Source: an uncultured Poribacteria bacterium
Lineage (GTDB): Bacteria; Poribacteria; WGA-4E; WGA-3G
Length of the DNA stretch: 64,000 nt
Direction: 5' to 3'
Assembly (NCBI GenBank): GCA_951828515.1
Contig: OX639992.1
Span: forward strand, 744,001-808,000
The first letter of the stretch is position 1. Each line of letters begins with the position of its first letter. The position numbers and the translations under genes were made by a program. The notes below the pieces were generated by a model. It worked only from the letters and a program-made list of their open reading frames with translations, had not been told where the DNA came from and did no database searches. Shown piece after piece: positions 1 through 64,000 of this stretch.

Positions 1-824
1 TGAAGGTGGAATACCCACTACAAGCCTATTTCCGCATCAACAGCGAAAACATGGGGCAGTTTGAACGCACGCTCATCATCGCCGATGAAGGTTCACAGGT
101 CCATTACGTTGAGGGTTGTACTGCACCGACCTACAGCAGCGAATCCTTACATAGCGCAGTTGTCGAAATTGTTTGCATGAAAGGTTCTCGGGTTCGCTAC
201 ACAACGATTCAGAATTGGGCGAACAATGTATATAATCTCGTCACGAAGCGGGCATTTGCCTACGAGGATGCGCAAATGGAGTGGGTCGATGGTAACCTCG
301 GTAGCAAGTTAACGATGAAGTATCCGAGTGTCTATATGATGGAACCTGGGGCGCGCGGCGACATTCTCTCCATTGCGTTCGCGAGCAAAGGTCAGCACCA
401 AGATGCTGGGGCAAAAGTCTATCATTGCGCACCGCATACCACTTCGCAGATTACCTCGAAGAGTATCAGTAAGGATGGTGGTAGATCCAGTTATCGTGGG
501 TGGGTCGATGTCGCGAAAGGCGCGAAGGGATGTAAATCACATGTCGTCTGCGACGCGCTCATTCTTGATAAAGACTCGCGTTCAGACACCTATCCGGTCA
601 TCGAAATCGGTGAGAACGATACGAACATTGAACACGAGGCACGGGTCAGCAAAATCGGGGAAGAGCAACTCTTCTATCTGATGAGTCGTGGACTTTCCGA
701 GGAAGAAGCTTCCACAATGATTGTCAATGGGTTTATCGAACCCCTTGTCAAGGAACTTCCGATGGAATACGCTGTCGAGATGAACCGCCTCATCCAACTT
801 CAGATGGAAGGTTCAGTGGGTTAA
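1..824 (+). CDS. sufB: Fe-S cluster assembly scaffold SufB, C-terminal part (cut by window edge)
   Basis: This is the C-terminal ~274 residues of SufB, core of the SufBCD scaffold on which Fe-S clusters are built in the cytoplasm. The frame is open from the first base, so the gene starts left of the window; the GTG at position 6 is internal. Seen: the beta-helix core with the VEGCTAP motif, whose Cys is the conserved sulfur acceptor region of SufB, and the C-terminal [17 protein letters not shown] block shared with SufD. It is followed by sufD, glutaredoxin, sufS and sufU on the same strand, which confirms the SUF context. sufC is presumably upstream of the window. Confidence 0.95.
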
Positions 825-825
825 G

Positions 826-930
826 TAGCAGTCGGCTATCGGCTATCGGCTATCAGTAGAACGTATGACGAGTGAGAACATTTTATCCGCAACGAACTGC
901 TGATGGAAACCGATAGCTGATGGCTATTAC
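826..930 (+). repeat. Dispersed CGGCTATCGGCTATC-type repeat between sufB and sufD
   Basis: Short near-tandem units of CGGCTATCGG/GCTATCAG follow the sufB stop, and a matching half (CTGATGGAAACCGATAGCTGATGG) lies just before sufD. The same general family (CAGTCGGC, TCAGCCGTCAGC, GACTGCTGACC) recurs at about 2.35, 8.86, 9.75, 13.62, 28.85, 39.65 and 45.56 kb. The repeat runs into the start of sufD and ends in AAGGA, which could act as a ribosome-binding site. Confidence 0.6.
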
Positions 931-2305
931 AAGGATAAAAAAATTGCAAAAGGGTCATTTTTCAAAAGAATTTCTTCAAAAAATAGCAGCAACTGAGCCA
1001 AAATGGATGCGTGAGAAACGGTTGGAGGCTTACGCACTTTACGAATCCTTGCCGATGCCGCATACGACCAAAGATGATGTATGGCGACGCACTGTTGACA
1101 TGCGTACCCAAGATTACTGGCGACGCACTCGGCGACATCTCCGCGGCTTCGCACTCGAAAAATATCATCCAAATGTCCCAACGAACGGTAAACTATCCGC
1201 CGAAAATTTAGAGGACAACGACGAGGAAACAGCAGGCGTGCTTGTGCAAGTCGATGGGCAACGCCAATACGCCTCCACCGCCGAAACGCTGAAAAAAAAA
1301 GGCATATACTTCGCGGATCTCCACACCGCACTACAAGAGCAACCGGAATTGCTTCGTACCTACTTTATGAGCAAGGCGGTAACTTTGGAGACGGCGTTAA
1401 AAAGTGGGAACCTTGCCCAGTACAACAAGTTTGACGCACTTCATGGTGCTTTTTGGCAGGGCGGTTACGTCTTGCATGTCCCTAAAGGTGTAAGCGTTGA
1501 AGAACCGCTGCGGGTTTACATCAAGATGTCCGAGGCGGAGCAAGCCGACCTATCGCATACGCTCATCATCGCTGAAGAGGGTAGCGAGGTTGCGGTCTTA
1601 GAGGACAATTCATCTACCAATCCAGATGCAACGGGTTTGCATAGTGGAGCGGTAGAAATTTTTGCGGAACAGAATGCGAACGTGACTTACGTGCAAGTTC
1701 AACAGTGGAATCGCCAAGTTTGGAACATCGCATCGCATCGCGCTATGGTTGCCAGAGACGCACAGCTCTGTTGGGTAACCGCCTCCTTTGGTAGTAGATT
1801 AAGCAAGATAAACCAAGCTGTTGTCTTGGAAGGTGCCGGATGTACCGCTCAAATGTTGGGATTGGCTTTCACCGATGCCCGGCAACACTTGGATATCAGT
1901 ACTGCCCAAGAACACATCTCACCGCACACCCACAGCGATCTGCTCTATCGGGCAGTCCTGAAAGATAGGTCGCAGACGGCGTGGGGTGGGAACATCTACG
2001 TTTATCCGTCGGCGAACCACACCGATGCGTACCAGAAAAATGATAATTTACTGCTCAGCGAGCGTGCGCATGCGGATACGCTGCCCGGATTGGAAATTCA
2101 AGCACACGAGGTGCGTTGTACACACGGCGCAACCGCTGGGAAGATCGATGCCGAACAGATTTTTTACCTAATGAGTCGCGGTGTGCCTTACGCACAAGCA
2201 GAAAAATTGATCGTTGACGGTTTTTTTGCCCCTGTCATGGAACGCATTCCGTTGGAATCAGTTCGTGAAGAGTTAAGTACATCCGTTACGCGCAAACTTG
2301 CTTAA
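920..2305 (+). CDS. sufD: Fe-S cluster assembly protein SufD
   Basis: 461-residue SufD, partner of SufB and SufC in the scaffold complex. Seen: an N-terminal helical region (to ~110), the beta-helix core, and the C-terminal HGATAGKIDAEQIFYLMSRGV block, which contains the conserved His of SufD. Length is normal for the family. The start is uncertain. The ATG at 920 lies inside the dispersed repeat that fills the sufB-sufD gap. A TTG at 944 in the same frame sits 8 bases after an AAGGA and may be the real start. Next gene is a glutaredoxin, 131 bp downstream. Confidence 0.93.
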   Translation: MAITRIKKLQKGHFSKEFLQKIAATEPKWMREKRLEAYALYESLPMPHTTKDDVWRRTVDMRTQDYWRRTRRHLRGFALEKYHPNVPTNGKLSAENLEDNDEETAGVLVQVDGQRQYASTAETLKKKGIYFADLHTALQEQPELLRTYFMSKAVTLETALKSGNLAQYNKFDALHGAFWQGGYVLHVPKGVSVEEPLRVYIKMSEAEQADLSHTLIIAEEGSEVAVLEDNSSTNPDATGLHSGAVEIFAEQNANVTYVQVQQWNRQVWNIASHRAMVARDAQLCWVTASFGSRLSKINQAVVLEGAGCTAQMLGLAFTDARQHLDISTAQEHISPHTHSDLLYRAVLKDRSQTAWGGNIYVYPSANHTDAYQKNDNLLLSERAHADTLPGLEIQAHEVRCTHGATAGKIDAEQIFYLMSRGVPYAQAEKLIVDGFFAPVMERIPLESVREELSTSVTRKLA

Positions 2306-2425
2306 GAGTTATTAGTTATCAGAGGAATGGTTATCAGTTCGGATTTTCTACGAAAATCCTTTCAGTTGTCAGTTGTCGGTTAGAAGATGGGTTCGTTAAC
2401 CAGCAACCGATAACCCATAAAAAGG
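2306..2425 (+). repeat. Dispersed repeat (GTTATCAG/CAGTTGTCGG type) upstream of the glutaredoxin
   Basis: Stacked units GTTATTAGTTATCAG, GGTTATCAGTTC, CAGTTGTCAGTTGTCGG and AGCAACCGATAACCC fill the gap. The segment ends in AAAAAGGAG, the ribosome-binding site of the next gene. Related to the repeats at 826-930 and 13.6 kb. Confidence 0.5.
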
Positions 2426-2436
2426 AGTAACTCACA

Positions 2437-2778
2437 ATGAGTCAACCGAAAATTATCGCTTACATGAAGCCTGTCTGCGGATGGAGCAATGGTGTCCGTG
2501 CCATCTTCGCCAAATACGGTTTGGACTATGAAGATAGAGACATCATTAACAATGAAAACAACTATCGTGAAATGGTTCAGAAAACGCGGCAGCCGTATCA
2601 GCCGTGTGTCCAGATTGACGATATAATGCTTGCCGATGTCAGCGGCGATGAAGTGGAACACTATCTGGTTTCAGAAGGGATTGTTAAATCCAACGAGGCT
2701 GAAACCGATGTCCCCACCGATCAGGCGTGTGAGGACCATGGACCTTCTGCTGTCAATATTGGTTTCCCAAGCAGGTAG
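2437..2778 (+). CDS. Monothiol glutaredoxin-like protein
   Basis: 113-residue glutaredoxin-fold protein. Residues 1-85 form the thioredoxin-like domain with active site CGWS (close to the CGFS of monothiol, Fe-S-binding glutaredoxins); residues ~86-113 are an unstructured tail. Monothiol glutaredoxins carry and hand over [2Fe-2S] clusters, which fits a position between sufD and sufS. Start supported by AAAAAGGAG 8 bases upstream. The CGWS Trp is a small departure from CGFS, and a classical redox role cannot be excluded. Confidence 0.85.
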   Translation: MSQPKIIAYMKPVCGWSNGVRAIFAKYGLDYEDRDIINNENNYREMVQKTRQPYQPCVQIDDIMLADVSGDEVEHYLVSEGIVKSNEAETDVPTDQACEDHGPSAVNIGFPSR

Positions 2779-2784
2779 AGGCGT

Positions 2785-2875
2785 GAACGGAAGCAAGAAT
2801 GGAAGGACGGAAGGATGGGCATTCCAATCTTCCACCCTTCCAATCTTTCAATCCCTGATTCCATCCCAACAAGGT
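2785..2875 (+). repeat. Dispersed GGAAGGACGGAAGGATGG / CCACCCTTCCAATC repeat
   Basis: The sufS leader contains an imperfect inverted repeat of GGAAGGAYGG and CCRYCCTTCC units. A close relative (GGAAGGATGGAAGAACGGAAGG ... CACCCTTCCACCCTTCC) is present on the minus strand at 45.48-45.55 kb inside the UvrA linker, so this is a mobile or amplified element, not a sufS-specific signal. Confidence 0.6.
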
Positions 2876-2882
2876 AACAACT

Positions 2883-4130
2883 ATGCACGCCCCTCACTTT
2901 CGCCCGCTTGATGTAGAAAGCATTCGCAAAGATTTTCCGATCTTCGCGACGACCCCACCGTTAGCTTTCCTCGACAATGCCGCGTCAACGCAAACACCCC
3001 GACCGGTCGTCGAAGCGATGGATAGCTACTACGATACGTATCGTTCTAATATCCACCGCGGTATCTACCGTATCTCAGAAGAAGCAACGGCACAGTATGA
3101 ACGCGCTCGTGAGAAGGTAGCACAACTGGTTAATGCCCCGCGGGCACGGCAGATTATCTTTACGAGGAACACAACGGAATCTATCAACCTCGTCGCTTAC
3201 AGTTGGGGCAGCGCGAACATCCAAGCAGGCGATGAAATTGTCCTTACGGTCATGGAACATCATAGCAACCTTGTGCCTTGGCAGTTGCTGGCACAGCGCA
3301 CCGGCGCAGTGCTTCGATTCCTGGAGATAACCGACGAAGGGTTGCTTGACTTCACACAACTTGAGAACCTTCTCACCGAAAAAACGAAACTCGTTGCCAT
3401 AGGACACGTTTCCAATGTACTCGGGACCATCAATCCGATCCAGTCTATCATTATGGCGGCGCATGCTGTTGGTGCAAAGGTAGTCGTTGATGCCGCGCAA
3501 TCAGTGCCGCATTTTCAGGTTGACGTTCAACAACTGGATTGCGATTTTCTCGCATTCTCTGGACATAAAATGTGTGGTCCGACCGGCATCGGTGTCCTAT
3601 ACGGCAAATTGGAACTCCTTGAGGAGATGCCACCTTTCCTCGGTGGCGGTTCAATGATTCGGAGCGTCGAGCGTGACGTATCAAGTTATGCTGAACTCCC
3701 CGCCAAGTTCGAGGCAGGCACTCCAAGTATCGCCGAAGCGATCGGGCTTGGGCACGCAGTCGACTATATTACACAAGCAAATTTAGCAGCCCTTCAGGTC
3801 CATGAACAAGAACTCCTAAAATACGCACACAATCGCTTACAAGAAATCGAAGGCATTACTCTCTATGGTCCATCTTCGCCGCATCAAAAAGCGGGTGTTA
3901 TCTCCTTTAATATCGAGGGCATCCATCCGCATGATGTGGCTGGTGTTTTGGATACGCACGGTATCGCTATTCGTGCCGGACATCACTGTGCACAACCGCT
4001 CATGAAGCGGTTAGATGTTATTGCCACCGCCCGTGCGAGTTTTTACCTTTACAACACCACCGAAGAAGTGGACCGGTTATACGAAGGACTGTGCAGAACA
4101 CAAAAGTTGATGACTCGGAGAAAAAAATGA
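2883..4130 (+). CDS. sufS: Cysteine desulfurase SufS
   Basis: 415-residue group II cysteine desulfurase, a PLP enzyme that takes sulfur from L-cysteine and passes persulfide sulfur to SufU/SufE. Seen: the PLP lysine in FSGHKMCGPTG, the substrate and cofactor His-Asp region VDAAQSVPH, and the catalytic Cys in RAGHHCAQPLM near the C-terminus. Its stop overlaps the ATG of sufU (ATGA), so the two are translationally coupled. Length is typical. Confidence 0.96.
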   Translation: MHAPHFRPLDVESIRKDFPIFATTPPLAFLDNAASTQTPRPVVEAMDSYYDTYRSNIHRGIYRISEEATAQYERAREKVAQLVNAPRARQIIFTRNTTESINLVAYSWGSANIQAGDEIVLTVMEHHSNLVPWQLLAQRTGAVLRFLEITDEGLLDFTQLENLLTEKTKLVAIGHVSNVLGTINPIQSIIMAAHAVGAKVVVDAAQSVPHFQVDVQQLDCDFLAFSGHKMCGPTGIGVLYGKLELLEEMPPFLGGGSMIRSVERDVSSYAELPAKFEAGTPSIAEAIGLGHAVDYITQANLAALQVHEQELLKYAHNRLQEIEGITLYGPSSPHQKAGVISFNIEGIHPHDVAGVLDTHGIAIRAGHHCAQPLMKRLDVIATARASFYLYNTTEEVDRLYEGLCRTQKLMTRRKK

Positions 4131-4516
4131 ACGTATATCAGGAAGAGCTACTTGACCATTACGAGAATCCGAGCAACTATGGAACCTTGCCGAATCCTAA
4201 CATTTCCCATGAAGAAGACAATCCGCTTTGTGGGGATCGGATCCGCATTGACCTCGTTGTTGAGGACGACATTATTACAGAGGTGCGTTTTAGCGGACAC
4301 GGTTGTACCATCAGTCAGGCTGCTGCTTCCATGTTAACTGAAGAGATCGAAGGTAAAAGTCTTACCGAAGTCAAGAAACTCTCGCGAGACGACATCTTAG
4401 ATATGATCGGCATCCCTTTGGGTCCTGTCCGTCTAAAATGCGCATTATTGGCACTCAAGGTTCTCAAAGCGGGTGCCTACGGTATCAAAGGCTGGCCCGG
4501 CGAAGAAAATGAATAA
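4127..4516 (+). CDS. sufU: SufU-type sulfur acceptor / Fe-S scaffold
   Basis: 129-residue IscU-fold protein of the SufU type. The three metal-binding cysteines are visible in NPLCGDR, GHGCTISQAA and RLKCALLAL. SufU is the zinc-dependent sulfur acceptor of SufS. The start at 4127 overlaps the sufS stop by four bases and gives the usual MNVYQEELLDHYENP N-terminus; the frame is open for 12 codons upstream, but that part lies inside sufS. Gene order sufS-sufU is the Firmicutes-type arrangement. Confidence 0.95.
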   Translation: MNVYQEELLDHYENPSNYGTLPNPNISHEEDNPLCGDRIRIDLVVEDDIITEVRFSGHGCTISQAAASMLTEEIEGKSLTEVKKLSRDDILDMIGIPLGPVRLKCALLALKVLKAGAYGIKGWPGEENE

Positions 4517-4530
4517 GGAGGAGCAACGCA

Positions 4531-4797
4531 ATGAGCAACAATCTAACAACACCAGAAACTAAAGTCACACTTAGTGTTCAACAGTTAGAAAGCCTTATTC
4601 GCAAGGTAGTGCGTGAAGAATTGGTGGAATTTGCGGTACAAGAACTCGGAATTTTTCACCTTGATAAGGAATCTCCGCTTTATGAGGATATGAAGGATAT
4701 TCTTGAACGTAAAAAATCCGGTCAGTTAAGGTTTCACACACACGAGAAAATTTGGAATTCATATAACACACGCCCAAATCCGCAGTTTAAAGGCTAA
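4531..4797 (+). CDS. Unknown 88-residue protein in the SUF cluster
   Basis: Small acidic/basic protein with a strong ribosome-binding site (AAGGAGGAG) 14 bp after sufU. Not recognised as a SUF component. Residues 14-40 look helical (QQLESLIRKVVREELVEFAV). The stretch SPLYEDMKDILERKKSGQLRFHTHEKIW resembles the tail of antitoxin-like small proteins, but no toxin gene follows; a Rieske protein does. It may be an orphan antitoxin or an unrecognised accessory of the cluster. Confidence 0.75.
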   Translation: MSNNLTTPETKVTLSVQQLESLIRKVVREELVEFAVQELGIFHLDKESPLYEDMKDILERKKSGQLRFHTHEKIWNSYNTRPNPQFKG

Positions 4798-4825
4798 CTG
4801 GGTGAAGAAAGAAGAAAACGCAAAT

Positions 4826-5137
4826 ATGGCAGAATTCTATAAAGTTGCGAAAGTGAGTGAAGTGCCACCCGGCACGAAACAATTAGTCGAAGTTGACTTT
4901 GTTCCGGTATTACTCTTCAATGTTGACGGAGAGTTCTATGCTATGGAGGACGTTTGCACACACGACGGCGGTCCGTTGGAGGAAGGCTGGTTCAACGGAG
5001 ACGAGATAGAGTGTCCCCGACACGGTGCTCGTTTTTGTGTGAAAACAGGAAAACCGCTCTGTATGCCTGCTGTTGAAGCCGTCGATTGCTACACCGTCAA
5101 AATTGAGGATGATGATATTCTCGTCAGCATTGACTAA
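4826..5137 (+). CDS. Rieske-type [2Fe-2S] ferredoxin
   Basis: 103-residue stand-alone Rieske protein. The cluster ligands are seen as CTHDGG and CPRHGARF (Cys-X-His ... Cys-X2-His). It may carry electrons to, or act as a test substrate of, the SUF machinery. The reading frame can be extended to a GTG at 4802. The ATG at 4826 (MAEFYKVAKV) is preferred because it gives the usual N-terminus of the family; neither start has a strong ribosome-binding site. Confidence 0.9.
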   Translation: MAEFYKVAKVSEVPPGTKQLVEVDFVPVLLFNVDGEFYAMEDVCTHDGGPLEEGWFNGDEIECPRHGARFCVKTGKPLCMPAVEAVDCYTVKIEDDDILVSID

Positions 5138-5170
5138 TTAATCATCCGGACCTCATAGGAGGAAATTTCA

Positions 5171-5470
5171 ATGGTATCCGAAGAAACCGTATTAGAGAGC
5201 ATCAAGCAAATTATTGACCCAGAAATTGGGATCAATATCGTCGATATGGGACTTATCTACGGTGTTGACATTAACGACACGACTGTGGACATTACAATGA
5301 CCTTAACAAGCCCTGGATGCCCCGCTGGTGGGCAAATTGTGAACGGCGCACAACACGTCACGCAGCAGATGGATGGTGTTGAGGAAGTCAATGTTAATGT
5401 CGTCTGGACGCCGCGTTGGACCCCAGAACTGATGACTGAAGACGCGAAGGACGAACTCGGCATTTTTTAA
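5171..5470 (+). CDS. sufT: SufT / MIP18-family (DUF59) Fe-S maturation protein
   Basis: 99-residue DUF59 protein. Seen: the family motif DPEIGINIVDMGLIY and the conserved cysteine in TLTSPGCPAGG. SufT-type proteins help mature Fe-S enzymes when demand is high and are often encoded in suf operons. A clear AGGAGG precedes the ATG. Stand-alone DUF59 without extra domains. Confidence 0.92.
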   Translation: MVSEETVLESIKQIIDPEIGINIVDMGLIYGVDINDTTVDITMTLTSPGCPAGGQIVNGAQHVTQQMDGVEEVNVNVVWTPRWTPELMTEDAKDELGIF

Positions 5471-5532
5471 AGTAGTAGGGTCCTTAGCAAAGCCACCGTA
5501 CTTTTCTCCCGGCGTGTGCCGTAACCTGCATC

Positions 5533-5925
5533 ATGAACAGGCTCGCGAAACAACCGAAACTCCTCAAGAAACATCCCAACGTCTTTCAGGTAGAGTGGAA
5601 AGACGGACATGTGAGTTGGTATCCGTATACCTATCTCCGACAGATGTGTCCGTGCGCTGAATGTGCTACCATCCGACACAAAGGCAGGGATGTCCACTCC
5701 CTCTTTTCTCCACAAGGTGACGGAGATGTAACCCTCATTGAGGTATCAGCCGATATTCAACCCCTTGACATCCAGTTAGTCGGTCGTTACGCGCTCCAAT
5801 TCAGTTGGAACGATGGACACGATACGGGTATCTACCCATTTGAAGTCCTACGCGAGACGTGTCCGTGTCCGGAATGTGCGCCCCTTTATGAACAACCCCC
5901 GATCCAAACGGAGGAAGAAAACTGA
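5533..5925 (+). CDS. DUF971 (gamma-butyrobetaine-hydroxylase N-terminal-like) protein
   Basis: 130-residue DUF971 protein. It has two cysteine-rich blocks in similar surroundings: HVSWYPYTYLRQMCPCAEC near residue 40 and GIYPFEVLRETCPCPEC near residue 110. The CPCxEC clusters suggest bound zinc or an Fe-S cluster. DUF971 genes often sit beside Fe-S assembly or Mrp/ApbC-type genes, in line with this location; its biochemical role is not established. Weak ribosome-binding site; stop is 3 bp before the rhodanese start. Confidence 0.85.
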   Translation: MNRLAKQPKLLKKHPNVFQVEWKDGHVSWYPYTYLRQMCPCAECATIRHKGRDVHSLFSPQGDGDVTLIEVSADIQPLDIQLVGRYALQFSWNDGHDTGIYPFEVLRETCPCPECAPLYEQPPIQTEEEN

Positions 5926-5928
5926 GCC

Positions 5929-6264
5929 ATGCAGACTATGCCGTCACTTCCTGAAATTTCACCGCGTGAACTGAAACAGAAACTGGACGAAAGCGAATCC
6001 GTGTTTTTATTAGATGTCCGCGAACCGAGCGAATATGACATTGTGCACCTTGAAGGTGCGCAACTCATACCACTTAACACACTGCCACACAACGTCGAGA
6101 GTCTCCCATCAGACCAAGAAATTGTCGTCTATTGCCACCATGGAACACGGAGTCTCTACGCTACCGCCTATCTACACCAAAACGGATTTCGCGATGTTAA
6201 AAATCTTGCGGGTGGTATCGACCAATGGGCAGCCGAGATTGATCCAACCCTACAGAGATATTAA
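5929..6264 (+). CDS. Rhodanese-domain protein
   Basis: 111-residue single-domain rhodanese. Seen: the LLDVREPSEY motif and the active-site loop CHHGTRS with catalytic Cys, then GGIDQWA. Single rhodaneses move persulfide sulfur between proteins, which would suit a SUF operon. ATG follows the DUF971 stop by 3 bases, so the genes are cotranscribed. Confidence 0.93.
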   Translation: MQTMPSLPEISPRELKQKLDESESVFLLDVREPSEYDIVHLEGAQLIPLNTLPHNVESLPSDQEIVVYCHHGTRSLYATAYLHQNGFRDVKNLAGGIDQWAAEIDPTLQRY

Positions 6265-6277
6265 GAGGAAAACAGGT

Positions 6278-6451
6278 ATGATTGTTGAATTTGAGAACCG
6301 CTCCGGCGAAATAGAACAAGCCGAAATGGAAATTGATGAACCTTGTCCTATCTGCTGTGGAATGCTCTTCCCGCTTGTGGAATCACAACCAGAGAGCGGC
6401 TACCGCTGTAGTAGTTGCGGACTCTTTTTTGAACCTGTTGAAGAAGAGTAG
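6278..6451 (+). CDS. Small zinc-ribbon protein (57 aa)
   Basis: 57-residue protein with CPIC at residues ~24-27 and CSSC at ~44-47, a zinc-ribbon arrangement. AGAGGAAAACAGGT precedes the ATG and the gene lies 13 bp after the rhodanese, so it looks like the last gene of the cluster. Function unknown; it could bind zinc or a cluster. The next gene converges from the other strand. Confidence 0.7.
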   Translation: MIVEFENRSGEIEQAEMEIDEPCPICCGMLFPLVESQPESGYRCSSCGLFFEPVEEE

Positions 6452-6473
6452 TACACGCAGGTTCCATGTTCTA

Positions 6474-7562
6474 CTATTCCATTTTTCGGAAATCTGGCAC
6501 TTCCATCGGTGCGCCACCGTTCGCAATGGATTGTTCCGAAACCAAGCCCGGCACAGTGTAATCCATCGCCGTATAGACATCCATCGGTGGCGGCGTGTCG
6601 GTGAGGACGCTATCCACAAAATCCCGCACTTTAAAATACTCACCGAGATCACCGGCATTTTCAGCCTCAGCAGGCGGATTTTTCCACCGTTCGGGTAGTA
6701 AATCTTCAAGTTGGGAGAGGGGTCTCCACTGTTCGCTTATGCCGAACTCACTCAACCAAATTTTCGGTGCCGCGTTGAAGCCACGTGAACTCTCATAGCA
6801 TCCCTTTGTTCCTTGCAAACTGAAATACGAATTCGCAGGACGATTTGAGAGCATGTCAATTCGGATCTTGATTAACCCCCCACAATCCGTTTTACACATC
6901 ATCATGACCGTATCTTCCATGGCGTGCTCAGGATCGGTGTTAACACCGGTACCGAGAGAACAGACACTCACAACGCGTCCATCAAACCATTGAAGCACTG
7001 GACCGAGGCTATGCGTCGCATAGTTGCACCGATTTATGCCTACCTGCCAGTAGTAACGCCACGTCGGATTACCGCTCTCGTCGTGATGAAGCGACTTAAT
7101 GTTGTGGAGGTATTCGCCTTCTCCGAAATAGACATCACCGAACATGCCTGCCTCTACCATACTACGGATCAGAACATTCGGCTTGGCGTAGCACGTGTTT
7201 TCAGCCATCGTGTACTTAGCAGATGCTTTCCGGACTGCCCGAACTAAGTCGTAACATTCTTCCAATTTGACAGCCGCGGTCACCTCACTGATGACATGTT
7301 TCCCGGCTTCTAATGCTTCAATCGACTGCGGAACGTGTAGATTCTCAGGTGTAGCGAGGACGACAATATCCACCGCATCCAGCATTGCTGTATAATCCGT
7401 AAACTGTTGAGGAACATCAAACCGTTCAGCAACGTTTTGGAGTGTCGCTTCGTTGATGTCACAAACCGCTGTAACGGTTGTTTCTGCTATCGCCTGAAAC
7501 GGTTGAAAATAAGAACTCCCACGGTGTGCTCCAACAATCCCCACTTTCAGTTGATTCGCCAT
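6474..7562 (-). CDS. Gfo/Idh/MocA-family oxidoreductase
   Basis: 362-residue NAD(P)-dependent dehydrogenase of the glucose-fructose oxidoreductase / inositol dehydrogenase superfamily. Seen: Rossmann motif VGIVGAHRGSS at the N-terminus, EAGKHVISEV around residue 95 containing the position of the usual EKP triad (here ISE, not EKP), and a C-terminal beta-sheet domain. GAGGAGA lies 7 bases before the ATG at 7562. The frame extends 14 codons upstream but without support. Substrate, probably a sugar or cyclitol, cannot be read from sequence. Confidence 0.88.
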   Translation of the reverse strand: MANQLKVGIVGAHRGSSYFQPFQAIAETTVTAVCDINEATLQNVAERFDVPQQFTDYTAMLDAVDIVVLATPENLHVPQSIEALEAGKHVISEVTAAVKLEECYDLVRAVRKASAKYTMAENTCYAKPNVLIRSMVEAGMFGDVYFGEGEYLHNIKSLHHDESGNPTWRYYWQVGINRCNYATHSLGPVLQWFDGRVVSVCSLGTGVNTDPEHAMEDTVMMMCKTDCGGLIKIRIDMLSNRPANSYFSLQGTKGCYESSRGFNAAPKIWLSEFGISEQWRPLSQLEDLLPERWKNPPAEAENAGDLGEYFKVRDFVDSVLTDTPPPMDVYTAMDYTVPGLVSEQSIANGGAPMEVPDFRKME

Positions 7563-7642
7563 TGCGTTTCTCCTCTCATTTCGACGTAACTTCGTAAACT
7601 GCAACTTACTCTACAAAAGACCATAGGGTAACCAGGACGATT

Positions 7643-7760
7643 TATGGTAAACCTTAGAATTAGTTAGACCCTCTAAAGAGGCGAGGTTAGGAAACCTCGC
7701 CAGCGGTGGTGGAGGTTTTGCTTCTACTGAGATGTCTATTTATTTGTAGGTTTTACCATA
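7643..7760. repeat. TA-ended hairpin MITE, copy 1
   Basis: 118-bp element starting TATGGTAAACC and ending GGTTTTACCATA (terminal inverted repeats) with a central palindrome GCGAGGTTAGGAAACCTCGC. No coding capacity. Nearly identical to copy 2 at 8067. TA at both ends suggests mobilisation by an IS630/Tc1-type transposase. Confidence 0.75.
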
Positions 7761-7794
7761 GTTTTAGGGTTTTTTGTCCGATTTCTGCGAAAAG

Positions 7795-7819
7795 TCGGGA
7801 TTCGGAGATCCCTCCTACA
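7795..7819. repeat. REP-like palindrome (GATTCGGAGATC..CTCCTACA)
   Basis: Short palindromic repeat of the TCGCGATTCGGAGATCGC / TCCTACA family in the otherwise featureless stretch 7761-8066. Better copies lie at 41374 and, inside uvrA, at 43795. Confidence 0.55.
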
Positions 7820-8066
7820 GAAGAGGGACGGGGATCCTCGATAACCGAAAATCTGAAATTTCGGAGAACTAAATAGCCCTGATAGGGTAACATAACATAT
7901 TGTGCGCAATTTATCAGCAAAATTTCCAGTCGTCTCAACCTTCATACTATGCCTATAGTGAATGTTGCCCTCACCATTTTAATTTGCAAGCACGGTACAG
8001 ATTTGATATACTTAACACGGTTGCTGAAGTGCCGTTGATAAGGCTTCAAAGCGCACCTCAGAACAG

Positions 8067-8180
8067 TGGTAAACCTTAGAATTAATTAGACACTCTAAAG
8101 AGGCGAGGTTAGGAAACCTCGCCAGCGGTGGTGGAGGTTTTGCTTCTACTGAGATGTCTATTTATTTGTAGGTTTTACCA
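8067..8180. repeat. TA-type hairpin MITE, copy 2
   Basis: Same sequence as copy 1 with only a few changes (TGGTAAACC ... GGTTTTACCA, same GCGAGGTTAGGAAACCTCGC core). It lies in direct orientation 424 bp away, just upstream of the sugar transferase. The two copies could recombine and delete the DNA between them. Confidence 0.75.
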
Positions 8181-8266
8181 AGGATGACACAAAAATAATA
8201 CGAGAGGTACATTGAGCGCAGTCCATGCTGCAATATGGGCTTGCAAGCTGCATCCTACATCAGACA

Positions 8267-9748
8267 ATGAATAACAAAACGCTCGATCATTTGCTTATCG
8301 CGATCACAGTGCTATTAGATTTCTGTTTCGTCGCCACCGCAATCGTCGTAGCATACTGGGTCCGATTTGAATCGGGTTGGACCCCTAAAGTCCTTGCCTT
8401 GCATAAAGGAGGCACCCCGCCTCTTGACGACTATTTTCGACTCATCCCACTGATGGCAATAATCTGGCTCATGACGTTGAAAGCGTTAAAACTTTATCGT
8501 CCGGAAAGCAACGCGACGTTCTCAGCGTTCTGGACACTCTGCAAAGCCGCTGGTATCTCGCTCATCGCCACGTTAGCCGCACTCTTTTTCATCTATCATC
8601 ACGATGCCTACTCACGCTGGGTTATGCTCTTGGCTACCGGTTTCAGTCTTCTATGGTTGTTCTTGGGCCGATTGGTGCTTCACCGCTTTCGTCAATCAAT
8701 TCACGCCCAAGGGGTCGGCGTAAATCGACTGGCAATTGTTGGGAACTCCGATACCCGCGTCGAAAAGCTTATCAACGTCCTGAATGCTAAATCGGATAGC
8801 GGTTACGAAGTGGTAGGGATAATCGATGAGATAGCAGTCCGCAAAGAAGCCGTCAGCCATCAGCCGTCAGCCGTCAGTCACAAGAGGGTTTTGTTAAACG
8901 TAAACCTCTTAGCCGAAAGCCAATTACAGTCCCTTGGGAAAAGCCAAGACCTCCTTGAACTGGTGCGAAAACACCGGCTTGATACGCTTTTCATCGTATC
9001 ACCGACGGTGCCGAATGACACGATTTTGCAGATTCTCCACGCTTGCGAAGGGGTGCCAGTCCAAATCAATGTCCTTCCCGAACTCTCCGAATTTATCAGG
9101 AACGGTAGGGATACCATTACCTTTTATGATGATATACCGGTGCTACAATTAAGGGAGACACCGATGCAGGGTGGACGTGGCATCGTCAAGCGTCTTATAG
9201 ACCTTGTCCTTAGCGCATTCGCGTTGATAGTGCTAAGTCCGCTCCTGTTAACGATAGCGATCGTTATACGCTTGACTTCACCCGGCAGCGCGATTTTCCA
9301 TCAGGAACGCGTCGGTAGAGGTGGAAAGCCGTTCCGTATCTACAAATTCCGTTCCATGCGCGTTGATGCTGAAGAAAAAGTTGGACATGTATGGGCAAAA
9401 AGCGATGACCCCCGGCAAACCGCACTTGGAAAATTCCTGAGACGCTGGAGTTTAGACGAGCTGCCGCAATTCTTCAACGTGCTCAAGGGCGATATGAGCC
9501 TCGTCGGTCCCCGTCCAGAGATGTCTGGATTAATTGATACGTTTAGTGAATCGATTCCGCACTATCTCGCTCGGCAGCGCGTAAAATCTGGTATGACTGG
9601 GTGGGCACAAGTCAACGGCTTTCGGGGCAATACCTCCCTTGAAGAGCGGGTCTCTTATGACCGATATTACATCGAAAATTGGTCTCTCGCCTTGGACATC
9701 AAGATCATTTTGAAAACGTTATGGGCAATTAAGAAAGGCTCACGCTGA
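8267..9748 (+). CDS. Polyprenyl-phosphate sugar-1-phosphate transferase (WcaJ-like)
   Basis: 493-residue membrane enzyme that loads the first sugar phosphate onto undecaprenyl phosphate in exopolysaccharide synthesis. Seen: 4-5 N-terminal membrane helices (to ~residue 150), a central CoA-binding/Rossmann-like part, and a C-terminal bacterial sugar transferase domain with KRLIDLVLSAFALIVLSP, FRSMRVDAE, KFLRRWSLDELPQFFNVLKGDMSLVGPRP. ATG 8267 is preferred over 8225 because membrane helix 1 follows directly. Residues ~195-225 contain an insertion coded by a dispersed repeat (QPSAVSHK). Confidence 0.9.
   Translation: MNNKTLDHLLIAITVLLDFCFVATAIVVAYWVRFESGWTPKVLALHKGGTPPLDDYFRLIPLMAIIWLMTLKALKLYRPESNATFSAFWTLCKAAGISLIATLAALFFIYHHDAYSRWVMLLATGFSLLWLFLGRLVLHRFRQSIHAQGVGVNRLAIVGNSDTRVEKLINVLNAKSDSGYEVVGIIDEIAVRKEAVSHQPSAVSHKRVLLNVNLLAESQLQSLGKSQDLLELVRKHRLDTLFIVSPTVPNDTILQILHACEGVPVQINVLPELSEFIRNGRDTITFYDDIPVLQLRETPMQGGRGIVKRLIDLVLSAFALIVLSPLLLTIAIVIRLTSPGSAIFHQERVGRGGKPFRIYKFRSMRVDAEEKVGHVWAKSDDPRQTALGKFLRRWSLDELPQFFNVLKGDMSLVGPRPEMSGLIDTFSESIPHYLARQRVKSGMTGWAQVNGFRGNTSLEERVSYDRYYIENWSLALDIKIILKTLWAIKKGSR
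8845..8945 (+). repeat. In-frame dispersed repeat inside the sugar transferase gene
   Basis: GCCGTCAGCCATCAGCC units followed by AAACGTAAACCTCTTAGC and GAAAGCCAA match the intergenic repeat at 13.62-13.72 kb in order and content. Here it is translated (EAVSHQPSAVSHK ... LAESQLQSLG) with no stop and lies in the variable middle part of the protein. Confidence 0.65.
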
Positions 9749-10026
9749 GATAGCAGTCAGCGATCAGCCGTCAGCAGTCGGTTAAGAGGCGATTGGGGGT
9801 CTGTAGAGGTTGCGTCTAAGAACCGGTGCGGTTGGGAATGCAGATCGCACGAATCAGAATCAACGGTATGAAGTGCTTATGCACTTCCCCGGGTATGAAG
9901 GTTCTCCGTGTGGCATTCACCGGGGCGAGTATGCCGCAAAACCGTACCTACCGAGTCTGGGGATTGAATCTCTCTTTTCTCTACAATTGATGCTTATGGG
10001 AACTATTTCAGTGAATCCTGCTATTC
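9749..10026. other. Intergenic repeat debris, no gene
   Basis: Contains CAGTCAGCGATCAGCC repeat units just after the stop at 9748, then GGTGCGGTTGGGAATGC and GTGTGGCATTCACCGGGG, which have relatives at about 27.18, 20.51 and 24.18 kb. Open frames here are not protein-like. Confidence 0.5.
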
Positions 10027-11055
10027 CTAAAAATACCGTTGCACAAAGGGCCATGCTCCGGCTTTGTAATAGCGGTGTCCACCTTCTCCGATAAAAAGCT
10101 CACATCTATCCGCAACGCCGGCAACCGTGTAGATAGTCTTCAACCGTTCATAAGCGAACTCGACATGATCTATTGGGAAAATCCCGTCCCCTCGTCCCGC
10201 AATCGCGCAAAACGGACGCGGTGCGATTAAGCCTGCGACATCGTACATCTCACCTAAGCGCATCACTCCTGGCACATAATTACATTCGCAATGCCGGATC
10301 ATGCCGATGCTCCCTTCAAATGTGCAGAAATAGCAACTCGGCACTGCTACAGTGATGCGTGTCTCGCAGGCTGCGGCGAACAGTGAGACGGTTCCACCGC
10401 CAGAGTTTCCAGTAATAGCGATGCGTTCAGCATCTATCGGTAAGTCCTTTATCGCCCAATCAATGAGCCTCGACATGTCCCACACCCGTTCACCGATCGG
10501 GGTACGTCCAAGGAGTATACTATGAACTAACTGGTGTCGGCAGGAGTGCGTATTATTCGCTTCCTTATCCGCGTCTGTGCGTGTTTCACCAAACGCTCGC
10601 GTCGTCGGTGCAATGGCGATATAGCCTTCCTCAACGGCTGCCTGCCGAGCGATGTCGCGCTCACCTTCAAGCATGTGTTCTTCCTCTGCTTCTGTGTGTG
10701 CGATGCCAGCGTAGAGATGTGGATGGTTATGCCCATGCGGTGCGAGGATCAGTGGCACCTTGCCTTCAATGGTTTTCGGACGGAGTAGGTAAAACGGCAG
10801 TGGCACCGTCGGCTCTACCCATAGATACCAACTCTCTCGGAAATGGTTATCCATATCCAAGACTTCGAGTTGTTCCGCTTTCGGGACGTACCCTTCCAGA
10901 TCGGATTCCATGTTGTCTAATCCGAGGATCTCACGCAACTTCGGACGAAAATTCGCTTGCCATGCTAACAACTCTTCCCGTGTGGTCGCCTGAAATTCAA
11001 ACTCTCTCGGAACGGTATCGTATAAGTTTTTAAAATGTGTTTCAGCGTGGTACAT
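10027..11055 (-). CDS. Alpha/beta hydrolase (acetyl-xylan-esterase / Abhydrolase_7 type)
   Basis: 342-residue serine hydrolase. Seen: oxyanion-region motif LAPHGHNH, nucleophile elbow GNSGGG, acid in GRGDGIFP, and catalytic His in GEGGHRYY near the C-terminus. No signal peptide, so probably cytoplasmic; family members deacetylate or open esters of sugars or lactones. Good ribosome-binding site (AAGGAGATAACC) before the ATG. Substrate unknown. Confidence 0.82.
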   Translation of the reverse strand: MYHAETHFKNLYDTVPREFEFQATTREELLAWQANFRPKLREILGLDNMESDLEGYVPKAEQLEVLDMDNHFRESWYLWVEPTVPLPFYLLRPKTIEGKVPLILAPHGHNHPHLYAGIAHTEAEEEHMLEGERDIARQAAVEEGYIAIAPTTRAFGETRTDADKEANNTHSCRHQLVHSILLGRTPIGERVWDMSRLIDWAIKDLPIDAERIAITGNSGGGTVSLFAAACETRITVAVPSCYFCTFEGSIGMIRHCECNYVPGVMRLGEMYDVAGLIAPRPFCAIAGRGDGIFPIDHVEFAYERLKTIYTVAGVADRCELFIGEGGHRYYKAGAWPFVQRYF

Positions 11056-11175
11056 TACGGTTATCTCCTTCTTAGAATACAGACATTGTGTTGCGACTTT
11101 AAAATCCGTTGGGGAATTTGTGGCATTACCGCTTGCTATGCTATCAGAAAAACCTATTAAGGCATCTGTGAATAT

Positions 11176-12480
11176 CTACCTCAGTTTCTTCCATAGGAAA
11201 ATAGTGCCGTCCATACTCCCCGTAGCAAGTGTAGTGCCATCGGGTGAAAATGCTACAGATTTGACAAACGACCTATGTCCTGTGAGGGCAGTCATGTGTT
11301 CTCCAGTGCGTGTGTCCCACAATCGCATTGTGTCGTCATCACCGCCACTTGCGATAATGGTGCCATCCGGCGAATAAACAACGGAATTGACTCCGGCAGT
11401 ATGCCCTTTGAGTGTGGTGATCTGCTTTTTTGTGCGTGCGTTCCACAATCGCACAGTGTTATCATCACTCCCACTTGCGATAATGGTGCCATCTGGTGAA
11501 AACGCGACAGACATGATACCGTCCGTATGCCCTCTGAGTGTGCCTATATGTACTCTGGCACGGACATCCCACAATCTCACGGTCTTATCTTCACTCCCGC
11601 TCGCGAGTTTGGTACCATCCGGCGAGTATGTTACAGATTTGACATTTTCTGTGTGTCCTCTGAGTATGGCTATAAGTTTTCCAGTGCGTGCGTTCCACAA
11701 TCGCACCTCTCCGTCAAGACCGCTACTTGCGAGTGTGGTGCCGTCCGGCGAATATGTTACAGATTCGACATATCCTGAGTGTGATTTTACCTGACTGTCG
11801 TTTGGGTCTCTTCCCCACGAAGGCACGAGAAAGTCTAAGGATATTACTGAGGGGTCTTCGAGTGTGATTATATGTTTTCCAGTGCGTGCGTTCCACAATC
11901 GCGCTGTGTTGTCAATACTCCCACTTGCGAGTGTGTTACCATCGGGTGAAAACGCGACAGTATTGATAGTCGCGGTATGTCCTGTGAATGTAGCTATCTG
12001 TTTTTCTGTGTGTGTGTCCCACAATTGCACTGTTCCCTTAGTATTCCCACTTGCGAGTGTAGTGCCATCCGGCGAATATGCTATAGAAATGACACCCCCT
12101 TTATGTTCTGCGAGTGTGATCTTGTGTTGCCCTGTGACCGCGTTCCATAGCCGCACCGTTCCGTCAGCACTTCCACTCGCGAGTGTGGTGCCATCCGGGG
12201 AATACGCTACGGAAGTAGGACTCCACATATCTGCTGTTAGCAAATCCAACTCTTTTTCGTTACCGGCACGCACGTCATAAATCCAAACCCCAATAGAACT
12301 CGCAACCGCGAGCCGAATACCATCTGGCGAGAAAGCCATCTTTCTAATGTAACCTTTACCGAGGCGCGTAGTGACACCGTCCGGTAGACCCCATTTGGTA
12401 TAATCCTGTGCAGACGTGTTCGGCTGCAAGAGTGGAAAAACTAAGAATACGGTGATAAGGAACAGGCGCGTTATTCTCAT
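11176..12480 (-). CDS. Exported WD40-repeat protein
   Basis: 434 residues. An N-terminal signal peptide (hydrophobic LFLITVFLVFPLL, likely cleavage after TSA) is followed by nine WD40 units, each with SPDG and a closing RLWN/RLWD-type dipeptide; the last ends FLWKKLR at the C-terminus. No other domain is visible. Likely a periplasmic or surface beta-propeller used for protein binding. The strong similarity between units makes the locus prone to blade number change. Confidence 0.9.
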   Translation of the reverse strand: MRITRLFLITVFLVFPLLQPNTSAQDYTKWGLPDGVTTRLGKGYIRKMAFSPDGIRLAVASSIGVWIYDVRAGNEKELDLLTADMWSPTSVAYSPDGTTLASGSADGTVRLWNAVTGQHKITLAEHKGGVISIAYSPDGTTLASGNTKGTVQLWDTHTEKQIATFTGHTATINTVAFSPDGNTLASGSIDNTARLWNARTGKHIITLEDPSVISLDFLVPSWGRDPNDSQVKSHSGYVESVTYSPDGTTLASSGLDGEVRLWNARTGKLIAILRGHTENVKSVTYSPDGTKLASGSEDKTVRLWDVRARVHIGTLRGHTDGIMSVAFSPDGTIIASGSDDNTVRLWNARTKKQITTLKGHTAGVNSVVYSPDGTIIASGGDDDTMRLWDTRTGEHMTALTGHRSFVKSVAFSPDGTTLATGSMDGTIFLWKKLR

Positions 12481-12615
12481 GGCCTCTATTTCCTTTCAGG
12501 TAGTAGGTTTATTAGGGCAGATACAATGGCATCTTTTTCATGCTTGCGTATTAAGTATACCGCGAAATACTTCTGGTGTCAATTTGTTGCCAGCACAGCG
12601 TTGAGTCCGATATCC

Positions 12616-12643
12616 TTGACAAAATTCACTTTAGTGCTATAAT
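12616..12643 (+). promoter_or_regulatory. Sigma-70-type promoter for the epimerase gene
   Basis: TTGACA at 12616-12621 and TATAAT at 12638-12643 with a 16-bp spacer: perfect consensus hexamers, 85 bp before the epimerase start. No other plus-strand gene lies between. Confidence 0.75.
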
Positions 12644-12727
12644 GCCATAACAATGATAGACAACATACTGACACCTATCAACTGAATTCGACGTAACTGC
12701 TGCGGATTCGATATGAAAGGTTTTCCC

Positions 12728-13609
12728 ATGAAAGTATTGATAACTGGCGCGAGCGGTAGGCTCGGCGAATTTGTAATCCGAGAATTGGCAGATCAACACT
12801 CACTCGTCCTAATGTCGCGTAGAACACCACCTGCTGAATTCTCGCACCTCCCTTTTATTCAAGGCGACCTAAACAACTTCGAGGACTGCCAGCGTGCTGT
12901 TGAAGGTGTCGACGCAATCCAACACCTCGGTGCACAACCGGGACCCGTTGATCACCCAGATCTACGGGCAGGGGCAGAGGAGAAAGGTATCCCCTTTGAC
13001 GCAACCTTCAAAACGAATATGCTTGGTACCTACTACCTCATGCAAGCGGCGATTGAAGCGGATGTCCACACGGTTGTGATGTCCGGCAGTAATTGCGCAT
13101 TAGGACACGGCTTCCGAATTAGCAAAACGCATATCCCAGTAGATTACCTGCCATTAGACGAAGAACATCCGTGTTACCCAGAAGACTCCTATAGTTTCTC
13201 TAAACGGTGCGGCGAAGACCTCTTGGCGAGTTATACCCGCGCTTATGGTATCCGAACCTATGTTACACGTCCTGCCGGTATCAGTCCAGAAGAACGGAGA
13301 ACGCAGATGGCAGAGAATGCTAAACCGACAACCGCGTGGACACCGTGGCTCTGGTGTTGGGTCGGGAGTGAAGATGTTGCAAGTGCGCACCGCCTGATCA
13401 TGGAGAAAGCGGATACGCTACCCTCACACGATGTCTATTTTTTGAACGCCGATGACACTTCAGCCTTGGAGCCTTCTCAAGAGTTAGTTGAGCGTTTTAA
13501 GCCTGAATTTCTTCCGAAGATCAGAACGCTTGAGGGACATCAATCGTTTATCACTTGCGATAAACTGAAAAACGCTGTTGGGTGGCAACACGAAACATCG
13601 TGGCGATAG
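12728..13609 (+). CDS. NAD-dependent epimerase/dehydratase (extended SDR)
   Basis: 293-residue extended short-chain dehydrogenase. Seen: nucleotide-binding GASGRLGE at the N-terminus, MSGSNCALG for the catalytic Ser region, and catalytic YSFSK (YxxxK). Likely acts on a sugar or sugar acid; the family includes uronate dehydrogenases and UDP-sugar epimerases. ATG 12728 has AAAGG 6 bases upstream and is preferred over the ATG at 12713. Confidence 0.88.
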   Translation: MKVLITGASGRLGEFVIRELADQHSLVLMSRRTPPAEFSHLPFIQGDLNNFEDCQRAVEGVDAIQHLGAQPGPVDHPDLRAGAEEKGIPFDATFKTNMLGTYYLMQAAIEADVHTVVMSGSNCALGHGFRISKTHIPVDYLPLDEEHPCYPEDSYSFSKRCGEDLLASYTRAYGIRTYVTRPAGISPEERRTQMAENAKPTTAWTPWLWCWVGSEDVASAHRLIMEKADTLPSHDVYFLNADDTSALEPSQELVERFKPEFLPKIRTLEGHQSFITCDKLKNAVGWQHETSWR

Positions 13610-13611
13610 TA

Positions 13612-13735
13612 GAATAGCCGTCGGCAATCAGCCGTCAGCCGTCAGTTTTAAGAGATTTTCGTTTACGTATACCCCCTTCTTGCTGAAAGCCGACTGTTGA
13701 CAGCCAATACGCGGAAAGCCAAAATTGGAGGAAAT
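13612..13735 (+). repeat. Full-length dispersed CAGCCGTCAG repeat
   Basis: GTCGGCAATCAGCCGTCAGCC units, a TTTTCGTTTACGTATAC middle, GCTGAAAGCCGACTGTTGAC and a GCGGAAAGCC end lead straight into TTGGAGG before the next gene. This copy shows the whole order also seen inside the sugar transferase gene at 8.86 kb. Confidence 0.6.
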
Positions 13736-13738
13736 ATT

Positions 13739-14821
13739 ATGTCAACGAGTAATAGAGTACGCATCGGTGTCGTGGGTGTTGGGAGTATCTCCGTTCGCGG
13801 CATCCTGCCACACCTCACCCAAGACGATGTCCAAGATAGATTACAGGTAACGGCTGTCTGTGACCCCGTTCCCGGTAGAGCACAAGCGGCATCTGAAAAA
13901 TTTAACGTCCCGTATGCATACCAAACTTACGAAGCACTCTTAGCAGACGGACATGTAGACGCGGTCAGTATTGCATCGCCTATCGGCTTGCATTATGAGC
14001 AGGGAAAACTCGCAATTGAACACGGTCTCCATGCCCATTTCAACAAAACGATGACGACTACCGTCGATGAAGCGGACGATCTGATCGAATCGGCGGCGCG
14101 TAAAGGCGTGAGGTTAGTGGCTTCCCCTGGAGAGATGCTCCGTCCGATCCATCAAGAAATCCGTAGCCTTATTGCTGATGGTGCGATTGGAACGTTGACA
14201 TGGGCAGCGGCTGGTTCCGCCTTTGGGAGATACCATGAAAACGAATCCGTTCGGCAAGGTAACGATCCGCTCTCTAATATCAATCCGTCATGGTACTTCC
14301 GCAAACCGGGTGGCGGACCGCTCTATGACATGACCGTTTACGGTTTACACACCTTGACCGGTATCCTCGGACCTGCGAAACGTGTAACGGCGTTCTCCGG
14401 TGTTCGCGTCAAGGCGCGCGAATTCCGAGGCGAGATGCTTCCGTGCGATATGGACGACAATACCTTTATTCTCCTTGACTTCGGCGAGGCGTTCTACGGC
14501 TTTGTCTACGGTGCCGCCGCTGGCTCTGTCGTCAGAGGTCGGTTGGCAATTCATGGCACCAGTGGCACGATTGAAGGCAACTTGCTGAATGGTGAACCTA
14601 TTGACGCGCCAGACGGGGAACTCCCACACGTTGTAGGACCGCATCGTAGCATCCAAGAATCGCACGTCTATGAGGATATTATGCAGTTAGTGGATTGGAT
14701 CCGCGAGGATAAACCGACGATTGTCACAGCAGAGCATGCCCGGCATGTAATAGAAATTTTCGATGCGGGGTACCGATCCGCACAAACGGGACAAGCCCAA
14801 GACCTACGCACTACATTTTGA
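13739..14821 (+). CDS. Gfo/Idh/MocA-family oxidoreductase
   Basis: 360-residue dehydrogenase of the same superfamily as the gene at 6474-7562. Seen: GVVGVGSISVRG Rossmann motif, HFNKTMTTTVDEAD around residue 100 (NKT at the EKP position), and FRKPGGGPLYDMTVYGLHTLTGILG for the catalytic His/Asp region. TTGGAGG lies 8 bases before the ATG; the upstream in-frame extension is repeat DNA. Follows the epimerase, so the two may act in one sugar pathway. Confidence 0.9.
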   Translation: MSTSNRVRIGVVGVGSISVRGILPHLTQDDVQDRLQVTAVCDPVPGRAQAASEKFNVPYAYQTYEALLADGHVDAVSIASPIGLHYEQGKLAIEHGLHAHFNKTMTTTVDEADDLIESAARKGVRLVASPGEMLRPIHQEIRSLIADGAIGTLTWAAAGSAFGRYHENESVRQGNDPLSNINPSWYFRKPGGGPLYDMTVYGLHTLTGILGPAKRVTAFSGVRVKAREFRGEMLPCDMDDNTFILLDFGEAFYGFVYGAAAGSVVRGRLAIHGTSGTIEGNLLNGEPIDAPDGELPHVVGPHRSIQESHVYEDIMQLVDWIREDKPTIVTAEHARHVIEIFDAGYRSAQTGQAQDLRTTF

Positions 14822-14824
14822 TTT

Positions 14825-14941
14825 TATAGTAAAACCCATAATTAAGTTTACACTCTGTAATGCGGCGAGGTTAGGAAACCTCGCTAGCAATGTGGGTTTT
14901 GTGTTTTCAAGAGCGTGCAAGTATTTTCGGGCTTTACTATA
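14825..14941. repeat. TA-ended hairpin MITE, copy 3
   Basis: 117-bp element bounded by TATAGTAAAACCC and GGGCTTTACTATA, with the GCGAGGTTAGGAAACCTCGC core. Left end shares the TIR type of copies at 27139 and 29006. Confidence 0.7.
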
Positions 14942-14984
14942 ATTGCTTGTTTTCTGTCTTCCCTTTGGGCGCGCCTAAGAAGAC

Positions 14985-15013
14985 TTGACATCCACAGAAT
15001 TTTACGGTATTCT
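14985..15013 (+). promoter_or_regulatory. Sigma-70-type promoter for the DUF433/DUF5615 pair
   Basis: TTGACA at 14985-14990, spacer 17 bp, TATTCT at 15008-15013, 37 bp before the antitoxin start. Confidence 0.6.
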
Positions 15014-15049
15014 AAAACATAGAGATTGCATGTAAACGGAGAATTACCC

Positions 15050-15301
15050 ATGAAATTTGATAAAAAGACAACGCAGGCAGTTGAAGGATTGATCACTTGT
15101 GACAACGCGGTCATGAGCGGGATACCCGTCTTTAAGAATACCCGTGTCCCGATAAAAAACCTAATTGACTATTTAGAGGGTGGAGAGACACTCGATGGAT
15201 TTTTGGAGGATTTTCCGTCTGTCAGTCGTGATCAAGCCGTCAAAGCATTAGAAATCGCGAAAGAGATGCTTCTAACACATGCCTATGCGAATTCTCATTG
15301 A
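15050..15301 (+). CDS. DUF433 antitoxin-like protein
   Basis: 83-residue DUF433 protein (ITCDNAVMSGIPVFKNTRVPIKNLIDYLEGG), the usual small antitoxin or DNA-binding partner of DUF5615 PIN-like toxins. ATG 15050 has GGAG upstream; an upstream in-frame ATG at 15026 lacks support. Overlaps the toxin start by 17 bp, so the pair is translationally coupled. Confidence 0.88.
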   Translation: MKFDKKTTQAVEGLITCDNAVMSGIPVFKNTRVPIKNLIDYLEGGETLDGFLEDFPSVSRDQAVKALEIAKEMLLTHAYANSH

Positions 15302-15605
15302 CGAATGTCTACCCAGAAAACTGAAGCGGGAACTCTCTGAACATATCGCTTTTACAGTGCAAGAAAAAGGCTGGGCTGGTATGAAAAACGGCGAATTGCT
15401 TAGCAGAGCAGAAAATGAATTTGATGTTTGGGTGACCGCCGATCAGAACATTGAATCACAACAAAACCTCGAACGTTTTGAAATTGCAGTCGTCGTACTT
15501 ATCTCACCTCGAACCCAATTAGAGTTGCTACTTCCTCTAATGCCTCAGTTACAGAAAGTCCTCAGAAACATCCAACCTCGCCAAATTGTTTACAGTGAGT
15601 GCTGA
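15285..15605 (+). CDS. DUF5615 PIN-like toxin
   Basis: 106-residue DUF5615 protein, a PIN-like (Mut7-C related) nuclease fold. Seen: ILIDECLPRKL with the first acidic residues and VWVTADQNIESQQNL with the second acidic site. Partner of the DUF433 gene it overlaps. An ATG two codons upstream (15279) is also possible. Target RNA unknown. Confidence 0.85.
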   Translation: MRILIDECLPRKLKRELSEHIAFTVQEKGWAGMKNGELLSRAENEFDVWVTADQNIESQQNLERFEIAVVVLISPRTQLELLLPLMPQLQKVLRNIQPRQIVYSEC

Positions 15606-15628
15606 AACTCGCCGAGGAATTACAATCC

Positions 15629-16579
15629 ATGCCAAAAGCTTTATGTATCGGTGAACTCCTTATCGACTTTGTCTCTACAACCCCTGATGTAACACTCGCC
15701 GAAGCCCCAGGATTTGTCAAAGCCCCAGGGGGTGCGCCTGCTAATGTTGCCGTCGGCTTAGCGAAACTCGGCATGGATGCCGGGTTTATCGGTAAAGTGG
15801 GTGCAGATGCGTTCGGCGATTTCCTTCGCGAAACGCTCCAACAGAATAGTGTTAGTACCGACTACCTCATCGCAGGTGAAGGGTCTCGCACGACTTTAGC
15901 CTTCGTCGCCACACGATCTGACGGTATGAAGGACATCACCTTCTATCGACACCCAGGTGCCGACATCCAACTCTCTCCTGACGAAATCGACACTGGCTAT
16001 CTCGAATCAGCGGAACTGTTCCACTACGGCTCCGTCAGTCTGAGTCACTCGCCGAGTCGAGAAGCGACGCTTCACGCAATCCAGTCTGCAAAAGCGGGCG
16101 GTGCAAGACTCTCCTACGATCCGAATTTGCGGCTGATGCTCTGGGATAACGCCAACGATGCCAAGCACTGGATCTGGGAGGTGATGCCTTACGCAGATAT
16201 CATCAAAATTTCGGAAGAGGAGTGGGAATTTATCACGGACGACATCGAATTGGCAAACGGAGTTGACCGCATTCTTGGACTCGGTGCGAAACTGCTCGTT
16301 GTCACGTTAGGTGAACGCGGGTGCTATTACACTAACGGAACGGCTGAAGGTTACGTTGATGGTTTTGAGGTAGATGTTGTGGATACACTCGGTGCTGGTG
16401 ATGCCTTCGTCGCCGCAATGCTTACCCAACTGATGCCGCATGCAGATCTTACATCGCTTGAAAAGGACCAGCTCGACGCTATCATGCGATATGCCAATGC
16501 CGCAGGAGCGTTAGCAACTCAAAAAGTCGGTGTCATTCCTGCACTACCGACTCCTTCCGATATCGAACATTTCCTATAA
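15629..16579 (+). CDS. PfkB-family sugar kinase (fructokinase-like)
   Basis: 316-residue ribokinase-fold kinase. Seen: GELLIDFVS start, substrate motif PGGAPANVAVGLAKLG, and the C-terminal DTLGAGDAFVAAML anion hole with catalytic Asp. The sequence is closest in style to fructokinases. GAGGA lies before ATG 15629; the upstream ORF overlaps the toxin gene. Cytoplasmic sugar phosphorylation fits the neighbouring dehydrogenases. Confidence 0.9.
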   Translation: MPKALCIGELLIDFVSTTPDVTLAEAPGFVKAPGGAPANVAVGLAKLGMDAGFIGKVGADAFGDFLRETLQQNSVSTDYLIAGEGSRTTLAFVATRSDGMKDITFYRHPGADIQLSPDEIDTGYLESAELFHYGSVSLSHSPSREATLHAIQSAKAGGARLSYDPNLRLMLWDNANDAKHWIWEVMPYADIIKISEEEWEFITDDIELANGVDRILGLGAKLLVVTLGERGCYYTNGTAEGYVDGFEVDVVDTLGAGDAFVAAMLTQLMPHADLTSLEKDQLDAIMRYANAAGALATQKVGVIPALPTPSDIEHFL

Positions 16580-16668
16580 GCGACAACCCTCCAAAATCAT
16601 TCGGCTTTTTATATAACATTTATTGAAACAGCAATCCATAACAAGTCCTAAATAAAGGAGATAGTATA

Positions 16669-19497
16669 ATGGAATTAGAAAATCGATTTGGTGTTTTATT
16701 ATTGGCTTCATTCATTATTTTCACTGTTGCTATAGTATTAGCACCAGCCGCTACTTTGAACATTACTGTGACAGATGTCCGAACTGATAACAGACTGAAC
16801 GATGTGTCTATTACCGTCACACATGAGGACGGTGCTGTTAGGCGAGGTGTTAGCAACGCAACTGGCACACTTGAGATTTTAGATTTAGCCGCCGGTATCT
16901 ACACGATTACTACCTCCTCACTCGGTTATGCAGAGGCAATTATGGCAGATGTCAGGCTTACTGACGACGAAACAAAGGCAGTAGAACTTGCCCTTTCTTC
17001 AGAAGTTACCCAACTTGAACAGGTTTCGGTTACGGCATCGCGCCGTCGAGAAAAGGTACTCGAAGCCCCCGCATCAGTTGCGCTTGTTGGAGATTCAGAG
17101 ATAAAAGACCGGGTCGCGCCAAGTGTTACCGAGCATTTAAAATCGGTGCGTGCGGTGGATGTTGTAACTGCTGGATTGGGCGCATCGTATGTTGTTGTTC
17201 GCGGTTTCAACAACGTTTTTTCGGGTTCACTCCTGTCCCTCGTTGACAATCGTATTGCGAGTGTTCCTTCACTGCGGGTCAATAGTTACAACTTTATCCC
17301 GACTACAAGCGAGGATATTGAACAGATTGAAGTTGTCTCGGGTCCTGGCGCAGCACTCTACGGACCAAACAGTGCGAACGGTGTCATGCACATCATCACT
17401 CGCTCGCCGTTCACTTCTCAAGGAACAACGGTCAGCATTGGTGGTGGTGAACGAAGTATACTCATGGGCTCCCTCCGACATGCTGGTGTTGTCAATGAGA
17501 CGATCGGCTATAAGTTCTCAGGGAATTATTTTCGTGGAAATGATTGGCAAGAAGGACGCGCAAAAGAAGATATTGAAGGTAAAGGGGGACTGGTATTTGA
17601 TACTTACAAAGCGAGCGGCGAATTTCGGGTTGATTATAGCCCAAACAATGATACGACTGCAATTCTTGCCAGCGGTTTCACGCAAGCCACCGGTATTGAA
17701 TTAACAGGGATTGGCGCAGGTCAAGCCCAAAATTGGACATACGGTTATCTCCAAGGGCGGTTCATTCATAAAGATCTCTTTGCACAAGCCTTCTGGAATC
17801 GGAGCAATGCAGGGGATACTTATGTCGTACGGAGCGGTGATCCGACTATTGACAATTCCGATCTATATGTCGGACAGATTCAGCACGGCTATAGTTTTGG
17901 CGAGTGGCAGCGTTTTACTTACGGAATGGATGTATTGCTGACCCGTCCGGATACGGAAGGCACAATCAATGGCGTCAATGAAGAAGATGATAATATCAAC
18001 GAGATGGGTGCGTACTTGCAGTCAGAGACCAAGATCCTTCCGCAGTTAAAGTTCATTGCGGCGGGACGGGTTGATGACCACAATCAACTCGAAGATGTCG
18101 TCCTTTCACCGCGTGTTGCTCTTGCCTATCAACCCAACAACGATCACAATTTGAGAGTAACCTATAATCGTGCCTTTAATACGCCGAGAACCTCTGATCT
18201 GTTTCTTGATATTCTATCAGTTGGAGACGCGTTCGGATTAGGTGCCAACTTCCAACCCGTGTTAGGCTTCAGCCCGAATATTGATATACGAGCACAAGGG
18301 GTCCGCTCTGAAACGGGATTCACTTTCCAAAGAAGTGCGGACGGTCGTCCGGAATACCGTTCTCCCTTCTCACCGTTGGCAAAACTTCCGGCAGAGACAT
18401 ATATTCCACTTGACGATCCTGTTTTTACAAACGTCATGTGGAGTATTGGACGTAGTGCTGTCATGAGCGGGGTGCAGCCGATTTTTGAAGCAGGTCTAAC
18501 CGCACAAGGTCTCCCAGTCCCCGTTGTCGAGGCACTCTCCGATGGATTTAACACCCTCATTCCGCAACAGGTCGTTGGTGTAAAGAACGTTTTACGTTCG
18601 CTTGATCCACAGGTAGGCAACTTCGTTGATGTTGAAGATGTGAACGATGTTAACCCGCTTAAACCAACGATTACACAAACATACGAAGTTGGTTATAAAG
18701 GCATCCTTATGAATAGGTTGGCTTTCTCTGCCGACGTGTATCACTCACGAATTAAGGATTTCACCGGTCCTTTGGTTGTTGAAACCCCAAATGTGTTCTT
18801 GGACGCTACAACGTTGGGTGCCTCCCTCGGAAAGCAGATTACGGTGGCGTTAGCTGATCCTCAGAACGCAGTGCTTAATCAGGCATTGCTTGCGTTTGAC
18901 GCGCCTGATCAAGGCGGTAATGGCAACGGTTCGGCTGTTGATGAGTTGGTAACGTTATTCGTAGCGGGAACCGAAAATAACGGTCCTGCCTTCATACCGT
19001 TTGGCACAGTGACACCGGAACAAGCGGCGGATCCAAATGCTATCATGCTCACCTATCGGAATTATGGCGACATTTCGCTCAATGGGTTAGATTTGAGTTT
19101 TACCTATTATCTCAACCCAAGTTGGAGTTTCGGTGCGAATTATTCGTTTGTCAGCAAAGACCTTTTTGAGAACGTTGATGGGCTTGGCGATATTGCACTT
19201 AACGCGCCTAAAAACAAATTCGGGGCAAGCGTCCAGTACCTTAATGCTGACCTCGGATTAGGCGTGGGACTCCGAACGCGTTTTGTGGCTGGTTTTCCTG
19301 TGCGATCCGGTGTTTACGTTGGCGATATTGAATCGTATTATACAATCGATTTAAACGCCGGTTACGATCTACCGATCGGTCCCAGACCGCGTCTCTCATT
19401 GACGGTACAGAATCTCCTGAACCGTAGGCATCAACAATTCATCGGTTCCCCAGAAATTGGACGGCTGTCAATGGTGCGCTTGACGCAGACTTTTTAG
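16669..19497 (+). CDS. TonB-dependent outer-membrane receptor
   Basis: 942-residue receptor. Seen: N-terminal hydrophobic signal segment (to ~30), a carboxypeptidase-regulatory-like Ig domain (~30-95), a plug domain with EKVLEAPASVALVGDSEI and GPNSANGVMHIITRSP, then a 22-strand-type beta-barrel ending in the outer-membrane C-terminal Phe (RLTQTF). AAAGGAGATAGTATA precedes the ATG. The ligand is not evident; the fused regulatory domain is of the SusC/CirA-like kind used for carbohydrate or siderophore uptake. No SusD partner follows. Confidence 0.92.
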   Translation: MELENRFGVLLLASFIIFTVAIVLAPAATLNITVTDVRTDNRLNDVSITVTHEDGAVRRGVSNATGTLEILDLAAGIYTITTSSLGYAEAIMADVRLTDDETKAVELALSSEVTQLEQVSVTASRRREKVLEAPASVALVGDSEIKDRVAPSVTEHLKSVRAVDVVTAGLGASYVVVRGFNNVFSGSLLSLVDNRIASVPSLRVNSYNFIPTTSEDIEQIEVVSGPGAALYGPNSANGVMHIITRSPFTSQGTTVSIGGGERSILMGSLRHAGVVNETIGYKFSGNYFRGNDWQEGRAKEDIEGKGGLVFDTYKASGEFRVDYSPNNDTTAILASGFTQATGIELTGIGAGQAQNWTYGYLQGRFIHKDLFAQAFWNRSNAGDTYVVRSGDPTIDNSDLYVGQIQHGYSFGEWQRFTYGMDVLLTRPDTEGTINGVNEEDDNINEMGAYLQSETKILPQLKFIAAGRVDDHNQLEDVVLSPRVALAYQPNNDHNLRVTYNRAFNTPRTSDLFLDILSVGDAFGLGANFQPVLGFSPNIDIRAQGVRSETGFTFQRSADGRPEYRSPFSPLAKLPAETYIPLDDPVFTNVMWSIGRSAVMSGVQPIFEAGLTAQGLPVPVVEALSDGFNTLIPQQVVGVKNVLRSLDPQVGNFVDVEDVNDVNPLKPTITQTYEVGYKGILMNRLAFSADVYHSRIKDFTGPLVVETPNVFLDATTLGASLGKQITVALADPQNAVLNQALLAFDAPDQGGNGNGSAVDELVTLFVAGTENNGPAFIPFGTVTPEQAADPNAIMLTYRNYGDISLNGLDLSFTYYLNPSWSFGANYSFVSKDLFENVDGLGDIALNAPKNKFGASVQYLNADLGLGVGLRTRFVAGFPVRSGVYVGDIESYYTIDLNAGYDLPIGPRPRLSLTVQNLLNRRHQQFIGSPEIGRLSMVRLTQTF

Positions 19498-19690
19498 GTT
19501 CAATAGCGGGGAAAATTAGACGCATGAAACGTCTGTTGGCACACTTCTGAATGGACGGAATTTATCGCAGGGATAGTAGGAAACGGAGAGGGTGAACTTC
19601 TTGAGCATAGAACGTTTCATGCCCAATAGTATGCTTTTAATTTGAAGTGAATTTAACGATCCTTATATCGAACTCAGATTAGGCAATGCT

Positions 19691-20467
19691 CTACTTTCGT
19701 CTTGCTTTAACGGTGTACATGGGCCAGGAAAAATAGAAGTCCTCCCCGTCTGGACGGACTGTGTAATGCTCTCGCGCCTCATCAGGCGAGAGTTGCGCAA
19801 ACGCATCACGGACCTCCTGCACGACTTCGGGTGGGTTTTTCTCTGGACGTACCCACCAGAGAAACGACATCTGGGCATTTCGGGCGTGTGCCGTTCTTTC
19901 AAGAGAAAATCCAGCATCCGTAATCATTGCATCCCATTGCGATGGCGGGTAACCGTACACGTGCGAGTTATCTCGGAGTCTCTCGACTCGGTTCTGCCAC
20001 GCTATCAACGTCTCTGATTCCGGTGAGACAGAATCCGTCATGCAGAAGAGTCCGTCTGTCCGTAAAACCCGATGGACCTCGCTTAAAAATGCTCGGACAT
20101 CCTGAAAGTGATGCGGTGCTAACCGACAGGTTACCAAATCCAACGAGGCATCACTAAACGGCAATGCCTCGGCAGCAGCGACGGAAAACGCAATATTTCT
20201 TATCGCTTGTTCTTGCGCCAGTTCAACCGCCTTCCCGACCATTTCCGGAGTTAGATCCGTTGCCACGACATGTTCGACTTTTGGGGCAAGTGCAAACGCT
20301 GTAAAGCCTGTCCCAGTGGCGATGTCTAATGTCTGTTCCGTACCTTTTAGGTCTGCAAAATCGAGGAGGACGTTTAGCGTATTCCCTTTGGCATGTACGC
20401 TACTTTGTGCGTAGTAGTCGGCATGTTGGCTAAACTGGTCGCGAACCGCTGTGTGTATGGATTTCAT
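19691..20467 (-). CDS. Class I SAM-dependent methyltransferase
   Basis: 258-residue methyltransferase. Motif I LDIATGTGFTAFAL binds SAM; the following acidic VVATDLT and the DASLDLVTCRLAPHHF post-II region resemble UbiE/MenG-like enzymes. Substrate unknown. Repeat-like GCTGAAAGCTGAGAA precedes the start. Confidence 0.88.
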   Translation of the reverse strand: MKSIHTAVRDQFSQHADYYAQSSVHAKGNTLNVLLDFADLKGTEQTLDIATGTGFTAFALAPKVEHVVATDLTPEMVGKAVELAQEQAIRNIAFSVAAAEALPFSDASLDLVTCRLAPHHFQDVRAFLSEVHRVLRTDGLFCMTDSVSPESETLIAWQNRVERLRDNSHVYGYPPSQWDAMITDAGFSLERTAHARNAQMSFLWWVRPEKNPPEVVQEVRDAFAQLSPDEAREHYTVRPDGEDFYFSWPMYTVKARRK

Positions 20468-20632
20468 GTATGAGTTCTCAGCTTTCAGCTAAAAGGGTTG
20501 ATGGGGATCCGGTGCGGTTGCGTGAAGTCCCTACCGGGTACTTAGAGATAATGCGAGGTTGCAAACCTCGCCAGCGGAGGGGATTTATCAATCAGGCAAG
20601 TGTTTTCATCCTGAAAATCCTGATTCTGACGC

Positions 20633-21736
20633 TTAGTTGAAAACAATAACGCCGCGCGCGTTTTCTCCGGCTTCCATATCCGCAAAAGCCTCATTAATCT
20701 GCTCAAGTCGATAGTGGCGGGTAATCAGTTCGTCCAATTTTAATTTACCTTCAGCGTAGAGATCGAGAAGTTTTGGCATATCCACCCGCGGTTGGCAGGA
20801 TCCATAAAATGAACCGATTAAGCGTTTCTCACTCGAGACGAAGCGTTGCGCTGGAATGCTGAACTCGGATTCATGATGCGCCATTCCAACAATGACAGCA
20901 CTTCCAGCAGGTCGGACCATATCATACGCCTGTACAATCGTTTTCGGATTCCCAATGACCTCAAATGCGTAATCCACACCCAAGCCATCCGTCAACTCAC
21001 GAACGGCTTCAACCGGATCATCCTCAGCAGCGTTGACGACATCCGTTGCCCCGAAAGTCTTTGCGAAGTTGAGTTTCTTCTCCGCAATATCGACAGCGAT
21101 AATCCGTTCCGCTTGTGCGAGCACTGCCCCTTGGATGGCGTTCAAACCGACCCCGCCGGTTCCAATAACTGCTACCGTGCTGCCGGGCTCTACCTTTGCA
21201 GTGTTAAGCACCGCGCCGACGCCTGTCGTCACGCCACATCCCACGAGTGCGGCTTGCTCTAACGAATAATGCGGGTTAATTTTGACGAGATTTTGTTGTG
21301 GAACAACCATGTATTCCGACATCGTTGCGATCCGCGCCATCTGGAGAATCCCATCCCCTGAACTGTTGTGGAGACGGTAAGTGCCATCCAATAGGAATCC
21401 GCGCGGCACATCGTAAGTTTGACAGAGGCAGACCCGCTCCATTTGACACATCCGACAATAGCTACAATAACTCACAAAAGACAAAATCACGGGATCACCG
21501 GGTTGAAAACCGGTTACATTCCTACCAACATGCTCAATCACGCCAGCCCCCTCGTGACCGAGGGCGACAGCTGCGTCGTAGTAGATGGTGCCAGTCACTA
21601 CGGAGAGATCGGAATGACAAACGCCACTCGCAGCCGTCCGGACGAGAACCTCGTTCTCCTTGGGATCATCTAATTCAAGTTCCTCAACAACGACAGGTTG
21701 GTTATGTTCATACATAACAGCGGCACGCGTTTTCAT
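20633..21736 (-). CDS. Zinc-dependent alcohol dehydrogenase (class III-like MDR)
   Basis: 367-residue medium-chain dehydrogenase. Seen: catalytic-zinc Cys in SGVCHSDLSV, GHEGAGVIEHVG, a structural-zinc Cys cluster CSYCRMCQMERVC, and NAD-binding GTGGVGLNAIQGA. Similar to the S-(hydroxymethyl)glutathione / benzyl-alcohol dehydrogenase branch. GGAGG before the ATG. Oxidises an alcohol or aldehyde adduct; exact substrate unclear. Confidence 0.9.
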   Translation of the reverse strand: MKTRAAVMYEHNQPVVVEELELDDPKENEVLVRTAASGVCHSDLSVVTGTIYYDAAVALGHEGAGVIEHVGRNVTGFQPGDPVILSFVSYCSYCRMCQMERVCLCQTYDVPRGFLLDGTYRLHNSSGDGILQMARIATMSEYMVVPQQNLVKINPHYSLEQAALVGCGVTTGVGAVLNTAKVEPGSTVAVIGTGGVGLNAIQGAVLAQAERIIAVDIAEKKLNFAKTFGATDVVNAAEDDPVEAVRELTDGLGVDYAFEVIGNPKTIVQAYDMVRPAGSAVIVGMAHHESEFSIPAQRFVSSEKRLIGSFYGSCQPRVDMPKLLDLYAEGKLKLDELITRHYRLEQINEAFADMEAGENARGVIVFN

Positions 21737-21781
21737 ATATTATGGCCTCCATTGCCGATTGGTTATAGGAGCGGGATTTCA

Positions 21782-22054
21782 TCAACGATATACCTGACTA
21801 CGATGCTTGATTCGATAAACTTCAACCAAGTGACGCTGATCATCTATTTGATAGAGGATTCGGTAATCCCTGATTCGGATCCGCTAATGAGCCCCTGCTT
21901 GTCCTGAAAGTTTAACGACTCCAGATGGACGTGGATCATTTGCCAATTGTACTAACAGGGCATCAATGCGTATCCTAATAGTTCGCGGCAATCTTTGTAA
22001 TGCTTGTTCAGCCCGACGTTTTAAAGAGACAGTATAGCGCGTTGGGAAGGTCAA
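21782..22054 (-). pseudogene. RelE/ParE-family toxin with one in-frame stop
   Basis: Reading from a TTG at 22054 that overlaps the antitoxin stop gives a 90-codon RelE-like protein: ...RRAEQALQRLPRTIRIRI ... VKLSGQAGAH, then TAG at 21884-21886, then RIRIRDYRILYQIDD ... VEVYRIKHRSQVYR and a TGA stop. Both halves match RelE-family toxins and stay in one frame. The only lesion is the TAG at codon 57, where family members commonly have Tyr or Trp. Toxin activity would be lost unless this is a sequencing error. Confidence 0.8.
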
Positions 22055-22257
22055 AGTTTCCCTTCTTTTTTCAACTCGGCCCGAATTTCCTGATAGTCGC
22101 GAGAATCTGTCTCGGTTTCAACCGCTGCATCCATCTCCAAAATGTCCTCTAAATCCTCCAGGTGCTCCATGAGAAGGCGATACTCTTTCATTGATAGAAC
22201 AACAGCAGTTTTTCTGCCTTTAGTATTGACAAGATATTTTGGATTGATATTGAGCAT
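22051..22257 (-). CDS. Phd/YefM-type antitoxin
   Basis: 68-residue antitoxin (NPKYLVNTKGRKTAVVLSMKEYRLLMEHLEDLEDILEMD) of the Phd/YefM class: short DNA-binding N-terminus then acidic helix that would mask the toxin. GAGGG precedes ATG 22257; the frame can extend to 22287 without support. The downstream RelE toxin is broken, so this antitoxin is probably an orphan. Confidence 0.85.
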   Translation of the reverse strand: MLNINPKYLVNTKGRKTAVVLSMKEYRLLMEHLEDLEDILEMDAAVETETDSRDYQEIRAELKKEGKL

Positions 22258-22326
22258 AAAGATTCCCTCTTTTCCATCATCAAGCAAGGTTGGTAACCTC
22301 TTTCATAAACGCACCATAAGTTGCCT

Positions 22327-23127
22327 CTACAGTAACGATTCCAGGTAACTTCTCGCCTTTCGCATCGAGTCAACCGGATCCGATTCACCTTCATAGACCA
22401 CCGAGAGGCATCCGTTATAATTAACGCCTCGCAGGATTTCTAAAACGCGAGGGTAATCTAACCATTCCTCTACACCACTATCAATCTGATAAAACTTCGT
22501 ACGGACATAGACGGCGTGCGGTGCTGTCTGCTCAATACTTGCATAGCAGTCGTAACCCGGATGTGAAGAACCTCGATGTCCACTTGCGCCGGGGGACCCT
22601 GCATACTGTCCAGTGTCTAAGATATGTGTGAAATAGGGATGATCCGTTTCATTCAGAGCGCGTAAAACAGCGGCACCATCGCGTGTAACGTTGTTGTGGT
22701 TGTGATTCTGTAGCCCGACGAGGATTCCTGATTCATAGCCGTATTCAGCAACCTCCTTGAAGCCTTCAATCATGGGTGGCCACAAAGTCTCTTCATCATC
22801 ACAGTCCTCGGGAACATAAGCGGCGAAAACTCGGACAATCGGACAACTCATAAATGCGGCGATGTCAATCCACTGTTTGATAAGCGCGACTTGTTCGGGA
22901 TGTTCGGCAACGGGACGACCAAAGTTGTTGCTAACCCCGATATAACCTAACGGTAATCCCTTCTGGGCGAGATCTTTCTTTAGGTCGCGTAGGTAATCCG
23001 CATCAGTCGATTCAAATGCGCTTGAATGTAACTCAATAACATCAAAACCGAGATCGTACACGATCTGTGCGAAAGCAGAAGCAGTCGTATTTCTGACATT
23101 CAGAGACATAGTCCCTAATTTTATCAT
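22327..23127 (-). CDS. Sugar phosphate isomerase/epimerase (xylose-isomerase-like TIM barrel)
   Basis: 266-residue AP-endonuclease-2/xylose-isomerase-like TIM barrel. Seen: IELHSSAFE near the N-terminus, GLQNHNHNNV for metal-binding residues and HILDTGQY for the Asp. Likely an isomerase or epimerase of a sugar or inositol derivative. GGAG precedes ATG 23127. Lies 39 bp after the coiled-coil gene. Confidence 0.82.
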   Translation of the reverse strand: MIKLGTMSLNVRNTTASAFAQIVYDLGFDVIELHSSAFESTDADYLRDLKKDLAQKGLPLGYIGVSNNFGRPVAEHPEQVALIKQWIDIAAFMSCPIVRVFAAYVPEDCDDEETLWPPMIEGFKEVAEYGYESGILVGLQNHNHNNVTRDGAAVLRALNETDHPYFTHILDTGQYAGSPGASGHRGSSHPGYDCYASIEQTAPHAVYVRTKFYQIDSGVEEWLDYPRVLEILRGVNYNGCLSVVYEGESDPVDSMRKARSYLESLL

Positions 23128-23166
23128 AAGGAGGCTCTCCTTTTTTGGTCCCAATGGGGAACACTT

Positions 23167-24057
23167 TCAAGGGCGTTCGTCTAACTCGTCCTCTGTCTTA
23201 CCGGTATATTCTTGAAGGGATATCCGGGTCTGCTGGTGTAACGCTGAGAGGAATTTTCGCAAGGTTTGCTGAAGATTATGAAGTTGATACTGGTCCTCTT
23301 CGAGGTCATGAATTCGTGAATCGAAAAGTTCCAAGCGATTGAGCCGGTCAAAAATATCTTCGATCAGGTTCTGGATTTCGCTGAATCTCCGCTGCTCATT
23401 TTCAACCCGCTGTTGTTGCTCTTCAAGCTGCCGAACTCTATCTGCCGTGTCTGCGAGTTCTCTGCGTGTCTGCGTCAACTCTTTTTGGAGATTTTGTGTA
23501 AAACTTATCAGTTTTTCTAAGGTATTCGTTGTTTTATAAGCTGGCTGTCCCGAATTACTAAAATTTGTTTGCTCCTGAAGCGGTGGGCTCTTTTCTGATG
23601 AAATCGGCGCGACAATTTCATCCGTTTGGTCAGCGAGTGCGGGGGTCTCTGTGCCTCCAAAAATGCCAATTAACTTAATATGATACGAAAACTGGGTGTA
23701 AGTTTCTCTCCGCTCGCTGTATGTAACTTGCACCCGTATCTCTTCATCAACCTTCAGGGCACTGAGACGGGCATGTATATTCCGAATCACTACCTCATTG
23801 TATCCGAATGAGTTATTTTTCTTTGGATTCAACTGTCGAAGGTACCGGTAGAGTTCCAATCCATCGCGGCTTTCGCGTTCTAACCCTGCAGTCGTTAAAA
23901 CGCCGACGACTTCGGGATTTTCAGAATCTGACGACCCATATTCATCAGGTATGACGATATCCAGCGGCACCTCACCCTGAAGTGCCTTCATCCCGAGGGT
24001 CCATCCCGTTGCCGATGTTCTATTGCTGTATACAATGAAGTCGTAGGTAATTGCCAT
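23167..24057 (-). CDS. Unknown protein with C-terminal coiled coil
   Basis: 296 residues. Residues 1-140 form a beta-rich unknown domain (MAITYDFIVYSNRTSATGW ... YSERRETYTQF). Residues ~175-285 are a long heptad-rich coiled coil (LEKLISFTQNLQKELTQTRR ... QLEEQQQRVENEQRRF). No signal peptide or membrane helix. Not recognised; probably a structural or adaptor protein. Good ribosome-binding site (GAGAAAACT). Confidence 0.78.
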   Translation of the reverse strand: MAITYDFIVYSNRTSATGWTLGMKALQGEVPLDIVIPDEYGSSDSENPEVVGVLTTAGLERESRDGLELYRYLRQLNPKKNNSFGYNEVVIRNIHARLSALKVDEEIRVQVTYSERRETYTQFSYHIKLIGIFGGTETPALADQTDEIVAPISSEKSPPLQEQTNFSNSGQPAYKTTNTLEKLISFTQNLQKELTQTRRELADTADRVRQLEEQQQRVENEQRRFSEIQNLIEDIFDRLNRLELFDSRIHDLEEDQYQLHNLQQTLRKFLSALHQQTRISLQEYTGKTEDELDERP

Positions 24058-24314
24058 AGTTTTCTCTTTTCATGAACACATTCATTTTTGTAAAAGCGAC
24101 CTCTGAATCTTGATACCTTTCCTATAGGTTATTGCCACCTATCTGGCATATAGCACTCTGGGATCAACGGTATGAGGTTTCCCGTGTGGCTTCCCCGTAT
24201 GGCATTCCCCGGGGGTGTGGAAAGTACCTGGAAGCCCTCGTTGAAATGCCCAACATTTGTGAGCAGCAACTTGGGTTAGGTTACCCCTCAAATGACGATG
24301 TCCACTTTCGCGAA

Positions 24315-25166
24315 TTATACCCGTAATCTCGACGTGACCTGTGCCAATTTCGGTATGCCAGAGGTGCCAACCGCTTCTACAGCGAAAGATGCGACACAAT
24401 GTGCGAAGTTCAGTGCCTCCTTTACAGAACGGCTTTGATAATAATTAATCAAAAAGGCGGTTGCGAAAACATCACCAGCCCCTGTTGGGTCCACCTCTTT
24501 AACGGCGTATGCGGTGGACTTAAACTGCGTCCCATTTTGAAAAAGGGTCGCGCCCTGTGCCCCTCGTGTCAAAACAACGATGGAGGTTAATCCGATATAT
24601 CTTTCAAGTTCATCTGGATAACTGCGAAGATCCTCATCACTCAGGATTAATATATCAATATGCGGCAAGATGTCCGTTGCCGTTCCCCATCGCTTTGCTT
24701 CAACCCTACCGCTGGCATCCCACTGTCGGAGCCAGCCTTGTGGTGTCGCTCCTATTAACGTTTCATCACTGAAACAGTGAACAACTTCAGCAGAAACCTC
24801 ATCTGCAATCGGACACAAGTAGGCTATATTACTCGTACGCCATTCAACAGGAATATGGTTTCCTTTTAATCGCTGTGCGCTCCCAAGGATAAATTGCTGC
24901 CTGCGTCCCTTTGCGTCGTATTGATTATCAAAGATTGTTGTCTCAGGAGATTCATGATAGACTGTTTTGATGTCTTCTAAAAGCGGGTTCTCCCGATGAA
25001 AGTTCGAGCCAACAGCTGTAACGGCTCGAGCATGGTGTCCAAGATTGCGTGCGGTTATTGTTGAGTACGAAGCAGATCCACCCAGGATATAACCGTTTGG
25101 CGAAACATCATAACAGAAATGGCCGACCGATAAAAAAGTCGTAGGCATTGGAGAGGATTTATTCAT
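24315..25166 (-). CDS. PfkB-family carbohydrate kinase
   Basis: 283-residue kinase. Seen: GGSASYSTITARNLG for sugar binding and DPTGAGDVFATAFL for the anion hole and catalytic Asp. Related to the PfkB proteins found with inositol or rhamnose genes. ATG 25166 chosen; a TTG at 25184 overlaps the upstream mutarotase. Likely cotranscribed with it. Nothing coding was found in the 257 bp downstream (24058-24314), which hold repeat-like GTGTGGC/GGCATTCCCCGGGG words. Confidence 0.87.
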   Translation of the reverse strand: MNKSSPMPTTFLSVGHFCYDVSPNGYILGGSASYSTITARNLGHHARAVTAVGSNFHRENPLLEDIKTVYHESPETTIFDNQYDAKGRRQQFILGSAQRLKGNHIPVEWRTSNIAYLCPIADEVSAEVVHCFSDETLIGATPQGWLRQWDASGRVEAKRWGTATDILPHIDILILSDEDLRSYPDELERYIGLTSIVVLTRGAQGATLFQNGTQFKSTAYAVKEVDPTGAGDVFATAFLINYYQSRSVKEALNFAHCVASFAVEAVGTSGIPKLAQVTSRLRV

Positions 25167-25173
25167 TTTCGCG

Positions 25174-25506
25174 TTATAACTCAAAGACAGGCTCCATACG
25201 TGCCCACCATTCGTCTGGTTGTGCCTCCGATACTGGTTCTTGGAAGGTTCTCATCAACTCATCCCAAGCTTTGCATTTCGGGTTTTCTTCGAGATAGCGC
25301 GGAAAATCACGCGTTATATCAAAGGTATCAATTGTTTCCATTGCCATAAACAGACGGCATCCAAGCAAATAGATATTCATCTTCGTGATACCAACTGTTT
25401 TCAGCGCATCAATCACTTCGGGCCATGCCTCTCGATGGTATGCTTTATACGTTTCAATAACAGACGGATCGTTTTTGAGGTTCAGTGTTAAACCGTAGTG
25501 TCTCAT
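25174..25506 (-). CDS. L-rhamnose mutarotase-like protein
   Basis: 110-residue RhaM-like protein, an anomerase of L-rhamnose/L-fucose. Seen: N-terminal MRHYGLTLNLK, active-site His in YKAYHREAWPEV, NIYLLGCRLFM, and the C-terminal WWARMEPVFEL. It heads an apparent operon with the PfkB kinase. No rhamnose isomerase or aldolase lies nearby, so the sugar handled is uncertain. Confidence 0.85.
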   Translation of the reverse strand: MRHYGLTLNLKNDPSVIETYKAYHREAWPEVIDALKTVGITKMNIYLLGCRLFMAMETIDTFDITRDFPRYLEENPKCKAWDELMRTFQEPVSEAQPDEWWARMEPVFEL

Positions 25507-25679
25507 TTTAGGTTTTTCAGTGCCTTTCGGATTATTTCAGCATGGTCAAAGGCGAGTCTCGGTCTTTTAGTAGCAGCGTTTGGCTTGCAAGTGTGGATAA
25601 TCATAGCAAAACATTACGCTCTTTAAAACCCAACTCGATTGCTGGATAAACCGAAACTCTCTTTATTATTAGTGTTTAT

Positions 25680-25708
25680 ATGATACCAAATTTTAACATT
25701 TTCGTCAA
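25680..25708 (-). promoter_or_regulatory. Sigma-70-type promoter for the mutarotase-kinase operon
   Basis: On the minus strand TTGACG (25708-25703), 17-bp spacer, TATCAT (25685-25680), with an A/T-rich spacer, about 175 bp before the mutarotase start. Confidence 0.55.
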
Positions 25709-25837
25709 CTTTTTTCTCACGATTGACCAGAACCGTTCAGTTTTCCGACTGATGCGATTTATTTATAGAAGGCATAACGGACTCTGGTAATTTTCAGGGC
25801 ATTTAGTTTTCGGTTTTTTGGGCATTTTCGCAGAGAC

Positions 25838-25945
25838 ATCGCGAGCAGGAGCTCGCTCCTACACAAAGCAGTCGGAAATCGGGGTGTTTTTGATAGGGTG
25901 TCACCCCAACTTTCCCCAATTTCCGCTCCTACAGAAGAACTAAAT
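25838..25945. repeat. REP-like and GTGTTTTTGATAGGG repeats in the 25507-26055 gap
   Basis: Holds CGCGAGCAGGAGCTCGCTCC and GCTCCTACAG ends of the REP family flanking GTGTTTTTGATAGGG ... AACTTTCCCCAATTTCC. The latter is found reversed inside MITE copy 5 at about 29.07-29.12 kb. No gene was seen in the 549-bp gap. Confidence 0.5.
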
Positions 25946-25968
25946 GATCCTTGGTATTTTTTCTTTGC

Positions 25969-25998
25969 TTGAAATAACTGTGTATAGGATGCTATAAT
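25969..25998 (+). promoter_or_regulatory. Sigma-70-type promoter for the VWA protein
   Basis: TTGAAA at 25969-25974, 18-bp spacer, TATAAT at 25993-25998, 58 bp before the VWA gene. Confidence 0.6.
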
Positions 25999-26055
25999 AA
26001 TCTTTGGACTTGCAGATAGTACCTGAACACACTACCAAGGCAGGTAAAACGGAAA

Positions 26056-27135
26056 ATGAAGGTCCTCCTTAAGAAAAACATCCCAAATGCCCTTCTCATC
26101 TCCATCGGGCTTCATATTCTCCTGCTGATGCTACTTGGGACCTTATATCGACAAAAACTCGATTGGCAACCCAAACCGGTCACGGAGTTCGACATTATCA
26201 AAATCCGATTTCGGAGTTCCGTGCGTCCATTGAAAAAACTTCGCCACCTCCCCGTACAACCCTCTACAACTCCCGAAAATATGCAACAGATGGAGCAAGT
26301 TGAGGTACAACCCCCGACGCTTCAGCCCCTGGCAGCACCCGTATCACATCAAGACGCTACCGTCGAATTACAAACACCGGAACTTGCGCCCACCGCGCAA
26401 GGAGAACATACTTACGGAAAGGGGTTACGGTCTAAACCTGTATCAGGATTAGGCAGCAGTGGTGGGGGAAGTGGAGTGGGTTCACGTATATCAGGTAATG
26501 GAAAAGCCGGAGGTGCGACTCGCGGCTTTTTAGGAGGAACGAATGAGCAACCCGCCTCCGACATCGGAGGACTCACGCTCCCTGATTTAGCACTCACCAA
26601 GGTAGGAAAACATATCGTCGCAAACCGTGGCTCCGACCTCGTTGATATTGTCTTTGTTATTGATGGTAGTGGGAGCATGAAAAACGATGTCGACGCGGTG
26701 CGCGAACACCTCAGTGCTATGACGGATCTCTTCGACATGGCAAATATGGACTTCACTATCGGCATTGTTACCTTCCGAGCTGGCACCGGATATGGTTTAC
26801 TCGGCTTGGATTTTGAGGTGATCCCTCAAACGCGTTCTGTTTCTCAAGTTAAGAAGGTATTGGCACAGTTGAAATTCCGTGGAGATGAGAACGGTCTGGA
26901 CGCTCTTATCCGAGCCGCCGATGAGGTCACGTTCCGACAGGACGCTGAAGTCCATTTCATATTCGTCACGGACGAATATGTAAGCGGGGCATACTCCTCA
27001 ATAGACGTGATGGTGAAGATGAAAACTGCTAAAATCAAGGTAGATGTCATCGGACGCGATGAACCGTTTCAGAAGTTCATCGCAAAGAGTACGGGTGGCT
27101 TATGGTTGCCTATTTCCAGTCTCACGATTCAGTGA
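26056..27135 (+). CDS. TonB-like membrane-anchored VWA-domain protein
   Basis: 359 residues. Residues 10-30 form one membrane helix (ALLISIGLHILLLMLLGTLY). Residues ~30-180 are Pro/Gln-rich then Gly/Ser-rich. Residues ~190-355 are a von Willebrand A domain with MIDAS motif DGSGSMKND, a TFRAGTGY Thr and FVTDEY Asp. The layout of short cytoplasmic tail, one helix and a proline-rich stalk is TonB-like, but the C-terminal domain binds ligands through a metal ion. Likely periplasmic. Partner unknown. Confidence 0.85.
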   Translation: MKVLLKKNIPNALLISIGLHILLLMLLGTLYRQKLDWQPKPVTEFDIIKIRFRSSVRPLKKLRHLPVQPSTTPENMQQMEQVEVQPPTLQPLAAPVSHQDATVELQTPELAPTAQGEHTYGKGLRSKPVSGLGSSGGGSGVGSRISGNGKAGGATRGFLGGTNEQPASDIGGLTLPDLALTKVGKHIVANRGSDLVDIVFVIDGSGSMKNDVDAVREHLSAMTDLFDMANMDFTIGIVTFRAGTGYGLLGLDFEVIPQTRSVSQVKKVLAQLKFRGDENGLDALIRAADEVTFRQDAEVHFIFVTDEYVSGAYSSIDVMVKMKTAKIKVDVIGRDEPFQKFIAKSTGGLWLPISSLTIQ

Positions 27136-27138
27136 AAC

Positions 27139-27232
27139 TATAGTGGATCCTGCAATTACTTTTACACCAAACTCGGTGCGGTTAGAAACCGCACCTACCG
27201 GGGGTGTGCAGATATTTTCGGGCTTTACTATA
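27139..27232. repeat. TA-ended hairpin MITE, copy 4 (short, GGTGCGGTTAGAAACCGCACC core)
   Basis: 94-bp element from TATAGTGGATCC to GGGCTTTACTATA. Its right arm is the same as in copy 3 (TATTTTCGGGCTTTACTATA), but the central hairpin is GTGCGGTTAGAAACCGCAC instead of the GCGAGG form. Confidence 0.6.
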
Positions 27233-27255
27233 TAATCAATTAGCGGGGAGGACCG

Positions 27256-28797
27256 ATGCCTATAAAGGATAAACACTACGCCTTAGGGTTGGCGGTTCTT
27301 TTCCTTGGCGTAAGCGCATTTACCGCCAGCCATCATGAAATGTGGCGCGACGAGATTCAGGCATGGCTGCTCTCCCGTGACAGCGGTTCAGTCTTTGAAC
27401 TCTTCGCACATCTCAAATATGAGGGGCATCCGGGCTTGTGGCACCTGTGTCTCATGCCACTCACGCGCATCACACACTCGCCTGTCATCATGCAAGTCTT
27501 CCATCTACTGATTGCAAGTGTCACGGTATATCTTTTCGTCCGATACGCGCCCTTCAACCTTCTCCAGAAATTCCTTTTCTGTTTCGGCTACTTCGTCCTC
27601 TATGAATACACTATTCTTGCGAGAAACTACGCGCTCGGACTTCTGTTAATCACGGTCCTCTGCATCCTTTTCAAGGAACGTTACAAACGCTTTATTTCGA
27701 TGGGGTGCGTGCTATTTCTGCTTGCACATACGAGTGTCCACGCCTTAATTCTCACGATAGCAGTAGGGGTCGCCCTCTGCTGCGAATATGTCTGTCACTG
27801 TTGCCGTTTAAACCCTTTTATCCAAGAAGGTGAGACTGAAAAAGATAAACGAGCCGTTTGGATCGGGTTCATTCTCATTGGAATCGGTATTACGACATCG
27901 GTTTTACAACTCATGCCTCCACCCGATACAGGGTTCGCTGTGGAATGGAAGTTTGCATACGAATCGGCAGAGTTCAGCAAAGTCATCAAACTCATCTCTC
28001 ATGCGTATCTACCGATCCCCGAGTTTTCGCTTAATTTTTGGAATAAGCACCAATTAGAAACGTATACGCTCTACCAATCCATCCAAATTCCGTTCTGTTG
28101 CCTTCTGATCCTTTGTAGTATACTGTTCCTACTCAAACGTCCTACCGCGCTCCTCATATATCTCGTGGCGATATTTGGGCTTTTATCTTTTTTTTACATC
28201 AAATATTATGGTAGCATGCGGCATCACGGTTTTTTGTTTTTCACACTCCTAATGACGGGTTGGATTCATAAAGACTGTCCTGAAATAGACTTCACATCTA
28301 AAATTCTCAACGACTTACCACAACGATTGTTTTCCACGTTCTTCACTTTCATCTTTATCTGTCATTTCATTGGAGGTATAACAGCGATTGTACTGGAGCA
28401 CCGACATGTTTTCTCTTACGGGAAACAGGTCGCTGAATACATCAGCGCGAACGATATGCGAGATATGCAGATGGTCGGCGAGATAGATTATGCCGCGAGC
28501 ACTATCGTCGGATACCTCGAAAAAGATCAGATTTATTACGTACACGGCAGTCGTCCCGGCTCCTTTGTCAGATGGGACAACGTCCGTGAGCCTGATGTCG
28601 ATATCCCGGACATTCAAGTCGTTGAGGAGGCAAATATCCTGCGGACCCAGACATCTCAGGATATTCTCATTATCATGAACCGCGCTTTAGAACCGGATCT
28701 GATTGCACAGCATAACCTCACTCTCCTGACCGAATTGATAGGTTCAATCGTTGATGACGAAGGCTTCTATCTCTACCGAATGCCAGCCCCTCGATAG
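27256..28797 (+). CDS. Multi-span membrane protein, GT-C glycosyltransferase-like
   Basis: 513 residues with about 9-10 hydrophobic helices between residues 8 and 385, then a ~130-residue soluble C-terminal domain. The first loop has HHEMWRDEIQAWLLSRD followed by GHPGLWH, the acidic first-loop pattern of GT-C (ArnT/PMT-like) lipid-linked sugar transferases. The substrate cannot be told. GGGGAGG precedes the ATG. No partner polysaccharide genes adjoin. Confidence 0.75.
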   Translation: MPIKDKHYALGLAVLFLGVSAFTASHHEMWRDEIQAWLLSRDSGSVFELFAHLKYEGHPGLWHLCLMPLTRITHSPVIMQVFHLLIASVTVYLFVRYAPFNLLQKFLFCFGYFVLYEYTILARNYALGLLLITVLCILFKERYKRFISMGCVLFLLAHTSVHALILTIAVGVALCCEYVCHCCRLNPFIQEGETEKDKRAVWIGFILIGIGITTSVLQLMPPPDTGFAVEWKFAYESAEFSKVIKLISHAYLPIPEFSLNFWNKHQLETYTLYQSIQIPFCCLLILCSILFLLKRPTALLIYLVAIFGLLSFFYIKYYGSMRHHGFLFFTLLMTGWIHKDCPEIDFTSKILNDLPQRLFSTFFTFIFICHFIGGITAIVLEHRHVFSYGKQVAEYISANDMRDMQMVGEIDYAASTIVGYLEKDQIYYVHGSRPGSFVRWDNVREPDVDIPDIQVVEEANILRTQTSQDILIIMNRALEPDLIAQHNLTLLTELIGSIVDDEGFYLYRMPAPR

Positions 28798-29005
28798 ATC
28801 TCTGCTGTAGGAGGGGTATCCGAATCCCGACTCCTTTTCTGACTGCCGACCGTCCTCTTTGTAAGCGTAAACCAATAACTGAACGCCTCTGCATTAGCGG
28901 ATAACCACCCTCCCAGTCCTGCCATCAAGAAGGAACTGTAATTTTATCCATCCTAAAATTCCGTAAATTTTGGGTTCAAACAATCAACACTACGCATTAC
29001 TCTGT

Positions 29006-29202
29006 TATAGTAAAGCCTACAATTATAGTAAAGTTTAGAATTACTTAGACACTCTAAAGAGGCGAGGGAAATTGGGGAAAGGGAAGTTTGCGGAAACGCC
29101 CAAGCAAAAACACCTATCAAAAACACCTCGCCAGCGGGGTTGTAGGTTTTCGTATCTATTGAGATTGCCTCGCAGTGAGAGTTATTTGTAAGTTTTACCA
29201 TA
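29006..29202. repeat. TA-ended hairpin MITE, copy 5, with an insertion in its core
   Basis: Starts with a doubled left end (TATAGTAAAGCC at 29006 and TATAGTAAAG again at about 29023) and ends GTTTTACCATA. The core palindrome is split: GGCGAGG, then ~60 bp (GAAATTGGGG ... CAAAAACA) replacing the loop, then CCTCGCCAGCGG. The rest of the 28798-29313 gap has only CTGACTGCCGACC repeat words and a REP remnant at ~28803. Confidence 0.65.
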
Positions 29203-29230
29203 AATACCTTAATAATCAAAAACTTTTTGC

Positions 29231-29259
29231 TTGACAGAATCTGCAATAAGTGCTACCCT
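29231..29259 (+). promoter_or_regulatory. Sigma-70-type promoter for def
   Basis: TTGACA at 29231-29236, 17-bp spacer, TACCCT at 29254-29259, 55 bp before def. Confidence 0.5.
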
Positions 29260-29313
29260 AATTAAATATTGTTTTCGTCGGAGATACACCAAAAACGGAG
29301 AGTTTCCTAACAC

Positions 29314-29913
29314 ATGCCGAAACGTAAAAGAAAGCCCAGAAACGCCGATGCTTCGGACGTGAATGGAGAAGATAATGTAGTCCTGTACGAGACAGCCCCC
29401 TTGCAACTGCGCTACTATGGTGACCCAGTCCTTCGCAAAAGAGCCAAACCGGTTGCAAAGATCACAGATGCAGAACTTCAGCTTGCCGAACAGATGTTGA
29501 TGACGCTGGAGGCTACAGGCAACGGTATTGGACTCGCGGCAACACAAGTCGGTGTTTTGAAGAGACTTATCATTGTCAACATAGGTGAAGTTGACGATGA
29601 GGTATATGAACCGTTGGTGCTGTTTAACCCCGAAATTCTGAGTTCCGAGGGAGAAATTGTCGCTGAGGAAGGATGCCTCAGCATCCCCGATGTAACCGCT
29701 GATGTGAAACGCCCGGAACAAATTGTCGTTGAGGGGATTAATGTCGAGCGTCAATCCATCCGTATTGAAGCCGACGGCTTATTGGCGCGTGTTCTTCTAC
29801 ACGAAATAGATCATCTCAACGGTGTACTTTTTATTGACCGGATCAGCGGGTTAAAACGCCGTTTGTTGAGCGACGAACTGCTGAGACTGCAACAAGCACA
29901 GCGACCTTCATAA
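29314..29913 (+). CDS. def: Peptide deformylase
   Basis: 199-residue Fe/Zn hydrolase that removes the formyl group from new proteins. All three family motifs are present: GNGIGLAATQVG, EGCLSIPD (metal Cys) and HEIDHLNGVLF (two metal His and catalytic Glu). It has an unusual charged N-terminal extension of ~28 residues (MPKRKRKPRNADASD) before the core. Length otherwise normal. Confidence 0.96.
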   Translation: MPKRKRKPRNADASDVNGEDNVVLYETAPLQLRYYGDPVLRKRAKPVAKITDAELQLAEQMLMTLEATGNGIGLAATQVGVLKRLIIVNIGEVDDEVYEPLVLFNPEILSSEGEIVAEEGCLSIPDVTADVKRPEQIVVEGINVERQSIRIEADGLLARVLLHEIDHLNGVLFIDRISGLKRRLLSDELLRLQQAQRPS

Positions 29914-29991
29914 TATCAGCAACCTACGCCTGTGCCACGGACGGAGGCTATTTCGGTACAATTTGTAAACCGAAACTTGCTATTTAGAAAT

Positions 29992-30825
29992 ATGCCAAAA
30001 CAGAAACTTGAACCTATCCTACAAACAAAACTGAACCAACTCTATGCGTGCCTGCACGCTTATGAGAAGGTCATCGTTGCATTTTCTGGTGGTGTTGATA
30101 GCACATTTCTTGCAGAGGCGGCACAACACGCACTCGGTAATAACGCTCTCGCCGTTACTGCCATTTCAGATTCCTATCCGATTCGAGAAATGCGAGCCGC
30201 GCAAGATATTGCCAAACAGATCGGGATCCGGTTTGAAACCGTCCACACGGAAGAATTGGATCTGGAGGGCTACGCGAGCAACCCAACGAACCGCTGCTTT
30301 TTTTGTAAGACCGAGTTGTTCGACAAGCTACAGCCCATCGCTGAAAAATACGACGTAGGAACGATTGTTTACGGTGCGATCCCAGATGATGTCGGTGACC
30401 ATCGCCCAGGGATGGATGCCGCGAAGCAGATGGGTATTCAGGCACCCTTGATTGATGTCGATCTGACGAAAGCAGAGATTCGGGAAATTTCAAAGGTGTG
30501 GGAACTCCCCACATGGGACAAACCCGCGTTTGCTTGCCTCTCCTCACGGTTCCCTTACGGTATGCGTATCACCCGTGAACTCCTGCGACAGGTAGATGCC
30601 GCGGAGCAATTTCTCTACGATTTAGGGATCCGTCAATTCCGTGTGCGTCACCACGGCGACCTCGCCCGTATTGAACTCGAAGCGGAGGAGATTTCGCGAA
30701 TGCTTTCAAAAACCGTGCGCCACGACATCAGTTCGTACTTTAAAACACTCGGATATACATACATCGCGCTCGACCTGCAAGGGTATCGTTCTGGGAGCCT
30801 TAACGAGGGAGTCGCGACTTCATAA
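29992..30825 (+). CDS. larE: ATP-dependent sacrificial sulfur transferase LarE-like
   Basis: 277-residue PP-loop ATPase of the LarE/NAD-synthase type. Seen: SGGVDS for ATP binding, the NRCFFCKTELF cysteines corresponding to the sulfur-donating site, and ACLSSRFPYG. LarE thiolates the pyridine precursor of the nickel-pincer cofactor of lactate racemase. larA/larB/larC are not in the window. ATG 29992 preferred over GTG 29932. Directly upstream of a glycolate/lactate-oxidase Fe-S subunit, which supports a lactate role. Confidence 0.88.
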   Translation: MPKQKLEPILQTKLNQLYACLHAYEKVIVAFSGGVDSTFLAEAAQHALGNNALAVTAISDSYPIREMRAAQDIAKQIGIRFETVHTEELDLEGYASNPTNRCFFCKTELFDKLQPIAEKYDVGTIVYGAIPDDVGDHRPGMDAAKQMGIQAPLIDVDLTKAEIREISKVWELPTWDKPAFACLSSRFPYGMRITRELLRQVDAAEQFLYDLGIRQFRVRHHGDLARIELEAEEISRMLSKTVRHDISSYFKTLGYTYIALDLQGYRSGSLNEGVATS

Positions 30826-30835
30826 TAAATCTAAC

Positions 30836-32170
30836 ATGTCCAATCAACAAACACAACCGCTTATCGGCGTAGAGTCCTTTAGTTGGAAGAAGTGGGATGC
30901 CTGTACACACTGCGGACTTTGTCTACCAACCTGCCCAACCTATCGAGAATTAGGTTTAGAAACGGATTCACCAAGGGGTAGATTATATCTCATGGGGAGT
31001 GCCTTCAAGGATGAAGATGCCACCCCCCTCAACGAGGACTGGTCAGAATATATCTATCGGTGCTTAGACTGCCGAGCGTGTGAAACTGCCTGTCCTTCGG
31101 GTGTCCACTTCGGAGAACTACTTGAGCAGGCACGCGCTATCTATGAACAGAACGCACCCCGATCAGCAGCTTACCGATTCTGGACAAACCTCGTCTTTAA
31201 ACAAATTCTACCGAATAAAGAACGGTTGGACCTGATCTTTGAATTGATGTGGCTCTACCAACGGCTCGGTATCCGATGGCTCGTTCAAAAAACGGGTATC
31301 CTGAAACTGATGGGACAACTTGGGCAGATGGAATCATTACTCCCGAAGATCCCGCCACCGCAATTGAAATACACGATACGCGACATTACACCCGCGGAAG
31401 GTGAAACCCGATATCGCGTCGGATTCATACCCGGGTGTATCATGAACCAAGTCTTCACAGAGACGAACGTCGCAACTATTCGGGTCTTAGCACAGAACGG
31501 CTGTGAGGTTGTCACCCCACGCCAGCAGACGTGTTGCGGTGCATTACATCTTCACAACGGCGTGCGAGATGTCGCTTCATCTCTCGCTAAACAGAACATT
31601 GATGCATTTGAAGCGGAGGATTTAGACGCGATCATTATTAACTCCGCCGGCTGTGGTGCGACACTTAAGGAATACGAGGCACTTTTAGAACATGATGCGG
31701 CTTACGCCGAGAAAGCCGAACACTTCAGCCATAAGATGAAAGACATCAGCGAATTTTTAGCTGAGATAGAGATGGTCGCGCCGAGAGGAAAAATTGAAAA
31801 GCGCGTTACATACGATGAACCGTGCCATCTCCTTCACGGGCAAAGCGTACAGACACAACCGCGTAAGGTCCTACAAGCGATACCGGGGTTAGAATTGATT
31901 GAATTAACCGAATCCGAATGGTGTTGCGGGAGTGCTGGAATTTATAACATTACACAACCGGAGCTGTCGCAGGAAATTTTAGAACGGAAGATGACGCATA
32001 TCGCTGAAACGGATGCAGACATCGTCGCGACAGGAAATCCGGGTTGCTTGCTCCAGATTCAACTCGGCATCCAAAAACACGGATTATCGATGAAAGCAAT
32101 GCATCCTGTGAATCTCTTAGACTACGCCTATCGTGGTATCTCCCCAGAGGATTTTTTGCCTGACCAGTAG
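30836..32170 (+). CDS. glcF: GlcF-type (Fe-S) subunit of glycolate / D-lactate dehydrogenase
   Basis: 444-residue protein. Two [4Fe-4S] motifs lie near the N-terminus, CTHCGLCLPTCPTY and CLDCRACETACPSG. Two cysteine-rich CCG domains follow (CCGALHLHNG, CCGSAGIYN). It passes electrons from a flavoprotein such as GlcD to the membrane chain; a GlcD-type gene is at 53474-54856. ATG 30836 is 10 bp after the larE stop; the longer frame upstream lies inside larE. Confidence 0.92.
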   Translation: MSNQQTQPLIGVESFSWKKWDACTHCGLCLPTCPTYRELGLETDSPRGRLYLMGSAFKDEDATPLNEDWSEYIYRCLDCRACETACPSGVHFGELLEQARAIYEQNAPRSAAYRFWTNLVFKQILPNKERLDLIFELMWLYQRLGIRWLVQKTGILKLMGQLGQMESLLPKIPPPQLKYTIRDITPAEGETRYRVGFIPGCIMNQVFTETNVATIRVLAQNGCEVVTPRQQTCCGALHLHNGVRDVASSLAKQNIDAFEAEDLDAIIINSAGCGATLKEYEALLEHDAAYAEKAEHFSHKMKDISEFLAEIEMVAPRGKIEKRVTYDEPCHLLHGQSVQTQPRKVLQAIPGLELIELTESEWCCGSAGIYNITQPELSQEILERKMTHIAETDADIVATGNPGCLLQIQLGIQKHGLSMKAMHPVNLLDYAYRGISPEDFLPDQ

Positions 32171-32191
32171 GGAAGGTTAGAGAAATAAATA

Positions 32192-32770
32192 ATGTTTTTA
32201 TCAGATAAAGATATTATCGAATATATAAATAAAGGGAAAATCAAAATCTCCCCCGACCCCGATTTGAAAACACAGCTCGGCAGTTGCTCTATCGACTTCA
32301 GATTGAGCAACACCTTTCGTGTGTTTGAGCATAGTAAATATCCGTACATTGATCTGCGTGCAGAGATTGATATCAACGACCTGATGCGGCGGGTTGATGT
32401 CCCTGATGGGGATGCCTTCACGATGCAACCGGGCGAGTTTGTCTTGGCAGCAACGCAGGAGACGCTTGAATTAGCAAGCGATGTGTTGGCACGGCTTGAA
32501 GGCAGAAGTAGTTTGGGAAGGCTTGGTATTATCGTCCACAGCACCGCCGGACTCTTTGATCCGGGTTGGATCGGCATCCCCACCTTGGAGTTAGGGAATC
32601 TCGGTCGCATGCCGGTCAAGTTGTATCCGGGGATGCGGATCTGTGCGTTCACGTTTGCGCAGCTTTCTTCGCCAGCAAGTGTGCCGTATCAGCTCAAACC
32701 GGCAAACAAATATGCTGGACAAGACGGTCCAGAGACGAGCCGTTTTGCTAAAGACGTTGAATTCTCGTAG
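32192..32770 (+). CDS. dcd: dCTP deaminase
   Basis: 192-residue trimeric dCTP deaminase that makes dUTP (or dUMP if bifunctional). Seen: LGSCSIDFRLSNTF, EGRSSLGRLGIIVHSTAGLFDPGW with catalytic residues, and GMRICAFTF. Length typical. 21 bp after glcF. Confidence 0.95.
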   Translation: MFLSDKDIIEYINKGKIKISPDPDLKTQLGSCSIDFRLSNTFRVFEHSKYPYIDLRAEIDINDLMRRVDVPDGDAFTMQPGEFVLAATQETLELASDVLARLEGRSSLGRLGIIVHSTAGLFDPGWIGIPTLELGNLGRMPVKLYPGMRICAFTFAQLSSPASVPYQLKPANKYAGQDGPETSRFAKDVEFS

Positions 32771-32991
32771 GAGCGACCTTTAGGTTAGGGTGCTGCGCGC
32801 AAAAAACGGGCAATACCATGCCTAATAATTTAGCAATATCTTGGAATTCGTAATATTAGGTATGAAGAATAAATCGGGGCAGTAACTTGTTTTCGCTGCC
32901 TCTCTCGCTTTGTCCCCTATGTCTCGTGATTTCACACGAGCATTAACCTATTTTCGTCAACACATACTGCCGCATGCGCGATTACGGTTGA

Positions 32992-33008
32992 TTGGCATAA
33001 ATTTTGCT
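32992..33008 (+). promoter_or_regulatory. Candidate sigma-54 promoter upstream of glnA
   Basis: TTGGCATAAATTTTGCTT has GG and GC exactly 10 bases apart (-24/-12) with the flanking TTGGCA and TTTGC bases of the sigma-54 consensus. It lies in a 499-bp gap (32771-33269) without any gene, 262 bp before glnA, the classical target of sigma-54. No enhancer-binding protein gene is in the window. Confidence 0.55.
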
Positions 33009-33269
33009 TAACCAGTTCAGTAAGACACTCGCCAAGTCGTATGAGTTGCACATTCAGTTGACGAAGTTAGGACATTTTTCTGAGTTATCGAAGCGGATTT
33101 TAGGACGACCAGGCTTTCGCGCCACGTTTTCCTTACACCGTTTTATCAGATTATAGTCTCGGTCCCTGGATCGAGGAAATTTTGAGTTTTGATAGCAAGT
33201 TTCGGCTCTCAAGTTACGCCGAAAAAGTTTCGGAAACCTACAAGTTAGCCGAAATTAGGAGGATATGTA

Positions 33270-34685
33270 ATGACACCAAGTGAGGTGGTTGCACTTGCAA
33301 AAGACAACGATATAAAGATAGTCGACCTGAAATTCACGGATTTGCCGGGGATGTGGCAACACTTTTCCATGATGGCAGAGGAGTTGACCGAAGACCTGTT
33401 TGAAGAAGGCTGCGGTTTTGATGGTTCGAGTATCCGTGGTTTCCAAGCAATTAATGAGAGCGATATGTTGCTCTTCCCAGATCCAACAACCGCTATTATC
33501 GACCCGGTCTGTAAGGTGCCGACGCTAAGTATTACGTGTAATATCAAAGATCCGATCACGTTGGAGAATTACACGCGTGATGTACGGTATATCGCACAGA
33601 AAGCAGAAGCGTATCTCCAATCCACCGGAATCGCAGATATGAGTTACTGGGGTCCTGAGGCAGAATTCTATCTCCTGAACGACATCCGTTACGAACAGAA
33701 CCAGCACTCCGGTTTCTATTCCGTCGATTCTGTTGAAGGCAGTTGGAATTCAGGTCGCGAAGAGAACCCGAACCTCGGTTATAAACCGCGCTACAAAGAA
33801 GGTTACTTCCCGGTACCACCTTCCGATACACTTCAAGACCTCCGCTCCGAGATCTGTCTCAAACTCGTGGAAGCTGGCATTGATGTGGAAGTTCACCACC
33901 ATGAAGTCGGAACAGCGGGACAAGGCGAAATCGACATCCGCTTTGGTGAGTTAACCGCGACTGGCGATAAGATGGCGTTGTATAAGTACATCATCAAGAA
34001 CGTGGCGCGCGAAAACAACCTCGTCGCGACTTTCATGCCGAAACCGCTGTTCCAAGACAACGGTTCCGGAATGCACGTCCACCAAAGTCTCTGGAAAAAC
34101 GGCAAGAACATCTTCTACGATCCACAGGGGTATTCGCTTCTCAGTGAGGATGCACTCTATTACATCGGTGGCTTGCTCACGCATGCCCGCTCGCTCTGTG
34201 CAATCATTGCTCCAACCACCAACTCTTACAAACGGTTGGTCCCAGGGTATGAAGCACCTGTGAACATCGCCTACTCGCAACGTAACCGTAGCGCATGTGT
34301 CCGTATTCCGGTCTACTCAAAGAGTGAGAAGGGGAAACGGATCGAATTCCGGACACCGGATCCGTCCTGTAATTCTTACCTCGCCTTTAGTGCATTGCTC
34401 CTGGCAGGACTTGACGGTATACAGAACCGTATCCATCCGGGCGAACCACTGGACAGAGATCTCTATGACCTCGAACCCGAAGAACTCGCGGACATCGAGT
34501 CCACGCCAGGGTCCCTCGGTGATGCCTTGGATGCCTTAGAGGAAGACTACGAATATCTTCTCAAGGGCGACGTGTTCACCCAAGATGTTCTGGACACATG
34601 GATTGATTATAAACGTGAAAATGAGGTCGATGCAGTCAATATGCGACCGCATCCGTACGAATTCTTCCTCTACCACGACATTTAG
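33270..34685 (+). CDS. glnA: Glutamine synthetase type I
   Basis: 471-residue dodecameric glutamine synthetase (ammonia + glutamate + ATP). Seen: [11 protein letters not shown], the metal-site AEFYLLND region, [24 protein letters not shown] and [19 protein letters not shown]. The Tyr near residue 399 in [10 protein letters not shown] corresponds to the adenylylated Tyr of GSI-beta enzymes, so post-translational control is possible. TTAGGAGGATATGTA precedes ATG. Followed by PII. Confidence 0.97.
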
Positions 34686-34818
34686 GTCGTGTGAATTCGG
34701 AAGTCCGGCTATCACAATGATCGTGATTTGACCCGCAACTCGTGCTTTTAAGTTTTGTATCGGAGGCGAGTTGCGGATCAAGTGACTTCCCACAGAGGCT
34801 TTGAAAGATCACTCTATA

Positions 34819-34840
34819 GGGCGGATTCTTATATCCGCCC
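34819..34840. other. Hairpin between glnA and PII gene
   Basis: GGGCGGAT / ATCCGCCC, 8-bp stem, 6-base loop; no T-run follows, so it is more likely a dispersed palindrome or attenuating hairpin than a terminator. Confidence 0.4.
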
Positions 34841-34859
34841 ACCGTACTTGTACTTGTAA

Positions 34860-35279
<420 letters not shown>

Positions 35280-35301
35280 CTTCCTATTTTATGTTTTCCC
35301 T

Positions 35302-35338
35302 TAGAGGCGGGTTCTACACCCGCCTCTTTATTTTTTTA
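35302..35338. terminator. Rho-independent terminator between PII and the ceramidase-like gene
   Basis: AGAGGCGGGT-TCTAC-ACCCGCCTCT, a 10-bp stem, then TTATTTTTTT. It lies between convergent genes and could serve both. Confidence 0.85.
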
Positions 35339-36691
35339 TTACCCCAACATTGAGGCAACAAGTGCCTCCATCGTTGGCACTGTCCCTGCAGCAGGTAATG
35401 AGGACTTCGCTGCCCATGTCTCGTATCCACCCTCCTGTGCCAATGCCTTGTCCGTGCAGATGTAGCCGATATATCCATTCGCTAAACTGACGAGAAAGGT
35501 TGGATTTGCATCGGATTTCGCCTTGATATTCATTCCCGTTTCAACGAACACCTCTCCCGGCAACGCTACAATCGCTGCCTCGCCAAGACGGATAACTTGA
35601 ACCGGGGCGGTCATCTGCGTCGGCAACTTCGCCAATCGTTGGCATTCATGCGCGTAGACATCAACCAGTGCCTGCGGTATCGGCTGCCCGACAACCCAAC
35701 TAAACGGACCCGTTTCGTAGGCATCGTAAGTTCCTTGCGGCACAGACAGCACCTGTTCAGCCACTTTAAGGTCTTCAGCAGTAATCTCTTTACGTTGGAA
35801 CGTCAGTGTGGCAAGGTCTCCGCTGAGGTCAAGTGTCTCGTGCATCTCCATGAGTTGCATCTCAACAATAAAATGTCCCGCGAGAACGTTCGCCATTTTT
35901 ACCGCCTGTTGATGCCCACTCGCTGTCCATTTCGTCCGTCCACTGAAGTCGGTGTTGTTAATCTGTCCGGATGCGGCGTTCCATAGGAGTGAGATACACG
36001 TATCCCCCAGATAACGCTTCATACGTCGATCAAAGTGCCCAAAATAGTCTGCAGAGAGCGCATTGCTGTTGTCTGTGCCGATGTAGTGGAGCGAAAAGTT
36101 CGCAACCGCGGAGATCGGTGTACCATCATCGGTAGCCTCAACGAACATCATCGCTACCTCTGGATCAATTGTACCGGTCGGTTCCACAAGATCTGGGTTT
36201 TCGACACCGGGGTTAAAACGGACGGTGCCGTCTTTCATGTGCCACCGTCGATTGAAGGTGATACGTTCTTCATTCACACTGGCGAATCCGACCCGTGCCG
36301 GTTTGAGTCGCCAGACCGCGAGTTCAACCGCATCAGCGATTTTCAGGGACACCCATTCGGTATAACCCGGATCTTCATCAACACCGAGTAGGTCGGCGAT
36401 TGCGACAGCGGTATGTGTATGCGTGGCATTCACCATGACATGTGCTGGTGGAATATCGCATCTATCAGCGATACGCGCTTTGGCGGCATCCGCGACTTTC
36501 TCCGGTATAGCGATGAGATCGCAGGTAACTATTGCGATACGCGTTGTTCCGTTATCAATGACGACTGCTTTGGCAAAAAGTTCGTCGTCAACATTCTCAG
36601 CGTATCTGGGTCGGAAACCGCCCGGTATTCTTGTGCCGAGTGGCGGTGTGATATTCGCGCTGGCGCTTGCTGCTTTAAGAGTTGTTTCCAT
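35339..36691 (-). CDS. Neutral/alkaline ceramidase N-domain-like hydrolase
   Basis: 450 residues related to the N-terminal domain of neutral/alkaline non-lysosomal ceramidases. Seen: ASANITPPLGTRIPGG start, VTCDLIAI, and metal-binding NATHTHTA, plus HYIGTDN and GEVFVETGMNIKAKS. No signal peptide. Shorter than full ceramidases (no C-terminal Ig domain), so the substrate may not be ceramide. Its start lies directly after a double copy of the CCGCAAGGAAAAATTAAAAA repeat that supplies the ribosome-binding site. Confidence 0.82.
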   Translation of the reverse strand: METTLKAASASANITPPLGTRIPGGFRPRYAENVDDELFAKAVVIDNGTTRIAIVTCDLIAIPEKVADAAKARIADRCDIPPAHVMVNATHTHTAVAIADLLGVDEDPGYTEWVSLKIADAVELAVWRLKPARVGFASVNEERITFNRRWHMKDGTVRFNPGVENPDLVEPTGTIDPEVAMMFVEATDDGTPISAVANFSLHYIGTDNSNALSADYFGHFDRRMKRYLGDTCISLLWNAASGQINNTDFSGRTKWTASGHQQAVKMANVLAGHFIVEMQLMEMHETLDLSGDLATLTFQRKEITAEDLKVAEQVLSVPQGTYDAYETGPFSWVVGQPIPQALVDVYAHECQRLAKLPTQMTAPVQVIRLGEAAIVALPGEVFVETGMNIKAKSDANPTFLVSLANGYIGYICTDKALAQEGGYETWAAKSSLPAAGTVPTMEALVASMLG

Positions 36692-36800
36692 TTTTTAATT
36701 TTTCCTTGCGGATTTTTAATTTTCCCTTGCGGAGGAACGACGTGGAGCAAGTCTATGAAGTCTACTCCCTAAATCCGTCCTCCATTTCATTACGGACTAC
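36692..36800 (-). repeat. Repeat-borne ribosome-binding site, double copy plus ~80-bp body
   Basis: Minus strand: TCCGCAAGGAAAAATTAAAA ends just before the ATG, with a second copy (TCCGCAAGGGAAAATTAAAA) right upstream. The DNA further upstream (GAACGACG ... CTCCCTAAATCCGTCCTCCATT ... GGACTACGGTT) is related to the block at 49572-49640 before era. This is one dispersed element whose end carries AAGGA. Confidence 0.65.
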
Positions 36801-36836
36801 GGTTGCGTGTAAGACGAAAACCAGTCCTTAAAAGAC

Positions 36837-38309
36837 TCAATGTGAACTTCGTGAAGAAGTAAGATTTACCTCACAGATAAGATCGCCCTGTAAGCGAAAT
36901 GGGATATGCACGCCTGTCTGCGTGAGATAAAGTGCCTCCGGTGTAACAGTATCTACGGTGCCGCGCAAAACGACTGACGAACCGATTGAGCGTTCTGCGA
37001 TGACATCCGCCAACTTCCGGTGGAGTGTGGTGAGTTGATCTTCCAACGGAAAGACAAGTTTCTCTTCCACCGTTGTTCGGAGGTTCGGAAAGAAACCTTC
37101 CCCGGTGGCTTGTGCGATATCCAAGAGTAGGTTTCGTGTCGTGAGTGTATAGTCAAATTCAGTAACAGAAATGGACATCATCGTCGGGTCATATACTGGT
37201 GTTCCGAGCAGATAGAGTTGTCCCTCCGCGCCTAACGCAGGCATGCTGAATTCAATCCCTGCGGCGAGCTGAGTACCACTGCCGTAGAGGCTCAACTTTT
37301 TAACGAGTGTATCAATTCCTTTGAGTTTGTGCGGTTTTTCAACAAGGGGCTTGGCAAGATTTTCAACAGTAGCGTAGGTTATTTCAATCGGGGCAATAAT
37401 CTGGTAACCCGATTCGAGAGTGTCCACGAATCTGATGTCCGGCAAGTCGGTGATCGGGCTATTGGAAGAACCGATTGATACATTTCCCATATTTACTTGA
37501 ATGTAGGTTTCTATGCCGAGACTGAACGAGAGTGTTTGCCCATCACTCGACAACTGTTGTGCCAGGATTTTCAGCGGCTCTATGGTGAGTGCGATTGGCG
37601 GTTCTTGATTGATAACTATCGGTTCGTGGAGTTTCGTCCATAAACCGGCGACACGGGTCTTTACGTCTATATTGGTGATGTATTCGACAATAAGGTTCTC
37701 TAATTTGGGGAGGACTGCCTCTCGCACCAATTCGGTCAGCACCCGACGCACCGAAATTGTGATGCCCAAAATCTGAATTTCCGCTTTCTCGATGGAAATA
37801 TCAGAGGTTGTTTCGGCGGTAATACGCCAATCCGAGTTAAGTGTTGGGGTAAGGGTTAGCGATGCAGTCGCAGTTCCTTCAATGTCTTCACGTTTCTGGA
37901 CGACTTGTCCGAGGATTTTTTTCGAGACGCGCGCCCACCCGCTGAACTGGAATGGAACTTTCACCGATACGGTTCCATCCGCCGCGCCCGTCATCGTGAG
38001 TGGGTCAAGATTAAGTTTGATCGCGGACGTAATCGCACCGTCTTCTCGTTGGATGGGTTTGCTGAGATAGTCTCTGAGTGCGGATTCTGCTACCGTTGTG
38101 ACGTCCTGTATGGGCAAATTCGCTTTCACAGCGATGACTGACGGGATTGGTGGCGGCAACGGAACAGGTGTAACTTCCCGAGGCGGCGCGGGTGCTTGAA
38201 TGGTGAGGTCGGAACCGCGCGGCATAGGGAAGAACAGCATAATGCAGATTAACACAACGCCAACGGAAACCACCGCCACCATTATTTGTATTCGCATCTG
38301 TTTCGTCAT
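36837..38309 (-). CDS. DUF4403-family protein
   Basis: 490 residues. An N-terminal membrane anchor or signal (VAVVSVGVVLICIMLFF) is followed by a proline-rich stretch and a long beta-rich DUF4403 region. The part VPFQFSGWARVSKKILG and the C-terminal LLDIAQATGEGFFPNLRTTV fit that family, which is lipid-binding-like (BPI/TULIP-related). ATG overlaps the stop of the upstream oxidase (ATGA). Function unknown; probably periplasmic. Confidence 0.75.
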   Translation of the reverse strand: MTKQMRIQIMVAVVSVGVVLICIMLFFPMPRGSDLTIQAPAPPREVTPVPLPPPIPSVIAVKANLPIQDVTTVAESALRDYLSKPIQREDGAITSAIKLNLDPLTMTGAADGTVSVKVPFQFSGWARVSKKILGQVVQKREDIEGTATASLTLTPTLNSDWRITAETTSDISIEKAEIQILGITISVRRVLTELVREAVLPKLENLIVEYITNIDVKTRVAGLWTKLHEPIVINQEPPIALTIEPLKILAQQLSSDGQTLSFSLGIETYIQVNMGNVSIGSSNSPITDLPDIRFVDTLESGYQIIAPIEITYATVENLAKPLVEKPHKLKGIDTLVKKLSLYGSGTQLAAGIEFSMPALGAEGQLYLLGTPVYDPTMMSISVTEFDYTLTTRNLLLDIAQATGEGFFPNLRTTVEEKLVFPLEDQLTTLHRKLADVIAERSIGSSVVLRGTVDTVTPEALYLTQTGVHIPFRLQGDLICEVNLTSSRSSH

Positions 38310-39478
38310 GATTGCAGCCTTGGGATACCGTTTGAGATTTTATGTTCTCGGTCAATACGAAATGGATGAATGTCAAAACCGGTCTTACCGTTTCGGACGA
38401 GTTCACTCATCATACGTCCGACGAGGGCACAAAACTTGAAGCCGTGCCCTGAAAACCCCGCTGCAATCAGCAGATCTGGACAGTGCGGGTGTGCGTCAAT
38501 GATAAAGTCTTCGTCTGGAGTTTCAGTATAGAGACAGACTTCGGTATGCGTGGTTTTTCCAAGTTCCGGGAGGCGTTCTTGGACGTAAGTATCTATATGG
38601 GCAATGTAATCCGCGTCCGGGGTGCGTTCGGGTGTATCAGGGGAGATAATCTGTCCTTTTCCGTGCCGTGCAATTTTTACCCCGCCCCCTTTATCAAAAG
38701 AACCAAAAGCGGGAATAGCATAGATGAATTCTCCATCAGGGGTCACCTCCGTGAAGACTGGAAACTGGTCTGGCTGGAAACGTTTACTGTCTGTGGGCTG
38801 ATAGTAGCATACCTGTTGTTTTGTAACCGTGAGCGGAAGATTCAGTTCCGCGAGCAGAGTGCCCGCCCATGCTCCCGCTGTCACGATGACTTTCCTGCCA
38901 TGAAATTGGCTGTTTTCGGTCCGAACGGTCAGAACATCTGCCTGCCAATCGATGTTGGTAACCTTGGTCTCCTCCCGGATTGTCGCCCCGTGTTGTTCCG
39001 CCAACTGCAAGTGGGTGGAGACACATTCGGCGGCACGGAGAAAACCCGTGTCCTTCTGATAGAGGATCTCCATATCACCCATCGATCGGAATTGCGGAAA
39101 ACGTTCCGCTAATTGTGCCGTATCCCACCACTCAGATTCCACGCCTGCGGCCTCTAAACTTTGCCGTGTCGCGCGTCCATACGGGTTCCCCTTCGCACCG
39201 ATACCTACACTGCCTGTGATAAACAGCAGCGATTTCCCCGATACCGATTCGAGGCCGCGCCATTCGGCGTAGGCGGTTTTCATCAGCTCGGTGTAGAAAG
39301 GCTTATCATAGAAGAAACGGATGATACGGGTTTCGCCGTGTGAACTGCCAAACGTGTGTCCACGCTGAAACTGTTCTAAGACCAGCACGTCTGCGCCAGA
39401 CTTCGCGAGATGGTATGCGGTCGCGCTCCCCATCCCACCGGCACCGATGATAATAGTATCGAATATACGAGATTGCAT
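38306..39478 (-). CDS. FAD-dependent amine oxidase, monomeric sarcosine oxidase / N-methyltryptophan oxidase type
   Basis: 390-residue flavoprotein of the DAO family. Seen: IIGAGGMGSATAYHLAKSG for ADP binding, EQFQRGHTFGSSHGETRIIR typical of SolA/MSOX, and the C-terminal AAGFSGHGFKFCALVGRMMSEL with the Cys that binds FAD covalently in this family. Oxidises N-methyl amino acids giving formaldehyde and H2O2. Overlaps the DUF4403 gene by 4 bp. Confidence 0.9.
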   Translation of the reverse strand: MQSRIFDTIIIGAGGMGSATAYHLAKSGADVLVLEQFQRGHTFGSSHGETRIIRFFYDKPFYTELMKTAYAEWRGLESVSGKSLLFITGSVGIGAKGNPYGRATRQSLEAAGVESEWWDTAQLAERFPQFRSMGDMEILYQKDTGFLRAAECVSTHLQLAEQHGATIREETKVTNIDWQADVLTVRTENSQFHGRKVIVTAGAWAGTLLAELNLPLTVTKQQVCYYQPTDSKRFQPDQFPVFTEVTPDGEFIYAIPAFGSFDKGGGVKIARHGKGQIISPDTPERTPDADYIAHIDTYVQERLPELGKTTHTEVCLYTETPDEDFIIDAHPHCPDLLIAAGFSGHGFKFCALVGRMMSELVRNGKTGFDIHPFRIDREHKISNGIPRLQS

Positions 39479-39509
39479 TATTTTATTGGCTGTCGGTTAC
39501 AAGAAGGTT

Positions 39510-39629
39510 TATGGTAAAATATACAATTACCTATACATCAGAAGATTGGCGAGGTTAGAAAACCTCGCCAGCGAAGTGGTGGGTTTTCGCTTCTATTGAA
39601 ATGTAAACTTATTTTCATAACTCACCATA
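39510..39629. repeat. TA-ended hairpin MITE, copy 6
   Basis: 120-bp element from TATGGTAAAATATAC to CTCACCATA with core GCGAGGTTAGAAAACCTCGC. More diverged at the right arm than copies 1 and 2. CAGTCGGCAGTCAGCC-type repeat words follow at ~39655. Confidence 0.65.
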
Positions 39630-39680
39630 GTTACACAAAAACTTCTTTACCAAAAACTGATGGCTGACTGCCGACTGCTA

Positions 39681-40430
39681 TTAAAAAGGATTCGGTACAG
39701 TCGTGAAATTCTGGTATCGGTCTTCGCCTCGCAGCAGAATCGGTTTCCAAGGACGCTTCAATGAATTCTCTTCTGCCTGCCTCACCGATGGGTCTATATA
39801 ACGAACCGTCAAGCCACACCTTCGACGGGTGGAATGATTCGGTAGACTACCGTGGATCATCTGACCGTGATGGATGGACATCTCACCGGCTTTTAGCACT
39901 AAATCTACGGCGGTTTCTGCTTCCGCTTCGGTGACTGGAGCCTCCTGATTGATGCTCAGCAGGTTACCTGCCTGTTGGGACTTCCCATGTTCTTTGATGC
40001 CTCGCTGATGGCTTCCGGGGATTACCTGCATGCAGCCGTTACCTATATCGCTGTCGTCTATGGCGTACCACGCGGTGATCGCATCCGGTGGTTCAAGCCC
40101 CCAATACGTCACGTCTTGATGCCACGCGACGAACTTATCGCGGGGACCGTACTTGCAGAAGAAATGGGTGGCTAACAGCATCACATCGGGACCGATAAGT
40201 GCCTCAATGACATCCACGATTTTCGGATGTGTTGCGATTTCCCAGATAAATTGATAGTCGAAATGCCAATCAACAAGACCGATTTCACATTTCTCTGCAC
40301 CGACTTCCGCTTCTAACGCATTATAGGCTTGCCGATGGTGCGTTGCTTCAGCTTCATCGGAAATGTGAATGCCGGTCAAGAATCCATCCTTTCGGTAATT
40401 ATCAGCGAGTTGTCCGTTTGTGGTTTCCAT
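39681..40430 (-). CDS. Phytanoyl-CoA dioxygenase (PhyH) family protein
   Basis: 249-residue Fe(II)/2-oxoglutarate oxygenase. Seen: HQD (FVAWHQDVTYWG) for two iron ligands, distal His in MSIHHGQMIHGSLPNHS, and Arg in RRCGLTVRYI for 2-oxoglutarate. Substrate unknown; such genes are greatly expanded in some marine sponge symbionts. ATG follows the CCGCAAGGAATAATTAAAA repeat. Confidence 0.9.
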   Translation of the reverse strand: METTNGQLADNYRKDGFLTGIHISDEAEATHHRQAYNALEAEVGAEKCEIGLVDWHFDYQFIWEIATHPKIVDVIEALIGPDVMLLATHFFCKYGPRDKFVAWHQDVTYWGLEPPDAITAWYAIDDSDIGNGCMQVIPGSHQRGIKEHGKSQQAGNLLSINQEAPVTEAEAETAVDLVLKAGEMSIHHGQMIHGSLPNHSTRRRCGLTVRYIDPSVRQAEENSLKRPWKPILLRGEDRYQNFTTVPNPF

Positions 40431-40449
40431 TTTTAATTATTCCTTGCGG
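40431..40449 (-). repeat. Repeat-borne ribosome-binding site before the PhyH gene
   Basis: Minus strand CCGCAAGGAATAATTAAAA directly followed by ATG; AAGGA to ATG spacing about 10. Same sequence stands before uvrA. Confidence 0.65.
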
Positions 40450-40462
40450 TTCGGTCCGTCGG

Positions 40463-41350
40463 TTAGGAAAGTTCCGGAAGTTTGCACTGGCGGAACCATT
40501 GCGAATCTTCCGGTGGCGATTCTTCTGGATTTTTCATCGTCTCAAAGGTCTTCAAAGCCGGTGACACGGTTTCTGTCCATATCTGTTCGACTTCCTCAAA
40601 AGTTACAGGTTGACGTTCGGTAATATCCTGTTGTTCGCAAGTCGTTAGCAATTCCTGCATCTTTCCTCCGAGCCATGCAACTTCATCAGCGACCATACGT
40701 TCACCGATACGTCGATCCGACTCGAAAGCATTTGCTCCCATCGCAAAATGAGGTCCCTGTGCGTCTGCCTCAGGCATCCGCGACATATCAACACAGTCAG
40801 GCTCCAACGCCCATAGCAGTGAGGTTTCAACTCTACCTGCATGGTCTCCGCCATTACCCTGACGATCGAACCCCGGTGTGTTCGCCTCAAAATCGGGAAG
40901 TCCGTAGAGTTGCATCGCGAAGTGCGGTTGAATTAGAGATAGGAGGGTCTTGAGGTCCTGCCAATTCGGTCCGTAGTGCCCTGTGAGGAAGATAGCGGCG
41001 TGGAATCCGAGGGCATCGGCGGCACGGACATGATAGCAGACGTTTTTGAAGTGTTGCCACGCCGGCATAGCGGTGAGCCAACTGCGGACTTCACCGACAC
41101 TCCGATATGCCCAGTTCGCATACATGCCGTGTTCGTGGATATGCCAATAATCGGGAGGGGCGACGATGCCGCCGTGGGTTTGCGCCGTACGACAAGCGAT
41201 CGCATGTGCCTTGAGCGCATCCAGTCCTACAGTGTTCTGCGGGCCATGTGGCTCGCAGAGTCCGTAAGTGAAATAAACAGCGGGACAGTCATTGAACGCA
41301 GCTTCCAATTGATCAGGGAACATCCGTTCCCAACGTACCTCTTTTCGCAT
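40463..41350 (-). CDS. Creatininase-family amidohydrolase
   Basis: 295 residues. Seen: CEPHGPQNTVGLDALKAHAIA (metal-binding His/Asp), TGHYGPNWQDLKTL and GDHAGRVETSLLW, the usual metal and catalytic blocks of the creatininase family (which also includes formamide hydrolases such as MftE and ArfB). The first block reads EPHGP where canonical members have a Glu-His-Leu-type site. Substrate unknown. Precedes the PhyH gene by 32 bp. Confidence 0.85.
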   Translation of the reverse strand: MRKEVRWERMFPDQLEAAFNDCPAVYFTYGLCEPHGPQNTVGLDALKAHAIACRTAQTHGGIVAPPDYWHIHEHGMYANWAYRSVGEVRSWLTAMPAWQHFKNVCYHVRAADALGFHAAIFLTGHYGPNWQDLKTLLSLIQPHFAMQLYGLPDFEANTPGFDRQGNGGDHAGRVETSLLWALEPDCVDMSRMPEADAQGPHFAMGANAFESDRRIGERMVADEVAWLGGKMQELLTTCEQQDITERQPVTFEEVEQIWTETVSPALKTFETMKNPEESPPEDSQWFRQCKLPELS

Positions 41351-41373
41351 TAGGAGTGCCTCTCAAAAGAATG

Positions 41374-41398
41374 TCGCGATTCGGAGATCGCTCCTACA
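41374..41398. repeat. REP-like palindrome, best intergenic copy
   Basis: 25-bp unit TCGCGATTCGGAGATCGC + TCCTACA, identical over all 25 bases to the copy inside uvrA at 43795-43819. Confidence 0.7.
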
Positions 41399-41407
41399 TT
41401 AGTTTTA

Positions 41408-42274
41408 TCACAAAAGAAAACCCATATTTAATGTTTGGCAGATTTTCTTAGCACCAGTAAGACGGGGTTGCAATTCAAATGCCATTTTCAAAACGGTTCG
41501 CGCTTCTGGGAACCGATCGATTTCAACGTAGAACTCCGCAATTTTCTTGTACATCCATGCGGTCTCGCGTTTCGAGAGTCTCAATTCACGGATTTTCGCC
41601 AACGGAATTGAGCGGGTCTGGTCGTACCCCTCGATACTGAAGTGATAGAGATAGATGAATTTGAGACGCTCTTTGACTTCCGGAATAAAATGCCTGAAAC
41701 AGGGACGCTTTGTTTCGGCAGATAATAGCGATTCATAAATTAGCATTGCCTGTTCAATTTTTCGGTACCGATCAAGAACGGAAGACGGACCCCCATTAGA
41801 AAACCCGAGTTTTTGGTACGCTTCAGCAATGAGAAATTCACAGTCCCGGCTCTCCTCATAACTCAGGAAATCGTCGATGCACCATTCTTTCCCAATTTCT
41901 TCGGAGCGATGTCGCAACTGCTCGTACATGGAAACACCAGTCTCATAATTGTGATGGAGCAATGCTTGCAGCAGCAATTCCAACTTGGCGTAAGTGTGGT
42001 TGAGCCTACTCAGTCTGTCAAGATAGGCGTCACGGGACTTCTGCTGCCGTTCGATCGTCTGTAATGTCCGATCATAGTCAGATTTTTGCTTCCTGTCTTG
42101 GAGTGTGTTATAGGCATTACAGACTTCGCGGAACATCTTTTCCGCAAAAGTAGTCCGCTCCGGGTTTTTATCGGGATGGTAGCGTTTTGCGAGTCTCCGA
42201 TAGGCTCTCTTTATTTCGCGAGCGGTGGCATCGCGCTCGATTTCTAAGATTTGATAGTAATCTGGAATTTGCAT
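41408..42274 (-). CDS. J-domain (DnaJ-like) protein
   Basis: 288 residues. N-terminal J domain (PDYYQILEIERDATAREIKR ... KRYHPDKNPE with the HPD triad) followed by ~200 residues of helical, TPR-like sequence. No G/F or zinc-finger regions, so a specialised co-chaperone. The frame is open to 42493, but ATG 42274 sits at the normal J-domain start; the ribosome-binding site is weak. Confidence 0.85.
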   Translation of the reverse strand: MQIPDYYQILEIERDATAREIKRAYRRLAKRYHPDKNPERTTFAEKMFREVCNAYNTLQDRKQKSDYDRTLQTIERQQKSRDAYLDRLSRLNHTYAKLELLLQALLHHNYETGVSMYEQLRHRSEEIGKEWCIDDFLSYEESRDCEFLIAEAYQKLGFSNGGPSSVLDRYRKIEQAMLIYESLLSAETKRPCFRHFIPEVKERLKFIYLYHFSIEGYDQTRSIPLAKIRELRLSKRETAWMYKKIAEFYVEIDRFPEARTVLKMAFELQPRLTGAKKICQTLNMGFLL

Positions 42275-42636
42275 TATGGATACGACATCTTTAATTGATA
42301 CAGTATTATCATTCCATATCTCCCAGAATTTGTCAAGGTTTTTTAACGATTCGCAAAGCGTTAAATCAAACGATTGGTTTCCTAATGGTCCTCGCTCCAG
42401 AGTCGCCTGCGCCGTTGTTTCAGGCTGCTGCCTTAGAAATAAAACGCAACCGTAAGCCCGTAATGAAATGGCGGGGTTTTTGCGAATCAGCACGGGATTT
42501 AGTCTGGGGATAGACTAAATTCATTCCTCGTATTACATTTGTGCGTGTGGCATTCCGTGGGACGTTTCTTCAGACTTAAAAAATGACTTGAGAAACGAGA
42601 ACGGAAAGGAATCGGCAAGGTATAATAAAAAACGTT

Positions 42637-45600
42637 CTACAGTACCTCGCGTAAGAAACGTGCGGTGTGGGATTCTTGGACCGAGGCGACATCCTCTGGC
42701 GTGCCCATTGCAACGACTTCTCCGCCACCTTTACTGCCTTCCGGTCCCAAGTCGATGATCCAATCTGCGGATTTGATAACGTCGATGTTATGTTCGACAG
42801 CGATAATCGTGTTGCCTTCATCGACGAGTCGGTTTAGCACCTTGAGGAGTTTCTGGATGTCGTCAAAGTGGAGTCCTGTTGTCGGTTCGTCCATGATATA
42901 GAGTGTTGCACCCGTTTGGCGGCGTGCCAACTCTTTCGCCAGTTTGACGCGCTGCGCTTCACCACCGGAGAGTGTTGTCGCCGATTGTCCCAATTCTATA
43001 TAACCGAGTCCGACATCCGTCAACATCTGGAGCGTCCGGCAGATACGCGGATTCTCGTCGAAAAATGTGAGTGCCTCATCTACCGTCATAGTTAAGACTT
43101 CAGCGATATTTTTACCGTTGTAACGGATTTCGAGAGTCTCCACATTGTAGCCGGTGCTATTACAGGTCTCACACGGTATCCATACATCAGGGAGGAAATG
43201 CATCTCGACGCGATTGAAACGATGCCCTTCACACACGTGACACTGTCCCTGTGCGAGATTGAAACTGAACGTACCCATACTATACCCACGCAACTTTGCA
43301 TCATGTTGCTCAGCGAAGAGTTCACGAATTTTCGTGAACAGGTCGGTATAAGTTGCTGGATTGGAACGTGGCGTTTCTCCGATCGCCTTCTGGTCCACAT
43401 TGATGAGACGTTTGATATGACTCACACCGCGGATGCTTCTATACTCCGGTAGTCCGTAGTCGTTATATATCGGTTCTCGGTTACTTGGGTCGATATAGCG
43501 ACTATAGCGACGGTCCTCGGGATCGCCGGTTTTGATAGAACTCCGACTCTCAAGCGCGGGTTTTAGCGTGCCTTCAACGAGTGAGCTCTTTCCGCACCCT
43601 GAGACACCGGTTACACAGGTGAGGGTTCCGAGTGGAATCTTGACATCAATGTTCTTGAGATTGTTCGTTTGCGCCCCGAATATTGCTAACTGTTTTCCTG
43701 TGCCTTCACGTCGGGTATTCGGGACAGGGATTTCTACTTCATCGGAGAGATAAGCCTGTGTCAAAGATTTGGTGGACGACGGTTCATCGGTATGTCGCGA
43801 TTCGGAGATCGCTCCTACAAGAGGAGAACCATCAATGAAGGTATTTGGTGTACCGGTCGCGACGATCTCGCCACCGCCTTTGCCCGCTTGGGGACCGAAG
43901 TCGATTACATGATCGGAGGCTAATATCGTATCGCGGTCATGTTCAACGACGAGGACACTGTTGCCGATATCGCGGAGTTCCTTGAGTGCCGCAATGAGGC
44001 GTTCTTGGTCGCGTGGGTGTAAGCCGATGCTCGGTTCATCGAGAATATAGGTTACCCCGGTGAGTCCGCTACCGAGTTGGCTTGCGAGTTGGATTCTGCG
44101 CATTTCGCCGCCGGAAAGCGTCGGTGCCCCGCGGTCCAACGCCAGATAGCCGAGACCAATATCTTCCAAGAATTGGAGCCGCGTCCGGATTTGGCGTAGA
44201 ACTTCGGCTTCAAACTCAGGTGAAGTATGAATGTGAAGTGCTGGATGTGTCGCTCTTGAGGTTGACACACCCGTTGCGATCAGAAGATCGCTCCTATCAG
44301 TCTCCGTATCATCTGAAATAACTTCCGCCTCGATCCGATTTAACCGAGTATCGAAGAACTCAATAATTTCGGTAATTGACAGTGCCATCAATTCAGAGAC
44401 GGTTGCATTTTCAAATCTAACGCAACTTGGCAAGGGTTTCAGTCGTGTACCGTGGCACTGGTTGCACGCGTCATACGGTGGATGCATGTTTCGTCCGCGT
44501 CCATCGCAGAAATCGCACGCCCCGACTTTGTTGTTAAAAGAGAAGTGGCGTGGCGTCAATTGCCCAAAGTTACTGCCGCACGAACGGCACATCGCGTGTT
44601 CGCTAAGGAAATGCCGCCCCGTTGTTTCTCCGCGTTCTCTTTTTTCATTGTCCTGCGAGCCTCTATAGGCTTGCACTAACACGAACCCGCCACTTTGAAG
44701 GAGTGCCAACTCCACCGCCTCCGTAAAACGGCTTTTTTCTTCATCTACAAGCTCAATGCGGTCAATAACGATAAAGATCTCATGGTGAATACCTCTACTG
44801 AGCTTTGGAGTTTCATCCAGTCGATGAATTTCACCATCAATTTGGACGCGCACAAAACCTGCTCTTTGCAACCGCCGGAATACATCGGCGTAATCCTCGT
44901 TCCCTTTCAAAGCGAATGCCGACTCACTTGCACTAACGTCAACAATTTTACCCCTTGACACACCTTCTTTATCTTCAGGCAGAAGGAAGAAATTTGTGAG
45001 AGGTGCGAGGACATCCACCCGTTGTTCGCGGAGTCGTTCAAAAACCTGCGCTGTTATTTCCTCCGCTGTCTGTGGCTGTACCTCCTCTTGGCAATCGGGA
45101 CAGTAGGGTTTGCCCCATCTGGCGTAAACCGTGCGGAGTCCATCGTGTATCTCCGTGATCGTGGCGACAGTGGATCTTGGGTTCTGCCCAGCATTGGCGT
45201 GCGAAATAGCAATCGCAGGCGAAAGCCCCTCAATTTTTGAGACTTTGGGCTTTTCCATCTGCCCTATAAACTGACGTGCGTAAGTGCTGAGTGTCTCTAT
45301 ATAGCGGCGCTGCCCTTCAGCATAAACAGTATCAAGTGCGAGCGATGTCTTACCGGAACCGCTCACGCCGGTCAATGCGGTCATCTTTCGGTGCGGAATA
45401 TCAATGTCAATATTTTTGAGATTATTTTCTGTAGCACCCCGCACAATAATATATTGGTTTTCGGCTGTCAGCCTTCGGTTCTCAGCATTTAGATGGAAGG
45501 GTGGAAGGGTGAAAGCCCCATCCTTCCGTTCTTCCATCCTTCCAGTCTCTTGCTGACTGCTGACCGCTGACTGCTGACCACTATTCTGCCAGATATCGAA

Positions 45601-48570
45601 ATCACCGCGGAGTGCCCGACCCGTATAAGACTCAGGCATCTCTGCGATTTGTTCAGGGGTCCCCACGGCAACGATAGTGCCACCACCAACGCCGCCTTCA
45701 GGTCCCAAATCAATGAGGTAATCTGCAGAGTTGACGACTTCCAGATTATGTTCGACAACGACAACCGTATTGCCATCGTCTACGAGTCGATGAAGTATCA
45801 TCAACAATTTATTCACATCGTCAAAGTGTAAACCGGTTGTAGGTTCATCAAGGATATAGAGCGTTTTACCCGTACCGCGTTTGGAGAGTTCCCGTGAGAG
45901 TTTGATACGTTGTGCTTCACCACCTGAAAGCGTGGGTGCGGGTTGTCCGAGTTTAATGTAATCTAAACCGACATCGTGGAGCAGTTTCAACCCTCTTGCG
46001 ACCTTTGGAATATCGGCGAAATGTGCGAGTGCAGTACCAATATCCATTTCAAGGACTTCAGAGATGTTTTTGTCCTTGTATTTAATAGCGAGGGTTTCGC
46101 TATTGAAGCGTTTTCCCTCACACACTTCACACTCCACCCAGACATCGGAGAGCAGTCCCATATCGACTTTTTTTGCCCCGTTACCACTACAGGCTTCACA
46201 TCTACCACCGGTGACGTTGAAACTAAATCGTCCGGGTTTATAGCCCCGCAATTTCGCATCAGGGAGACCGGCATAGAGTGCGCGAATCCCGTCAAAGACC
46301 TTCGTGTAGGTTGCGGCATTGGAACGTGGTGTGCGTCCGATGGGTGCCATGTCAATGTTTATAATTTTGTCTATGACCTTGGAGATCGGAACGCTCTTGT
46401 TTTCGATGATACCTCGAATATCGTCGTAATCCCCGGGCACAGTCTTTGCCTTCATGAGATCGCGGGCGAGTGCGCTGTAGAGAATATCGTGAATTAAGGA
46501 ACTCTTTCCAGACCCACTCACCCCTGTTATACAACAGAGCGTACCTACCGGTATTTTAGGGCTGATACCTTGGAGATTGTTCTGACGTGCATTATTGATT
46601 TGCACCCACCTATCCCCCGTCGGACGACGAGATTCCGGTTGAACGATTACCTTATCGCCTCGGAGATATTGGGCAGTGAGCGTATTGCTCTCCTCCATGA
46701 ACTGTGTGGGTGTGCCGATATCCGTTATCTTCCCACCCTTAATCCCCGCTCCCGGTCCGAAATCGACAATCAGGTCAGCCACTAACATGGTTGCCTCGTC
46801 GTGTTCAACGACAATAACGGTGTTCCCCTGATCTCGCAAGTTTAAGAGGGTCATCAGCAAACCGGCGTGGTCGCGTGGATGTAAACCGATACTGGGTTCA
46901 TCAAGGACGTAGGTGACATCGCGTAATCCCGCCCCGACCTGACTCGCAAGACGAATCCGCTGTGCTTCGCCGCCAGAGAGTGTCGGTGCGGAACGAGCGA
47001 GCGTTAAGTATCCTAATCCGACATCCATAAGGAATCCGAGCCGTCCTCGAATTTCTTTCAACAGTTCCGATGCTATGAACGTCTCTCGCTCTGGCAGGAC
47101 TAACTCGCCGAAGAATTCAGCTGCGTCCTGAATGGACATTTCAAGAAGGTTCGTTATAGATGTATCGCCTATCGTCACGGCTTTCACCCACGGGTTAAGT
47201 CGGGTTCCGTCACATGTCCTGCACGGCATTTTGACAAAATAGTCTGGGAAGGTGCCTTCATCGGTATCATCATCTTCAAAGTGGTATCTCTGTTCTTCCG
47301 TTGGAATAATCCCGTGAAAATGAACACGATATTGTCGCAGGTGCTGCTGTGGCTTTCGCCTTCGCCGGCGTCTCTTTTTGCCGCGTTGCTTTCGCCCGGT
47401 GTTTCCGGTACTCCTTGGTGTGTTACCCGTGTTCCTGTCTCTACTCGGGGCGTTAATCGTAAGAACATCGTCGCCGGTGCCGTAGAGAACTGCATGTTGT
47501 TGTTCGGGTGTTAGGTCTTTCCAAGGGGTTTCAATATCGAACCCGAGGTGTTTTGCGAGTGCTTCAGCGATTACTTTTTCCCTTGCGGTGTCTCGTGTAT
47601 TCAGAGGTCCCCATAGGCTTATGGCACCTTGCGTGATAGAGAGGGTATCATCGGAGACGATCAACTTGGGCGAGATGCCCATTTGCACGCCTAAACCCCG
47701 ACAATTCTCGCACATTCCATCAGGGTTGTTGAAAGAGAAGTGGCGAGGTTCGGGTTTCACGAAACTGATCCGGCAGTGCGCGCAGGTGTAATCCTCGCTG
47801 AACAATAGGTCGTCTTCCTCTGTCACAAATGGAGATCCCTCGCCTTCAGTAGGAACAACGTGAACAAGGAGACTTCCGTCTCCACGCATGAGTGCAGTAT
47901 CCACGGCTTGCGCGAGGCGAGTTTCAATTCCCTCTTTGATAACAACCCGGTCAATGACGACATCAATATCGTGCCGTTGATTGGGATTGAGGGTAAACCC
48001 CGGTCGGAGTTCGTATATCTCACCATCGATCCGTAACCGCGCGAAACCCGCCTTGCGTAAATCTTCAAGTTCTCTTTCGTGCGCACCGCGGGACCCCCTG
48101 AGAATCGGTGCCAAAATGATAAGTCTTGTACGTTCTGGGTAATCGATCAGGGCTTCGACGATATCCGCGGCAGTTTGCGAACCGACTTCACGTCCGCATT
48201 CGGGACAGTAGAATTGTCCGACACGTGCGTAGAGGACGCGGAGGTAGTCATAGACTTCAGTTATGGTCGCCACAGTGGAACGCGGGTTATGTCCGGTTGA
48301 CCCTTGATCAATAGCAATGGAAGGAGATAATCCAACAATTTCATCTACATCCGGCTTACCGAGTTGCCCTAAAAACTGCCGTGCGTACGCCGATAAAGAC
48401 TCGATATATCGTCGTTGTCCTTCGGCGTAAACGGTATCAATTGCCATTGATGATTTGCCCGAACCGCTAACGCCGGTGAAGACGATGAGTCTGTCTTTCG
48501 GAAGTTGGATGTCAATGTTTCTGAGATTGTGCTCGCGCGCGCCGTGCACGAGAATCGACTCTTCTGTCAT
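42637..48570 (-). CDS. uvrA: Double-length UvrA: two complete UvrA copies fused in one frame
   Basis: 1977 residues, about twice a normal UvrA (~940), the damage-sensing ATPase of nucleotide excision repair. Copy 1 (~1-990) and copy 2 (~1040-1977) each have two ABC ATPase sites: Walker [10 protein letters not shown] and [10 protein letters not shown] in copy 1, GVSGSGKTS and GVSGCGKSS in copy 2; four LSGGE signatures; four (V/I)(L/M)DEP Walker B motifs. Both copies keep zinc modules (CAHC...CENC, CEAC...CEVC; CRSC...CDFC, CHVC...CETC). The linker (~990-1040, [20 protein letters not shown]) is coded by dispersed repeats. Copy 1 has an Arg/Lys-rich insert (KKRRRRRRK) near residue 400; copy 2 holds two in-frame REP sequences. 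ATG 48570 follows a repeat-borne ribosome-binding site. Confidence 0.93.
43795..43819. repeat. REP-like palindrome inside uvrA, copy A
   Basis: All 25 bases equal to the intergenic copy at 41374; translated in frame as part of [15 protein letters not shown] at about residues 1583-1593. Confidence 0.7.
44260..44300. repeat. REP-like palindrome inside uvrA, copy B
   Basis: GCGATCAGAAGATCGCTCCTA, a GCGATC/GATCGC palindrome with the REP tail TCCTA, translated as part of [16 protein letters not shown]. Confidence 0.55.
45451..45600 (-). repeat. Composite dispersed repeat forming the UvrA-UvrA linker
   Basis: Minus strand order: GGTCAGCAGTCAGCGGTC units, AGAGACTGGAAGGATGG, GGAAGGATGGGG, CACCCTTCCACCCTTCC, then GCTGAGAACCGAAGGCTGAC. 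The first and last parts match the CAGCCGTCAG family, the middle the repeat before sufS (2785-2875). The frame is open throughout. Confidence 0.7.
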
Positions 48571-48590
48571 TTTTTAATTATTCCTTGCGG
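48571..48590 (-). repeat. Repeat-borne ribosome-binding site before uvrA
   Basis: Minus strand CCGCAAGGAATAATTAAAAA directly before the uvrA ATG, the same 19 bases as before the PhyH gene. Confidence 0.65.
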
Positions 48591-48653
48591 TTAAACGGCG
48601 AGAGTTTAAACTTTAGTTTCCTCTTCTTAATTTTTTTATTCAGAAGAACGAGG

Positions 48654-49562
48654 TTAAATATCTGTAAAACCGCCTAACTCTTTGAGTTTGCGGGCATCTT
48701 TGCGCCAATCGGCTTTGACTGTTACGTAGATTTCTAAAAAGACGCGGGTATCTAAGAATTTCTCAATATCAATGCGTGCGAGTTCACCGACCCGTTTAGC
48801 TACCTTACCACCCTTACCGATGATAATTTGCTTTTGTGTCTGGCGTTCTGTATAAACAATGGCTCGGATATAGATAATTTCACCCGATTTATTATTCTGG
48901 CGTTTTTCAAATTCTTCAATAACGACAGCGGAAGCGTAAGGGATTTCGCGTTGGGTCAGGAGCATAATCTTTTCACGAACGGTTTCGGCGATAAAAAAGC
49001 GTTCAGGAAGGTCGCTGAGTTGGTCCTCTGGAAAATAGCGAGGTCCCAGGGGTAGGTAAGTTTCAATCTGCTCAAGAAGGAGCGGTACACCATCAGCAGT
49101 TAATGCGGAGATCGGTATCATGTGTGCGAATTCAAATTTCCGATTGTAGTCCTCGAAAATAGGGAGCAAGGTGGGCTTCGCGACGAGATCTACTTTATTG
49201 AGAACGAGAATTGTTGTTAGTTTATTACGCTTGAGGCGTTTTAGGATTCTATCCTCAATCTCAGGGTCTGGGCGCGTTACATCAATCACAAAAAGGACGA
49301 CATCCGCGTCCCCTAAAGCCCCATACGCGGTTTTGACCATCTCGCTTTGTAAGCGGTACTTGGGGTTCATCAGTCCGGGCGTATCGACAAAAATGATTTG
49401 ATGGGCGTCTGTGGTAACAATCCCGCGAATCTGATTGCGAGTCGTTTGTGGTTTCGGGGTGACGATCGCGAGTTTCTGCCCTAAAATGGTATTGAGCAGG
49501 GTGGATTTACCGACATTCGGCGCGCCGATAATGCTAACGTACCCGGATTTGAAATTTTTAAT
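48654..49562 (-). CDS. era: GTPase Era, probably with an ATT start
   Basis: 302-residue Era, a GTPase with KH domain needed for 16S rRNA processing and 30S assembly. The G1 motif GAPNVGKST, G2 region TTRNQIRG, G3 DTPGLMNP, G4 NKVD and the C-terminal KH domain (GKGGKVAKRVGELARIDIEKFL) are all in one frame from ~49550. But no ATG, GTG or TTG exists in frame before the G1 motif back to the stop. The only fitting start is ATT at 49562 (ATT-KNFKSGYVSIIG), placed after CCGCAAAGTAAA, the degraded form of the repeat-borne ribosome-binding site. Starting at the internal ATG 49370 would remove G1-G3. Confidence 0.85.
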   Translation of the reverse strand: MKNFKSGYVSIIGAPNVGKSTLLNTILGQKLAIVTPKPQTTRNQIRGIVTTDAHQIIFVDTPGLMNPKYRLQSEMVKTAYGALGDADVVLFVIDVTRPDPEIEDRILKRLKRNKLTTILVLNKVDLVAKPTLLPIFEDYNRKFEFAHMIPISALTADGVPLLLEQIETYLPLGPRYFPEDQLSDLPERFFIAETVREKIMLLTQREIPYASAVVIEEFEKRQNNKSGEIIYIRAIVYTERQTQKQIIIGKGGKVAKRVGELARIDIEKFLDTRVFLEIYVTVKADWRKDARKLKELGGFTDI

Positions 49563-49640
49563 TTTACTTTGCGGAAGAAAGACGCAGATTGAACCATGGA
49601 TGCGCTTTTCTTAAATCCGCCCTCCACTTTGTTAGGGGCT
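49563..49640 (-). repeat. Degenerate repeat with ribosome-binding site before era
   Basis: Minus strand ...TCCGCAAAGTAAAATTAAAA lies where uvrA, PhyH and the ceramidase-like gene have CCGCAAGGAAWAATTAAAAATG. The upstream body (TTAAATCCGCCCTCCACTTT, GGGGCTACGG on the plus strand) matches that at 36.73-36.80 kb. Confidence 0.55.
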
Positions 49641-49810
49641 ACGGTTCCAGAAGAATTCGCAGTTTCTTAACAGGCCGTGCCACGCGAGATTATTCAAATA
49701 GGAGCAACCCCCACTTGGGGGCAGATACTGGAGCACTTGCGCAGCATAAACTTAATATATATTATACAAAATCGGGTCGTCAAAATCAAGGAAAATTTTT
49801 GAGAATTTCG

Positions 49811-50425
49811 TTAGGCGTTCTGCTCTTCAATTTGATGCAACGCCTCACTGATGTAGCGGCGGATCCATTCGCTCTCAGTGGTTGCTGCCAATGCATTCAG
49901 CGCGGAGATGGCTTGTGTGTTACCAATTCTACCTAAAGCGACGATAGCGGCAGAACAAACGGCTCTATCGGTGTCCAGGATGCTGCTTATAAGTGCATCT
50001 ATGATCTGGACAGGTGGGCTTGAAGTCCTCTCTTCGTCGAGTCCTAATTCACCAAGGGCAACGACGGCGGCACAACGCATGTCTGCTTCCTCGTCTTGTA
50101 GAAACGGGATGAGCACATCAATAGCACGTGCATCGCGGATATGCCCGAGGGAGGAAATGGCGAAACGGCGAACGGTCGAATTGTTATCGTTTAAGGCATT
50201 GATGAGTGGCGCGACGGCATGAACACCACCAACACCGCCTAACCCTTCAGCGGCATAAGCACGCATCTCAGCGGATTCCGAGCGCAGTTTTTGTAAGAGT
50301 ACATGCGTCGGGATATATCGCCAGTTCCTGACAGGACCGTCTCGATGTGAGGCCCACTTGATGAACTTGCGGACTTTTTGCGGCAGGGACGAGTTTGAAG
50401 CAGAGTCTATGGTTTCGCGCGTCAT
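49811..50425 (-). CDS. HEAT-repeat protein
   Basis: 204 residues with four to five HEAT/PBS-lyase-like repeats (RSESAEMRAYAAEGLGGVG, NSTVRRFAISSLGHIRD, EADMRCAAVVALGELG, DRAVCSAAIVALGRIG). All-helical scaffold for protein contact; no catalytic domain and no signal peptide. GAGGTGG before the ATG. Function unknown. Confidence 0.85.
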   Translation of the reverse strand: MTRETIDSASNSSLPQKVRKFIKWASHRDGPVRNWRYIPTHVLLQKLRSESAEMRAYAAEGLGGVGGVHAVAPLINALNDNNSTVRRFAISSLGHIRDARAIDVLIPFLQDEEADMRCAAVVALGELGLDEERTSSPPVQIIDALISSILDTDRAVCSAAIVALGRIGNTQAISALNALAATTESEWIRRYISEALHQIEEQNA

Positions 50426-50599
50426 AGTGCCACCTCGCTTGATATGAACTCACACAGCTTTGGTAGTTTACGGACCAGAATTAAAGATTGAGTAAGATAA
50501 TTATACCATAGAGTACACCTCAATAGTAATTTTTTTCAATTAAACATGAGGGAGAAGTATTCAGTTCTCCAATAATTTCGATTTACTGCTTGAGAAATC

Positions 50600-50635
50600 T
50601 TTGCTGTAGGAGCGACCTCAAGGGCGCGATACTTC
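50600..50635. repeat. REP-like repeat between trpB and the HEAT gene
   Basis: CTGTAGGAGCGACCTCAAGG, the TGTAGGAGCGA tail of the REP family. Confidence 0.4.
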
Positions 50636-50659
50636 GCACCAGCAGTACCCCAGATAAAT

Positions 50660-51892
50660 TCAAAGGTTGATGCCCAATTCACTTGCGATCGTGTAAACAT
50701 CCTTGTCGCCGCGCCCTGAAAGGCAGACAGCGATGACTTTGTCTTTACCGAGTTTAGGAGCAAGCTCACGCAGATAGGCAATAGCATGCGCGGATTCCAA
50801 TGCTGGGATAATGCCCTCTGTCTCCGATAACAATCGGAATCCTTCTATCGCTTCTGCATCGGTAACCGGTACGTATTCCGCTCTACCAGTCTCGCGATAA
50901 TAACTGTGTTCAGGTCCGACCCCCGGGTAATCCAATCCTGCGGAGATCGAGTGGGCAGGGGTTATCTGACCGTCATCCTCCTGCAACAGATAGCACTTCG
51001 CACCGTGAAAGACACCAACGCTGCCTGCAGTGAGAGGTGCGGCGTGTCGCCCACTAGGGATGCTCTCGCCTGCGGCTTCCACTCCGATAAGCCGAACGGA
51101 TTCATCAGCGTAGAAGGGATAGAACATACCGAGTGAATTGCTCCCACCACCGACACAGGCGACGACACAATCGGGGAGTGTGCCTTCCTGCTCCAAAATC
51201 TGTGATCTCGCTTCGTCCCCGATAACAGATTGGAAGTCTCGAACGATCATAGGATACGGGTGCGCGCCGACAACCGAACCGAGAAGTAGATAAGTGGTTC
51301 GGACGTTGGTGACCCAATCGCGGAAGCAGGCGTTGATCGCATCCTTGAGGGTCCGCGACCCGGAATTAACAGGCACCACTTTTGTCCCCATGAGTTGCAT
51401 ACGGAAAACGTTGAGCGACTGTCGTTCTATGTCTTCCTCACCCATATACACTTCGCATTCCATACCGAACTTTGCGGCGACGGTGGCTGTTGCGACCCCG
51501 TGTTGTCCTGCCCCGGTTTCAGCGATGATGCGTTTTTTGCCCATCCATCGTGCGAGGAGGATTTGACCGATCGCGCTGTTAATTTTGTGGGCACCTGTAT
51601 GGTTGAGGTCTTCGCGTTTGAGATATATTTTCGCGCCGCCGAGCGTCTCTGTCAAATGTTCGGCATAATAGAGAGGATTTGGCCGCCCGACATATTCACG
51701 GAGGTAGTATTGAAATTCTTGTTGGAAGTCGTGATTGTCTTTGAGCTTCACGTATGCTTCTTCGAGTTCTAAAAGGGCGGGCATGAGTGTTTCGGGGACG
51801 TATCTGCCCCCGAATTGTCCGAAATGTCCTGTTGCATCAGGGAGTTTTTTAATTATCCCTTGCGGTTCGTTTGGGTGGGTCTGGGATTTCAT
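50660..51892 (-). CDS. trpB: Tryptophan synthase beta chain
   Basis: 410-residue PLP enzyme joining indole and serine to tryptophan. Seen: [17 protein letters not shown] lysine in [27 protein letters not shown], and the phosphate-binding [12 protein letters not shown]. The first ~17 residues ([17 protein letters not shown]) are an extension partly coded by the CCGCAAGGGATAATTAAAAA repeat (PQGIIKK), so the ancestral start was probably later. trpA does not adjoin. Confidence 0.95.
51845..51865 (-). repeat. Repeat-borne ribosome-binding-site element translated in trpB
   Basis: Minus strand CCGCAAGGGATAATTAAAAA, same element as before uvrA and PhyH, here 18-44 bases inside the trpB frame. Confidence 0.55.
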
Positions 51893-51927
51893 ATTTATTT
51901 ATCCAAATCTTCGGTTCTAAAACCCCC

Positions 51928-52372
51928 AGTCTTTAGACGGGGGATACAGAACCGCTCCTGTATTGTGTCAAAAAAACCTTTGACTTTTGACTAAAAATGT
52001 GATACACTTTTCTTTGTATTCGGCATTGGTTGCAGTTGATGCACTGATATATTGCTTGGTATTTGAGACGACTGTGTAAAAGCCTCATACGCCTCAAGAA
52101 ATATCTAAAATATGCTTGACATGTGTTCGGGAAATCCAAGTCATGTTGTATCCCACGAGAATGTAAAGAGGTTAAGCCTCTCGTAGCACATCAAACTGTT
52201 CATAAGGCACTTCGGTGCGGGGTCGGGATAGCGTCCCTTGTGCTTAGGCATAGGAAGTCTTTCGTTTTTGACATTCTCAAAATGAAAGCAATGTCGTTTG
52301 AAGCCACAAATGCTTTCGCTTAGAAAAACTTTGCGGAAGCCCCTATGTTTTAGCAAGGGGTCTATCACCTCC
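51928..52372 (+). mobile_element. Decayed IS200/IS605-type element (hairpin ends, tnpB 3'-end/omega-RNA-like)
   Basis: The 549-bp gap 51893-52441 has CCCCCAGTCTTTAGACGGGGG at its left. At its right, after a stop codon, it has GAAGCCCCTATGTTTTAGCAAGGGG followed by TCTATCAC. GAAGCCCC...TTTAG...GGGG then TAGTTCAC-like is the usual right-end hairpin of IS200/IS605 tnpB elements. In between, one plus frame ends ...KMKAMSFEATNAFA, in the style of a tnpB C-terminus, but no intact tnpA or tnpB exists. A remnant call by pattern only. Confidence 0.4.
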
Positions 52373-52380
52373 GTATATCC

Positions 52381-52407
52381 GCCTGCACCGTTGCTGCAGG
52401 CTTTTTA
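52381..52407 (+). terminator. Hairpin-T terminator after the IS200/IS605-like remnant
   Basis: GCCTGCA-CCGTTGC-TGCAGGC then TTTTTAATTTT on the plus strand. The T-run overlaps another copy of the CCGCAAGG repeat (52402-52421, reversed). Confidence 0.55.
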
Positions 52408-52441
52408 ATTTTACCTTGCGGTTCGGTGAGGAACCTATCGT

Positions 52442-53440
52442 TTAAAAGTTTGCGCGGAGGTTCGATTGTTCCAGAACCGATGGGTTCACGACGGATTCTG
52501 GCAATTTCCCCGTTAGTACTTCTACGACACACGTGGCAGCAGCAATTTCTAAGTCAAGAATCGATTCTTCCGAGATAAAAGCGGCGTGCGGCGTAACGAC
52601 GACGTTTTCGAGGGTAAGCAGTTCTTCGTTCTGTTCAGGCGGTTCAGCTTCCAGTACATCTACACCTGCCCCAGCGATTTCAGCGTTGCGGAGCGCAGTG
52701 GTGAGTGCAACGGTATCCACAATACCGCCACGTGCCGTGTTAATCAGATAAGCCGTCGGTTTCATCGCCCGAAATTCTGCCTCGCCAAACATACCCTGTG
52801 TTTCTGATGTTAGCGGCGCGTGGATGGTGATGAAATCAGACGTCTTGAGGAGCTCTGAAAACGAAACCTTTTGTGCGCCGTGCTCCTGAATCAATTCGGG
52901 ATCAGTCCGTGGGGAACAAATGTTGATTGTAAATCCGAATGCTTTCGCCTTCGGCACAATTGACCGCGCAATCCGTCCGAAGCCGATGACACCGAGCGTT
53001 TTGCCTCGAATTCTGCGCATCGATGGTCCGATGTTCTGATCCCACGTCCCTTCCTTGACTGCCCGATTGAAGCGCGAGATTTTTCTGGCACACGCCAGCA
53101 GCAACCCCATCGCGTGGTCGGATACCTCATCAATACAATACGCGGGGACATTGGTCACAATGATGCCATGTTCCGTAGCGACTTCGACATCGATGTTGTC
53201 CAGTCCGATACCGCAACGTCCGATAATTTGACAATTTTCAGCGGCGGCAATGACAGGCGCGCGAACGGGTTGCCAGCAGGTGAGGATGCCGTCCATAGTT
53301 GGTGCGAGGGTTAGGAGTTCTGCCTCGTCACCAGTCTCTGCGGCGATGAGTTCCGCCCCGATTTTGGCAAGCACTTGTCGTTCAGGCTCTATGGAGGGCC
53401 AGGCGTAATCGGTGATGAGGATTTTCCAGTTGTTTTGCAT
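52442..53440 (-). CDS. D-isomer-specific 2-hydroxyacid dehydrogenase (CtBP / SerA-like)
   Basis: 332 residues. Seen: IGRCGIGLDNIDVEVA, NAD motif GVIGFGRIARSIVPKAKAFG, catalytic Arg in LINTARGGIVDT, Glu in VDVLEAEPPEQNEEL and His in VVVTPHAAFISEES. The CtBP-like class converts 2-keto acids and D-hydroxyacids. Beside a GlcD-type oxidase, so D-hydroxyacid metabolism is likely. GAGGAAAGT before the ATG. Confidence 0.9.
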   Translation of the reverse strand: MQNNWKILITDYAWPSIEPERQVLAKIGAELIAAETGDEAELLTLAPTMDGILTCWQPVRAPVIAAAENCQIIGRCGIGLDNIDVEVATEHGIIVTNVPAYCIDEVSDHAMGLLLACARKISRFNRAVKEGTWDQNIGPSMRRIRGKTLGVIGFGRIARSIVPKAKAFGFTINICSPRTDPELIQEHGAQKVSFSELLKTSDFITIHAPLTSETQGMFGEAEFRAMKPTAYLINTARGGIVDTVALTTALRNAEIAGAGVDVLEAEPPEQNEELLTLENVVVTPHAAFISEESILDLEIAAATCVVEVLTGKLPESVVNPSVLEQSNLRANF

Positions 53441-53473
53441 ACTTTCCTCTACGCTACACGGTTGGAAACGCGT

Positions 53474-54856
53474 CTACAAGAAGACCTTACCGGGGTTCAT
53501 TAGGTTTAGAGGATCCAAAGCATTTTTGATAGCACGCATTAAATCGATTGCTGATCCGTGTTCCTTTTGTAGTGCTTTTCGTTTGCCGATGCCGACACCG
53601 TGTTCACCGGTGCAGGTGCCTCCCATCTCTAAAGCGATGTCTACAATCTGATGGCTGAAGAGTTGTGCTTCTGCTAATTCAGCGTCGTTATCCGCTTCAA
53701 GCGGGAAGACGACATGAAAATTCCCATCTCCGACGTGTCCGAGGAGCGACGGGAGAAGGTCCGATTTAGCGAGGAGTGCTTTCGTTTTAGCGATGCACTC
53801 GGCGAGTTCGGATATCGGGACGCAGACATCAGTGACGTAGCCGACAGAACCCGGACGGCGGTTTAAAGCGGCGTAGTAGCTATCATATCGGGCTTGCCAG
53901 AGGCGTTTACGTTCGTTCTCGTCCGTCGCCCATCGGAAATCTCCACTGCTGTGTGCGGCTGCGATGGTCCCGGCAATCTCTGAACTCTCTGCGACGGTGT
54001 GTTTGGAGCCGTGGAATTCAAAGAAGAGTGTCGGTGCGACCTGGTATGCTAACCCGGCATATTTGTTGACGGCATCCATCTGGCGTTCATCTAAAAGCTC
54101 AATACGGGCAATGCTAATCCCTTTACCTATGAGTTCAATAACGGTGTCTACTGCGGCAGCTACGGTTGGGAACGCACAGACAGCGGACGCGACCGCCTCC
54201 GGCAACCGTGTCAGTTTGAGCGTGATTTCGGTGATGATCCCCAGTGTGCCTTCAGAGCCGATGAAAAGACGTGTGAGATCGTAGCCTGCGGCAGACTTCC
54301 GCGCTCTGCTCCCCGTCTGGACGATGGAGCCATCAGCAGTAACGACAGTCAAGCTGAGGACGTTATCGAGCATTGTGCCGTATCGGACAGCACTCGTCCC
54401 AGATGCACGCGTCGCTGCCATCCCACCCAATGAGGCATCTGCCCCCGGATCGACAGAAAAATGGAGCTGCGTACCGATCTCCGCGAGATGTGTGTTCAAT
54501 TGCAGGCGTGTTACACCTGCTTGGACGGTGGCATCTCTGTCGTCTTGACTGACGCGGAGGATGTGGTTCATTTCGTTCAGTGCGATGCAGAGCGTGCCTT
54601 CAGTTGTGACGACAGCACCTTCAACACCGGTCCCTGTGCCGTAGGGGACTATCGGCATCTTATATTTCGCGCAAATTTTGACGATTTCGGCGACTTCGGC
54701 GTTGGTTTTCGGGAAAGCGACGGCATCCGGGAGCGCGCCTCGGTGATAGGAGGCATCGCGAGCGTGCGCGTCTCGGACAGCACTATCCGTGCTGAAGCGT
54801 GTGCCGAGAAGTGTATGGAGTTCCTTATGGGAGTGCTTTAAGTTATGATGATCCAT
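53474..54856 (-). CDS. glcD: FAD-linked oxidase, GlcD / D-lactate dehydrogenase type
   Basis: 460 residues. PCMH-type FAD-binding domain (~35-215, with PYGTGTGVEGAVV, VDPGADASLGGMAATRASGT, IGSEGTLGIITEI) and a C-terminal FAD-oxidase domain ending GTCTGEHGVGIGKRKAL and LMNPGKVFL. Oxidises D-lactate or glycolate; the matching Fe-S subunit gene is at 30836-32170. The ISAs1 element lies 57 bp upstream of the start and may separate the gene from its promoter. Confidence 0.9.
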   Translation of the reverse strand: MDHHNLKHSHKELHTLLGTRFSTDSAVRDAHARDASYHRGALPDAVAFPKTNAEVAEIVKICAKYKMPIVPYGTGTGVEGAVVTTEGTLCIALNEMNHILRVSQDDRDATVQAGVTRLQLNTHLAEIGTQLHFSVDPGADASLGGMAATRASGTSAVRYGTMLDNVLSLTVVTADGSIVQTGSRARKSAAGYDLTRLFIGSEGTLGIITEITLKLTRLPEAVASAVCAFPTVAAAVDTVIELIGKGISIARIELLDERQMDAVNKYAGLAYQVAPTLFFEFHGSKHTVAESSEIAGTIAAAHSSGDFRWATDENERKRLWQARYDSYYAALNRRPGSVGYVTDVCVPISELAECIAKTKALLAKSDLLPSLLGHVGDGNFHVVFPLEADNDAELAEAQLFSHQIVDIALEMGGTCTGEHGVGIGKRKALQKEHGSAIDLMRAIKNALDPLNLMNPGKVFL

Positions 54857-54903
54857 GCTACGGGTATTTTAGCACAATTTGGGGGTAGTGGCAAGCGAAA
54901 AGT

Positions 54904-54913
54904 GGCTACATTG
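54904..54913. repeat. 10-bp target-site duplication, left copy (GGCTACATTG)
   Basis: GGCTACATTG directly before the left inverted repeat; identical to 56252-56261. Confidence 0.9.
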
Positions 54914-54976
54914 CAGAGGGATTCAGTTTTCGTTTTTTTGCTGTATTTTTTCACAGATGTTAATATCTTCAGAAAA

Positions 54977-55012
54977 GCAGAAGTCGCGTGACGTTTCACG
55001 CGACTTCTGCTA
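54977..55012. promoter_or_regulatory. Perfect 16-bp-stem hairpin upstream of the IS transposase
   Basis: AGCAGAAGTCGCGTGA-CGTT-TCACGCGACTTCTGCT, inside the IS and 38 bp before the tnp ATG. On the minus strand it is followed by TTTTC. It may terminate transcription entering the IS or hide the transposase start in read-through RNA. Confidence 0.65.
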
Positions 55013-55050
55013 TACTTCACCTTAAAACCAACCTATTTTTGAGGTGAATC

Positions 55051-56229
55051 ATGACAAGAAACCACTCTTGCCACTTACTTGATATGTTAGCAGAAGTCCC
55101 AGAACCTCGCAAGAAAAAAGGTCTCCGGTATCCTTTGAAGGCAATGCTCGGTGTGTTGGTCGTCGGGCTGCTGTGTGGTCATAAAGGTTATACCTGCATA
55201 GCGACGTGGCTCCGAAGACAGCCAGCAGTGGCAGAAGCTTTAGGGTTCAGACGTAGAGAAAAGCCTTGCGGTAGCACGTTTCATAATCTCTTGAAGGCCC
55301 TTGATGTCGTCAAGTTAGAACAGGTCTTGACGAAGTGGGTGATGACGAAGCGTCAAAGATACCCGTTTTTCGAGACGCGTCTGACGGGCGTTGCGATAGA
55401 TGGAAAAAGTTTGCGTGGTACCGACTCCGAAGAGTCCCGCAGGCTCCATCTACTTGCTGCGGTATCTCACGAGTTAGGCATCCCCCTGGCAGAATGTGCT
55501 GTCGGTGAAAAAACCAATGAAATCCCGGTTGCCTCCCAACTCCTGAAACACTTTGATGTCGCCGGGACAGTCATCACAACCGATGCCCTTCTGACGCAGC
55601 GGGCGTTTTGTAAGGATATTCTCGCCGCGAATGCCGATTACGCCCTCCCCGTCAAAGCGAATCAGAAGCACTTGTTTGAGGATATCCGAGACCTCTTTGA
55701 ACCTCTCTCGGAGACAGACCCCCCGGAAGTAGATGCCCGGCGGTTTGAAAACCTCCACATCCAGGCAGAGGCACATCTTGACAGGCACACCGACGTGGAA
55801 ACCGCACATGGGTTTATCACCACGCGAACCCTGAGAAGTAGCACCTTGTTGACCCCCGATGCCGATTGGCCAGGACTCGCACAGGTCTACGAATACCACA
55901 TCGAGCGACGGCACATCCAGACGGCAGAAATTACACACCAGACGCAGTTTGGCATCACAAGTCTGCCTCCCGAGAAGGCTTCGGCTGAAGACTTACTCAA
56001 ACTTCGGCGAGAGCATTGGACGATAGAAAACAAACTCCATTGGGTCCGAGATGTCATCTTCGATGAAGACGCTTCACAGGCACGAACCGGCAGCATTCCA
56101 CACGTCATGGCGGCGTTGCGAAACACCGCCATTTCCGTCCTACGATTCGCAGGATGCACAAAAATCTCGCAAACACTACGAGAGTTCGCTGACACACCTA
56201 AACTCGCAGTTAACCTTATTCATGGATAA
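55051..56229 (+). CDS. ISAs1-family transposase
   Basis: 392 residues. N-terminal DDE_Tnp_1-associated domain (LLDMLAEVPEPRKKKGLRYPL), then the DDE core: AIDGKSLRG (D1), ITTDALLTQRAFCKDIL (D2) and REHWTIENKLHWVRDVIFDEDASQ (E). Length normal and no frameshift, so likely active. GAGGTGAATC precedes the ATG. Confidence 0.95.
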   Translation: MTRNHSCHLLDMLAEVPEPRKKKGLRYPLKAMLGVLVVGLLCGHKGYTCIATWLRRQPAVAEALGFRRREKPCGSTFHNLLKALDVVKLEQVLTKWVMTKRQRYPFFETRLTGVAIDGKSLRGTDSEESRRLHLLAAVSHELGIPLAECAVGEKTNEIPVASQLLKHFDVAGTVITTDALLTQRAFCKDILAANADYALPVKANQKHLFEDIRDLFEPLSETDPPEVDARRFENLHIQAEAHLDRHTDVETAHGFITTRTLRSSTLLTPDADWPGLAQVYEYHIERRHIQTAEITHQTQFGITSLPPEKASAEDLLKLRREHWTIENKLHWVRDVIFDEDASQARTGSIPHVMAALRNTAISVLRFAGCTKISQTLREFADTPKLAVNLIHG

Positions 56230-56251
56230 CTCTTAAAACTGAATCGCTCTG

Positions 56252-56261
56252 GGCTACATTG
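56252..56261. repeat. 10-bp target-site duplication, right copy (GGCTACATTG)
   Basis: Identical to 54904-54913. The following stretch to 56515 has no gene that I recognise. Confidence 0.9.
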
Positions 56262-56515
56262 GTGCATATAGTTTTCCGATAGGAAGTATCTCCAAATTCC
56301 GAACGACCGATCCGATTTTCAAATGAAACTACACCGGGACAATGAAGTTCGGGAGCGAAGCTACTCCCTTTGGAAAAAACAGGCAAGATCCCGTTTTCTA
56401 CATTCGGATTACGGCAAGGTGTCCGGAGCTGGTTACTGGAAGATTGGGGAGAGATAGGTTGGGTCTGCCTCGGTTCGGAAAAGGATATGCCATTTTTCTG
56501 CAAATTCCGGTCTAT

Positions 56516-58603
56516 CTATACCTTCCCTGCGGCGAAGGGTATGAAAATCAGTTTTTGAAATGATAAAGGAGTCCATTTGGACATGTTCGCCACGGAAGCG
56601 TTCGTAGGAAAGAGTACGCAATCTAAGGTTTTCAGTTTCACTCTGTTGCCACTCCATTGCTGCTGAATGATGCGATAGAATTTGGCAATATACTTGCGGA
56701 GGAGCGTAATTACTAATTCCCCTAAGCGTGTAACCTCCTCCAAGGACGTTGGATTGACTTCCGATTCTGCTATAACGGTGAGACCATACAGTTCTTGCTC
56801 TGGTTCCATAATTGTGTAGAGGATCTCGGTATCAAAGATAAGGTTGTGAAACTGTTTTTCCTGTTTGTATTCAAGTAACTCTAAATGGATCTTTTCCCAA
56901 TCCAATAGATCTAAGCTTTCTTTTTTAATTTTACGTTCTAAGGCTGCTGTTGACCGACTCCCTCGGATACCTTCTTGTGAACTGCTCCCGATAATTTCAA
57001 CTATTTGGGTAGTGTGAGTGATGTAAGCGTTAATATTGACTGTGAGTGGGACACACTGTCCTTTAGCATTTTCGTCGTATGGTAGGACCTTCGGGACATA
57101 AAGGCGACGCTCGAGGAAATTTTCATTGGAAACGATTGGGATTTCCAGTTGAATGGGTTCATCAAGTTCTATGCCTTCGCGCATGAGGTAGTCTCGGAAT
57201 TGTGCCATGAAGTTGGCGCGGACAGCAAAGATGTTTAAGGTTTCTAAGAGAGGGAGATTCGGTGGATGATCACCATCAAGAGCTGCACTCCGTTTAAGGC
57301 TCATGTCTTTGCCGCGTAGCCGGACACCTCTGCCGAACAGTTGAATAATTTGAGAGCCTTCCTGTCTACCGATGTTGAGCAAGCCCATGGCGGTGACGCG
57401 CCAACTGTCCCATCCTTCAATGAACTTTTTCGCGCCAATGAGGATGTTGATGTGACTGTCAGGTTTATTAATGTTGCTAAAGAGGCTTTCAGTGATGACA
57501 TCTTCGGATGGCATATCAATGTCTGTACCATCCTTGTTGACGAGATTTTTGAATTTAGAGGTATCCCCAATGTAGATGAGACCAAAGTCTTCCCTTCCGT
57601 GAGTGGTTTTCAGTGCGATTTCGCCTTGAGCATTTCGGACATCCCGTAGCTGCAATGCCCCGCTTGTATTAGTGTGAAATACTTCGTCGAGGATATTGTT
57701 GTAGATTTGCGCTGATGTTTCGCCGAGACCTATGAGATAACTGAGTCGGTTGTGGAAGATATCAGTGCCATCATCGGATAAACCGGAATCACCATCGAAA
57801 ATTTTCTCAATGGTGTTGATTGCCCAATTTCCTTCGTTTTTCAGAAACTTGTGCAGAAATCGGATAACATTAAGAACATCGGAGCGAGCGCGGCGGTTTT
57901 CGGTATAGACAGCGTTGACTTTACTACCGACAAACGCCCATAGTGGGGAATCTAAACCGTAGGCACGTACTTCGTTTGTGTTTTGCTTGAAATAGCGTCT
58001 CTGTCCATAGAAAGTGAGGAGATTAGCCAAGAGGAGTGTTTCGGTCTGTGTTTCTTCATCGTGACGAACATTAAGAACACGGAAATTCTTGCCGTATCCA
58101 TCATCGTAGAAGTATCAATATGAGTAGTCGAAGACGATAGTTTTGCCGTACTCCTCAACGAGGTCCGCGTTATTCGCGGCGGCGAGTGCTTGTCCGAAGG
58201 TTGCGCTGTATTCAAAACGACGTTGGACAAAAGTATTAAGTTGGTGCAGGAGTTCCGCTGGTCTGTTGAATTTCCGGTCTAAGAAAATCTCTGTATAGAG
58301 CAGGGAAAGATATTGAAAATAACGGAGGACGATCGGTTGCGTACGTTTATTATTTATTGCGGATAGGTGCCGTTTGATGTTGGCATCGTAGGTCCGGAGT
58401 GATTCCTCAATCTCAGGCTTCAAATTTGATCGAGCCAAGAGAAATTCACAAATAGGTGAATTTCCATTTGGATTGAAGCCTTCTTCAACGTTTTTCACAT
58501 CGTTGAGAAGGTCACGCGTGGTTTTGTACCCAAAATGACTATTGAGCCATCCATGAAGCGTGAGGTGATTGTCGAGTTGGCGTCGTGAATTATTTGAGGG
58601 CAT
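56516..58603 (-). pseudogene. DEAD/DEAH-helicase restriction subunit (type III Res-like), broken
   Basis: One frame of 696 codons with a TGA at 58115-58117. N-terminal part (MPSNNSRRQLDNHLTLHGWL ... LRYFQYLSLLYTEIFLDRKF) and C-terminal part (GAKKFIEGWDSWRVTAMGLL ... QLFGRGVRLRGKD) match large Res-type helicases. The expected Walker A and DEAD/DEAH core between them is missing: FVQRR runs into ATFGQALAAANN, which belongs after the core. So the gene has an internal in-frame deletion and also a nonsense codon (TGA in YSY-stop-YFYDDGYGK). It cannot make a working enzyme. Confidence 0.8.
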
Positions 58604-58623
58604 AGCAATCTTCTTAAACAGAT

Positions 58624-58965
58624 TTATTGTGAAAACATGAGTCGCTTAAAAAGTGGGTCTAAAGATTTTGCATCTGGAACGATGCTATCTGTGTTAACAT
58701 AAACTTCCGCCGCGTCTTCTGTGAATTTGTTTTCCTGAATAAAATTGTAGTCACGTTCCCAATCTTCTTGTTCCCAGCCTGCGGTTTCACGCCAGATAAT
58801 AACGACTGGTTTTTGCTTGACTGTGCCTTTGTAGATAAGGTAACGCCTGTCATCATCGTGCAGGCACTGGCGAGTCTGGACTGATAAGCCGAGGAGGTAG
58901 TTGAAGGTTTCGGGAAGGTCTATGGTCTGTGTTTGTGTCTGCATATCTTTGACGATATGGAGCAC
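58624..58965 (-). pseudogene. C-terminal fragment of a type III-like DNA methyltransferase (Mod)
   Basis: About 113 codons: DMQTQTQTIDLPETFNYLLG ... VVIIWRETAGWEQEDWERDY ... SIVPDAKSLDPLFKRLMF, the tail of the methyltransferase usually encoded just before this Res type. The 5' part, with the AdoMet and catalytic motifs, is absent: near 58965 the sequence changes to the Ig-repeat gene on the other strand. 20 bp separate it from the Res pseudogene, as in an intact mod-res operon. Confidence 0.75.
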
Positions 58966-60226
58966 ATCGGACAACACCACTTATACTGCGACGATTACTC
59001 CCACAACGAGTGGGACAGTGGTGCTCAGCGTTGCTGCGAATGTTGCGACGGATGCTGCGAACAATCAGAATACTGCCTCCACAACTCAAACTGTCACTGT
59101 ATTCGTTGTTCAGAAGCAGGTCGTAGATACTGACCCACCAGGTGTTAGCATTTCGGTGCCTGATGCCGCACAGAATAGTGCGTTTGATGCGACGATTACC
59201 TTTACTGAAGCGGTATCTGGCTTTGAGCAGACAGAGCTAACGCTTTCAGGGACGGCAACTGCGAGTATTACGGCATGGGCTGCGAACTCAGATAACACCG
59301 TCTACACTGCGACGATTACACCGACAACCAGTGGCACAGTGGTTCTTAACATTGCTGCGAGCGTCGCCACGGATGCCGCAAACAACCCAAACACCATCGC
59401 CACAGCGCAAACAGTCACTGTGGATCTCGATGCGCCTGCCGTTAGTATAGGGGGACCAGGAAATGTGCAGAATGGTGCGTTTTCTGTGTTGATCACCTTT
59501 ACTGAAGCGGTTTCGGGATTTCTGCAGTCTGAGGTATCGTTTACGTCGAATACAGCAGAGGCGAGCATAACCGCCTGGGATGTGAGTGCAGATGAGACAA
59601 CCTACACTGCGACAATTACCCCAACGACGAATGGGACAGTTGCTATTGGTATTCCAGCCAGTGTTGCTGTAGATGGAGCAGGAAACCCTAACACTGCTTC
59701 CAACACACATTCGGTAACCGTTATGTTGATCTTCCAGGCCGTTCAGGTTGGGCCGTTTGCGCCGTCGGCGATGGGGGATATAGCGGGCCTCTTGGATCGG
59801 GCGGTGCTTGAATCCTTGGATCCAGAGATGATTGCCGCGCAACTCTCAAGTTTGCGTTCAAAAAGCGATGGTTCTCTGAAATATCAACGTGCGATCGCGT
59901 TGCTTGAAAGCATGTTGGCGGCGCTGCGTCCGGTGGAGACGTTGCTTCTCGCAAACTATCCCAATCCGTTCAATCCCGAGACATGGATACCGTATCATCT
60001 GTCAAACCCAAGTGAGGTTGTGATAACCATCTACGATGCACGAGGCACCATCGTGCGCCGGTTGGAGCTCGGACATCAGCGTGAAGGCTATTACACCAGC
60101 CGGAGTCGTGCGGCATACTGGGATGGCAGAAATCATACCGGTGAACGCGTGGCGAGTGGTATCTATTTCTATCAACTGCAGGCGGATAATATGTCCCTTC
60201 TGCGGAAGATGGTCATCTTGCAGTAA
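58966..60226 (+). pseudogene. 5'-truncated Ig-like-repeat surface protein with C-terminal sorting-type domain
   Basis: About 419 codons of a larger secreted protein. Three Ig-like units are visible (SDNTTYTATITPTTSGTVVL, SVPDAAQNSAFDATITFTEA, then two more), then a linker with MGDIAGLLDRAVLESLDP and a C-terminal NYPNPFNPETWIPYHLSNPS ... YFYQLQADN domain, a FlgD-Ig/type-A sorting-like tail found in secreted proteins. The signal peptide and earlier repeats are missing. The open frame continues to 58901 only because it reads the methyltransferase fragment antisense. Confidence 0.8.
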
Positions 60227-60261
60227 CACTGTAGGAGCGATCTTCTAATAGCGATTTCTCA

Positions 60262-60297
60262 GGGGCGCGGTCTCTCACCGCGCCCCTTTACTTTTTT
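60262..60297 (+). terminator. Rho-independent terminator after the Ig-repeat gene
   Basis: GGGGCGCGGT-CTCTC-ACCGCGCCCC then TTTACTTTTTT; 10-bp GC-rich stem. A REP-tail (TGTAGGAGCGATCTTC) lies just before it. Confidence 0.85.
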
Positions 60298-60299
60298 CA

Positions 60300-60465
60300 T
60301 ACAAAGGCGAACGTCTTTAGCAGTATCAAAGACATTGACATTTTTCTTTGGCATTTTAACCATCTGACGTGCAGGGATCCAGTTATAGATGCAGGTCCGA
60401 GAGACGTTGTCGGTGCGTGAGGCTTCCGCTTTACTACTACCAGTGTTAACAAAATCAAGAGTCAT
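60300..60465 (-). pseudogene. Transposase N-terminal fragment (IS630-like helix-turn-helix)
   Basis: About 55 codons: LDFVNTGSSKAEASRTDNVSRTCIYNWI is the N-terminal HTH seen in IS630-type transposases (SSKAEASR..VSRTTIYNWL style), ending after ~25 further residues in the terminator hairpin. The DDE core is absent. Assigned by pattern only. An IS630-type enzyme is a plausible mover of the TA-ended MITEs. Confidence 0.5.
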
Positions 60466-60993
60466 CCATTCTTCAGCCCCGTGGGGTTTATCTGCTTGAG
60501 TATTTCTTCAGCATGTTTATAGGAACGCGAATCCTCCGCTGTTTTTAGCCCCGTAGGGGCGAAATGTGTATAGAGATGTTAATTTTATAGGACTTACGCA
60601 GTTGACCCATTGTCGCGCAGTCTTTGGTTCGTAGTAGCGCAATTCTGCGGCGTACTCGCCCAAATGCGACGTGCATTATTGCGCTTTCTTCGGGAATATC
60701 CCCTCAATCTTGGCATGGAAGCCAATGTTGCGTAAGTCCTGTTTTAATTATCTGAATCGCGAATTACACAGATTCACGCGGAAGAAATTCCCTTGCTCCA
60801 GCGGAGCAATATGTCTATAGTCAGCGTACGCTTAAGACGGGTGGCCCAAAAGGTGTGAACGTTGACAATATATTCTGTGGCGTTTGCATTCCAGTTGACA
60901 TTGTTTGTGACCTCCTTCTGTTTCATGCATCGTACTCGGCATGTGTCAACACTTCATGAATAACAACTTAAAGAATGCGATTCTGAGCCGGAC
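60466..60993. other. Intergenic debris, no gene
   Basis: Contains AGCCCCGTAGGGGCGAAAT (a dispersed palindrome), the GGACTTACGCA element below, and AATTACACAGATTCACGCGG; nothing protein-like. Confidence 0.45.
60588..60740. repeat. GGACTTACGCA-ended MITE or IS remnant
   Basis: TAGGACTTACGCA at the left and TGCGTAAGTCCT at the right form a 12-bp perfect inverted repeat 153 bp apart. No ORF between. Such ends occur on transposons in several phyla; here a non-autonomous relic. Confidence 0.6.
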
Positions 60994-61125
60994 GCATTGT
61001 TTGCTGAGTATCAGTCACGTGGATTAGAATTTCACGAACCCCTCACAGACACGGATGACGGTCTCCGAGCGTTTGAACTCAAGGACCACGATGGGTATGT
61101 TTTGTGTTTTGGGAAACCGCTCTAA
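60994..61125 (+). pseudogene. VOC-family protein, C-terminal fragment 1
   Basis: 44 codons ALFAEYQSRGLEFHEPLTDT ... FELKDHDGYVLCFGKPL-stop, the end of a glyoxalase/bleomycin-resistance (VOC) domain. No upstream part. Closely related to fragment 2 at 61972, suggesting a duplication. Confidence 0.75.
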
Positions 61126-61164
61126 GTGGGGTGGGATGAAGATGGTCAATTCCACGCTAACGCA

Positions 61165-61419
61165 TCATATCCGTCTCATATACTCGTCGTGTTTTCCAAT
61201 CCAGTACCAGACTAAAGTGCCTTCTTCTTCACGCGCCAAAATACGATATTGCTTGTTGATTCGTGCTGACCAAAGTCCGCCAACCTTTTTCAAATAGAGA
61301 GAAGGGTGCCTCGGATTTTCAAGTAACAATTCAATTTTTCGGAGAGTACTTTTTTGAACGTTTGGTGGTAGCCTGTTGTACGCCTCCCAAAAATCGTCGT
61401 GTACGACATGGTTGTTCAT
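61165..61419 (-). CDS. RelE/HigB-like toxin
   Basis: 84 residues: DDFWEAYNRLPPNVQKSTLR ... PSLYLKKVGGLWSARINKQYRILA ... WYWIGKHDEYMRRI. This is the small RelE-superfamily toxin normally encoded after an antitoxin of the kind at 61543. Arg and Tyr/His positions of the ribonuclease site are retained. The 123-bp gap to the antitoxin is wider than usual. Confidence 0.8.
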   Translation of the reverse strand: MNNHVVHDDFWEAYNRLPPNVQKSTLRKIELLLENPRHPSLYLKKVGGLWSARINKQYRILAREEEGTLVWYWIGKHDEYMRRI

Positions 61420-61542
61420 ATCTTCTGCACATTCTGATGAGGAAAATAACGAATGGTTTTATCAGCGATTCAAGGCGGTTTCTCGGTTTTCGCGTGCCTA
61501 TGACCGAAATATGGCGGGTTTCAAAATTTCAGACACAGCATT

Positions 61543-61878
61543 CTATTTCTTTGTAGCGTTCCGTGAGAGAAATATCGCTAAGTCTTCACATTTACCCACA
61601 TGAAAGTCTTTACTGACCCGTTCCAGTGTAGCGTCAAGTTTTCCCACTTTTACGTCATCTTCTAACTGTTTGTCCCATGCTTGCCAATCGGCTTCAAGGG
61701 TTTGATAAAGTGTGTTTTCGAGGGTTTCCAACAATGTGTCTTGTGTATTCGCCTCGCACTTCACCTTAGGATGTTCTTGTATCCACCCTATCCATCTCTT
61801 GCCGTTTTTTTGGATTTTGGCGGTATAGATCTCGCCATCTTCCACATCGTGAATTTTGACGGTTTGGATATGGTTCAT
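61543..61878 (-). CDS. Antitoxin partner of the RelE-like toxin (HicB-like)
   Basis: 111 residues: YTAKIQKNGKRWIGWIQEHP ... TQDTLLETLENTLYQTLEAD and LDATLERVSKDFHVGKCEDL. The W-x-GWI-x-E-x-P pattern is HicB-like; family members usually end at the KCxDL motif, while this has ~10 more residues (AIFLSRNATKK), perhaps after loss of the original stop. Forms a pair with the toxin downstream. Confidence 0.75.
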   Translation of the reverse strand: MNHIQTVKIHDVEDGEIYTAKIQKNGKRWIGWIQEHPKVKCEANTQDTLLETLENTLYQTLEADWQAWDKQLEDDVKVGKLDATLERVSKDFHVGKCEDLAIFLSRNATKK

Positions 61879-61971
61879 GTTGCTCCTCCGACAAAGCCTG
61901 TCTGTTCAATAGTTGATAATACAGTATTATGTGATAATTGGGATGAAAAGTCAAATTTATTTTCAATGTCC

Positions 61972-62106
61972 AACGCGCTGTTTGCGGAGTTCCAGTCCTG
62001 TGGATTGGCGTTCCACGAAACCCTTGCAGACACCGAAGACGGTCTACACGCCTTTGAACTCAAGGACCATGACGAGTATGTATTATGTTTTGGGAAACCG
62101 CTTTGA
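61972..62106 (+). pseudogene. VOC-family protein, C-terminal fragment 2
   Basis: NALFAEFQSCGLAFHETLAD ... FELKDHDEYVLCFGKPL-stop, about 80% alike to fragment 1 at 60994. The two fragments flank the toxin-antitoxin pair in direct orientation. Confidence 0.75.
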
Positions 62107-62199
62107 GGGGAGGATCGTCTGAATCAGGATTTACAGGATTTTAGGATGGTCAGGATACGCCTTGCGTATTGTGTTAAAATATCACACTACATCTTAAAA

Positions 62200-62231
62200 T
62201 AAAAAAGATAGGCAGGACTGCTTGCCCTGCC
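62200..62231 (-). terminator. Rho-independent terminator of the 66-aa gene
   Basis: On the minus strand GGCAGG-GCAAGCAGT-CCTGCC then TATCTTTTTTATTTT, directly after the gene ending at 62243. Confidence 0.75.
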
Positions 62232-62242
62232 AATGATTAGCG

Positions 62243-62443
62243 TTATTTTGAACGGCTGAATCTTTTCACAGCATCATGGAGGGCTTTGATGTATGCCGCC
62301 TTCGCTTTCTCTACTTCAGATGTATGACTTCTACTTGAGACCCGAACTGCTTCCCGAACCGCCTCAATTGCCTTACGAGCTTTTTCACTATCAGTCCCAC
62401 TTGCTCCGGTGGAGAACATGTAGTCAGTTTTCAGACGAGACAT
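62243..62443 (-). CDS. Unknown 66-residue protein
   Basis: Small basic, helical protein (SEKARKAIEAVREAVRVSSRSHTSEVEKAKAAYIKALHDAVKRF) with a perfect AAGGAGGG ribosome-binding site and its own terminator, so a real gene. No family recognised; high Ala/Lys helix content would suit a nucleoid- or RNA-binding protein, but this is a guess. Confidence 0.7.
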   Translation of the reverse strand: MSRLKTDYMFSTGASGTDSEKARKAIEAVREAVRVSSRSHTSEVEKAKAAYIKALHDAVKRFSRSK

Positions 62444-62560
62444 CAGTTTACCCTCCTTGTTAGTAAAGACAATTTAAATTATACATCTGTTCGCAGAAAA
62501 TTGCAACTTAAATTATATTTTCAAGCTTACAGAATCATATCGAATATTCTCTGCAAATTT

Positions 62561-64000
62561 CTATTCCATTTCATTAAGTTCTTGAAGTCTTTCCTCTATG
62601 GTAATTTTGAGTTCGCTTTTGTCCTGTTTCTCTGCTAGGTTCAATGCGTACTGGAAATCCGACTTTGCACCTGCAATATCATTTTCGGAAACTTTTGCCT
62701 CACCCCGAACAGCATAAGCACTGGCATAATTTGGATCTATGGAAATGGCATGATCAAAGTCAATAAAGGCATCATCACGTTTATCGAGTTCTAATCTCGC
62801 AAGCCCCCGACCTACGTATGCAGTGGCTGCATTAAAATTCAACTTAATTGCCTGGTCAAAGTCGTTCATAGCGGGTAAATATTGTTTCAGGCTAATTCTT
62901 TGCGTACCTCGCCGGTAGTAAGCCTCGGCATAATCCGCTCTCATCTCTATTGCCTTGTCATAAGCAGAAATTGCGTCTTCTGCTCGTTCTTGCCCTGAAA
63001 GGAGATATCCTGCGGAACTCCACGCGCGGGCGGCAAGGTTTTTATCAGCTTCATCAACGATATTGGCAATGGAACACCACTTCTGGACCGCCTCCTCAAT
63101 TCTACCATTTTTCTGCAACTTATACGCTTCAACCATCGCCTTGTCTATAAAAGACAGATGATTGTCGTCTTTCTGTTCATCCAGTTGTTCCTGTAAAGTT
63201 CTAAGCTGATTAGGTATATTACTTATCAAAAGGGCATTGTCTTTCAATTGATTCTGCAGGGCACTATTTTGATGCTTGAGTGCAGCGTTTTCATTCCTTA
63301 GCGTTTGCAACTCAGAATTTATATCTTGAATTTTCGATTCTTTTTGACGAACCTCGAACTGTTTTCCTGTCAGTTGCTTTGCTAACACGGCATTCCGGGT
63401 GTCAGCATCCTCCATCAAATTCTGATGCATTGAAAATATTCCCAACGAAATGAAAGCGAAAAAGAAAACTGTCACCGCGGCAATAAGCTGCCAACGCCGA
63501 ACCATAGATTGATATTTATCGCGTTCCTCTTGTATCTGTTGATGTTCTGCCTCGGAAATCCATGAAACTCTCTCAATGTGTACATCGGGCCATGCTTCTG
63601 TAAGGAACTGCTCCCATTCTGTCTTAGTGAGTATATCACCATTCTTGACTGGACATCCGGGATAATCAGCTTGTGCTTGGTTATATTCAACTTGGGAAAT
63701 ATATTGTCCAACCTTGAATGAGCAATCTGAATGGAAGACTTCGATAACACGCCAACCTTTTACGGTTGTTAATTTAGGCCACGTTTTATGCTGTTCGTCT
63801 AGTTCTGCTTTCGTGAGTATATCATCCTTCTTCACAGGACATCTGGGGTAAGACTCTTGTGCCCGTTTGTAGTCATCATCGGAAATATATTCATCAATCT
63901 TGAGTGGACACTTTGGATGGTAGGTTTTGACAACACACCAAACTTTTTCAGACTTTAGGGTGTTCCATGTTTTACTATACTTATCCCAGTCTTCCTTAGA
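62561..64000 (-). CDS. TPR protein with Cys-Pro-rich N-terminal repeats (cut by window edge)
   Basis: At least 479 residues, still open at 64000. A GTG at 63835 is in frame but the same repeat type continues upstream. N-terminal units of ~60 residues have the pattern W-x-V-(I/V) ... (F/Y)H-x2-C-x2-K ... YIS-x3-Y-x2-AQ-x2-YP-x-CPVK-x2-DILTK-x-E; two are complete and one partial. Then a membrane helix (LIAAVTVFFFAFISLGIFSM), a ~85-residue coiled coil and four TPRs at the C-terminus. Function unknown; the Cys spacing suggests disulfides or metal binding. Confidence 0.85.
   Translation of the reverse strand, partial: SKEDWDKYSKTWNTLKSEKVWCVVKTYHPKCPLKIDEYISDDDYKRAQESYPRCPVKKDDILTKAELDEQHKTWPKLTTVKGWRVIEVFHSDCSFKVGQYISQVEYNQAQADYPGCPVKNGDILTKTEWEQFLTEAWPDVHIERVSWISEAEHQQIQEERDKYQSMVRRWQLIAAVTVFFFAFISLGIFSMHQNLMEDADTRNAVLAKQLTGKQFEVRQKESKIQDINSELQTLRNENAALKHQNSALQNQLKDNALLISNIPNQLRTLQEQLDEQKDDNHLSFIDKAMVEAYKLQKNGRIEEAVQKWCSIANIVDEADKNLAARAWSSAGYLLSGQERAEDAISAYDKAIEMRADYAEAYYRRGTQRISLKQYLPAMNDFDQAIKLNFNAATAYVGRGLARLELDKRDDAFIDFDHAISIDPNYASAYAVRGEAKVSENDIAGAKSDFQYALNLAEKQDKSELKITIEERLQELNEME

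Follow-up and report, generated by a model that had tools for sequence, protein, structure and literature searches.

The middle of a WcaJ-like sugar transferase gene of a sponge-dwelling Candidatus Poribacteria bacterium, a phylum that to our knowledge has no cultured member, contains a segment that is very probably a copy of a dispersed hairpin repeat, placed in frame in a variable surface loop of the encoded protein. The gene is located in a stretch of 64,000 nucleotides, here called the window, in which the names WcaJ, UvrA, epimerase and Gfo/Idh are putative assignments from the sequences. The features on which the argument depends are the following.

8225 to 9748, forward strand: WcaJ-like gene, with CoA_binding_3 (PF13727) and bacterial sugar transferase (PF02397) domains in Pfam
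8830 to 8928, forward strand: in-frame repeat element in the WcaJ-like gene
8830 to 8839: left end of this element, GATAGCAGTC
about 8850 to 8877: its heptamer arm
8882 to 8910: its core, AAGAGG...CCTCTT
8911 to 8921: its right arm, decayed, AGCCGAAAGCC
9749 to 9790, forward strand: partial second copy, directly after the stop codon of the WcaJ-like gene, with the left end GATAGCAGTCAGCGATCAGCCGTCAGCAGTCGGTTAAGAGG
13612 to 13708, forward strand: two-armed copy between genes, immediately before the TTGGAGGAAATATTATG of the next gene
45453 to 45588, reverse strand: in-frame copy, its core of the GGAAGGATGG type, at the linker between the UvrA-like halves of the open reading frame 42637 to 48570

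Pfam was run on the sugar transferase and on five proteins encoded elsewhere in the genome, and the orthologues of the WcaJ-like gene in the genus start aligning at its second ATG, at 8264.

The first-pass annotation had claimed that about 100 bp of the transferase gene copy the order of the intergenic repeat at 13612-13708, and this is borne out by the local alignment of 8845-8945 with 13605-13725, which gives a score of 68, against a maximum of 28 both in 1000 shuffles and among 964 other pieces of the window. The parts follow one another as had been described, namely heptamers, AAGAG, GTTAAACGTAAAC or GTTTACGTATAC, CTCTT or CTTCTT, and GCCGAAAGCC or GCTGAAAGCC, and the peptide HQPSAVSHK is present in the protein. 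The segment had been placed at 8845-8945, which is the right location, but the element is a little longer and occupies about 8830-8928. The window contains CAGCCGTCAGC, with up to one mismatch, 10 times, where shuffles give an expectation of 0.70; the sites are 8847-8878, 9765-9775, 13629-13646 and, on the minus strand, 45552-45576. The heptamer arm within the transferase gene is short and imperfect, with about four units.

The remaining copies in the window are weaker than the one in the transferase gene and above the controls. The stretch 9745-9830, comprising the partial copy, aligns with the repeat at a score of 45 (shuffle maximum 22) and lacks a clear right arm; the anchors flanking this site are 9-63 bases apart in nine of the 11 relatives compared, and the other two hold 1376 and 3499 bases of other sequence. 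The UvrA copy scores 35, the maximum being 27 in shuffles and 28 among other pieces. In the spacer at 13.6 kb, heptamer arms are seen by eye in six of 11 relatives and are absent in five, and some of the relatives without arms hold other repeats there. In three genomes (L056, L062 and L069 of G023, G017 and G018), this spacer is filled by a different repeat, AATTTTGCTTGCGCGCAGTCAAGG..., which is doubled in tandem in G023. No match to any Rfam RNA family was obtained at gathering thresholds over the whole window.

Beyond the window, the repeat forms a large family with a common layout, consisting of GAATAGC, an arm of (TCAGCNN)n, a variable core that is often AAGAGG...CCTCTT, and then the reverse-complement arm, (NNGCTGA)n. 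According to a comparison that included an alignment of 14 chosen copies, those in the bacterium's own genome (G000) share GAATRGC, TCAGCNN heptamers, NNGCTGA heptamers and GCYATTC; these ends and the heptamer arms constitute terminal inverted repeats of the MITE type in many copies and are decayed in others. The strict arm pattern TCAGCNNTCAGCNNTCAG has 315 matches in the 5.85 Mb of the genome, where 0.04 would be expected in a random 5.5 Mb, and a reversed control pattern has 12, a number above zero since strings of this kind can occur in the second arm. When 84 genomes of the phylum were surveyed with the strict pattern, it was found in all 38 genomes of the genus (5-315 matches each), in six of 20 from the family's other genera (up to 8 matches each), in none of 14 from the rest of the order, in two of 10 from the rest of the class and in neither of two from the rest of the phylum.

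The build and location of the copies were followed in 67 array clusters, comprising every one that the strict pattern detects in the window and in 42 stretches around the first 100 of the 315 matches (reaching C1 position 2887225), with two hairpins counted on both strands. A rule-based search identified a second arm in 32 of them, which measure 78-155 bases as extracted with short flanks. The hairpin folds on its own with a z below -2 in 24 of these 32 (mean -3.7, 40 shuffles each), in a sample biased by having been chosen for both arms. Only four of the 67 arrays lie inside an open reading frame with 100 codons on each side, compared to 1097 of 3000 random 85-base segments (37%) drawn from the same stretches, and with 50 codons on each side the counts are five of 67 and 1711 of 3000; this scarcity in genes is in part a given, because an element that contains stops terminates the reading frame. 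As a separate observation, G000 has at C1:246396-246636 (L113) three head-to-tail heptamer blocks, about 105-110 bases apart, that form a larger tandem array made from the element.

That the repeat was inserted into the transferase gene is evident from the loop after the VGII strand, which was aligned in 24 genomes of the genus and is shorter in most of them. An insertion or its remodelled descendant is present in five of the 24 (G000, G012, G008, G016 and G023), all with a common AACCTCTTACCCGAAAGCCAATT-like right side, which has CCACTT in G012. Their heptamers are clear in G000 and G012, degenerate in G008 and G016 and missing in G023, and the core of G000 is replaced by CGGGGTTACAAACCCC in the other four. 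The strict scan finds no array in the fetched regions of G008, G016 and G023, and judging by the shared core, right side and position, these three would be descendants of the insertion. Close orthologues with a SAVS- or SAIS-type peptide (G012 and the locus L235) carry the heptamers in their DNA as well, and thus none of them has the peptide without similarity to the repeat at the DNA level. At L235 the loop has both arms, SAISSQPSAVSK ... LLTESRKPKAES.

Other sequences occupy the same loop: a different repeat in G018, a GRMEE-type insert in L243, L252 and L270, and others in L266 and L260. Since several repeats are found in it, the loop is a tolerant site. It is moderately longer in G011, G022 and G015, and measures about ten residues in the others of the 24. 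In L260 there is an independent, PVGETSRSRFPIGEP-like tandem expansion, with 98 residues in the compared interval. In an AlphaFold2 model of the transferase (38 aligned sequences), which is of middling quality (mean pLDDT 76, pTM 0.58), the insert corresponds to residues 191-219, with a pLDDT below 50, and is placed between the strands 181-187 and 222-225; two other low stretches are located at 275-283 and 372-377. The insert apparently leaves the lengthened transferase unbroken, and such lengthened proteins presumably still work.

A transferase tree of 41 rows, built without the loop, groups L236 and the four rows with the insert in a single clade (100/100). Within it, L236 is sister to L235 (98/88), with a DNA identity of 89.5%, and lacks the insert that L235 has, so a single gain would need a later loss. 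One gain plus one loss and several gains are both possible histories of the insert.

In-frame insertion is found in several unrelated genes, the four arrays inside long open reading frames belonging to the sugar transferase, UvrA, an AAA_15 ATPase and a peptidase-MA/PD40/Omp85 protein. UvrA had been named as a second protein lengthened by the same repeat family, rightly so, and the copy is specific to a lineage: heptamer arms around a GGAAGGATGG-type core are present in the linker of two of 28 aligned genomes (G000 and G012), the core only in G008 and G023, other longer linkers in five and short ones in 19 (G006 and G022 were also searched and left out of the alignment). In the AAA_15 ATPase, a heptamer expansion is present in G000 and a core-type insert in G080, G008, G016 and G023, with a short loop in 16 of 27 rows. 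The insert of the G080 ATPase (SSQQETGMEERKGG...) resembles the UvrA linker of G000, the host proteins being unrelated. In the PD40/Omp85 protein (30 rows aligned, 37 genomes searched), whose linker is variable throughout, G000, G012, G017 and G080 have SAVS- or QQS-type stretches. By eye, arrays also lengthen the N-termini of two probable lipoproteins and the C-terminus of an Inositol_P protein. The two probable lipoproteins have no Pfam match; arrays at C1:1799369 (L133) and C1:1763009 (L132) of G000 appear, by eye, to extend the N-terminus before lipoprotein-like signal sequences.

An alternative origin would be growth in place, where a stretch that resembled the heptamers by chance, in a loop evolving fast, expanded by replication slippage and nothing moved in. 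This would agree with relatives whose ATPase loop has roughly a single unit (GAATAGCAGTCCGCAAGAG, GAATGGCAGTCAGCAAGAG) against several in G000, and with the transferase arm of G012, which is seven bases below that of L235. Slippage, however, leaves unexplained why the left end, the core and the opposite arm match in the same order, and also the QQET..EERK..G stretch common to the UvrA of G000 and the ATPase loop of G080, and we regard this origin as improbable. The reading of the transferase segment as a copy of a dispersed repeat is the one followed here, and the family has probably spread as a mobile element.

How it would have spread was approached through the Y1 (IS200-like) transposases that move REP hairpins in REP/RAYT systems. 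Their involvement would fit the hairpin form, the abundance and the six Y1_Tnp matches in the own genome, five of them over the cut-off, but an array is found within the fetched 1.5 kb flanks of only one of these six loci, Y1_Tnp and array counts do not correlate over 37 genomes (rho -0.13, p 0.45), and G012, with a completeness of 89%, has 106 array matches and no Y1_Tnp match. Mobilisation by a RAYT is held to be improbable and was rejected on the loci and the missing correlation. No mobilising enzyme was found, Y1_Tnp being the only transposase family examined. Neither was any target-site duplication readable, the filled and empty sites being too diverged, at the sites compared: WcaJ, the spacers at 9.7 and 13.6 kb, and four sites of the L131 region (compared in G008, G012, G016 and G023, with only one of the four in G012). 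In the spacer after C1:1727051, the element is present in G000 and G023 and absent in G008 and G016.

The first-pass annotation had proposed that the repeat is tolerated because one of its frames has no stops. For the first arm this does not hold, since the TCAGC strand is open in all three sense frames in 56 of the 67 arrays, in two in 10 and in one in a single array, and the opposite strand has no open frame in any of the 67. These counts are largely arithmetic, because the search pattern carries TGA in all antisense frames. The eight unit variants translated show that the TCAGCNN arm gives the stop-free peptide S-A-V/I-S-x-Q-x in every frame, since 7 leaves a remainder of 1 on division by 3, and that its complement has TGA in all frames. 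The second arm fits the proposal in part, with exactly one frame open in 21 of 32, two in six and none in five. Taken as a whole, the element is open in one sense frame in nine of 32 copies, in two in five and in none in 18. Nor does the repeat occur in genes in one frame only, WcaJ reading CAC AAG AGG through the core and UvrA reading CAG CAA GAG. Tolerance by a single frame, as originally worded, was thus rejected, the arm being open in all sense frames and two core registers being found in genes. The constraint is one of orientation, core and second arm rather than of one favoured frame, and it is the second arm that represents the obstacle within genes; in the transferase this arm is short, reads CCGAAAGCC and is without TGA.

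The explanation we propose is that the repeat is a dispersed non-autonomous hairpin, MITE- or REP-like in form and with an exchangeable core, most copies of which lie outside gene interiors. A genic copy may persist if the coding strand carries its TCAGC arm, the host frame runs through its core without a stop, its second arm has decayed or has few bases, and it occupies a loop or linker that is disordered. Once the copy is in place, its arm would change by seven-base steps, probably through slippage, and the core may be swapped for other repeats; in G012, one array is interrupted by another repeat. The repeat would need no role in the host.

A seven-base step is seen between the transferase arms of G012 (L268) and L235, the former being shorter by exactly this length, with a further 21-base difference that keeps the frame (one genome per species), and downstream of the arm the G012 gene is no longer in frame. 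This frameshift may be due to slippage, gene death or an assembly fault. It could also belong to a phase switch, in which the heptamer tract would be a slippage-driven on/off control of surface polysaccharide synthesis under selection, and for which a unit length that is not a multiple of three would be suited. If this were true, the gain or loss of one seven-base unit would shift the frame and turn polysaccharide synthesis off and on. However, the array in the window is short and imperfect, with about four units, most orthologues have none, arrays occur genome-wide and are not confined to surface genes, and a single frameshifted copy from a metagenome assembly may reflect gene death or faulty assembly. 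We therefore hold such a switch to be unlikely, and it would be quite speculative to see here a selfish hairpin turned contingency locus, with G012 as its off state, one heptamer away from L235.

As a non-autonomous hairpin, the repeat has counterparts among known systems. The closest in form and behaviour would be the Rickettsia palindromic elements (RPE), to which it can be likened by description; in the available part of a review (PMC10969869), these are palindromic repeats of roughly 100-150 bases, intergenic and in frame in unrelated genes, that add a similar peptide and vary across relatives. Contrary to RPE, nearly half of which lie within genes (PMC10969869, same part), only four of the 67 sampled Poribacteria arrays are in long open reading frames, their arms are heptamer tandem repeats alike in all frames, their cores are exchangeable, and the phylum is another one.

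Nearly the same heptamer is found in the mostly intergenic TAACTGA repeats (reverse complement TCAGTTA) of Beggiatoaceae, cyanobacteria and Bacteroidetes (PMC4679880). In the accessible text of that paper, one orientation has stops in three frames and the other reads through (LSVISYQ), and 10 sets are inside open reading frames in the readable orientation. The frame logic of the heptamer is thus already known, having been stated there for the TAACTGA repeats, and the Poribacteria arrays likewise consist of seven-base units in tandem that can be read through in a single orientation. The TAACTGA sets are described in the same text as direct repeats, one inverted case excepted, and discussed as regulatory sites, whereas the Poribacteria heptamers form both arms of a hairpin around a core and orthologues show their insertion into named proteins; PMC4679880 makes no mention of Poribacteria.

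REP and REPIN sequences with their RAYTs are, in the portions of PMC3116915 and PMC3733652 at hand, abundant, dispersed and mostly extragenic hairpins too, but the Poribacteria repeat has heptamer arms, a larger size and no link to Y1_Tnp. Borg tandem repeats also create disordered protein stretches; as given in the section of PMC9879509 consulted, all their units in open reading frames are divisible by three, whereas the unit in Poribacteria has seven bases and the frame is preserved by other means. A hairpin with heptamer arms in Poribacteria, with insertions proven by orthologues, was not found among titles and the openings of abstracts in the literature.

What this repeat offers is a simple, nearly frame-blind design, where a seven-base unit with one stop-free strand yields one peptide whichever frame is read, so that the phase of insertion matters little if the orientation is right. 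Dozens of related genomes provide orthologous genes with the site filled, empty or remodelled, and the entry of a hairpin into proteins and its reshaping of them are therefore directly testable. Annotators should be aware that SAVS/SAIS-QQ/QP stretches in these Poribacteria proteins are repeat-derived.

Two further observations concern the window. The open reading frame 42637-48570 encodes 1977 amino acids and resembles two UvrA proteins in tandem, and open frames of about 1900-2030 amino acids are present at the corresponding position in most genomes of the genus that were searched. Another dispersed palindrome, GAGGTTAGGAAACCTCGCC, occurs with 0-1 mismatches at 7683, 8105, 14867 and 39551 (four copies, 0 expected), and a similar one, GCGAGGTTGCAAACCTCGCCAGCGGAGG, follows about 20540.
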